Source: Nitrospirales bacterium (GTDB taxonomy: Bacteria > Nitrospirota > Nitrospiria > Nitrospirales > UBA8639). Taken from it: a stretch of DNA of 35,344 nucleotides. Numbering within the stretch: the first letter of the stretch is position 1; each line of letters begins with the position of its first letter. The DNA lies in NCBI GenBank assembly GCA_012270585.1, contig JAAXIB010000067.1, positions 1 to 35,344 of the forward strand. Direction: 5' to 3'. The notes under the pieces are model-generated. The model searched no databases and had not been told where the DNA came from. It saw only the letters and a list, made by a program, of their open reading frames with translations. The translations under genes were made by a program, and so were the position numbers. This document shows positions 1 to 35,344 of the stretch, piece after piece.

Positions 1-53
1 GCCTGAAAAACCTCTACGTCACTACCACTATTGAAGGCATCCGAGCGAAAGAT

Positions 54-312
54 ACTTATGGAACAGCAGTTCCAGATACCGCGTCCGGCTCCTCGGAACG
101 TTTGGGGTCAACCGAAGGGAAAGGAACTACAAGGCCACGTCATTGGTGACGTTCAGCAACGTCTTGTTCTCATCAATGGTCCACACGTCACAGGTCGGGT
201 CACCATCGATGTTGCCGGTTGCCACGGCCGTAAACCCGGTAGCCGACACGCTGTCCAGGGTCGAAGCCGTACATCCGGGCGGCAGGGTTCCGGAACTGCT
301 GCCGCCCAACTC
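54..312. repeat. Left copy of 259-base direct repeat (pilin 3' end plus flank)
   Basis: This segment matches 3122-3380 at a constant offset of 3068 bases. I see only four differing positions, two near base 60 and two near base 100. It contains the last 61 codons of the pilin gene (reverse strand) and about 73 bases that follow the pilin stop codon. The match breaks sharply at 312/3380, inside the pilin codon series, and at 54/3122. The repeat brackets about 2.8 kb of unrelated DNA. Confidence 0.95.
127..312 (-). pseudogene. Type IV pilin 3' fragment (duplicated pilA end)
   Basis: The reverse strand encodes the last 61 residues of the pilin at 3195-3641, from ELGGSSSG to the terminal VTNDVAL, with no difference that I see. 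It lacks the prepilin leader, the hydrophobic N-terminal helix and the alpha-beta linker, so it cannot make a pilin by itself. Reading upstream of the junction gives only a few unrelated codons (from a TTG, MLFSVN) with no clear ribosome binding site. It is a duplicated gene end. By layout it resembles a silent pilin cassette, but its near-identity to the intact gene argues for a recent duplication rather than a variant store. Confidence 0.85.
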
Positions 313-414
313 ATTCACACTAAAGAGCAACGAAAAACTTGTTTATTTGGAACAGGTTAGATTTTCAGGAAGGTTGCAAGCCAACTCTGACCCAACATAT
401 TCTATGATCCTTCG

Positions 415-558
415 CTACTCCTCTTTCGCTTTTGTGAACACCAAAGTGTCCTTGAATGCTCGCGCCGCTGGATCCCAATGCCGATCGATCGACTTCACTT
501 TCCAGCCCTTCTCAGGAAGAGGGATAGGTTCAAGTTTGTCTTCTTTCCGGTCACCCAT
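415..558 (-). CDS. Small hypothetical protein, 47 aa
   Basis: A short reverse-strand frame begins with ATG at 558 and ends with TAG at 415. A GAAGGAG ribosome binding site lies six bases before the ATG, which is the main support. The protein starts MGDRKEDKLEPIPLPEKGW and ends in a charged KAKEE tail; it is hydrophilic, with no signal peptide or membrane segment. I recognise no family. The same frame stays open upstream as far as the stop of the neighbouring small gene at 666, so an upstream non-ATG start cannot be excluded. It lies in the insert between the two pilin repeats. Confidence 0.45.
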   Translation of the reverse strand: MGDRKEDKLEPIPLPEKGWKVKSIDRHWDPAARAFKDTLVFTKAKEE

Positions 559-665
559 TCGATGCTCCTTCGGTTGGTAGTCATTGAAAACGCGAACATG
601 CTCAATTTTACCAACCGGGGAAAACCTTGTCTAATGGAAGCAGCCCCCGTTTCCTTCCAGACGGC

Positions 666-881
666 TTACTTTTGCCAAAAGACGCCAGCCTTTGAATAGT
701 TGCCGCCCCAGCATTGAGAGGCGGCCGCACGAATGTACTCATCCGTCATATCGCCGACTTCAACTTCGGCTTCAAAACTCTCCCCTAACGCGTCCTCGAA
801 CTCATCATGATTCAGGTACACCAAAAGCGTGAGACGTCCAGGGTAGGCCGTTAGTTTCTCAACTAATACACGGCTTGCCAT
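666..881 (-). CDS. Small acidic hypothetical protein, 71 aa
   Basis: The likely start is ATG at 881, because AGGGGG lies seven bases upstream; an in-frame ATG at 947 has no such site and would overlap the pseudogene next door. The product begins MASRVLVEKLTAYPGRL and is rich in Glu and Asp in the middle (EFEDALGESFEAEVEVGD). It has a Trp/Gly-rich end (CWGGNYSKAGVFWQK) and no signal peptide. I do not recognise the family. It follows the frameshifted exported-protein gene at 928-1462 in the same direction and may once have been co-transcribed with it. Confidence 0.5.
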   Translation of the reverse strand: MASRVLVEKLTAYPGRLTLLVYLNHDEFEDALGESFEAEVEVGDMTDEYIRAAASQCWGGNYSKAGVFWQK

Positions 882-927
882 GTCATGCCCCCTATCTTTC
901 CTTTCCCACCTTTCCCGCGTCCTTATT

Positions 928-1462
928 TTATTCACAGGCTTTTTCATTCACACGGAAATACTCAGCAATGAATTGATCCATCAACCTAGAAACATGAAAC
1001 AAAATATACAGACTGTCTCCGCCATGAGTTCCCGTAACACCTCTGTCCCATGCGGCTGCGAAACCAGTTGTGTCTACATACAAATCCGCGAAAATTTTTC
1101 TGAAAGCAAAGTCAACATTAATGCCTTACCGACGACATTTACGTTTATATACAAATACACGCCTTTCAAATCAGCGGTATAGAGATACGAGCAGACCTCA
1201 AACGGGATTCAGCCGCCGCAACAATGTCTCTTCTGGTTAGTCGAATCTTTGTAGCATCTGCATCCCTTTGGACGTCCTCTACAACCAAATACACGGGTTT
1301 GCAATCCACAGATAACTCAAATTGTTCCCGCTTTTCTTTAGCAGACCTCTTGTCATGCTCGGCGAACACGGGGGCGATCCCGAACAGTGCTGAAAAGAGA
1401 AGCATGAGGGCGATAAATACATTCCTCGATCTGTTCATGGCCTGTACTCTCATCAACTCCAC
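928..1462 (-). pseudogene. Exported protein gene broken by two frameshifts
   Basis: The first frame (from 1462, 1450 or 1438) encodes a signal peptide (hydrophobic FIALMLLFSALFGIAPVFA) and a domain ending AAAESRLRSAR. It then meets a stop at 1166. Shifting one frame near 1188 restores coding sequence (YLYTADLKGVYLYINVNVVG). A second one-base shift near 1120 opens a third frame that runs through TGFAAAWDRGVTGTHGG and YILFHVSRLMDQFIAEYF to a stop at 928. Joined, the three pieces form one sensible periplasmic protein of about 175 residues. Each shift looks like a loss of one base. I cannot name the family. The parts join in order without overlap, which is why I call this a decayed gene rather than chance open frames. 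Sequencing error is the alternative. Confidence 0.7.
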
Positions 1463-1521
1463 GCTTATCTAGTTATAGGACTTATGTCATCACCAGGGCT
1501 GTTCGTTTCACTCACGTCAAT

Positions 1522-1692
1522 TCATTCTTCCAAGATTTCGTCCACCTTCTTTTCTACATTCTCGATCTCCTTTCGTAGCTCCTCGATCTCCTTTCGTAGC
1601 TTCGCTTCAGATTCAGAAATCCGTTTAGAAAGTACATGGTCCAAGAGCAAACACAGTCCGAAATAGAAGGCAAGCCACCCCAATTGTGCCAT
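1522..1692 (-). CDS. Small membrane protein with C-terminal coiled coil, 56 aa
   Basis: Start ATG at 1692 is preceded by AAGGA about eight bases upstream. Residues 3-19 form one hydrophobic helix (LGWLAFYFGLCLLLDHV). The rest is a charged coiled coil with heptad repeats (LRKEIEELRKEIEN) and an acidic end. The heptads are encoded by a 21-base tandem repeat. The architecture suggests a single-pass membrane protein that oligomerises through its tail; the role is unknown. The upstream DNA contains a second, imperfect copy of the membrane-segment coding sequence, so this may be the surviving end of a longer gene. Confidence 0.45.
   Translation of the reverse strand: MAQLGWLAFYFGLCLLLDHVLSKRISESEAKLRKEIEELRKEIENVEKKVDEILEE
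1561..1602. repeat. 21-base tandem repeat, two units, encoding heptads
   Basis: Two adjacent 21-base units (1561-1581 and 1582-1602) differ only at the last base. On the reverse strand each encodes one heptad of the coiled coil (LRKEIEE and its neighbour), so copy number change would lengthen or shorten the coiled coil in frame. Confidence 0.85.
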
Positions 1693-1751
1693 GATGTTTT
1701 TCCTTGTGTGTGCGAGAGCAAACATAGTCCTAAACCGAAGGCAAGCCACCC
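1641..1751. repeat. Imperfect 39-base repeat pair, 71-base offset
   Basis: Bases 1642-1680 and 1713-1751 align at a fixed offset of 71 with about five differences; both end in GGCAAGCCACCC. On the reverse strand both copies encode GWLAF..GLCLL. Because 71 is not a multiple of three, the second copy is out of phase with the first. Confidence 0.75.
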
Positions 1752-1782
1752 TCTCCCGAAAATGATCCAAAAGGCAAAGACA

Positions 1783-2157
1783 TCAAGACAAAGAACAACG
1801 AATTCTGAATCTTCTTTCAGCATTTGTAGCATCTTTGCCCAAACTTTCGACACCGTTGATGTCATGCCCTTTACTCTGCCCTCGTTCGGGCAAAAACGCA
1901 AACTCCGTTGAGAGAAGGTTGTTAGTCTGAGGCGGCAACCCCAAAAGAAAAGGCTCCAGTCTCGGACCAGGGCCTTGCAGTCGGAGGCTTACGGAGTTCC
2001 CTTGAGTGTAAATCCCACCGACCAAGGCACCCAAGAGAATGACGCCACCGTGCCGCCGCTTGATAATCCTGGGCCTGTAGTTTCTTAGCCTCCACGTGAA
2101 AACGGCCACTGTCGCCGGTTGGATACTCACACCCACCCACAGAAGCGGTGTTGACAT
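1783..2157 (-). CDS. Possible hypothetical membrane protein, 124 aa
   Basis: An ATG at 2157 opens a frame with two moderately hydrophobic stretches (LLWVGVSIQPATVAVFTW and GGVILLGALVGGIY). An Arg-rich and Pro-rich stretch lies between and after them. No strong ribosome binding site is visible. The last third overlaps the possible gene at 1554-1865 in another frame and looks less protein-like. A second frame (1922-2140) also contains a plausible helix (EAKKLQAQDYQAAARWRH), so this may be another frameshifted gene. I recognise no family and the call is weak. Confidence 0.25.
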   Translation of the reverse strand: MSTPLLWVGVSIQPATVAVFTWRLRNYRPRIIKRRHGGVILLGALVGGIYTQGNSVSLRLQGPGPRLEPFLLGLPPQTNNLLSTEFAFLPERGQSKGHDINGVESLGKDATNAERRFRIRCSLS

Positions 2158-2234
2158 GCCATCTAGATTGAGTACAGTTCAGGACTCTTTGGTGAAATAG
2201 GATGCCCGCAGGAAGTAAGGGTCTTTATTTCTTC

Positions 2235-2264
2235 TTGACGAAAAAGAGATCAAGGGTCTAGCAT
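2235..2264 (+). promoter_or_regulatory. Candidate sigma70 promoter for the 2271-3107 gene pair
   Basis: TTGACG (2235-2240) is followed after 18 bases by TAGCAT (2259-2264). Transcription would start at about the ATG at 2271, giving a leaderless or nearly leaderless message. A weak AAGGG at 2252-2256 lies rather far from the ATG to be the ribosome binding site. Confidence 0.3.
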
Positions 2265-2270
2265 AAAGAA

Positions 2271-2510
2271 ATGCCTCTTGAGCAGGAATTTGCATACTAC
2301 AAAGAGTATCAGGAAGAACTCGTACGCCAATACGAGGGGAAATACCTCGTCATTGTAGGTCAAACTGTAATCAGTGCTCATGAATCAGAACTCGACGCTT
2401 ACGAATCTGCTAAAGCCACCCACCCTCTCGGGACGTTCCTCATCCAGCATTGCCTGCATGGGCAAGACAGTTATACCCAAACATTTCACTCACGTGTCAT
2501 GTTCCACTAA
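2271..2510 (+). CDS. Small conserved-type protein (DUF5678-like), 79 aa
   Basis: The protein has an N-terminal helix (FAYYKEYQEELVRQYEGKY), then the core KYLVIVGQTVISAHES and a tail GTFLIQHCLHG followed by YTQTFHSRVMF. This pattern of a Tyr-rich helix, a KYLVIV strand and a FLIQ.C..G strand resembles small uncharacterised proteins of the DUF5678 type; that link is from memory and needs a profile search. It is cytoplasmic, with no signal peptide or membrane helix. Its stop at 2508-2510 lies six bases before the start of a retropepsin-like protease gene, so the two are almost certainly one transcript and probably work together. The function is unknown. Confidence 0.75.
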   Translation: MPLEQEFAYYKEYQEELVRQYEGKYLVIVGQTVISAHESELDAYESAKATHPLGTFLIQHCLHGQDSYTQTFHSRVMFH

Positions 2511-2516
2511 GTCGCC

Positions 2517-3107
2517 TTGCCTTCAAAATACCTAAATAAACAAATATTTGCCTTTACCACTTATGGGACCGGCTACCTCCGTGCGTTAGTGAACGAAGTC
2601 GGGGTGTCCGAGGCTTTTGATCCTGGCACAATAGGTACAGGACCACTACCACAGAAGACGCGGTGTCAAGCAATTTGGGACACAGGGGCCACCAATACCT
2701 GCATCACTCGTCGGATAGCTGCGCAACTCGGGCTTGAGCCGACTGGAAGAGCCATAGTTTCAGGCGTTCATGGATCCAAGGAGGTATCCAAGTATTTCAT
2801 TAACCTTTATCTGCCAAACAATGTAAATATTTATGGAATTCCAGCCACAGAAGCGGAGATTAGTGGCGATGTCGATGTTCTTATCGGAATGGATGTAATC
2901 AGATATGGGGATCTATCTATTTCAAACTTTAACAACCGAACTATTTTTAGTTTTCGTATCCCGTCAGTAGAAGAAATTGATTTCAAAAAGGAAATTGATA
3001 TAGTCAATCGCGAGTCTGCTCCGCAAACAGCAGATTCGCTAAGGAAGGAGCGAAATCGCAAAAAGCAAGCCAAAAGAAAAAGGACAAAGAAACCAGGGAA
3101 GCGTTAG
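2517..3107 (+). CDS. Retropepsin-like aspartic protease, 196 aa
   Basis: Residues 53-63 (IWDTGATNTCI) carry the DTGA catalytic signature of clan AA retropepsin-type proteases. Residues 120-128 (DVLIGMDVI) match the second conserved strand of that fold, which places the core at about 45-145. A single DTGA implies an active homodimer, as known for this clan. The last 20 residues are almost all Lys/Arg and suggest nucleic-acid or acidic-partner binding. I chose the TTG start at 2517, since the next Met is inside the protease core; there is no ribosome binding site, so translation probably couples to the gene ending at 2510. No signal peptide is present. The substrate is unknown; the small upstream protein is the obvious candidate partner. 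Confidence 0.8.
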   Translation: MPSKYLNKQIFAFTTYGTGYLRALVNEVGVSEAFDPGTIGTGPLPQKTRCQAIWDTGATNTCITRRIAAQLGLEPTGRAIVSGVHGSKEVSKYFINLYLPNNVNIYGIPATEAEISGDVDVLIGMDVIRYGDLSISNFNNRTIFSFRIPSVEEIDFKKEIDIVNRESAPQTADSLRKERNRKKQAKRKRTKKPGKR

Positions 3108-3121
3108 GGTTTTGCGCTAAC

Positions 3122-3380
3122 ACTTATAAAACAGCAGTTCCAGATACCGCGTCCGGCTCCTCGGGGCGTTTGGGGTCAACCGAAGGGAAAGGAACTACAA
3201 GGCCACGTCATTGGTGACGTTCAGCAACGTCTTGTTCTCATCAATGGTCCACACGTCACAGGTCGGGTCACCATCGATGTTGCCGGTTGCCACGGCCGTA
3301 AACCCGGTAGCCGACACGCTGTCCAGGGTCGAAGCCGTACATCCGGGCGGCAGGGTTCCGGAACTGCTGCCGCCCAACTC
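3122..3380. repeat. Right copy of 259-base direct repeat (inside and after pilA)
   Basis: This is the partner of 54-312. It covers pilA codon 88 to the stop and 73 bases of downstream DNA. Because the intact gene spans this copy, it is the source and 54-312 the derived, truncated copy. Confidence 0.95.
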
Positions 3381-3641
3381 GTAGTAATACAATTGAGATG
3401 AGCCCGTGATGGAAAACCCTATCGCGTTGAAATCATCGACATAGGTATTCTTTTCGGCGAAATAGGCCATTTCGCTGGCATGGAGCGCCGCCAAATTGGT
3501 TTTGGCTTCCGACTGTTTGGCCCGAGCTTGATATTTAAGAAAATTCGGAATGGCGATCACGGCCAAAATGCCGATGATGGCCACGACGATCATCAACTCG
3601 GTCAAGCTGAACCCTTGCCGATTGCGAATAGCACGGACCAT
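3195..3641 (-). CDS. pilA: Type IV major pilin, 148 aa
   Basis: The prepilin leader MVRAIRNRQG is followed by FSLTELMIVVAIIGILAVIA. Cleavage after Gly10 by prepilin peptidase would leave a methylatable Phe1, with Glu at position 5 of the mature protein. The hydrophobic N-terminal helix forms the fibre core. Two cysteines near the end (PPGC and DPTC) probably form the D-region disulfide loop. The ATG at 3641 is chosen over one 17 codons upstream because GGAGG lies just before it and the leader length fits. The size is typical of short pilins. It lies 58 bases after the TPR lipoprotein gene, which is common for type IV pilus or envelope genes. Its last 61 codons are duplicated at 127-312. Confidence 0.93.
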   Translation of the reverse strand: MVRAIRNRQGFSLTELMIVVAIIGILAVIAIPNFLKYQARAKQSEAKTNLAALHASEMAYFAEKNTYVDDFNAIGFSITGSSQLYYYELGGSSSGTLPPGCTASTLDSVSATGFTAVATGNIDGDPTCDVWTIDENKTLLNVTNDVAL

Positions 3642-3661
3642 ACGTTCTCTCCTCCACCATT

Positions 3662-3680
3662 CCTGCCTTGATTCAGCCAT
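3662..3680 (-). promoter_or_regulatory. Weak sigma54-like -24/-12 motif before pilA
   Basis: The reverse strand has TGGCTGAATCAAGGCAGG, with GG and GC separated by ten bases as in sigma54 promoters. The -12 element is imperfect (AGGCA instead of TTGCA). Pilin genes are often sigma54 dependent, but the site is close to the start codon and may be chance. Confidence 0.2.
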
Positions 3681-3699
3681 CACGCCGTGCATCAGGTGC

Positions 3700-5589
3700 T
3701 TACTCGCGGTGTAGGGGCGGACCTATGTGTCCGCCCGCCCGGGAAGCGGGAGATCTAGGCATGACGGGATCCGCGTATTGACTCACTTGAGCGTCGTCCT
3801 TCAACGGCTGCCCTTGCAGATGGGGCGGATTCCCGAAGCCCACTTCACGAAATCGTTTGATTAATTTCTCATTGTGAGGATCCAATTCCAGCGCCCGGAG
3901 CCAAGCAGCCTTGGCCGCCTCTTGATGCTCCTGCGTCAGATAAATTTCACCCAGGTGTTCAAAAATGACCGGGTCATCTTTGACGAGTTCGGCCGCTCGC
4001 TTGATTTCTCGAAGGGCTTCAGCCACCCGCCCGACTTTGAATAACGCCCACCCCAAGCTATCGACGTACGCCCCATTGTCCGGCTTGAGCGCGACGGCGC
4101 GTCGAGTCAATTCCACGGCCTCTTCCCCATTGATGCCCCGGTCGGCGTAACTATAGCCCAGGTAATTGAGCGCGTCGGTATGATCGGGATTGAGGGCCAG
4201 CACCGCTTCCATTTCTCGAATCACGTCGGGAAACCGATCGAGCTTATCATAGGCTGCGCCAAGATTAAATCGCAAATTTTCATCGCTGGGATGATATTCC
4301 AGTCCCTTTTCAAACGCAGACGACGCCTGCTCAAATTTTTCTGCTTGCAGGTAACTCAATCCCAGCAAAAGATGTGTCTCCGGATTACCGGGTTTCAGCC
4401 CGGCCGCTCGAGCCAAATGCAGCGCCGCTTCATCATGGCGCGTGAGTCGATACAGCAGAAATCCCAAGTGAAGATGACTGTCGTAAAACGTCGAATCCAT
4501 ATCGATATTGGTCCGATAGGCCTCAATCGCCCCTTCGACGTCGTTGATTTGTTCGTACAACCATCCCAGATAATCCCGAACCCGAAGCTCGGAGGGATGG
4601 GCCTGGACAATCCGTTTCAATTCCGTAATGGCGCGGAGATGGTCCTTGATTTCGACGTAGACCAGAGCCCTTTGGATTTGCACCTTCACGTTCTGGGGGT
4701 CATCTGCGATCATCTGATCCAGAATAGCCAAGGCCCGCTCGTAGTCTTTTTGTTTCACCAAAAGACGGACAAAGTCCTTGCGGAACGTCTGGTCGCGAGA
4801 CGTGACCGACGACACAAACTGCTGGTACAGTTGAATCGCTTCCTGAAGGTCCCAGTCGGACTCATACAGGTTGAGCAAAGCCTGATAAGCCGGTTCAAAG
4901 CGGTCAGCCCTTTTGATCGCCTGGCGGTAGGCTTCCTTGGCCTCAGGACCCTTTCCTTGGGCCTCCAAGGCTTTCCCCCGGTAGAAATATCCAAAATGAG
5001 ACTCCGGTGCATGGGCAATGCCCTGGCCGAAAACCGCTTCGGCCTGCTCGGGTCGCTTGAGATTCAGCAGCAGGACTCCTTTGTCAAAGTAGGTCTCCCC
5101 ACATTCAGGATTCATGTGGATCGCTTCGTCATACAACCCTAACGCGCGGTCGAATTGTCCTCCGCCAGCGTAAATTTTGGCCATTTCAACCAACACGGCC
5201 GCATCCTTGACCCGAGCGGGTTGGATGTGATCCAACGTGGCCACGGCTCTTTGCATATTCCCCGACAAAAATTGCAGGGCGGCCAGCCTCACTCGCAGGA
5301 AGGCCGACTTCGGGTCGAATTGCAGGGCGGCTCGATACTCAAAAACAGCCTTGGGGACGTCGTGCGCGAGTTCTGCCAGATAGCCTCGTAAAAAATGATA
5401 ATACGCCTGAGCCGGCAGAAGCGGTGAGACGAATTCGGGCTGGACGCCGGTGTCGGATTCAGGTTCGGGGACCGCGGCGCACGACACCGCGACCAGGGGA
5501 ACCAGGAGAAACATGACCAGAACCCGTTCTCGCCATCCACCGGGCAACACACCCGCTCTTGGAGAAGACCTCCTTTGTCCTGGCTCCAT
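3700..5589 (-). CDS. Large TPR lipoprotein, about 629 aa
   Basis: An N-terminal hydrophobic segment ends in a lipobox (VAVSC, Cys37), so the protein is predicted to be lipidated and anchored in the periplasm or outer membrane. From about residue 60 to 580 it consists of some 14 tetratricopeptide-type repeats; clear ones read GDYDKLDRFPDVIREM-like helices with the A/L-P-x-N/D turn (LNPDHTDALNYLGYSYAD). The last 40 residues are Pro/Gly-rich and lack repeats. TPR lipoproteins act as scaffolds, for example in pilus assembly or outer-membrane biogenesis. Its position before pilA fits a pilus role, but that is inference. I prefer ATG at 5589, preceded by GGGGGAAG, over the TTG four codons earlier. 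It starts 21 bases after the dnaB stop. Confidence 0.85.
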   Translation of the reverse strand: MEPGQRRSSPRAGVLPGGWRERVLVMFLLVPLVAVSCAAVPEPESDTGVQPEFVSPLLPAQAYYHFLRGYLAELAHDVPKAVFEYRAALQFDPKSAFLRVRLAALQFLSGNMQRAVATLDHIQPARVKDAAVLVEMAKIYAGGGQFDRALGLYDEAIHMNPECGETYFDKGVLLLNLKRPEQAEAVFGQGIAHAPESHFGYFYRGKALEAQGKGPEAKEAYRQAIKRADRFEPAYQALLNLYESDWDLQEAIQLYQQFVSSVTSRDQTFRKDFVRLLVKQKDYERALAILDQMIADDPQNVKVQIQRALVYVEIKDHLRAITELKRIVQAHPSELRVRDYLGWLYEQINDVEGAIEAYRTNIDMDSTFYDSHLHLGFLLYRLTRHDEAALHLARAAGLKPGNPETHLLLGLSYLQAEKFEQASSAFEKGLEYHPSDENLRFNLGAAYDKLDRFPDVIREMEAVLALNPDHTDALNYLGYSYADRGINGEEAVELTRRAVALKPDNGAYVDSLGWALFKVGRVAEALREIKRAAELVKDDPVIFEHLGEIYLTQEHQEAAKAAWLRALELDPHNEKLIKRFREVGFGNPPHLQGQPLKDDAQVSQYADPVMPRSPASRAGGHIGPPLHRE

Positions 5590-5610
5590 CACTTCCCCCA
5601 ATTCACGGCG

Positions 5611-6957
5611 TTAGGAGTGCTGGGTCTCAAGATCGGCAAATTTCGCATACTGCTCCTGGAACGTCAGTTGTCGATCACCCGTCGGCCCATTGCGATGTTT
5701 CCGAATCAAAATATCGGCAATGCCCTTTTTTTCCTCCGTATCAGGATTATAAACCTCATCGCGATAAATGAACATCACCACGTCCGCATCCTGCTCAATG
5801 GCCCCGGATTCCCGGAGATCCGAGAGAACGGGCCGCTTGTCGGTCCTGTTTTCCACGGCCCGGCTCAATTGGGAAAGCGCCACCACTGGTATATCCAATT
5901 CCTTGGCCAAGGCTTTTAACGATCGACTGATATCAGAAATTTCTTGTTGACGCGATTCAGAATCACTGCGTCCCTGCATGAGTTGGAGATAGTCGATGAT
6001 CAGGAGATCCAGACCGTGCTCCGCCTTAAGGCGCCGGGCTTTGCCCCGCATTTGTTGTACCGTGAGTCCTCCGGAATCATCGATGAAAATCCTGGCCCGT
6101 TCCAGGCGATCGGCCGCAGCACACAACGCGTGCCAATGTTCAGAAGTCAACTGCCCCGTCCTCAAGGCATGAGAATCCAGAAACGCCTGGGAACTGAGCA
6201 TCCGAAGAACAAGCTGGGCCTGAGACATTTCCAGGCTGAAAATGCCCACCGTTAAATTCGCGCGAATCGCGGCATATTCGGCCATACCCAAGGCCAGACT
6301 GGTTTTCCCCATACTCGGACGACCGGCAATAATAATGAGATCGGACGGCTGCAACCCGGCCGTCATGTCGTCGATCACGCGGTACCCGGTGGGTACGCCC
6401 GTAATGCGTTCTTTACGGCTGAAGAGTCGATCGACAATCTCAATGCTTTCCTTGACGATTTGATGCATGGGGATAAAAGCTTGGCCCAAACGACCTTGGG
6501 CCAGTCTGAAGATCTCCTGCTCCGCATATTCCAAGAGGTCTTCCGACGCCCCAAGTCCGTCATACCCTTTCGTCACTATTTCAGTGGCGGTACGGATCAA
6601 TCCACGCAACAGGGATTTTTCCCGCACGATCTTGCAGTGGTGTCGGATGTTCGAAGCGCTGGGAACGGCCTGCACCAATTCAGCCACGTAAGCCGCGCCT
6701 CCCACCTGCTCCAATTGGCCCTTGGTTTTCAGCAGTTCCGTCAGCGTGATCTGATCAACCACTTCATTCCGATCAGCCAGTTCGATCATTCCCGCAAAAA
6801 TGGTTCGATGCGCCCCCCGATGAAAGTCTTCTTCGACAATGACCTCAAGCGCCCTGTTGAGCGCGCTGTTTTCCAGCAGAACGGCCCCAAGGATGGATTG
6901 CTCGGCATCAAGGTTCTGCGGAGGCAGGCGAAGGTCAGAAACGTCAGACGTGAGCAT
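5611..6957 (-). CDS. dnaB: Replicative DNA helicase DnaB, 448 aa
   Basis: Residues 11-110 are the DnaB N-terminal domain (PPQNLDAEQSILGAVLL). The RecA-type motor follows, with Walker A GRPSMGKTS (212-220), SLEMS, Walker B LLIIDYLQLM and the DLRESGAIEQDADVVMFIYRD segment near the end that is typical of DnaB. It unwinds DNA ahead of the replication fork as a hexamer, powered by ATP. The length is normal and no intein is present. The start ATG at 6957 overlaps the 3' end of hisZ by 14 bases, so translation is probably coupled to the serC-serA-hisZ message. Confidence 0.97.
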   Translation of the reverse strand: MLTSDVSDLRLPPQNLDAEQSILGAVLLENSALNRALEVIVEEDFHRGAHRTIFAGMIELADRNEVVDQITLTELLKTKGQLEQVGGAAYVAELVQAVPSASNIRHHCKIVREKSLLRGLIRTATEIVTKGYDGLGASEDLLEYAEQEIFRLAQGRLGQAFIPMHQIVKESIEIVDRLFSRKERITGVPTGYRVIDDMTAGLQPSDLIIIAGRPSMGKTSLALGMAEYAAIRANLTVGIFSLEMSQAQLVLRMLSSQAFLDSHALRTGQLTSEHWHALCAAADRLERARIFIDDSGGLTVQQMRGKARRLKAEHGLDLLIIDYLQLMQGRSDSESRQQEISDISRSLKALAKELDIPVVALSQLSRAVENRTDKRPVLSDLRESGAIEQDADVVMFIYRDEVYNPDTEEKKGIADILIRKHRNGPTGDRQLTFQEQYAKFADLETQHS

Positions 6958-8305
6958 GGGTGCCTTTGAGGATCAAGTTGGGAAGGTCCTGGATGCGGAC
7001 GGTTCGCGAAGCTTTTGCTTTTTTTGCCATCACCACGGCTTCCTGACTCGATACAGAAGGAACGCCGACCATCACGGCGCATGACACGCCGGCGGCCCGA
7101 ACACGGGTTTTCATCCTTCGGACTCGGGTCGAATCCCACCGAGGCACGGTTTCCTGATACACCACCAACCCATGCGAGCGAAGGGACTGACTCGTTTGAA
7201 ACGCCTGTCCGAAATGCGAATCAGGCGCAGCCACCAGCACGCTGGGCGTTTCCAAGGTCCATTTTTCTGCCCCTCTCCCAAACGCCAGGAATAATCGATC
7301 AAGATCCAAGGCAAATCCCGTAGAAGGGAGATCCTGTCCAAATTGTCCAATTAAATGGTTATAGCGCCCGCCCCCGCCCAGTTCACAGCCGACGTTGGCG
7401 GAAAACACGTCAAACACGACGCCATCATAGTAGTCAAAACCCCGAAATTCTCCCAAATCCAGGAGCAGATGCTCCTTCACGCCGGCCGCATCGAGAAGCG
7501 CATAGACGTTGGTCAACCGCTCAATGGGGGTCAGCAACCGGGCATTACGACCAGCGACGGTCCGTCCCCATTGCAACACTTCTTCCCGCCCATAACGTCC
7601 CGGTGCTTCAAGGATGGGCCGGGCCTGCTTGGGCGACACGCGTTCGATTTTCAAGATTCGCTCAAGTTTCGGCAAGTCTTTATGCGCCGCCGCGAGTTCT
7701 GCTTGCTTGCGCCCCTGTTCCGAGAGTCCTGACTGCGCCAGCAACGCCTGGTAGAAGCCCACGTGTCCGAGTGAAATTTTAAAATGTGACAGCCCCACGG
7801 CCTTCAGGGACTCGATGAGCAAGGTCAAAATTTCCGCATCCATCGACGCATCATCGGCCCCGATCAATTCAACTCCCAACTGAAATACTTCCCGTTCCCT
7901 GCCGGCATGTTCGGGCTCATATCGAAACACCGTGGAACGATAACTCAACCGAAGGGGACGTTGTCGCCCGGCCATCCCCATCGCGACAATTTTCGCAATC
8001 TGCGCGGTCACGTCAGGACGAAGCACCAAAATGCGTCCTGTTGTCCAATCGGCGACCTTGTAACACTTTTCGAGAATGTCGGCCGGCAACCCTGCAGAAA
8101 GCACGTCCAGGTATTCAAAGGTCGGCGGGATGATTTCGCGATAGCCCCATCGGGCAAACCCCTCAAACAACGCATGCTCCAAATGACGGACGCGTTCAGC
8201 CGCATCAGGCAACAGGGTCGTCATTCCGATCGGGATAAGGGAGCGGGGCGTTGTCCCTGAAGAAACCGTGTGGCGCTCCGGTCGTGGTTGGAGACGGCGA
8301 GCCAT
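6944..8305 (-). CDS. hisZ: ATP phosphoribosyltransferase regulatory subunit (HisZ-like), 453 aa
   Basis: The protein is a class II histidyl-tRNA-synthetase paralogue. It has a catalytic-core-like region with LRPDVTAQIAKI and YRSTVFRYEPEHAGREREVFQ, and a central GFDYYDGVVFDVF with ELGGGGRYNHL. A C-terminal stretch (about 355-453) resembles the anticodon-binding fold. The N-terminal IPIGMTTLLPDAAERVRHLE is typical of HisZ rather than HisRS. HisZ partners short-form HisG in the first step of histidine synthesis; hisG is not in this window. It is longer than many HisZ proteins because of the C-terminal part. I chose ATG 8305, 16 bases after the serA stop; longer frames overlap serA. A true histidyl-tRNA synthetase is the main alternative. 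Confidence 0.8.
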   Translation of the reverse strand: MARRLQPRPERHTVSSGTTPRSLIPIGMTTLLPDAAERVRHLEHALFEGFARWGYREIIPPTFEYLDVLSAGLPADILEKCYKVADWTTGRILVLRPDVTAQIAKIVAMGMAGRQRPLRLSYRSTVFRYEPEHAGREREVFQLGVELIGADDASMDAEILTLLIESLKAVGLSHFKISLGHVGFYQALLAQSGLSEQGRKQAELAAAHKDLPKLERILKIERVSPKQARPILEAPGRYGREEVLQWGRTVAGRNARLLTPIERLTNVYALLDAAGVKEHLLLDLGEFRGFDYYDGVVFDVFSANVGCELGGGGRYNHLIGQFGQDLPSTGFALDLDRLFLAFGRGAEKWTLETPSVLVAAPDSHFGQAFQTSQSLRSHGLVVYQETVPRWDSTRVRRMKTRVRAAGVSCAVMVGVPSVSSQEAVVMAKKAKASRTVRIQDLPNLILKGTHAHV

Positions 8306-8321
8306 CGAAAAGAGAGGACCG

Positions 8322-9914
8322 TTAAGACACGCGTGAAAGATCCACAAGGCGAGCCGAAAGAATGTCCGATTCGCGTTTGATGTTGTCCAGTATGTGAAGT
8401 GGCGGCGGCTCGTCCAAACCAAGGATCAATAACGCATTGCTGCCTTTATGCGCACGAGCACATTGCATCCGTGCAATATTAATATCGTGTTCCCCGAGAA
8501 TACGCCCAACCGTTCCGATGACACCGGGACGGTCGAAGTTATAAATCAACAGCATATGGCCCTCGGGAATGACCTCGACCGCATACGCATTGCTTTCTAC
8601 GATGCGCGGATCCTTCTTGTTATACAGGGTTCCGGTCAATTGATGCGTGTGCGCGCCGGCCTTCACGTGAAGACGAATCAGGCTCGTATAATCTCCCGCG
8701 TCGCTCCACTTCACTTCCTTGACCTCGATGCCGCGTTGCTTCGCAATAAAGGGCGCATTCACGGCATTCACCGTATCTTGCAAAATCGGCGTCAACAAGC
8801 CCTTCAGGACCGCAACCGTCAAGGGCGCCAAGGAGAGAGCCGCGACCTCTCCCCGATATTCCACCATCACCTGTTCAATGCCTTCATCAATCAGTTGCGC
8901 CTGAAACAACCCCATCCGCTCGGCCAATCCCAGGTAAGGCTGAAGTTGCAGCAAGGTGTCAGGGGGAACCGACGGAATGTTCACCGCACCCCGAGCCACG
9001 CCCTTGTTGAAATAGTCGACAAATTGTTCGGCAATCGCGACGGCGACGCTTTCCTGAGCTTCTTCTGTCGAGGCACCGATATGAGGAGTACAGATGAAGT
9101 TGTCCAGGGTGAGCAAAGGATGATCCGGCTTCATGGGCTCCTCCTCGAAGACGTCGAATGCCGCCGCGGCGACCTTTTTGCTTTTGAGGGCCTCGTAGAT
9201 ATCGTGTTCATTGATGATGCCGCCACGGGCACAATTGACGATCATGACTCCGTCTTTCATCTGTCTGATGGCTTGGGCGTTAATCAAGGACCGGGTCTCA
9301 TTGGTCAACGGGGTATGGACCGAGATGAAATCGGCCCGTTTGAACAACTCGTCCAATTCCACGGCCTGGATGCCCAATTCACGCGCGCGCCCCGGAGCCA
9401 GGTAAGGATCATAGCCTATCACCTGCATGGCCAAGCCCTGCGCCAACTTGGTGACGTAAGTTCCGATCTGTCCCAGCCCCACGAGACCCAGGGTCTTGTT
9501 GTACAACTCCGTCCCCATGAATTTGCTTTTCTCCCACTTGCCCGCCTTCGTCGAAACAACGGCCTGGGGAATTTTACGACTCATGGACACAAGCATGGCG
9601 ATCGTGTGCTCTGCCGTTGTAATCGTATTCCCGCCGGGCGTGTTCATGACGACGATGCCCCGACGGGTGGCGGCTTCACAATCAACGTTGTCAAGACCCG
9701 TCCCGGCACGACCGATGATCTTGAGGCGGTCGCCGGCGTCAATCACGTCGGCCGTCACCTTCGTGCCAGATCGAACGATGATGCCGTCATACGCTTTGAT
9801 TTCTTCCAGAAGCCGTTCTTTCGGCAACTTGGTCTTCATGTCAACGCCAAATCCGCCCTCTTCAAGAACGGCGACTCCTCGTGCCGATAAACTGTCACTG
9901 ACCAGAATGTTCAT
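8322..9914 (-). CDS. serA: D-3-phosphoglycerate dehydrogenase, 530 aa
   Basis: It catalyses NAD-dependent oxidation of 3-phosphoglycerate to 3-phosphohydroxypyruvate, the first step of serine biosynthesis. Residues 1-315 are the D-2-hydroxyacid dehydrogenase part: Rossmann motif GLGQIG (146-151), NCARGGIINE with the catalytic Arg, and TPHIGASTEEAQ with the catalytic His. An intervening domain follows, then a C-terminal ACT domain (LLIYNFDRPGVIGTVGRIL), usual for serine feedback control. The 530-residue length is the long SerA type. Start ATG 9914 begins MNILVSDSLS; the frame extends ten codons upstream but would overlap serC. It starts ten bases after the serC stop. Confidence 0.97.
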   Translation of the reverse strand: MNILVSDSLSARGVAVLEEGGFGVDMKTKLPKERLLEEIKAYDGIIVRSGTKVTADVIDAGDRLKIIGRAGTGLDNVDCEAATRRGIVVMNTPGGNTITTAEHTIAMLVSMSRKIPQAVVSTKAGKWEKSKFMGTELYNKTLGLVGLGQIGTYVTKLAQGLAMQVIGYDPYLAPGRARELGIQAVELDELFKRADFISVHTPLTNETRSLINAQAIRQMKDGVMIVNCARGGIINEHDIYEALKSKKVAAAAFDVFEEEPMKPDHPLLTLDNFICTPHIGASTEEAQESVAVAIAEQFVDYFNKGVARGAVNIPSVPPDTLLQLQPYLGLAERMGLFQAQLIDEGIEQVMVEYRGEVAALSLAPLTVAVLKGLLTPILQDTVNAVNAPFIAKQRGIEVKEVKWSDAGDYTSLIRLHVKAGAHTHQLTGTLYNKKDPRIVESNAYAVEVIPEGHMLLIYNFDRPGVIGTVGRILGEHDINIARMQCARAHKGSNALLILGLDEPPPLHILDNIKRESDILSARLVDLSRVS

Positions 9915-9924
9915 GGAATATTCC

Positions 9925-11007
9925 CTACGCTTTCCGTTTTTCAAAATCCGCCATATAGTCGATCAACGCATCCACGCCGGCTTCAGGCATGGCATTATAG
10001 ATACTCGCACGCATACCGCCCACCGAACGATGCCCCTGCAACGTGGTCAATCCGGCCTGGGCCGCTCCTGCGAGAAACTCGTGGTCCAATTCCGGATCGG
10101 CCAGGACGAACGGCACGTTCATCCATGATCGACAGGATGGGTCCACCGGGTTCCGATAGAAGTCGGAACCATCGATCGCGGCATACAGTTTATTGGCCTT
10201 CCGTTCGTTGCGTTCGGCCATGGCCGACAGCCCACCCTGCTCCTTCACCCATTTAAAAACCAGGCCCGCCATATACAGGCTATAGGTCGGCGGGGTATTC
10301 AGCATGGAATCCGCCTTGGCCTGTTGCGCGTAATCAAACACACCGGGCGTCACCGGCACCGCCTCACCGATCAGGTCGTCTCGTACGATCACCAACGTCA
10401 CGCCGGCCGGACCGATGTTTTTTTGTGCGCCTGCATACATCAACCCGAACCGGCTGACCTCGACGGGCCGGGACAGGATGGTCGAAGAAAAATCACCGAC
10501 GAGCGGCACGTCACCGGTCTCGGGTATCCAGTGAAACTCAACGCCGTCAATCGTCTCATTGGGGGTGTAATGCACATAGGCCGCCTCCGCATTCAACGCC
10601 CAATCTTCAAACGGGGGAATCGTGGTGAATTTCCGGCTTTCGGAAGAAGCCGCGACCTTCACTTCGCAATATTTCCTGGCCTCACCAATGGCTTTTTTGC
10701 CCCAGGATCCGGTCAAAATGTAATCCGCCTTGCTTTTTCCGCGCAACAGATTCATGGGAACTGCGGCAAACTGCCCGGTGGCTCCCCCTTGCAAAAAGAG
10801 CACCTTGTACGTATCGGGAACGCCCAATAAATCACGGACATCCCGTTCAGCCTCGGCATGGACCGAGACAAATTCCTTCCCACGGTGGCTCATCTCCATA
10901 ATGGAGGCCCCGGCCCCGTGCCAATCCGTCAATTCGGCCTGGGCTCGTTGCAAGACGGCCTCAGGCAACATGGCCGGGCCGGCGCTGAAGTTATACACAC
11001 GCGACAT
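9925..11007 (-). CDS. serC: Phosphoserine aminotransferase, 360 aa
   Basis: The product starts MSRVYNFSAGPAMLPEAVL, the standard SerC N-terminus. It contains the PLP lysine in GAQKNIGPAG and ends with the conserved GGMRASIYNAMPEAGVDALI segment that contacts substrate. It converts 3-phosphohydroxypyruvate and glutamate to phosphoserine, the step after SerA. Length is exactly typical. ATG 11007 is chosen by the family N-terminus; the ribosome binding site is weak (GAGAA). It is the first gene of the reverse-strand run that continues with serA, hisZ and dnaB. Confidence 0.97.
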   Translation of the reverse strand: MSRVYNFSAGPAMLPEAVLQRAQAELTDWHGAGASIMEMSHRGKEFVSVHAEAERDVRDLLGVPDTYKVLFLQGGATGQFAAVPMNLLRGKSKADYILTGSWGKKAIGEARKYCEVKVAASSESRKFTTIPPFEDWALNAEAAYVHYTPNETIDGVEFHWIPETGDVPLVGDFSSTILSRPVEVSRFGLMYAGAQKNIGPAGVTLVIVRDDLIGEAVPVTPGVFDYAQQAKADSMLNTPPTYSLYMAGLVFKWVKEQGGLSAMAERNERKANKLYAAIDGSDFYRNPVDPSCRSWMNVPFVLADPELDHEFLAGAAQAGLTTLQGHRSVGGMRASIYNAMPEAGVDALIDYMADFEKRKA

Positions 11008-11046
11008 AAAAAATTCTCGAATCAGGTAACGTGAAGAGACCCCGGG

Positions 11047-11067
11047 ATCATAACATATCGTACGATC
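11047..11067 (-). promoter_or_regulatory. Palindrome and -10-like hexamer upstream of serC
   Basis: ATCGTACGAT (11057-11066) is a perfect 10-base palindrome. On the reverse strand it directly precedes TATGAT (11052-11047), a good -10 match about 40 bases before the serC ATG. No good -35 is visible at the right spacing, as expected for an activator- or repressor-controlled promoter. This is a suggestion only. Confidence 0.25.
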
Positions 11068-11300
11068 ATGAACGTCACCTGCTTGGAGCAATGGGCCTGA
11101 AGACTGGTCGATCAGAAGGTCTCGTGAAGATAAAGACAGGGTACGCTATCATATGGCCTAGTGGGGGTCAAGAATCTGTACGGGGACACCACGCCCCAAT
11201 AAAGCCCCCCGGGTCAAGGCCAGGCTCTGCGGGGACAAGCCCCTCCCCGACGCTTGCAATCGGGGAGCAAGGATAGGGTTCCACACAGGAGCCCACTCCC
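11068..11300. other. Intergenic region upstream of serC and the 11373 gene
   Basis: I see no gene here on either strand. The only clear structure is an 8-base perfect inverted repeat (CTCCCCGA at 11243-11250, TCGGGGAG at 11260-11267) with a 9-base loop and no T-run. It could be an RNA hairpin, but no terminator or riboswitch is recognisable. Confidence 0.5.
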
Positions 11301-11330
11301 TTGTCATCGCCTCGTCGGTTTGCATACAAT
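11301..11330 (+). promoter_or_regulatory. Sigma70-type promoter for the 89-aa protein
   Basis: TTGTCA (11301-11306) and TACAAT (11325-11330) each match five of six consensus bases and are 18 bases apart. Transcription would start near 11337, leaving a leader of about 36 bases before the ATG at 11373. Confidence 0.6.
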
Positions 11331-11372
11331 GCGGCTCGTTTCACTCAAACTTGAGGAGTTCAAGGCAAGAAC

Positions 11373-11642
11373 ATGGATGGATTACGATTCGAACGTCGCG
11401 GTGAGGGAGATTATTACAAAGTCATCCTGCACATCGGGAGTACGTATGTGCCGATCAGTGACGAGGACGTGGAAGACTTAAAAAAGAACAGCACATTGTT
11501 GGGTGGTCAATTTCTTGAATTGTTCCTGGACCGGATAGGCTATTCCTCTTACCTCAAAGACCAAATCAAGGCGGAATTGCTGAAAATCGGCAATTCCTCC
11601 GAACAGCTTTCCATGCTCCGGCAATCGCTACAAGAACTCTAA
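11373..11642 (+). CDS. Conserved-looking small hypothetical protein, 89 aa
   Basis: The protein begins MDGLRFERRGEGDYYKVIL and has no signal peptide or membrane segment. The first half looks like beta strands (YYKVILHIGSTYVPIS) and the second is helical (DQIKAELLKIG and SMLRQSLQEL). It stands alone on the forward strand between reverse-strand operons, with a good promoter of its own at 11301-11330. Purine-rich GAGGAG near 11353 is distant from the ATG; AAGGCA (11363-11368) is nearer. I do not recognise the family. Confidence 0.7.
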   Translation: MDGLRFERRGEGDYYKVILHIGSTYVPISDEDVEDLKKNSTLLGGQFLELFLDRIGYSSYLKDQIKAELLKIGNSSEQLSMLRQSLQEL

Positions 11643-11682
11643 AGCAGCACGCTAAGCCTGTCTCCGGCCCTGAACGGTTACA

Positions 11683-11708
11683 ATCCCCCCGCGACTGTCG
11701 GCGGGGAT
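11683..11708. repeat. GC-rich hairpin between convergent genes
   Basis: CCCCGC (11687-11692) pairs with GCGGGG (11701-11706) across an 8-base loop, and outer AT bases also pair after a two-base bulge. There is no T-run. It may contribute to transcription ending for the gene stopping at 11642. Confidence 0.4.
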
Positions 11709-11717
11709 CCAGTCATT

Positions 11718-11803
11718 TGTCGTTCTGAACGAAGTAAAGAATCTCACCCTCAACCACCTAACGCCTCAACGCCGAGATCCTTCGCCTGTGGCTCAGGACG
11801 ACC
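11718..11803. repeat. Imperfect inverted repeat of the dispersed intergenic type
   Basis: The left arm (about 11718-11745, CGTTCTGAACGAAG then AAGAATCTC) and the right arm (about 11774-11803, GAGATCCTTCG then CTCAGGACGACC) are imperfect inverse complements with a central gap. Short dispersed elements of this CTGAGCGAAG...GAATCTC kind occur in many genomes as REP or MITE-like repeats. No gene is visible here. Confidence 0.55.
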
Positions 11804-11861
11804 ATGCCGGTGTTTCGCTTAGGATGACAGCCGGATCGTGTTTGCAGGATTCCCGACACTG

Positions 11862-12887
11862 TTAATCATGATACCCGCCCACGATCTTGTCGATAAAATT
11901 CAAGATTGCGGTTTTCTTCGCAGGGTCCTTTTCCAGTTGCAGGGCCTGTTGAAAATGATCTCCCGCAATGTCGGGTTTGCGTTTGAGATCATAGACTCGA
12001 CCCACGCCAAACGTCGCCCTTGCGTCGTTGGGATTGGCCTTGATCGCCACGCTGAAACTGTCGAGCGCCGAATCCACCTGCCCCTTTTCCAATAAAATCC
12101 ACCCGACTTCCGTTGCGGCCGGTCCGAAGTCCGGCTTGATCCGCAGGGCTTCCTGATATTCTCGCATGGCGAGATCGCGCCGTCCCTTTTGTTCATAGAT
12201 CCCGGCCAGCGCATAGTGCACTTCGGCGTCCTCGGGATTGAGCTTCACCGCGGTTTTATATTCACGAATGGCCGCGTCGATCTTGCCCTGTTCGGCAAGC
12301 GCACAGGCTAAATTCATGTATCCCAACGCCTCATCGGGCGCGAGTTTGATCAGTTCTCGATATTGGGGAATGGCCATTTCCAACTGACCGTGTTCCTGAT
12401 ACGCGGCACCCAGGTTCAAGCGAGCGGCTGCATAGGTGGAATCCAATTTGACGGCTTGGCGATACGCCTTGATGGCCTGATCCGTTTGGGCCATCCGTTG
12501 ATAAATCTGAGCCAGGAAAAAATGGGGAAAGGGCGAGTCGGGGGCCAGTTTCATCGCCGTCTGGTAACTCTTGATCGATTGCTCCGATTGGCCGGACTGC
12601 GCCAGAAACATGCCATACAGCAAATGCGCGTAGCCTTCCTCCGGATACGTCTTGCTCAGGCGATCAACCCATTCGCGGACGTCCGCAATATCCACCTCCT
12701 CCTGTAACGACTTCGCATACATCTTCCACGCCAAGGCAAACTCGCCTTTCAACAGATACACGACATTCAAGGCAAAAAACGCCCTGGGTCCGGCGGTCTC
12801 ACTCTGTGTCCAATGCGTCGCGGCGCCGAGCACCGCGTCCCAGTCCCCTCGGAGAACGGCTTGTTCGATGATCTGTTCTTCGCTCAT
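11862..12887 (-). CDS. Tetratricopeptide repeat protein, 341 aa
   Basis: After an N-terminal helical region (about 1-75) come roughly seven consecutive TPR units. They read FPHFFLAQIYQRMAQTDQAI, then LNLGAAYQEHGQLEMAI, then YMNLACALAEQGKIDAAI, and so on to about residue 320. There is no signal peptide or lipobox, so it is predicted cytoplasmic, acting as a protein-protein scaffold; the partner is unknown. It lies 49 bases after the ThyX-like gene on the same strand and may share its transcript. The start is ATG 12887; the ribosome binding site is weak. It differs from the large TPR lipoprotein at 3700-5589. Confidence 0.85.
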   Translation of the reverse strand: MSEEQIIEQAVLRGDWDAVLGAATHWTQSETAGPRAFFALNVVYLLKGEFALAWKMYAKSLQEEVDIADVREWVDRLSKTYPEEGYAHLLYGMFLAQSGQSEQSIKSYQTAMKLAPDSPFPHFFLAQIYQRMAQTDQAIKAYRQAVKLDSTYAAARLNLGAAYQEHGQLEMAIPQYRELIKLAPDEALGYMNLACALAEQGKIDAAIREYKTAVKLNPEDAEVHYALAGIYEQKGRRDLAMREYQEALRIKPDFGPAATEVGWILLEKGQVDSALDSFSVAIKANPNDARATFGVGRVYDLKRKPDIAGDHFQQALQLEKDPAKKTAILNFIDKIVGGYHD

Positions 12888-12936
12888 GCGTTGTCCACGT
12901 TCATCTCTCGTCCAACAAGACGCACCGCCATCCGGA

Positions 12937-14430
12937 TCAGCGCGTCAGTGTATCCTCGACGTCGGGTGGAGTGGCGACGATCAATGCGCCAAGATGCGGA
13001 TACTGTTTCATGATCTGTTGTTTCATGGCCCAGGCCACCGTGCGGTATGACCAATGGCCTTTGACCCCCGACCGGAGTTGGCACATGTACTCCGCCTGGG
13101 CATAGTCCATTTTAAAAACACATCGCACCTTGAACCCGAAAGGAAGCGCGTAAATCGAAGCTTCCTGATCCATCCCCCGCAACCGTTCGATATCGTGTCG
13201 AACCTCGTCCATGGCCAGTTGATACTCCCGATCCAGTTTGGCCTCATACAACGGATGCGGGACTTCATAGCCGTGAACGGCGGTAAAATTTTGTTGGATC
13301 TGCTGGCACCGTCGATGCCGGTGCAGATCCCGCCATCCTCCGATATCCATCAACACGTCGAAGATGAGGGGATACCCGCAGCGAAACTCCTTGATCAACT
13401 CGTCATAGGGCCCCCGACGGCGCAAGGCCACGTCAAGGGTCTCCTGCTTTTCCTTTTCCGGCCAGTCCCGTACCAGTTCCAGAATCCGGCGATACGGCGC
13501 ATGACTGACGCGATACAACACACTCGTGACCAGTTCATCCATCAACGAATGCGGCTCGATGAGATCGACCGGCACCACCTGATCGGTCCAAGCCGACGGC
13601 TGATCCAAGCCTGCCCTGTGCAGGATTTTCTTGGCGTGTCTTGACAGATCACGATAGACCTCCGTCTGGTACTCATTGGCCTTGGCGTGACGGGCCAACG
13701 TCGGCGCGAGCGGCTCCTCGGGCTTGCCGGTCTCGCCGCACAACTCGCCCCACACGTTCGAGGGCACTTTCGCACAGGCTTCTTTCAACTCCTGGCCAAG
13801 GGCCCGGAGTTCGGGAAGCTGCGTCGATAAGAATCGGGTGATCTGTTTTTCCAGAGTCCGGATACTCACCACCTGTCCGACGTTCGTCGTGGAGGCCAGG
13901 GGCAACAGATACCGGGTGATGTCGTACACGCGCGCGGCAAGGGTTCGCCCGTAATTCGCTTCGCTCATGGAATCGGGTCTGGGATATTGCCGTTGAAGAT
14001 GTTCGAGCAGCGGATCATGAAACGTTCGATAGAGATTGAACAGGCTGCCGAGAATCCCGCGATAGAACGCCTCGGGTTCGGAATCCCGGATGGTTGACGG
14101 CACGTAACAGCCGGACACGGCAAAGTTCTGATACCGGCTGGACTTGGCCTGTCCATCCCACAGCGGTTCATCTTCCAGGCGTATGGCCGCTAATTCGGAA
14201 ATGTCTTCCAGGCACACGGTCACGTGCCCGAGGTCGGCGATCGACGCATGTCCATAGGCAAAATAGAACTGCTCCCAAAACTTTTCGGACGAGTGCCCGT
14301 GGACCCACCGCAAACTGTCTTCAATGGAATCAGGGGAACGGCTGTACCGGGCAAGGGCATAAGCCGCTTTCTCGGGCGGCATGGGCGCGAGGACCACGAC
14401 TCGATGCAGGGTGTTTTTTTCATTGGCCAT
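12937..14430 (-). CDS. Double-domain ThyX-like protein, 497 aa
   Basis: Two ThyX (FAD-dependent thymidylate synthase) type domains are fused. The N-terminal one (about 25-180) includes EKFWEQFYFAYGHASIADLGH and SSRYQNF (97-103). The C-terminal one (about 290-490) includes RDLHRHRRCQQIQ with RHR at 371-373. Classical ThyX has both halves, RHRxxSxNxxSxRY, in one motif. Here the N-terminal domain keeps only SxRY-like residues and the C-terminal one keeps only RHR, with the usual serine position replaced by Gln. It is about twice the usual ThyX length. Annotation pipelines would call it thymidylate synthase; a role in dTMP synthesis is uncertain. Start ATG 14430 has a promoter 41 bases upstream. 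Confidence 0.75.
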   Translation of the reverse strand: MANEKNTLHRVVVLAPMPPEKAAYALARYSRSPDSIEDSLRWVHGHSSEKFWEQFYFAYGHASIADLGHVTVCLEDISELAAIRLEDEPLWDGQAKSSRYQNFAVSGCYVPSTIRDSEPEAFYRGILGSLFNLYRTFHDPLLEHLQRQYPRPDSMSEANYGRTLAARVYDITRYLLPLASTTNVGQVVSIRTLEKQITRFLSTQLPELRALGQELKEACAKVPSNVWGELCGETGKPEEPLAPTLARHAKANEYQTEVYRDLSRHAKKILHRAGLDQPSAWTDQVVPVDLIEPHSLMDELVTSVLYRVSHAPYRRILELVRDWPEKEKQETLDVALRRRGPYDELIKEFRCGYPLIFDVLMDIGGWRDLHRHRRCQQIQQNFTAVHGYEVPHPLYEAKLDREYQLAMDEVRHDIERLRGMDQEASIYALPFGFKVRCVFKMDYAQAEYMCQLRSGVKGHWSYRTVAWAMKQQIMKQYPHLGALIVATPPDVEDTLTR

Positions 14431-14470
14431 ACGTGCGGGGGGCGTCCTTTCCGTCAGAGAAAAACGTTTC

Positions 14471-14499
14471 ACTATAGTCAGACCGGCATTCGATCTCAA
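14471..14499 (-). promoter_or_regulatory. Sigma70-type promoter for the ThyX-like gene
   Basis: On the reverse strand TTGAGA (14499-14494) and TATAGT (14476-14471) each match five of six consensus bases and have a 17-base spacer. Transcription would start near 14464, leaving a leader of about 34 bases. Confidence 0.6.
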
Positions 14500-14528
14500 G
14501 CTGGCATGATGCTCGATCGAAAAAAATC

Positions 14529-14557
14529 TTGAAACTTGTCACCTCGGCGGATACACT
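14529..14557 (+). promoter_or_regulatory. Sigma70-type promoter for the NSS symporter gene
   Basis: TTGAAA (14529-14534) and TACACT (14552-14557) are separated by 17 bases. It is divergent from the promoter at 14471-14499, with about 30 bases between the two -35 boxes. Confidence 0.45.
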
Positions 14558-14635
14558 GATTGCCCCGTCCACGGACGACGTTTTCAGACCACGTTTCCCT
14601 TTCAACTGACATCGAAATCACCGAGCAGCGCAGCG

Positions 14636-16000
14636 ATGAACAACAACGACCAACCATCGATCCATGGCCAATGGTCCTCCCGATTGGCTTTTGTCATGGC
14701 GGCAACCGGCTCCGCCGTCGGTCTCGGCAATATCTGGAAATTTCCCTACATTACCGGCGAAAACGGAGGCAGCGCCTTTGTCCTGTTCTACGTCCTCTGT
14801 GTGGCCACCTTGGGCATTCCCCTCATGATGGCGGAGGTGATGCTGGGCCGGCGCGGCAAACGGACGCCCATCAACGCCATGCGGGCCCTGGCGGCGGAAA
14901 CCGGCACCAGCCAACACTGGCAGTTCATCGGATGGTCCGGCACGCTGGCCGGCGTGTTGATTCTTTCGTATTACAGCGTCATCGGCGGATGGACGATTGG
15001 ATATATCTTCCACGCGGCGAACGGCCATTTCTCGGACCTCAGCGGCAAGGGGGCCTCCACCCTCTTTGGAGACTTTGTCGGCGATCCCTGGGTGCAAATA
15101 GGGTGGCATACGGTGTTCATGCTCATCACCATGTCGATCGTCGCCCGAGGGGTCCGGCATGGATTGGAAAAAGCCGTCACGTATCTCATGCCGGCGCTGG
15201 TGGTGCTGTTGCTGGTTGTTTTGGGCTACGCCATGACGACCGGATACTTCATGAAAGGGCTTGCCTTTTTATTTACCCCCGACTTCAGCCACTTTTCCGG
15301 TACCAGCGCGCTCACGGCTCTGGGCCACGCCTTTTTTACCTTGAGCCTGGGAATGGGGGCCATCATGATTTACGGGTCCTATGTGCCCCAAAAAATCTCC
15401 ATCGCCGGCACGTCCGTGGCGATCGCCGTTGCCGATACGATGGTGGCCCTCATCGCCGGCATGGCCATCTTTCCGATCGTCTTTGCCAATGCCCTGGAAC
15501 CCGGAGCCGGCCCGAGTCTGATTTTTGAAACGATCCCCGTGGCCTTCGGCCACATGGCCGGAGGGACCTTGTTCGGGACCCTCTTTTTCGTGTTGCTCCT
15601 GATTGCCGCCTGGACCTCTTCCATCTCATTGGTCGAACCGGCGGTGACCATGATGATCGAAAATTTGAACATGACTCGTCACAGGGCCGCCTTCTGGACC
15701 GGACTGGTCACGTGGCTCCTGGGACTCGGCACGACCTTTTCATTCAACGTCTGGGCGGACGTGGAGGTTTTGGGACTGACCTTTTTCGAGCACCTCGACT
15801 TCCTCACTTCAAATCTCATGCTGCCGATTGGCGGGATCTGTATCGCCCTCTTTGCCGGTTGGGCGATGTCCAAACACGTGAGCCGGGCGGAACTCAACAT
15901 GAACAGTGACGTCGGCTATGCCCTCTGGCACGCCTTGATTCGCGTCATCGCCCCTATCGCGGTTTCGATTGTCCTCCTTCACGCCGTTGGCGCGTTTTGA
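14636..16000 (+). CDS. Sodium-dependent transporter, NSS (SNF) family, 454 aa
   Basis: The N-terminus WSSRLAFVMAATGSAVGLGN followed by IWKFPYITGENGGSAFVLFY is the TM1 region characteristic of the neurotransmitter:sodium symporter family, including the unwound sodium and substrate-binding site. About 11 to 12 hydrophobic helices follow; TM6 reads FFTLSLGMGAIMIYGSYVP. It is an inner-membrane importer driven by the sodium gradient, probably for an amino acid; the substrate cannot be told from sequence. Length is normal for bacterial members. The ATG at 14636 has a weak ribosome binding site. It is a single gene, divergent from the ThyX-like gene. Confidence 0.92.
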   Translation: MNNNDQPSIHGQWSSRLAFVMAATGSAVGLGNIWKFPYITGENGGSAFVLFYVLCVATLGIPLMMAEVMLGRRGKRTPINAMRALAAETGTSQHWQFIGWSGTLAGVLILSYYSVIGGWTIGYIFHAANGHFSDLSGKGASTLFGDFVGDPWVQIGWHTVFMLITMSIVARGVRHGLEKAVTYLMPALVVLLLVVLGYAMTTGYFMKGLAFLFTPDFSHFSGTSALTALGHAFFTLSLGMGAIMIYGSYVPQKISIAGTSVAIAVADTMVALIAGMAIFPIVFANALEPGAGPSLIFETIPVAFGHMAGGTLFGTLFFVLLLIAAWTSSISLVEPAVTMMIENLNMTRHRAAFWTGLVTWLLGLGTTFSFNVWADVEVLGLTFFEHLDFLTSNLMLPIGGICIALFAGWAMSKHVSRAELNMNSDVGYALWHALIRVIAPIAVSIVLLHAVGAF

Positions 16001-16120
16001 AAGCCCGGGCGACCATCGGCATTCAGGTGTTCGTCGCGTTCCGAATGTAATCGTCCAACAACAGTCGGATTTCCCGAGCCTGAATGGTCACGACCGAGAA
16101 CGGGCCTTCCTTGCAACGAC

Positions 16121-16138
16121 CGGTAGTTTTTCCTACCG
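16121..16138 (+). other. Short hairpin in the lnt leader
   Basis: CGGTAG (16121-16126) pairs with CTACCG (16133-16138) around a 6-base T-rich loop, nine bases before the lnt ATG. It could be a weak terminator for the symporter gene or a structure near the lnt ribosome binding site. No Shine-Dalgarno sequence is visible for lnt. Confidence 0.3.
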
Positions 16139-16147
16139 TACGGTCTT

Positions 16148-17752
16148 ATGTCAAAAAAGCGTGCATGGTTCCATTGTCTGCTCGCCGGCACGGCGTATTC
16201 GCTCTCGGTTTGCAATCTGGTTGACGGATTCCCCTGGGGTCTGTTCGCCTGGGTTGCGCTCCTGCCCCTTCACCGGGTGCTGATCGGCGTCACGACCGGT
16301 CAAGCCTTTTTGCGCGGATGGTTGACGGGTTTTCTGGCGTTTACCGGCACGATGTATTGGGTGGTGACCGCCATGCATCTCTACGGCAAAGTTCCCCTGC
16401 CCATCAGCATCGCGCTCATGCTTTTGTTAGCGGGGTATCTGGGTCTGTACGTCGGCCTGTATGCCTGGGGATTTATCCGGCTGGAACAACGATGGCCTGC
16501 CGCGGCCTGGACGGCGGCGCCCTGTTTGTGGGTCTCACTGGAGTACGTGCGCACCCACGCGTTCAGCGGATTACCCTGGGGCCTGATGGGCTACTCTCAA
16601 TTTCAATGGCTGCCTCTCATCCAAATTGCCAATGTCACCGGCGTCTACGGCGTGTCCTTTCTCATCGTGCTGGTGAATGTTTCGTTGTTTCTCCTGTTCC
16701 GTTGGATGTTGACCGAAAACCCGCAGCGCCTTCCTCGGCCCTGGATTCCGCTCGCCTCGGCCGTGACGGCCATCCTCGGGGTCTGGCTTTATGGGCTGAA
16801 TCAACTCCATCTTCCACCTTCGGACAGACTCACCATCGGGATCGTTCAAGCCAATATCGATCAAGCCCATAAATGGGACACGGCCTATCGCGTGGAAACG
16901 TTGAAACGATACCGCCGGCTTACGGAAACCGTCGGCCCCAAGTCCGATCTGATCCTTTGGCCTGAAGCGGCCACGCCCTTTATGTTCGAACAGGAGCCGG
17001 GCTATCGATCGCTGGTGACCGGGATGACGCAGAAGGCCGGGGTTCCGCTCGTGTTCGGCAGTCCGGCTCTCCGGCGCGAACGCGACGGCACCCCGTACCT
17101 GCTGAACAGCGCGTATCTCCTGAACCCCTCAGGAGAAATCATCGGCCGGTACGACAAACAGCATCTTGTCCCCTTCGGTGAATACATCCCACTGGAACGG
17201 ATTCTCTTTTTCCTGGACAAGTTGGTCGTCGGCATCGGCGATTTTCAGCCGGGACCGGGCCCGACCCTGCTGTCCTTCGCACGTGGGCCGGATCAACGGC
17301 AGACCCGATTCGGGGTCGCCATCTGCTTTGAGGTCATTTTTCCGGATCTTGTGCGGCGATTCGCCCATGAAGGCGCTGATTTTCTGGTCACGATCACCAA
17401 TGACGCCTGGTTCGGGAAAACCGTGGCCCCACACCAACATTTCGGGATGGTCGTCTTCCGCGCCGTCGAAAACCGTATGGCGTTCGCCCGCGCAGCCAAT
17501 ACCGGCGTATCCGGATTGATCGATCCGACCGGACACATTCTGACGGCGACGCCCATTTTTACCGAACACGCCGTCATCGGATCGATCCCCCTGAGTGCCC
17601 CATCGACGTTGTATACACAATTTGGCGATGTGTTTGCGTGGGCCTGTGTTATAATGGCCCTGTTTTTGTTATCGTTTGCTCATTTGTTCTACGGACCATC
17701 CGCGGTTGACACCCGCTTTTCAACGCAACGCAAAGGAGTAAAGCATGCTTGA
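16148..17752 (+). CDS. lnt: Apolipoprotein N-acyltransferase Lnt, 534 aa
   Basis: Several membrane helices in residues 10-215 anchor the protein in the inner membrane. A nitrilase-fold periplasmic domain follows (about 225-490) with the catalytic triad visible: Glu273 in LWPEAATP, Lys337 in [12 protein letters not shown] and Cys393 in [11 protein letters not shown] last membrane helix lies near 500-518. It adds the third acyl chain to the N-terminal cysteine of lipoproteins. Its stop overlaps the prfB start by eight bases. The same operon carries lolC/E and lolD, the next steps in lipoprotein traffic, which fits well. Length is typical. Confidence 0.95.
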
Positions 17753-18849
17753 GGACATTCGAACCCGTCTGCAAACCACCGGAGACCGCGTCAAAGATTT
17801 ACGGAGGCGTCTTTGACCTGCCTCGACTACGGAACGAACTGGAGGAACTTGAGCAGGAAAGCGCCCAGCCCGATTTCTGGAAACATGCACACATCGCCGC
17901 CAGGGTGGGACGGCGCAAAGCCACGATTGAACGGGACATCGCCCGCGTCGCCGATTTCGAGCACAGGCAGGCCGATCTGGAAGCCACGCTCGAACTCATC
18001 GGGGCAGAGGATGATGCCGAACTCCACGCCGAATTGACCCAGGGCATCGAGACGCTGGAAACGCTCTTGGAGCACCTGCGCACGGAGCAGTTACTGGCCG
18101 GCGAGCATGATGGTCGCTCCGCCATTCTGGGAATCAACCCCGGGGCCGGCGGAACGGAATCACAGGATTGGGCCCAAATGCTGATGCGGATGTTCGTGCG
18201 ATGGGCCGAGAACAAGAAGTTCAAGGTCGGCAGCATCGACATCCAACCCGGTGACGAAGCCGGTATCAAAAGTGCCACGCTGAGTATCGATGGCCCCTAT
18301 GCATACGGGTACCTGAAATCGGAAGCCGGGGTGCACCGTTTAGTGCGGATCTCTCCGTTTGACGCCAACAAACGTCGCCATACGTCGTTTGTCGCCGTTT
18401 CGGTGTACCCCGAACTGGATGACGACGTCGAGGTCGAGATAGACGAAAAAGATCTGAAGATCGATACGTTTCGCGCAGGCGGGGCCGGCGGGCAAAACGT
18501 CAACAAAGTCGAAACCGCCATTCGCATGACGCACCTCCCCAGCGGAATCGTCGTGCAATGTCAAAACGAGCGCTCGCAGTTGCAAAACCGGATGGGCGCC
18601 ATGCGCGTCCTGAGAGCGAAGTTGTTCGAGTTGCAACAACGGAAAAAGGAGTCCGAGTTTCAAAACATCGTCGGCGAAAAAAAAGACATCGCTTGGGGAA
18701 GCCAGATCCGGTCATACGTGTTCCAGCCGTATCAAATGGTCAAGGACCACCGCACGAATCATGAATCCGGGAACATCGCGTCGGTCATGGACGGGGATCT
18801 CGACCCCTTCATTGAAGCCTATCTGAAACAGGCCGCCGCGAGTTCATAA
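17745..18849 (+). CDS. prfB: Peptide chain release factor 2, with programmed +1 frameshift, 367 aa
   Basis: Translation starts at ATG 17745, with AAAGGAG eight bases before it. After 23 codons it meets an in-frame TGA at 17814-17816; shifting +1 there joins it to the long frame ([12 protein letters not shown]). The coding sequence is therefore 17745-17813 joined to 17815-18849. The RF2 anticodon-like motif SPF is present ([11 protein letters not shown]), as is the catalytic GGQ ([15 protein letters not shown]). It recognises UGA and UAA and releases the peptide. The frameshift lets RF2 limit its own synthesis. It overlaps lnt and precedes lysS, the common prfB-lysS order. Confidence 0.97.
17803..17817 (+). 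promoter_or_regulatory. prfB programmed +1 frameshift site
   Basis: A Shine-Dalgarno-like GGAGG (17803-17807) lies three bases before the slippery CTT (17811-17813), followed by TGA and C (17814-17817). This is the canonical arrangement: slow UGA decoding by low RF2 allows the tRNA to slip from CTT to TTT, skipping one base. Confidence 0.95.
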
Positions 18850-18889
18850 CGACCCCGTTTGTTTTTCCATTGCGACGCATCGGAACGAC

Positions 18890-20380
18890 ATGATGGATGA
18901 ATCGAACGAACAGCGCACGCAGCGCATTCAAAAACTCGACCTGCTCAAGGCCATGGGCGTGCAACCCTATGGCACCCGCTTCGAGACGACTCACCGGGTT
19001 GAATGCCTCCTGGCGGCGCATGGAACAACACCTAAAGACGAACTCGAGCAGCGGGCAATCGACTGTCGCATCGCGGGACGCATCGTGGCGCTTCGCCGGT
19101 TCGGCAAGGCTGCGTTCGCCTCGCTTCAGGACGGCGCGCACCGGCTCCAAGTCTATTTGAAGAAAGACGTGCTGGGAGACGAGGCCTTTCGCCTGTCTCA
19201 GGAATTGGACTTAGGCGATTGGATCGGTGCGGAAGGCCGGCTGTTCCGCACGAAAACCGACGAGTTGACCGTTGAAGTTCGCACGCTGACGTTTCTGTCG
19301 AAAGGGCTTCATCCCCTTCCTGAAAAATGGCACGGCTTGACGGACATTGAAACCCGGTACCGGCAACGCTACGTGGACCTGATTGCCAACCCGAACGTGC
19401 ATGCCGTGTTTGAAACACGAAGCAGGATCATGGCGGGCATCCGCAATTATCTCACCGAGCACGGGTTTCTCGAAGTGGAAACGCCGATGATGCAACCCAT
19501 TCCCGGAGGAGCCACGGCCCGCCCGTTCGTGACGCACCACAATGCCCTGAATACGAACCTCTATTTGCGCATTGCACCGGAACTCTACCTCAAACGGTTG
19601 ATTGTGGGCGGATTCCGACGCGTGTTTGAAATCAATCGAAATTTTCGCAATGAAGGCATCTCGACCATCCATAATCCGGAATTCACCATGCTGGAATTTT
19701 ACCAGGCCTATGCCGACTACCGGGATCTCATGGCGTTGACCGAAGACCTGTTCGACACACTCGCGCGTGCTCTCCTCGGCGCCGCCACGCTGGAGTATCA
19801 AGGTCACGAGATCAACATGGCTCCCCCGTGGCGTCGTCTGCCCTATTTCGAAGCCATTGTCGAGTACAATGCCCTTGACCGGACCGTTCTCGAAGACCAA
19901 GCGGCGGCAACATCAGCAGCCCGACAACTCGGGTTGGACGTTCCCAAGGACGCCTCACTGGTCGGAATCCTGAACGTGATTTTTGAAGAAACCGTGGAAC
20001 ACCGGCTGACTCAACCCACGTTTATCACGGACTACCCCACGGAAATCTCTCCGCTCTCGCGCAGGAAGGACGCGGACCCGCACCTTACCGATCGGTTTGA
20101 ATTGTTTATCGCCGGCCGCGAATTGGCGAACGGGTTTTCCGAGTTGAACGATCCGCTCGACCAACGCCAACGCTTCGAAGCCCAAGCGGTTCAACGGGAA
20201 GCCGGCGACGATGAAGCGCATTACTTCGATGAGGATTTCCTGCGCGCCCTGGAATACGGGATGCCCCCAACGGCGGGAGAAGGCATCGGCATCGACCGGC
20301 TGGTGATGCTGTTCACGAATCAAGCCTCAATCCGCGACGTCATTCTCTTTCCTCAACTTCGACCGGAGAAACCGTTGTGA
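18890..20380 (+). CDS. lysS: Lysyl-tRNA synthetase, class II, 496 aa
   Basis: An OB-fold tRNA anticodon-binding domain (about 55-150, with [21 protein letters not shown]) is followed by the class II catalytic core. Motif 2 is [20 protein letters not shown], then [11 protein letters not shown]. Motif 3 is [15 protein letters not shown]. The [12 protein letters not shown] ending is typical. It charges tRNA-Lys with lysine. Two adjacent ATGs (18890 and 18893) could be the start; neither has a strong ribosome binding site. Its stop overlaps the GTG start of the next gene (GTGA), so it is translationally coupled to lolC/E. Confidence 0.97.
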
Positions 20381-21645
20381 CCTTGCCGTATGAAATTTTT
20401 GTGGGGCTTCGGTATCTCCGAGCCAAACGTCGAACCCGGACCATTTCTCTCAACACCTTCATTTCGATTACCGGCATTACATTGGGTGTCGCCGCGCTCA
20501 TCGGAACGCTGGGAATCATGACCGGTTTTAAGGAAGACATGCAGGCGAAAATCTTAGGAACAACCTCACACGTCGTTGTCCAGGCACAAGGCCGGCCGGC
20601 CATGACCGGCTATTCGGAACTGATTCATCAGGTGGAGGAAGTGCCCGGAGTGGTGGCGGCCACGCCTTACATTTTCAAACAAGTGCTCCTCACTTCAAAA
20701 ACCGGCGTGCGAGGAGTTGCCCTCCGTGGCATTGATCCGAACAAAGAGCCCCAGGTCACTGAAATGACCCAAAACGTGAAATCCGGCAGTGTGCAGGATT
20801 TGGCCGTTCAACAGCCGCGAACGCCTGCCATTGGAGACGCCTCCACTCGAGCCGACCGGAAACCCGGCATCATTATCGGCAAAGAATTGGCCTTGCGCCT
20901 TAGGGTCGTCGGCGGCGATCAGATTAACGTCGTGTCCCCCGTGGGCCCCATCAGCGCATTGGGGATGACGCCGAAAATTCGCCCGTTTCAGGTCGTCGGC
21001 CTGTTCGAGTCGGGCATGTACGAATATGACGCCTCACTGGCCTACATCTCGTTGGAGGAGGCTCAGCGGTTTTTCAGCCTGGGCAGGACCGCAACGGGTA
21101 TCCAAGTGAAAGTGGAAGACGTGTTTGCCGCCGACACCGTGACCAAACGGATCGTGGAACGACTCGGGAAGGGGTACACGGCGAGAGATTGGATGCTCAT
21201 GAACCGTAACCTGTTTTCGGCCTTGCGCCTGGAAAAAACCATGATGTTTTTGTTATTGGTCCTGATTACGCTTGTTGCGTCCTTTAACATCGTGGGCACA
21301 CTCACCATGATCGTCAACGAAAAGCAACGCGAGATCGCCATTCTGAAAGCCATGGGCGCCACCCCTCAAGCCATCATGCGCATCTTCATGTTGAACGGCG
21401 TGGTCATCGGCCTCACCGGTACGGCACTCGGCATCCCTCTGGGGTATACCTTTCTCTACCTCATCGAAAATTATTGGACCTTCGATCAAACCGTGTATTA
21501 CCTTTCACGCATTCCGGTCCACGTGAAGGCCCTGGACGTGTTCCTGGTGTCGTTTTCCGCCATTCTGATCAGTTTTGCCGCCACGCTGTATCCATCGTGG
21601 CAGGCCGCCAAGCTGGCACCGGTCAGCGCCCTTCGATACGAGTAA
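20377..21645 (+). CDS. lolC: Lipoprotein-releasing ABC permease LolC/LolE family, 422 aa
   Basis: The N-terminus [20 protein letters not shown] leads into the first membrane helix (about 20-48). A large periplasmic domain runs to about residue 270. Three more helices follow ([20 protein letters not shown], then [20 protein letters not shown], then [20 protein letters not shown]), ending [15 protein letters not shown]. This is the LolC/LolE topology. With LolD it extracts lipoproteins from the inner membrane for delivery to the outer membrane. Only one permease is encoded, so it probably forms a homodimer (LolF-like). Its GTG start overlaps the lysS stop. Confidence 0.92.
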
Positions 21646-22358
21646 TGCCCATGAGCACGTCTTCTGACCAAGCGTCTCCGTTTCTTCGAGTGACCGATTT
21701 GTCCAAATCTTTCCTCTTGGGAAATCAAACCGTCGAGGTCCTGAAAGGCATCAATCTCGAAGTCCGGCAAGGCGAACTCCTCGCCATGCTGGGAGCGTCG
21801 GGAGCAGGGAAAAGCACCCTGCTCCATATTCTGGGAACCCTGGATCGACCGACGCGGGGAACGGTTTTCTATGAATCCCGGGATATCTTCCGTTTGTCGG
21901 AACAGGAACTTGCCCGGTTTCGAAACCTGCGTATCGGGTTTGTGTTCCAATTCCATCACCTCCTGCCTGAATTTACGGCCCTGGAAAACACGTACCTCCC
22001 CAGCCTCATGCAAAAACGACCGATCGCCCAGTGCATCGAAGAAGCGAGTTCGCTCCTTTCGGAAGTCGGCTTGGGCCATCGCTTGCATCACAAACCCGGC
22101 GAACTGTCCGGAGGTGAGCAACAACGCGTGGCCGTGGCACGCGCGCTCATTCACAACCCCGACCTGGTCCTGGCAGACGAACCAACGGGGAATTTGGACA
22201 CGCACACCGGCGATACCCTGTTTGCCCTGTTGCGAAAGTTAAACCAAGAACGCAGGACCGCATTCGTCATCGTCACCCACAACGAACGTCTCTCCCGGCA
22301 AGCCGATCGTTCGCTTCACGTGGTGGACGGACGGATCATGAACGGACGCGGCGAATAA
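21645..22358 (+). CDS. lolD: Lipoprotein-releasing ABC ATPase LolD, 237 aa
   Basis: ABC ATPase motifs are complete: Walker A GASGAGKST, signature LSGGEQQRVAVARAL, Walker B DLVLADEPTGNLD and the switch His in VIVTHNE. The DEPTGNLD form and the short size fit the LolD/MacB group. It powers LolC/E. The first ATG (21645) overlaps the lolC stop (TAATG); another ATG two codons later (21651) has GAG at better spacing, so the start is uncertain by two residues. It is the last gene of the lnt operon and is followed by a hairpin. Confidence 0.94.
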   Translation: MPMSTSSDQASPFLRVTDLSKSFLLGNQTVEVLKGINLEVRQGELLAMLGASGAGKSTLLHILGTLDRPTRGTVFYESRDIFRLSEQELARFRNLRIGFVFQFHHLLPEFTALENTYLPSLMQKRPIAQCIEEASSLLSEVGLGHRLHHKPGELSGGEQQRVAVARALIHNPDLVLADEPTGNLDTHTGDTLFALLRKLNQERRTAFVIVTHNERLSRQADRSLHVVDGRIMNGRGE

Positions 22359-22365
22359 AGCGGTA

Positions 22366-22411
22366 CACGCCTGACGCGAGCACGTGGCGGCTTGTCAGGC
22401 GTGAATCTTTT
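22366..22411 (+). terminator. Terminator-like hairpin after lolD
   Basis: CACGCCTGAC (22366-22375) pairs perfectly with GTCAGGCGTG (22394-22403), leaving an 18-base loop, followed by AATCTTTT. The loop is long and the T-run is short, so termination may be partial. Confidence 0.6.
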
Positions 22412-22420
22412 AACTATCCT
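22392..22420 (+). promoter_or_regulatory. Candidate promoter for the outer-membrane protein gene
   Basis: TTGTCA (22392-22397) and TATCCT (22415-22420) have a 17-base spacer. The -35 lies inside the second arm of the hairpin at 22366-22403, so a single sequence would serve both ends. Confidence 0.4.
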
Positions 22421-22486
22421 ACGGTCGTCCAATTTACCGGGTCGCCTCAGAGAGCGGCGAAGCCGGGGAAAAAGGAGACGACACCC

Positions 22487-23314
22487 ATGCGAAACGATCG
22501 ACGCTGGATACCCTCAATCACGCTGGTCTTGCTCCTGGCGCTCACGGTCATCTCGGTCCAGGTAAATACAGCGTCCGCCCACGAGGGGCACTCGTTCTAC
22601 GTCGGGGTACAGGTCCCGGTGGAACGGGTCGATGCCTCCTACGACAAGACCGTCGACAATACCGAGGCGAGCAATCCGCGAAGAGGCCAAGTGTTTCACG
22701 ACAATGATTCCGACGATACCTTCGCGTACGGGATCGGTTTCCTGGTCGGTCACCGGATACCGCTGCTCACCAAGGAGGACGGGTTTTACGTGAGCGCCGA
22801 GGTGGACCTCGCGTTTCACGGCGGCCAGGCGAAGGGACAACTTCAGGGGGTTGGTACTTCCGCGGGACGCAATCAGCCCGGCGAAAGCTGGCCAGACCGC
22901 TGGTCCTTCGAAAAAGACAGGAGCTACGGCTTCACGATCAAACTGGGCGGCAGCCCCGGCGTGCTGCGGTCATGGGACACGAGCGTCTACGTCCTCGGAG
23001 GCATCCGCCTCATCCAGGCGCAGTTCAAAAATCACTATCGAGGCTGCCTGCATGTCGTGAACTGTACCTCGACCGACCAGCCCGAGTTTGTCTCGGGAAC
23101 GGACAGCAGGAACCTGGATTATACGGCCTGGACGTACGGCGCCGGCGTGGAAAGGATGCTGGGCGAACACCTCGGACTCCGCGTCGAAGCGCGCTACACG
23201 CAGTACAACAGCAAACGCTGGGTCGAATGGTTCGAGGACGTGGGAGTCAGGGTCCCGACGAGGATCGACGCGGATGAGGTCGGCCTGTTGTTGAGTCTGG
23301 CGTGGTATTTCTGA
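22487..23314 (+). CDS. Predicted outer-membrane beta-barrel protein, 275 aa
   Basis: A signal peptide (hydrophobic 12-27, cleavage after ASA at about 31) is followed by HEGHSFYVGVQVPVERV, a typical first barrel strand. Alternating strand patterns recur (GFYVSAEVDLAFHGG, YGFTIKLGGSPG, SVYVLGGIRLIQAQF, LGLRVEARYTQY). The protein ends VGLLLSLAWYF, with the C-terminal aromatic that outer-membrane barrels need for insertion. This suggests an 8- to 10-strand barrel of the OmpA/OprF-like or OmpW-like size class; the exact family is not recognised. One pair of cysteines lies in an extracellular loop (GCLHVVNC). AAGGAG precedes the ATG by about eleven bases. Confidence 0.8.
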   Translation: MRNDRRWIPSITLVLLLALTVISVQVNTASAHEGHSFYVGVQVPVERVDASYDKTVDNTEASNPRRGQVFHDNDSDDTFAYGIGFLVGHRIPLLTKEDGFYVSAEVDLAFHGGQAKGQLQGVGTSAGRNQPGESWPDRWSFEKDRSYGFTIKLGGSPGVLRSWDTSVYVLGGIRLIQAQFKNHYRGCLHVVNCTSTDQPEFVSGTDSRNLDYTAWTYGAGVERMLGEHLGLRVEARYTQYNSKRWVEWFEDVGVRVPTRIDADEVGLLLSLAWYF

Positions 23315-23394
23315 AGCACCAGCCCGGGCGACCGCGGTACCAGCGTCAACACCTGCTCCACCCGGCTCCCGTCACGACCAAGGGCAATGCCGGC

Positions 23395-24198
23395 TTATTG
23401 GGGGGCTGCCGTAATTCTGTCTTTGATCACGTCGAAGGTGGCTTTGGGCACGACTTGCTTGGAGACCAGTTCTCCGCGAAGCCGATAGGGACGATTCGAA
23501 ACGACTTTGTCCGCCAGTTCCTTGGTTAACCCTAAAAACAATACCAGGTCATTCGCGGAAGCCGTATTGATATTGATGGGTGCCGCCGTCCCATTGAAAG
23601 GCACGGCGACTGGCGGTGGGGCTGGCTCGGGTGAGGACATCTTGGCCACCACGGGCGGGGCCTCGGTGGTGCTCTCTTTCGATTTCACGATCTTGGGGGC
23701 CATGCTTTTCACTTTGGCTTTACGGGCTTCTTCGAGCTCTTTCTCATAGCGGCGTACCGTATCCCGCAACGTGCGGTTCTGGCTTTTCAACTTTTGATAC
23801 CCACGCTGAAATTCTTGCAGTTTACTCACGATTGCGGCACGGTCTCTCTCCAACTGAGCCTCACGAGTCGCGAGCAGGTCTCGTTCACTCTTTTGACCTT
23901 CCTTGATCTGCTGAATTTCAGCACTCAGCATTTCCAAATCAAAAGACGCCTGTTCAGTCGCCTGTTCATGATCGGTTCGTAATTTTTCATTTTCTTGTTT
24001 AAGAGCCTCATTCTGCATCCGGCTTTCTTCCAGTTCCATCCTGGCGGTTTCCATATCCGCCACGGCCGTTTCATATTTGTCCCGGGGGACGACACAGCCT
24101 CCCAGGAACAGGCCGGCAATGCAGAGGAGACTCGCTCCCCACATGCCGCATCGCCGAACCCGTATAGGCCCGGTGTTCTCGCCAATTCTCCCCGGCAT
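23395..24198 (-). CDS. Lipoprotein with coiled coil and ComEA-like HhH domain, 267 aa
   Basis: ATG 24198 is chosen because GGAGG lies about eight bases upstream; the frame continues about 50 codons further without support. The signal sequence ends in a lipobox (LFLGGC, Cys35), so the protein is a lipoprotein. Residues about 42-175 form a long charged coiled coil. A Pro-rich linker follows (about 185-205). Residues about 207-265 read PININTASANDLVLFLGL and then TKELADKVVSNRP, a helix-hairpin-helix of the ComEA type, normally a DNA-binding fold. Function is unknown; periplasmic DNA contact or protein-protein use of the fold are both possible. A good promoter lies upstream. Confidence 0.82.
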   Translation of the reverse strand: MPGRIGENTGPIRVRRCGMWGASLLCIAGLFLGGCVVPRDKYETAVADMETARMELEESRMQNEALKQENEKLRTDHEQATEQASFDLEMLSAEIQQIKEGQKSERDLLATREAQLERDRAAIVSKLQEFQRGYQKLKSQNRTLRDTVRRYEKELEEARKAKVKSMAPKIVKSKESTTEAPPVVAKMSSPEPAPPPVAVPFNGTAAPININTASANDLVLFLGLTKELADKVVSNRPYRLRGELVSKQVVPKATFDVIKDRITAAPQ

Positions 24199-24259
24199 CA
24201 CAACCGCCTCCATTCGTCCGGCAACAACGTGACCGCTTTGGTCTTTGCCCATGGTATTT

Positions 24260-24288
24260 ACTATGAAAGCCCTGGTATGTTTTGTCAA
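24260..24288 (-). promoter_or_regulatory. Promoter for the HhH lipoprotein gene
   Basis: Reverse-strand TTGACA (24288-24283), a perfect -35, is followed after 17 bases by CATAGT (24265-24260). The start site would be near 24253, about 55 bases before the chosen ATG at 24198. This supports the short form of the protein. Confidence 0.6.
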
Positions 24289-24366
24289 CAATTCGCATGA
24301 CGAGGTTTCGACCTGCATCATTGCACCATTCCCCACAGACTCACGCATGAACCACGGCCATCACCC

Positions 24367-25242
24367 ATGGAACAATTCGGACCAGGTTTAGCCGTTCTGC
24401 TCGGTCTCGTGGAAGGGCTCACGGAGTACCTTCCCGTCTCGTCGACCGGCCATCTGATTCTTTTCGGGTACTGGTTCGGATTTACGGGCAACATGGCGGT
24501 CAGCGTCGAAATTTGCATCCAGTTGGGGGCCGTGTTGGCCGTTGTGGCCTACGAACGCACCAAAATCCTTTCTTTGCTGAGTCAGGCAAACCAGGAACGG
24601 CACAGCTTGCGCCGTCACCTGCAAACCCTACCTCCCACGTCTTCCTTGACTGATTTACTCCGAACTTCAGCCGGCACCCATCACCATCTCTGGTTTCTCA
24701 TTGGCTTGGGCGCGGCGTTTTTGCCCGCTGCGTTGGTGGGCTTCTTGGCTCATGAGTGGATCGAGGAACACCTCTTCTCTCCTCGAACCGTGGCCCTGAG
24801 CCTCATCATTGGCGGAATCATGATCTTTATCGTGGAAACCCGGCCCAAACCCGTTCGCTGTACGGTGTTGGAGCACATCGGCCTCTCGATGGCCGTGGGA
24901 GTCGGGCTCGCCCAATGCGTGGCGTTGATTCCGGGCATGTCGCGCTCGGGGGCGACCATTGTGGGTGGCCTGCTCTTGGGGTTGGATCGAAAAGTCGCTA
25001 CTGAATATTCCTTCTTCCTGGCGCTTCCAACCATGCTCGCCGCCACAGGCTACAAATTCGTGCAATCCTACCATCTCTTCAGTGCCCAAGACGTTTTGTC
25101 ACTGGTCCTTGGCCTGGTGGTTTCCTTTCTGGTGGCCTGGGCCGTGATTGCGGCGTTTCTCACCTATGTCAAACGACACACGCTCAAGGTATTCGGCTAT
25201 TACCGCGTCGTCCTCGGGACGACTATTCTCTTTGTGGTTTAG
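24367..25242 (+). CDS. uppP: Undecaprenyl-diphosphate phosphatase UppP (BacA), 291 aa
   Basis: The two family signatures are present: LGLVEGLTEYLPVSSTGHL near the N-terminus, and IPGMSRSGATIVGGLLLGL in the second half. Seven to eight membrane helices are visible. The enzyme dephosphorylates undecaprenyl pyrophosphate so the lipid can be reused in peptidoglycan and other envelope polymers. It contains an inserted loop of about 50 residues (ILSLLSQANQERH region) between helices, somewhat longer than usual. It is divergent from the HhH lipoprotein gene. No clear ribosome binding site is seen before ATG 24367. Confidence 0.95.
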   Translation: MEQFGPGLAVLLGLVEGLTEYLPVSSTGHLILFGYWFGFTGNMAVSVEICIQLGAVLAVVAYERTKILSLLSQANQERHSLRRHLQTLPPTSSLTDLLRTSAGTHHHLWFLIGLGAAFLPAALVGFLAHEWIEEHLFSPRTVALSLIIGGIMIFIVETRPKPVRCTVLEHIGLSMAVGVGLAQCVALIPGMSRSGATIVGGLLLGLDRKVATEYSFFLALPTMLAATGYKFVQSYHLFSAQDVLSLVLGLVVSFLVAWAVIAAFLTYVKRHTLKVFGYYRVVLGTTILFVV

Positions 25243-25283
25243 GAATGGTGAGAGAGATCGAGTCCACGATGATTGGCGTCGAG

Positions 25284-25457
25284 CTACTTCGCTAACCGGT
25301 CCTTGGCATGACGGCGTATCCGCGAGTGGATTTTTGCGCCGTTCTCGACCAATTCCTTGGACAGTTTATACACCTTCTGAGCGTTTATCCAGAAGTCCGG
25401 GGGTTGGCCGAAATACGCACCAAGCGCGATTGCCGTCTCCGCCCTCACCTCTCGCCG
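25284..25457 (-). pseudogene. Truncated HigA-type antitoxin (3' half only)
   Basis: A reverse frame encodes RREVRAETAIALGAYFGQ and then PPDFWINAQKVYKL, ending KDRLAK before TAG at 25284. This matches the second half of HigA-family HTH antitoxins, whose usual pattern is R.V.AETA..L..YFG...FW.N.Q. The first helices of the HTH domain are missing: upstream the frame enters the end of the nitrilase gene in another phase. A GTG at 25448 could start a 54-residue peptide, but without the DNA-binding half it would not be a normal antitoxin. No HigB toxin is visible. I read it as a toxin-antitoxin remnant. Confidence 0.7.
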
Positions 25458-25458
25458 C

Positions 25459-26250
25459 TCAGGAGAAATAATATCCGGGGCGCCGGTCTTTCAATAACTC
25501 ATTGTACGGATTGATCGACTTGTTGCGGGCTTCGTCGAGATCGATCGCGACCACCGTGAACTCGGGGGCATCGGTCGAAGCCCGGGACAGAATATGACCT
25601 GTTGGTGAAACGACTTCGCTTTTCCCGATAAAGGTCAGGGGCGGTTTTCCCCCCCTGGCTTCTTGACCAATTCGATTGGCCGTAATGCTGAAAATCCGAT
25701 TTTCCAGGCAACGGGTCACCATGGCATCGGGGCAGTGGGGCAGGACCAAATTCGACGGATGGCACACAATCTCCGCCCCTTGCAAGGCGAGGGTGCGGGC
25801 GGCTTCGGGGTAATACCAATCAAAACAGATCATGACTCCGATGCGAGCCCGGCCAATGTCCCACACCCGAAACCCCGAGTCGCCCGGGCTGAAAAACAAC
25901 GTTTCCTCACAAAACAAATGCGTTTTGCGGTAACACCCCAGGAACCCCGAAGGCCCCACTACGATCGCCGAGTTGTAGCACTGCTCACCCGCCCTTTCAG
26001 GCAACCCCACGACCACATGCATCCGATGTTGGCGGGCAAGTTCTATACAGGCTTGGGTCGTCGGACCGTCCGGAACCCGTTCCGACAATTCGATGACTTC
26101 CTCCTGGTTGACAAATTGATACCCGGTAAAAGCAAATTCCGGCAGAACGAGCAGTTCGCACTCCACCGAACCCAGCCGAGAAGCAACCTGCTCAAGGTTT
26201 CGTTGCACTTCCCCGAATTCAGGATGAGTTTGGAAATAGCCGACTCTCAT
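25459..26250 (-). CDS. Nitrilase-superfamily carbon-nitrogen hydrolase, 263 aa
   Basis: The catalytic triad of the superfamily is present: Glu38 (LPEFAFTG), Lys109 (YRKTHLF) and Cys142 (MICFDWYYPE). The fold is a single soluble domain with no signal peptide. It would hydrolyse a small amide or carbamoyl compound; the closest subfamilies by feel are omega-amidase or N-carbamoylputrescine amidase, but I cannot decide. The ATG at 26250 (MRVGYFQTHP) fits the family N-terminus. It lies only 30 bases beyond a strong terminator at 26280-26310, so its transcription source is unclear. Confidence 0.9.
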   Translation of the reverse strand: MRVGYFQTHPEFGEVQRNLEQVASRLGSVECELLVLPEFAFTGYQFVNQEEVIELSERVPDGPTTQACIELARQHRMHVVVGLPERAGEQCYNSAIVVGPSGFLGCYRKTHLFCEETLFFSPGDSGFRVWDIGRARIGVMICFDWYYPEAARTLALQGAEIVCHPSNLVLPHCPDAMVTRCLENRIFSITANRIGQEARGGKPPLTFIGKSEVVSPTGHILSRASTDAPEFTVVAIDLDEARNKSINPYNELLKDRRPGYYFS

Positions 26251-26279
26251 CAATCGCCCAGTTGACCGGCCGTCAAAAC

Positions 26280-26310
26280 AAAAACGGGCAGGAACCCCCT
26301 GCCCGTTTTT
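26280..26310. terminator. Strong bidirectional terminator
   Basis: A 13-base perfect stem (AAAAACGGGCAGG at 26280-26292 and CCTGCCCGTTTTT at 26298-26310) has a 5-base loop. Both strands end in a T-run, so it can stop transcription either way. On the reverse strand it follows the SmbP-like gene. Confidence 0.9.
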
Positions 26311-26337
26311 CAGACCGCACTGACCGGTTCAGCCCAA

Positions 26338-26679
26338 TCAATGGACTTCCTTCAGATGCATGACGGCGCTTTTGGCGTGCTTGGTCGCCACCTCGGCATG
26401 ACCTTGGTTGCCATGCGCGATGGCTTCTTCCAATTCGCCGACGCCTTCATCGAGATGGGGATTTTTGACTTCTTTCTGAGCCATTTGAGCATGGTTCAGG
26501 GCTTCCTGTGCATGGGTGACAACGGCATCGGCATGCCCCATGCCGCCATGTTTTGCCGCTTCCTCCGCGTGCTCAATCGCTTCATGAACGTGCTTATTTC
26601 CATCGGCGAATGCCGGTGCAGCCACCAGAACAAACACTGCCGAAATTGCCAATCCGGCGAGAAAGAGCTTCTTCGCCAT
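26338..26679 (-). CDS. SmbP-like small metal-binding periplasmic protein, 113 aa
   Basis: The ATG at 26679 is preceded by a perfect AGGAGG. A signal peptide (FLAGLAISAVFVLVAAPAFA) gives export to the periplasm. The mature part is His-rich and fully helical, with repeating H..EA..HA motifs (VHEAIEHAEEAAKHGGMGHA, later AIAHGNQGHAEVATKHA). This closely resembles SmbP, the small metal-binding protein first described in Nitrosomonas europaea, a four-helix protein that binds copper, nickel and other divalent ions. A metal-buffering role is inferred. It ends before a strong terminator and lies 83 bases after the rhodanese gene. Confidence 0.85.
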   Translation of the reverse strand: MAKKLFLAGLAISAVFVLVAAPAFADGNKHVHEAIEHAEEAAKHGGMGHADAVVTHAQEALNHAQMAQKEVKNPHLDEGVGELEEAIAHGNQGHAEVATKHAKSAVMHLKEVH

Positions 26680-26762
26680 TCCACACCTCCTGGTTAAACG
26701 GTTAGAGAAACGAATGTTCCCTTGCTCCTCCTTTGGTATCCTCGCATGCCTTCGCGGTTTCT

Positions 26763-27629
26763 TCAAGACGCCTCTTCGGCTTTACCCGTTACCTGGTAGA
26801 GCAATTTCATGTCCTTTTCAGCGGGAGCCGCAAAATCCCGGCTCCACTCCCACCAGGACCCGGGATAATTTCGCACCCTCTCATAGCCCGCCAACTTGAG
26901 CAGAAAATAGACCCACGCCGACCGAAGCCCGCCCAAACAATAGGTCACGACTTCTTGTTGTTCATTCATGCCGAACGCATGAAACATGTCCCGAAGAGCG
27001 GACAGGGGCTTGACCGTGGCATCCTGCCGGAGAAACCCGTTCCAGGGAATATTGACCGCGGACGGGATATGTCCGGGACGCGGCAACCCCTCGATTTCCT
27101 TTCCCGCGTATTCCTCCACGCTTCGGGCATCCACGATCACCGTGTCCCGACGGGGACTCCTGACCAACTTTTTCAGTTCCTGTTTTTCAATGAGCACGTC
27201 CGGTTGAACCGAAGCCGTAAAGTTGCCTGGCTTGGGGCGAACCGGCTCATGTTCATAAGGTCGATGTTCCGCCGTCCATTTGGGCCAGCCGCCGTCCAGG
27301 ACCTTGACGCTCTTGTGCCCGAGATACTGCAACATCCAAAACATCCTGCCTTCGTCGCCCCAATTGTCAAAAGGATTGGAGTACACGACGACGTCGCTCG
27401 AATTGTTCACTCCCATGGCTTGAAGCCGCTTCTCCAACCGGGCGACGTCGGGATCCAACAATCCTTTGGCCGTGGCTTGGGGATCACTGTATTCATGCCA
27501 GGTACTATGCACCGCCCCGGGAATGTGCGAGGTGTACGCGCCTTGACCACGCACGTCAATAATCACCAAATCCTCCCGACCCAGATTGAGGGACAAGGTT
27601 TCCGTATCGATCAGGTACGTGCTCCACAT
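26763..27629 (-). CDS. Two-domain rhodanese (thiosulfate/3-mercaptopyruvate sulfurtransferase), 288 aa
   Basis: Two rhodanese domains lie at about 5-125 and 145-280. The N-terminal one has no catalytic cysteine. The C-terminal active loop begins at Cys231 (YCLGGLRSAW). Conserved DVRGQGAYTSHIPGA and DARSVEEYAG segments mark the CH2A-type motifs. It transfers sulfane sulfur from thiosulfate or mercaptopyruvate to a thiophilic acceptor such as cyanide. No signal peptide is seen, so it is cytoplasmic. It starts three bases after the cytochrome stop, with AGG about eight bases before the ATG, so it is in the same operon. Confidence 0.9.
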   Translation of the reverse strand: MWSTYLIDTETLSLNLGREDLVIIDVRGQGAYTSHIPGAVHSTWHEYSDPQATAKGLLDPDVARLEKRLQAMGVNNSSDVVVYSNPFDNWGDEGRMFWMLQYLGHKSVKVLDGGWPKWTAEHRPYEHEPVRPKPGNFTASVQPDVLIEKQELKKLVRSPRRDTVIVDARSVEEYAGKEIEGLPRPGHIPSAVNIPWNGFLRQDATVKPLSALRDMFHAFGMNEQQEVVTYCLGGLRSAWVYFLLKLAGYERVRNYPGSWWEWSRDFAAPAEKDMKLLYQVTGKAEEAS

Positions 27630-27632
27630 AAG

Positions 27633-28991
27633 TCAACCTATCGTCAAAAGATCATGATGCCCCCGGACAGGGCCAGGTGATTCGGGATGAACCCCGTTCT
27701 CCTGAGCGGGGCATCCCAAACGTGCCTCGACCGGCCTTTCCGTAGACAACGCCGTCGCCAATTTGTCATTCAGAGGAAATTGACGCGTATATATCGTATA
27801 CCGGTACGGGTCGTCCGACCGCAACCCATACGTCTCTCGCAACATGGTATGCTGGCCGTCGGTCAGAATATGGTACTGAACCCGAGCTTCCAACACCAGA
27901 TCCGACCCGGCTTCGGGTAGTTCATACGAAAACTCATAGTCGCGGCTGGCCAACGGCAACAGACGATTGTCGTAGACTTCGAGAATCACGGGTTGCCAGA
28001 AAATCCACCGGCCCATGGTGTCGGTTTGCTGTTCGAGAATCCGACCCGTCCGATCCTTGACGTAAAATTCCACGGTAAAATGGCGATCAGGGTCGCCCGT
28101 GGGGATTTTATGCCCGGCCCCCGCATTGATCAGGGTGAGAGTCATCGTGACAGGCTCGCCCCGTTTGGGGTTGGGAGGATCGGCCCGGACCTGAATCGCA
28201 ACGGCCCGTTTGATCATTTCCGGATCGTGCCCGCCACGCCATAAATGTCGCCGGCCCTGTCGAATGGGTCCTCCTTCGGCCACCGGACGTGAAATTTCCG
28301 GCATGTGGCAATGCTGGCACGTGAAGCCCTGCTCCTTCATGAAAAACTCGCCTTCATATTCCGCATACGTGCCACACGGTCCCACGTTATAAAATTGAAA
28401 GGGGCCGGAGACCACGTTGTGACAACGATAACAAATCGCCGTCGTGCGAAAGGCGGGATCATACTCCGTGGGGTGGGGAGCCGCCGAATCGTCAAACGGC
28501 CCCAAGATTTTGCCATCGCGCACGTGACAGGCCGCGCAGGTGACGCCTTCCTCTTGATAGGCCATGTCGTAGCGCGGGTTTTCAACCTCGACCGCTCTTT
28601 CAACCCGGTTATTCGGGATCTCTTTGATGAGCGTGGGCTGCTGATTTTCCAACGGCGTGTGGCAGTTGAGACATACCCAGACGTACCCGTCCTTTTTCCA
28701 ATAGGCCTGGAAAAAGGGGTCTCGATAGGCATGGGCATGAATGCTGGTTTTCCATTCCTCATAAATCGCCTGATGACATTGCCCGCATGACTCCGCGCTC
28801 AAAGAGTCCAGCCCCGCCGGGACGTCCTGAAACGGAATGGCATGGGCATAATCGTCACGCAATCCGAAAATCACGGTGGGCCGGATCTCCGTATAAAAAT
28901 AATAGAACACGCTTGGGACGACCACCAACAATCCCAGCAAGACGTACACCCGGCCTCTCCCTCGTCGTCTTCGTCGCAGTCTGGCCATCAT
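27633..28991 (-). CDS. Membrane-anchored five-heme cytochrome c (c554-type), 452 aa
   Basis: After an Arg-rich start, residues 15-33 form a membrane anchor, so the rest faces the periplasm. Five CXXCH heme-binding motifs are present: CGQCH (69), CLNCH (107), CAACH (152), CYRCH (187) and CQHCH (225). The spacing and ESCGQCHQAIYEEWKTSIHA opening match the cytochrome c554/c-prime family of electron carriers. Residues 245-400 form a heme-free beta-rich domain (VTMTLTLINAGAGHKIPTGD). The last 40 residues look disordered. It is likely an electron carrier or reductase component; the partner is not visible. Its ATG directly abuts the stop of the deacetylase-like gene. Confidence 0.9.
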   Translation of the reverse strand: MMARLRRRRRGRGRVYVLLGLLVVVPSVFYYFYTEIRPTVIFGLRDDYAHAIPFQDVPAGLDSLSAESCGQCHQAIYEEWKTSIHAHAYRDPFFQAYWKKDGYVWVCLNCHTPLENQQPTLIKEIPNNRVERAVEVENPRYDMAYQEEGVTCAACHVRDGKILGPFDDSAAPHPTEYDPAFRTTAICYRCHNVVSGPFQFYNVGPCGTYAEYEGEFFMKEQGFTCQHCHMPEISRPVAEGGPIRQGRRHLWRGGHDPEMIKRAVAIQVRADPPNPKRGEPVTMTLTLINAGAGHKIPTGDPDRHFTVEFYVKDRTGRILEQQTDTMGRWIFWQPVILEVYDNRLLPLASRDYEFSYELPEAGSDLVLEARVQYHILTDGQHTMLRETYGLRSDDPYRYTIYTRQFPLNDKLATALSTERPVEARLGCPAQENGVHPESPGPVRGHHDLLTIG

Positions 28992-29936
28992 TTACGTTTC
29001 CATCAAAGCGAGAATATGGTGTTCAACCGAAGCGGCAAGTGCCCGGAGATCATAGCCCCCCTCAAGGCAAGCCACAATGCGGCCCTCACAATGGGTTTGA
29101 GCTATGGACCCCACAATGCGAGTGAGTTCGCCGTAGCCCTCATCCGTGATCCCCATACTCGCCAGCGGGTCATCCCCATGGGCATCGAATCCGGCCGATA
29201 TCAATACGAATTCGGGTTGAAACGCCGCCGCCGCCGGAACCAATTTCTGACGAAAAATGTCCCGATACTCATCCGTGCCCTGCCCCCCATACAGGGGCAC
29301 GTTGATGGTCGCACCTTCTCCTTTCCCTCTGCCACGCTCAGTTTCTGACCCGGTCCCCGGATAATGGGGATACTGGTGCGTGCTGAAAAAAAGGACGGAG
29401 GGATCGTCTTCAAACGCGTGCTGGGTGCCGTTCCCGTGATGCACGTCCCAATCCACGATCAGCACGCGATCGAGGCCATGACGCTGCTGGATATACCGAG
29501 CTGCAACCGCCACGTTATTATACAGGCAAAAGCCCATGGCGCGATTGGCTTCGGCATGGTGCCCCGGCGGACGAACCGCACAGAAGACCTGATCGACTTG
29601 CCTCGCCATGACGGCATCGACGGCCGCCAGGGCCCCGCCGACGGCAAGTTGCGCGGCGGGCAACGAACCGGGTGACAAGGAAGTGTCCAGATCGAGTGAC
29701 GCATAGCCCATACTCGGGGCCCGATCTTCCAGCCGCTGTATGTAGGCCGGATCATGAACACGGGTTATCCAGTCCGTCTCGGCTTTGCGTGGAGCAATCC
29801 GGGTCAACTTAGACATCGTCCCGGTTGATTCGAGCCGAGCGACAATGGCCCGCAGCCGCTCCGGCGACTCCGGATGGTGCCGACCCATATCATGTTTCAG
29901 ATACGCCGGATGCGTCACGATTCCCACGCGGCCCAT
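28992..29936 (-). CDS. Histone-deacetylase-superfamily amidohydrolase, 314 aa
   Basis: The active site of the class II HDAC/acetoin utilisation/acetylpolyamine amidohydrolase superfamily is intact: RPPGHHAEA (His126, His127), zinc ligands in DWDVHHGNGT (Asp164, His166) and GFDAHGDDPL (Asp252), and the late LEGGYDL. It would remove acetyl groups from lysines or polyamines; the substrate is unknown. No signal peptide is seen. AAGGA lies six bases before ATG 29936. It is the first gene of an operon with the multiheme cytochrome and rhodanese. Confidence 0.95.
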   Translation of the reverse strand: MGRVGIVTHPAYLKHDMGRHHPESPERLRAIVARLESTGTMSKLTRIAPRKAETDWITRVHDPAYIQRLEDRAPSMGYASLDLDTSLSPGSLPAAQLAVGGALAAVDAVMARQVDQVFCAVRPPGHHAEANRAMGFCLYNNVAVAARYIQQRHGLDRVLIVDWDVHHGNGTQHAFEDDPSVLFFSTHQYPHYPGTGSETERGRGKGEGATINVPLYGGQGTDEYRDIFRQKLVPAAAAFQPEFVLISAGFDAHGDDPLASMGITDEGYGELTRIVGSIAQTHCEGRIVACLEGGYDLRALAASVEHHILALMET

Positions 29937-29997
29937 ACAGAATCCTTAGGAATAAGGTTTTTCGTGCAAACCGGTTTGGCCCCTTCCACCCCCACCT

Positions 29998-30158
29998 TTG
30001 AGGTCTTTCACCCTCTCCCCTTGAGGTCTCTTACCCTCTCCCCTTGAGGTCTCTTACCCTCTCCCCTTGAGGTCTCTTACCCTCTCCCTTTGAGGTCTCT
30101 TACCCTCTCCCTTTGAGGTCTCTTACCCTCTCCCCTTGAGGTCTCTTACCCTCTCCCC
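29998..30158. repeat. Seven tandem 23-base units
   Basis: Units start at 29998, 30021, 30044, 30067, 30090, 30113 and 30136, each 23 bases, beginning TTGAGGTCTCTTACCCTCTC. The first unit has two changes; units four and five end in CCT instead of CCC. There are no spacers, so it is not a CRISPR. It fills most of the 393-base gap between 29937 and 30329, where I see no gene on either strand. Confidence 0.95.
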
Positions 30159-30171
30159 TTGAGGGAGAGGG
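30149..30171. repeat. Hairpin at the end of the tandem array
   Basis: CCCTCTCCC (30149-30157) pairs perfectly with GGGAGAGGG (30163-30171) across a 5-base loop. The last repeat unit supplies the left arm. The DNA after it (to about 30200) is the purine-rich complement of the same kind of sequence. Confidence 0.8.
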
Positions 30172-30329
30172 AAGGGTGAGGGGGAAAGGTGAGGGGCGAA
30201 AGATGAGAGGAGAAAACGGGCAAAGGATGGTAACACAGGGTCCGTAGTTAGACAACGCAAAGACCGCTCTGCTACAGTCCGTTGCCAAAAGCGCACCAAC
30301 AACGGTCAACACTTTCAACAGGACACGTT

Positions 30330-30659
30330 ATGGCAGATCCCAAGATCGACAAATTCAAAAAAGTCTTACAAATGGACCCCAACGACGAGACTCTCTGGTT
30401 CGGGTTGGGAAAGGCGCACATGGGGGACGAAAATTGGGAAGAGGCCATCTCCGCCCTTGAGAGTTGCCTCAAGGTGAACCCCACCTACTCCGCGGCCATC
30501 CTTGCCCTGGCGCAATCCCTCAAAAAGGCCGGCCAACCGGATAGATGCCGCACGGTCTGCGCGCAAGGCATCGACGTCGCGACCGCCAACGGCGACCTGC
30601 TCGTGATCAAAAACCTGGAAGAACTCCGGGATTCGCTTCCTCAAGACTCTCCTGAATAA
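30330..30659 (+). CDS. Small TPR protein, 109 aa
   Basis: ATG 30330 is preceded by AGGA at seven bases. Residues about 18-90 form two TPR-like units (ETLWFGLGKAHMGDENWEEA, then SAAILALAQSLKKAGQPDRC), with short N- and C-terminal tails. It is soluble, with no signal peptide. Such short TPR proteins mediate protein contacts; no partner is evident. It is convergent with the dehydratase gene, with five bases between the stops. Confidence 0.8.
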   Translation: MADPKIDKFKKVLQMDPNDETLWFGLGKAHMGDENWEEAISALESCLKVNPTYSAAILALAQSLKKAGQPDRCRTVCAQGIDVATANGDLLVIKNLEELRDSLPQDSPE

Positions 30660-30664
30660 GGAGC

Positions 30665-31612
30665 TTAAGAAGTCGACAACTCATCAAAGTATTGCGTCAG
30701 ATCCACGTTGCCGCCGGAGATGATCACGCCCACGCGTTTGCCTTGTAAAGGGGGTTCCTCCCGGAGCAGTGGCGCCACGGCCACGGCGCCGGCCGGTTCG
30801 ATCACCAGTTTCATGCGTTCATAGATGAAACGCATAGCCGTGACGATCTCCCATTCTTCCACTACAAAGAATCCGGCCAGATGATTTCGCAGGATGGGCA
30901 GCGTCAGAGTCCCCACGCTCGTCCGCAACCCTTCCGCGATGGTCCGGGGATGCTCCTGCGGCACGATTCGATTTTCCCGCACGGAATACAGGGCATCCAA
31001 AGCCCCGGCCGGCTCACACGCGTAGACCTGGATCTTGGGATTGAGACCATGGGCCGCCAAACACGTTCCGGATAACAATCCCCCTCCGCCGATGGGACCG
31101 AGCAGGACGTCGAGATCCGGCACGTGGCCCAGCAATTCCAAGGCAGCTGTGCCCTGCCCCGCAATCACGTCGGGATCGTTAAACGCTTCGATCCATTCAC
31201 CCTGAAGTTCTTGCACCAGATCACGGGAAAACGATTCCGCATCCTGGGGTTCAGGAGGAATATGGACGATGCCCCCGTATTCCTGCACCGCCGCCCGCTT
31301 GATAGGATTAACCGGCTCCGGCATCACCAGGTGCGCCTCTTTTCCCGACAACCGGCAGGCAAGCGCAATGCCCTGGGCATGATTCCCGGACGAAAGGGCC
31401 ACCACGGGCTTCGATGATGGCCGGTGAGCCACGGCGTTGTACGCCCCTCGAAACTTGAACGCTCCCACGCGCTGAAAATTTTCGCACTTCATAAACACGG
31501 TGGCGTGCGAATGGTCATCGAGCCATCGGGAAGTCTGAATGGGCGTTTCACGGGCAATGCCCTTTAAGCGAGCAGCCGCGCGTTCCACGTCATGAAAAGT
31601 GGGAAGAGCCAT
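30665..31612 (-). CDS. PLP-dependent threonine/serine dehydratase family, 315 aa
   Basis: This is a fold-type II PLP enzyme: Lys53 in GAFKFRGAYNAV binds the cofactor, SSGNHAQGIALA binds substrate, and GPIGGGGLLSG holds the phosphate. There is no C-terminal ACT regulatory domain, so it is like catabolic threonine dehydratase or serine racemase rather than feedback-controlled IlvA. It would convert threonine to 2-oxobutanoate and ammonia or serine to pyruvate. AGGGG precedes ATG 31612. It is a single gene with its own leader. Confidence 0.9.
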   Translation of the reverse strand: MALPTFHDVERAAARLKGIARETPIQTSRWLDDHSHATVFMKCENFQRVGAFKFRGAYNAVAHRPSSKPVVALSSGNHAQGIALACRLSGKEAHLVMPEPVNPIKRAAVQEYGGIVHIPPEPQDAESFSRDLVQELQGEWIEAFNDPDVIAGQGTAALELLGHVPDLDVLLGPIGGGGLLSGTCLAAHGLNPKIQVYACEPAGALDALYSVRENRIVPQEHPRTIAEGLRTSVGTLTLPILRNHLAGFFVVEEWEIVTAMRFIYERMKLVIEPAGAVAVAPLLREEPPLQGKRVGVIISGGNVDLTQYFDELSTS

Positions 31613-31737
31613 GATTGGCCCCTACTCGGATCACCGCTACCCGGGCGGGACAGAACGTTTCCGATCGGGTTCTCCAGGCAAAACCGTTTAGAAAGTACGA
31701 CGGGATGAGCGTACTGGAAGATCGTGGGGTTGCCCGA

Positions 31738-32160
31738 TCAATGATCGTGCCGTACCCAATTTTCAACCTTCAGTCGTGGTGCCTTGCTGAAATGTTTGAC
31801 GTTGTTCGTGATGACGACTGCGTCCCGACTCAAAGCGTGCCCGGCAATCATTGTATCGTTCAGCCCAATAGGTGAGCCTTTCTTATACAAATACGCCTGC
31901 AATGTTGCGAATGTCTCTGCGGCCCTGGCATCCCAAGGCAAGATTTCATCCAGACGTTCAACGAACTCGGACACTAATTTCCGGTGCTTCCGTTTATTGT
32001 CGGAACGCTCAGCCCCAAGCAACAATTCCGCATACGTAATGGCTGAAATCGTTATGTTGTGTCCCTGCCCTGCCGTCACCTGCATGGACGCCAATATTGA
32101 CTCGGGACGTCTTTTGATAATGAAGCTACAGGTATCCGTATCCAACACGTACAAACTCAA
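31738..32160 (-). CDS. vapC: VapC-type PIN-domain toxin, 140 aa
   Basis: The PIN ribonuclease residues are present: Asp7 (YVLDTDT), Glu45 (TYAELLLGAE) and Asp102 (GLNDTMIAGHA), with the late VITNN motif (117-120). VapC toxins cut RNA, typically tRNA or rRNA, and are held inactive by VapB. The start is TTG at 32160, whose bases overlap the vapB stop (TTGA); no other start is near the family N-terminus. The overlap implies translational coupling, which usually keeps antitoxin in excess. It appears intact. Confidence 0.88.
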   Translation of the reverse strand: MSLYVLDTDTCSFIIKRRPESILASMQVTAGQGHNITISAITYAELLLGAERSDNKRKHRKLVSEFVERLDEILPWDARAAETFATLQAYLYKKGSPIGLNDTMIAGHALSRDAVVITNNVKHFSKAPRLKVENWVRHDH

Positions 32161-32384
32161 AAATCCACCCTCTCGTGATCCAGCAGTGAAGGGCGCGCTG
32201 CCATAAAATCAGCATCGGCCGCTGGCAGCGTGGCATAAGAGACCCAGTTTTTTCTGATGGGAAGCAACACAATTGCATTGCCTTCCTTGCGGATGTTGAC
32301 CTCGTTGACACCTCCAAACTCGAATTGTTTGGGCAACCTGACCGCCTGGTTTTTCCCATTCCTGAACAACTTGGCCGTTCTCAT
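32157..32384 (-). CDS. vapB: VapB-type antitoxin (AbrB/SpoVT fold), 75 aa
   Basis: Residues 1-45 read MRTAKLFRNGKNQAVRLPKQ followed by a short strand, the swapped-hairpin DNA-binding fold of VapB. The remainder is the toxin-binding tail, ending SLLDHERVDF. It binds VapC and its own operator. ATG 32384 has AAGG nine bases upstream; a GTG three codons earlier is less likely. A promoter and an inverted repeat lie upstream at 32411-32450. Confidence 0.88.
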   Translation of the reverse strand: MRTAKLFRNGKNQAVRLPKQFEFGGVNEVNIRKEGNAIVLLPIRKNWVSYATLPAADADFMAARPSLLDHERVDF

Positions 32385-32410
32385 CACAAACACCTTTGTC
32401 GAAACGATTG

Positions 32411-32450
32411 ACGCTGAACCCAGCGTAAACCTTATTGAGGCCTATGTCAA
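32411..32450 (-). promoter_or_regulatory. vapBC promoter with operator-like inverted repeat
   Basis: A perfect -35 TTGACA (32450-32445) is followed after 17 bases by TACGCT (32427-32422), a weak -10. The inverted repeat ACGCTG (32411-32416) and CAGCGT (32421-32426), with a 4-base centre, overlaps the -10. That is where VapBC complexes usually bind to repress their own promoter. Confidence 0.5.
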
Positions 32451-32465
32451 GCATATGCCTCATCG

Positions 32466-32503
32466 CCGCACCGCACGGGCGCGGGTTTACCGCGGCGGTG
32501 CGG
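32466..32503. terminator. GC-rich hairpin spanning the 32487 stop codon
   Basis: CCGCACCGC (32466-32474) pairs perfectly with GCGGTGCGG (32495-32503); the 20-base loop has a smaller internal stem. It covers the end of the hypothetical gene at 32487. There is no T-run, so a terminator role is only possible. Confidence 0.4.
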
Positions 32504-33185
32504 TCTGCTTCCGATCGGGAGTCAGTTCCTCCAATCGAAACTGCTTGGGGAGCAGGACCGGAACAACCAGCGCGACGGGATCGCCGCGTTTCAGGATCGT
32601 GGGTTTTTCCAATTGCAGGAGGACGTTGGCCACAAACGCGTCATAGTCCGGAAGGAAGTCGTACAAATTGGGAGTAAGCTTGTATTCCTGTGATTTGATC
32701 CCTTCCCATACGGAAAACGTGCGTTCCGGGTAATGATAGAAATGGTTGGGAATATCCTTCAGCATGATACCGATTTGCTTGGGATAATAAAATCGGATTC
32801 CACAACAGAGTTTGGCATAGCCGCTGTTTAAAATCGTGTCCACGTAACTCCCGGAAAACGATTTGTATCCAAGCAGCCGTTCTTCGTGAAGGATTTCGGG
32901 TGCCTGCCATTTCAAGCCTTCTCTCGTCCGGCGAATCCTGCAATCAACCGGACACCGGACCAGCCACCCGTACTGCCCCACCATGCGCACCGGCCCGCAA
33001 TCATCCGGAAGGACTTTGTAGCCACTGACGGCCAATTCCCGTTGTTCGTGCAAAGGCATATTGGTCATCAACGGCCGGTGGGGATGAAAATCAAGTTTCA
33101 AGCGTTCCGGCGCAATAGCGGTGGTGTACTCACGCTCCCAGTAAATGGTCCACTGAAGGCGGCTGCTGTCAGGCGTTTCGCTCAT
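32487..33185 (-). CDS. Unrecognised protein coupled to the flavodoxin gene, 232 aa
   Basis: The ATG at 33185 overlaps the stop of the flavodoxin-like gene (ATGA), so the two are translated together. The protein is soluble, with no signal peptide, and rich in Tyr, Trp and Pro. Notable stretches are WTIYWEREYTTAIAPERL, GQYGWLVRCPVDCRIRR, YAKLCCGIRFYYPKQIG and the late LKRGDPVALVVPVLLP. The pattern suggests a beta-rich enzyme or binding domain. I cannot assign a family; a DUF6065-like relation is a guess. It is a complete frame, ending inside a GC-rich hairpin. Confidence 0.75.
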   Translation of the reverse strand: MSETPDSSRLQWTIYWEREYTTAIAPERLKLDFHPHRPLMTNMPLHEQRELAVSGYKVLPDDCGPVRMVGQYGWLVRCPVDCRIRRTREGLKWQAPEILHEERLLGYKSFSGSYVDTILNSGYAKLCCGIRFYYPKQIGIMLKDIPNHFYHYPERTFSVWEGIKSQEYKLTPNLYDFLPDYDAFVANVLLQLEKPTILKRGDPVALVVPVLLPKQFRLEELTPDRKQTAPPR

Positions 33186-33814
33186 CTCGTTGTTTCCATC
33201 TCGTTCGTGTCCTGATTTGCCTGCTCCCGCTTGACCATCCAAGCCACTTCCGCAACCCGCCTGCCCAGGGCACGCGCGTCGGCCAACTCCTGCTCATTGA
33301 TTCCGGGACTCTCGCCTTCCGTTGTTGCAGACGCCCCGAACGCGCCGCCCCCGCTCACCACAATCATTTGATTGCCCAACATCGCCGCCAGAATCGTCAA
33401 CATGGTGACTTCCTTGCCGCCCGAAACCTGGCCGCCGGTGGTAAACGCGGCGCCCACTTTGTTTCGCATCCTGAATTCGGGCCAGACGCCAAACTTGAAT
33501 TGCCAATTATCAAAAAACGTTTTGACTTCCCCGGCCATATTCGCCCAATACACCGGAGAACCGACCACCAGAGCATCGGCGGAGAACAGCGTATCCGCCG
33601 TCACCTGCCCGACGCGTTCCACGTGGACGCGGGTCCCCGGTACGGCCCGTGCGCCTTCCGCCACGGCTCGCGCCATCGTTTCGGTATGACCCGAAACCGA
33701 ATGATACGCCACCAACACCTTGACCCCTTGTTCAGCCCGTACCGGCTGGCTGAAGACCACGAGTGCAAGACAACAGAGGCAACTCGACCAGCAAAAAAAT
33801 CGTCTGTGAGCCAT
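33182..33814 (-). CDS. Exported WrbA-like flavodoxin/NAD(P)H:quinone oxidoreductase, 210 aa
   Basis: The flavodoxin core starts VKVLVAYHSVSGHTETMARA, with the FMN phosphate loop SVSGHTET. Further WrbA-type segments are VVGSPVYWANMAGEVKTFFD and AAFTTGGQVSGGKEVTML. WrbA proteins are FMN quinone reductases. Unusually, an N-terminal signal sequence precedes the core (MAHRRFFCWSSCLCCLALVV, cleavage after VRA near 27), so the protein may act outside the cytoplasm. ATG 33814 is chosen; a GTG eight codons earlier gives the same signal. Its stop overlaps the start of the unrecognised gene at 32487-33185. Confidence 0.85.
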   Translation of the reverse strand: MAHRRFFCWSSCLCCLALVVFSQPVRAEQGVKVLVAYHSVSGHTETMARAVAEGARAVPGTRVHVERVGQVTADTLFSADALVVGSPVYWANMAGEVKTFFDNWQFKFGVWPEFRMRNKVGAAFTTGGQVSGGKEVTMLTILAAMLGNQMIVVSGGGAFGASATTEGESPGINEQELADARALGRRVAEVAWMVKREQANQDTNEMETTR

Positions 33815-33913
33815 GGATGGATTCGTGAAAAAAGACACTGGAAGGGAATTGAACCCGGGAAGAACCCTTGCTCCGCACGGAAGTTGTGGGCAACCGGCGA
33901 CCGCCTTTAATCG

Positions 33914-34099
33914 TTACAGACGCTCAGTTTCTTCTTCCATGTGTTCTTCCACGGAAATATGGGTGAGGGTGCCCCGATAGTCACACCGATGACAGCGAAC
34001 GCGCCATTCTTCAATCCAGCGTTCCTGAACAAAAGATTGATTGCACTTAGGACAGACAAAGACCCCTTTGACGTAATGCACCTGTCGCTTATACTTCAT
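33914..34099 (-). CDS. Small zinc-ribbon protein, 61 aa
   Basis: Two CxxC knuckles (CPKC at 16-19 and CHRC at 36-39) separated by 16 residues form a zinc ribbon. The core is flanked by a basic start and an acidic end (EEHMEEETERL). AGGAGG lies just upstream of the ATG at 34099, which makes it a convincing gene despite its size. It may bind nucleic acid or serve as a structural zinc protein; function is unknown. It follows xerC/D in the same direction after about 90 bases. Confidence 0.75.
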   Translation of the reverse strand: MKYKRQVHYVKGVFVCPKCNQSFVQERWIEEWRVRCHRCDYRGTLTHISVEEHMEEETERL

Positions 34100-34120
34100 C
34101 CTCTTCCTCCTTCAGGCGAA

Positions 34121-34138
34121 CGGCGAATGCACTCGCCG
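34121..34138. other. Short hairpin between the recombinase and zinc-ribbon genes
   Basis: CGGCGA (34121-34126) and TCGCCG (34133-34138) are perfect inverse complements around six bases. No T-run follows on the reverse strand, so this is a weak candidate for a transcript-end or processing structure. Confidence 0.25.
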
Positions 34139-34190
34139 ATCAAGCCTGCCACAGGAGGTTTCTCCTTTGCAACCGGGTAGACGACGGAGC

Positions 34191-35147
34191 CTAGTCCTGG
34201 GAAGCCGATTTCCCTTGAGCCTTACGTCGCCGTTTTCTGGGGAACCGCTCGGTATGGACCTGCTTCAACCGCTTGTGTTCCACATGTGTATAAATTTGAG
34301 TGGTGGCGATGTTGACGTGCCCCAGCATCATTTGCACGGCGCGCAAATCGGCGCCGTGTTCAAGCAGATGCGTGGCGAACGAATGTCGCAACATGTGCGG
34401 AGAGATGGGCTTGTGAATGCCGGCTCGAAACGCCCGCCTTCGGAGAATGTTCCAAAAGCTCTGACGAGTCATGGGAGCACCCCGCCTCGTCACAAACAAC
34501 GCCGGCGTCGTTCGACCTTTCAGCAAGACCGGTCGCACCTCCCGGCAATAGGCCACCAGTTTCTGACGCGCGAGTTCGCCGATGGGCACCATGCGTTGTT
34601 TCTCACGTTTTCCGGTGGCTTGCACGTACCCCACTTCCACATTCACCGCCGACAGGGGAAGCGAGATCAATTCGGATACCCGGAGACCGGCCGCATACAT
34701 CAACTCCACCATGGCGGAATCCCGAATTTCCTCCAGGCCCTGCCCGACCGACAATTCCAATAAGGCCGTCACTTCGACTTCCGTTAACGTCTTGGGAAGT
34801 TTCATCCATTGCTTCGGCGCCCCGGCTAATTGTGACAGCACTTCCGGGGCCCCATGTTCCGTACTGAGAAACCGGTAAAACCCACGTATGGCCGACAAGC
34901 ACCGGGACACCGAGGCCGAAGACAATTGTTGCGCGCGCAGATGATTCAGAAATCCGGTCAAATGAGGTGGGACGTCAAGAGGATTGTTCATGCCTTGCAA
35001 CGCCAGGTAGGCTTGCAGTTTCTCCAGGTCGCGCCGATAAGCCTGGACGGTATTGGTGGCGACGCCACCCTCGACTCTCAAATTGGTCAGATACTGATCG
35101 ATCAGATCTTCAATGCGCCACGGCTGTGGCGTTGGCTCGTCATTCAT
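34191..35147 (-). CDS. xerD: Tyrosine recombinase XerC/XerD family, 318 aa
   Basis: The N-terminal SAM-like core-binding domain (about 10-100, [18 protein letters not shown]) is followed by the catalytic domain. All active-site residues are visible: Arg156 (AAGLRVSEL), Lys180 (TGKREK), His251 and Arg254 ([14 protein letters not shown]), His277 ([15 protein letters not shown]) and Tyr286. Length is right for XerC or XerD, which resolve chromosome dimers at dif. The size and [13 protein letters not shown] form fit XerD slightly better. A phage-type integrase is less likely. A basic tail ([13 protein letters not shown]) follows the Tyr. Confidence 0.85.
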
Positions 35148-35248
35148 GCGCGAGTCCGTTCTTCGCCCGAGAAAATGTGAGGTATGCTTTCATGCCCGAC
35201 CCCGATCGGGATCCAAGGGGTTTTCCCTTCGTTCGCAAGGCTAAAGAC

Positions 35249-35279
35249 TCTGGATTCCTGCTTCCGCAGAAATGACAGA
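35249..35279. repeat. Short dispersed inverted-repeat fragment
   Basis: CTGGATTCCTGC, a 4-base loop and GCAGAAATGACAG resemble the CTGGATTCCCGC...GCGGGAATGACAG elements found between genes in many bacteria. The two arms match at six of seven bases near the loop. Nothing else is seen between 35148 and the window end. Confidence 0.5.
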
Positions 35280-35344
35280 TTACAGCCATTTTCATACCAA
35301 TGACAGATTCGGGGTTTCGTCATCCTTGTATGTGTTCAGTAATT

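Follow-up and report, generated by a model that had tools for sequence, protein, structure and literature searches.

The gene that occupies positions 12937..14430 of the 35,344-nucleotide stretch of Nitrospirales DNA analysed here (the window) raises the question of whether a ThyX-like protein, whose catalytic signature is divided over two fused domains, can still be a thymidylate synthase. An earlier note, made from the letters alone, had proposed either a composite single active site formed between the two domains or a flavin-binding paralogue that no longer makes dTMP, in which case the name thymidylate synthase would be wrong. The distribution of the catalytic residues, their conservation among relatives and the gene content of the genome and its order favour the composite site: with a probability of roughly 85%, the protein would be an active flavin-dependent thymidylate synthase made of two fused, sub-functionalised ThyX subunits, whose homodimer would mimic the canonical tetramer, two of its sites being live and the other two dead. 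The window is C77, one of the contigs of a Nitrospira-type (Nitrospirota) assembly of 2.5 Mb (G000), the completeness of which is given as 100%, and holds the following features of the gene (Mtb, Mycobacterium tuberculosis; Tm, Thermotoga maritima):

12937..14430, minus strand: gene of the fused two-domain ThyX, encoding 497 aa before the stop, its ATG start at 14430 being consistent with the homologues
14499-14471, minus strand: promoter-like TTGAGA-17-TATAGT of this gene, a consensus match only
13681..14430, minus strand: N-terminal ThyX-fold domain, residues 1-250 (AlphaFold2 model, VIA-align, hhalign)
14242..14253, minus strand: G60-H-A-S63 (GHxS) of the N-domain, with S63 as Mtb Ser71 equivalent (subunit B role) and including the neighbouring GH-His equivalent
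14164..14172, minus strand: D87-E88-P89 of the N-domain, at the RHR position, motif lost
14131..14142, minus strand: S97-S-R99-Y100 (SSRY) of the N-domain, equivalent to Mtb Ser105/Arg107/Tyr108 (subunit C role, dUMP and lid)
13912..13914, minus strand: R173, N-domain only, equivalent to a conserved Arg that the alignment numbers as Mtb 172
12940..13578, minus strand: C-terminal ThyX-fold domain, residues 285-497 (AlphaFold2, VIA-align, hhalign)
13312..13320, minus strand: R371-H372-R373 (RHR), C-domain only, equivalent to Mtb Arg95-His96-Arg97 (FAD binding, subunit A role)
13303-13305, minus strand: Gln376 of the C-domain, at the RHRxxS position, Mtb Ser100 equivalent lost
13279..13290, minus strand: N381-F-T-A384 of the C-domain, at the SxRY position, motif lost
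13072..13074, minus strand: R453, C-domain only, equivalent to Mtb Arg199 and Tm Arg174 (dUMP activation)

The conserved neighbours of the gene are uninformative, with a TPR gene directly downstream in 26/69 loci with room for one and TPR matches that are unspecific. Elsewhere in the window (28992-29936, minus strand), a gene of the histone-deacetylase family (PF00850, E 1.9e-105) adjoins a multihaem cytochrome-like gene.

Both halves of the protein (P0001) are related to ThyX by profile and by predicted fold. The Pfam model Thy1 (PF02511) matches it in two stretches (E 1.6e-25 for the whole protein; score 90.4 bits, cut-off 24.8) and is its sole Pfam match at E <= 1, a match to PF00303 (ThyA) being absent; 54/54 relatives also match Thy1 (E <= 0.01). 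Searches with the same protein returned no PDB sequence at E <= 10 and no NCBIfam model at E <= 1e-10. An AlphaFold2 single-chain prediction built on the 54-row family alignment reached a pLDDT of 91.7 and a pTM of 0.89, and its residues 17-260 superpose on Mtb ThyX 2af6_C with a VIA-align Z of 11.9 (rmsd 3.6, 202 residues; unrelated rows Z <= 4.4). The C-domain modelled alone (pLDDT 88.0) superposes on ThyX 3fnn with a Z of 11.7 (rmsd 5.9, 179 residues; unrelated rows Z <= 3.2), and hhalign joins both domains to canonical ThyX (N-domain E 4.1e-12, C-domain E 2.1e-5). By prediction, both domains have the ThyX fold, as in the canonical ThyX/FDTS of T. maritima (TM0449) and M. tuberculosis, although PolB, which methylates UMP/dUMP and shares this fold, also appears among the structural matches of both, and the fold alone cannot separate ThyX from a PolB-type enzyme.

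The active site of canonical ThyX draws on three subunits: subunit A gives RHR 95-97 and Arg199, subunit B gives Ser71 and Arg190, and subunit C gives Arg87, Ser105, Arg107 and the Tyr108 lid (PMC6514825). A profile alignment of each domain against a canonical set of 31 rows (30 Nitrospirota ThyX and the Mtb ThyX fragment), in which all the mapped positions are invariant and RHR and SxRY sit on one domain (31/31 in each case), places the residues of subunit A (RHR, Arg199) in the C-domain only, and those of subunits B and C (Ser71, Ser105, Arg107, Tyr108) in the N-domain only, where R191 also aligns with Mtb Arg190. Each of these equivalents, like the RHR, SxRY and GHxS motifs of canonical ThyX, is present once per chain, whereas RHR and SxRY are divided over the two domains in the window protein and its relatives. 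The earlier note had already seen the SSRY half in the N-domain and RHR in the C-domain, here residues 97-100 and 371-373, and realignment revealed no canonical motif within either domain, the reciprocal positions being D87-E88-P89 and N381-F-T-A. Unlike canonical ThyX, the protein thus consists of two fused domains with the whole site in neither, and it lacks two canonical invariants: Arg87, for which the N-domain has E79, and Ser100, the position of Gln376. Each domain has lost the catalytic residues retained by its partner, so that a working site would exist only at the meeting point of the two halves.

The Gln at the RHRxxS position was also read correctly, but its interpretation as the loss of a key catalytic Ser is rejected. 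According to the accessible part of PMC8316439, Tm R174 (Mtb R199) activates dUMP, and the S88A, R90A and Y91A variants consume the flavin carbinolamine more slowly; Tm R78 faces the reduced FAD in the accessible part of PMC11940539. Tm S88, the Ser on which the published mechanism relies, belongs to SxRY, which is kept, and R174, S88, R90 and Y91 all have one equivalent per chain of the window protein. The RHRxxS position is unconstrained, because 12 different residues occur there in the family (Q, W, V, T, N, P, Y, F, K, G, S or M in the census), and a Gln at this place counts for little.

This census comprised 134 relatives: 80 Nitrospira loci (the best 80 of 219), phages, viral contigs and plasmids. 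Six named phages (6/16 records) and six plasmids (6/10 records) were taken from tblastn. For the viral contigs an alignment-based scan was productive and single-protein scans gave nothing usable; all 41 contigs were found by motif patterns that included SxRY or RHR, so that each contributes independently only through the motif outside its pattern. S97, R99, R173 and S63 are each kept in 133/133 relatives and Y100 in 132/133, one viral contig being devoid of the N-domain, while the C-domain RHR is kept in 131/134 and R453 in 134/134. The three exceptions to RHR carry RHN and are plasmid homologues from Bacillus/Paenibacillus (L190, L192, L193), with SQRY in their N-domain; these plasmids, of ~205-229 kb, may be large phage-like elements. 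Among the residue types listed, at most the eight commonest per group, there was no RHR in the N-domains and no SxRY in the C-domains. Nitrospira members retain the Arg190 equivalent, whereas phages mostly have E, Q or D at this position. Across the 54 rows of the family alignment, S97, R99, Y100, R173, R371-H-R373 and R453 are invariant down to 21% identity; alignment A2 took 53/121 candidates (< 93% identity, at least 350 aa). The relatives identified by name are nearly all Nitrospira or Nitrospirales MAGs (67-94% identity). As S97/R99 and RHR are invariant in 54/54 relatives and nearly so in the census, the split is not a product of chance or drift. With residues divided exactly by subunit roles, and the pattern kept in phages, plasmids and bacteria, the composite site proposed in the earlier note is supported.

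The gene content of the genome agrees with a role in dTMP synthesis. The fused gene is the only PF02511 gene of the window genome, and the search for another thyX or a thyA that had been suggested found neither above cut-off, the best match to PF00303 having 12.5 bits. The genome carries a thymidylate kinase; among enzymes supplying dUMP, it showed no trimeric dUTPase (PF00692), dCTP deaminase (PF22769) or dUTPase_2 (PF08761). A census of 198 genomes of the phylum included 56 of the order (its own, 5 of the same genus, 4 of the same family and 46 of the same order), 55 of which have a two-stretch ThyX match, and none of the 56 gave thyA, thymidine kinase (TK) or folA at E <= 0.001. TK matches elsewhere in the phylum (19-25 bits, mostly in ORFs of ~360-400 aa) were treated as noise. 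At the level of the class, the family model matched in 224/269 genomes (153/176 of those with at least 90% completeness). Among the 198 genomes of the phylum census, the two members of the class without PF02511 (G159 and G175) have a thyA match of ~1e-115, with folA starting 18 bases past its end. ThyX yields THF and so spares FolA (accessible part of PMC9931769), and the order census fits this chemistry, with thyA replaced and folA dispensable: like canonical ThyX, the fused protein stands in for thyA in genomes without folA. The sole candidate in a complete genome, near-universal in the order and complementary to thyA plus folA, the fused protein should make dTMP.

One genome of the order (G018, 99% complete, 230 contigs) showed no fused gene, other thyX, thyA, TK or folA, reflecting either an assembly gap or another source of dTMP. 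Two others (G153 and G161; loci L131 and L132) have a separate single-domain ThyX besides the fused one. In the phylum, G032, G101, G138 and similar genomes without PF02511 gave weak partial ThyA-like matches (1e-8 to 1e-14, ORFs of ~230-350 aa), perhaps divergent ThyA.

The placement of the residues leads us to infer a single FAD/dUMP site at which the two halves are in physical contact. Two chains would pair into a pseudo-222 tetramer, with the C-domains in roles A and D and the N-domains in roles B and C. At each live site, RHR and Arg453 of one C-domain would take FAD and activate dUMP, one N-domain would hold dUMP through Ser97/Arg99 and its Tyr100 lid, and Ser63 of the other N-domain would hold the FAD phosphates, whereas the two sites around the degenerate RHR region of the N-domains would be dead. 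In the geometry of a 222 tetramer, the split would fit a single arrangement, in which the site of a C-domain contacts both N-domains and not the other C-domain; each dimer would then have two live sites and two dead ones, as compared with four live sites in canonical ThyX. The expected chemistry is that of ThyX: the methylene would pass from methylene-THF to the flavin N5 and then to dUMP C5; NADPH would serve as reductant, and the product would be THF instead of DHF.

A composite site might also operate in a different assembly, such as one site per chain without any tetramer or a higher oligomer. The model is of a monomer only, and the poor conservation of the Arg190 equivalent (subunit B) in phages would fit a looser contact with a third subunit; the retention of Ser63, the other subunit B residue, in every N-domain of the census is what would be expected if a second N-domain touches FAD, which makes these alternatives rather unlikely. 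The objection that the protein is a ThyX-like flavin-binding paralogue, which makes no dTMP or, in the manner of PolB with UMP, methylates a different nucleotide, touches the function itself. A signature broken within each domain, the loss of the Arg87 and Ser100 equivalents and the presence of PolB, with the same fold, among the structural matches all speak for it. However, a complete genome that lacks TK would have no PF02511/PF00303 candidate besides this paralogue; the paralogue would be spread through a whole order in complementarity to thyA plus folA, and it would have kept, once per chain, every mechanistic residue named in the accessible part of PMC8316439. This reading, and with it the suspicion that the name thymidylate synthase is wrong, is thus highly improbable.

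It would be stranger still if the fused gene were decaying and dTMP were made by some other, unrecognised enzyme. The genome G018, without fused gene, thyX and thyA, is compatible with such a scenario, but the motif residues are invariant, the best matches listed of the class census contain no stop codons in the gene, and dN/dS values of 0.10, 0.12 and 0.16 in three pairs (two more pairs were saturated) indicate that the fused gene is under purifying selection. The chance that the gene is in decay is accordingly minimal, and an active enzyme with a composite site remains the preferred reading.

Duplicated ThyX proteins as such are already known. In Chloroflexi they likewise carry two ThyX domains per chain, and were in print in 2009 as having 'not been characterized', the accessible text giving no motif split (PMC3224940). 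The PHROG family 36506, 'thymidylate synthase' of the Microcystis phage Ma-LMM01 type, matches P0001 over residues 22-475 (E 2.9e-34) and has the same split signature; the named phage genes of this type share 22-35% identity with the window protein and have mostly lost the Arg190 equivalent. RefSeq entries named 'FAD-dependent thymidylate synthase' on large plasmids of Miltoncostaea, Euzebya, Parabacteroides, Bacillus and Paenibacillus are full-length tblastn relatives (20-28% identity) with SxRY in the N-domain, and RHN in the Bacillus/Paenibacillus members. The ThyX of Chlamydia trachomatis is probably a two-domain protein, about twice the usual length. It has been cloned and assayed (accessible part of PMC3498832), and a literature search found no description of it as a two-domain protein. 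The same search, with subscription journals mostly outside its reach, found no description of a split ThyX site.

A second family of tandem ThyX proteins occurs in 16 other Nitrospirota genomes (L115-L130). They have ~520-600 residues, one being cut by a contig end, as compared with 497 aa in the window protein, and show the same two-domain split: SQRY is in the N-domain only, and RHR and the Arg199 equivalent are in the C-domain only (16/16; the count took ORFs holding both RHR and SQRY, and none of the 16 loci is without either). In a domain tree of hand-picked rows, the N-domains of both families join (82/81), while canonical ThyX is joined by the C-domains of the second family (84/86) and the first family's C-domains stand apart, on long branches; this pattern would fit one fusion as well as two.

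In a 33-row tree (rows < 80% identity and > 380 aa), the Nitrospira clade is sister to a gene of Tunturi_5, a jumbo phage of Tunturiibacter (support 89/80). The remaining rows come from phages, viral contigs and large plasmids and from one further family of Nitrospirota. In Tunturi_5, the fused ThyX gene follows a dCMP deaminase gene, which fits a supply of dUMP. A phage origin of the fused gene is a lead rather than a result, all the bacterial genomes sampled being of Nitrospirota. In a wider scenario, possible but tentative, a whole order would have given up its cellular thymidylate synthase for a fused ThyX of phage type, with its nearest relatives found in jumbo phages. It would be an obligate two-site enzyme that divides catalysis between two sub-functionalised domains, and the same split would have arisen twice, in separate tandem families.

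In the canonical homotetramer, where each site draws on three subunits, a point mutation affects every role at every site. In the fused protein, the role of binding flavin and activating dUMP and that of holding dUMP and closing the lid would lie on different domains, each of which could be mutated separately. One FAD and one dUMP are expected per two-domain chain, half the stoichiometry of canonical ThyX. The split would also account for the hesitant motif-based reading of such proteins in Nitrospira, large phages and plasmids, in which the label of thymidylate synthase seems worth keeping. If the replacement by a phage-type enzyme is true, DNA synthesis in Nitrospira would depend on a gene whose nearest relatives found are in jumbo phages.
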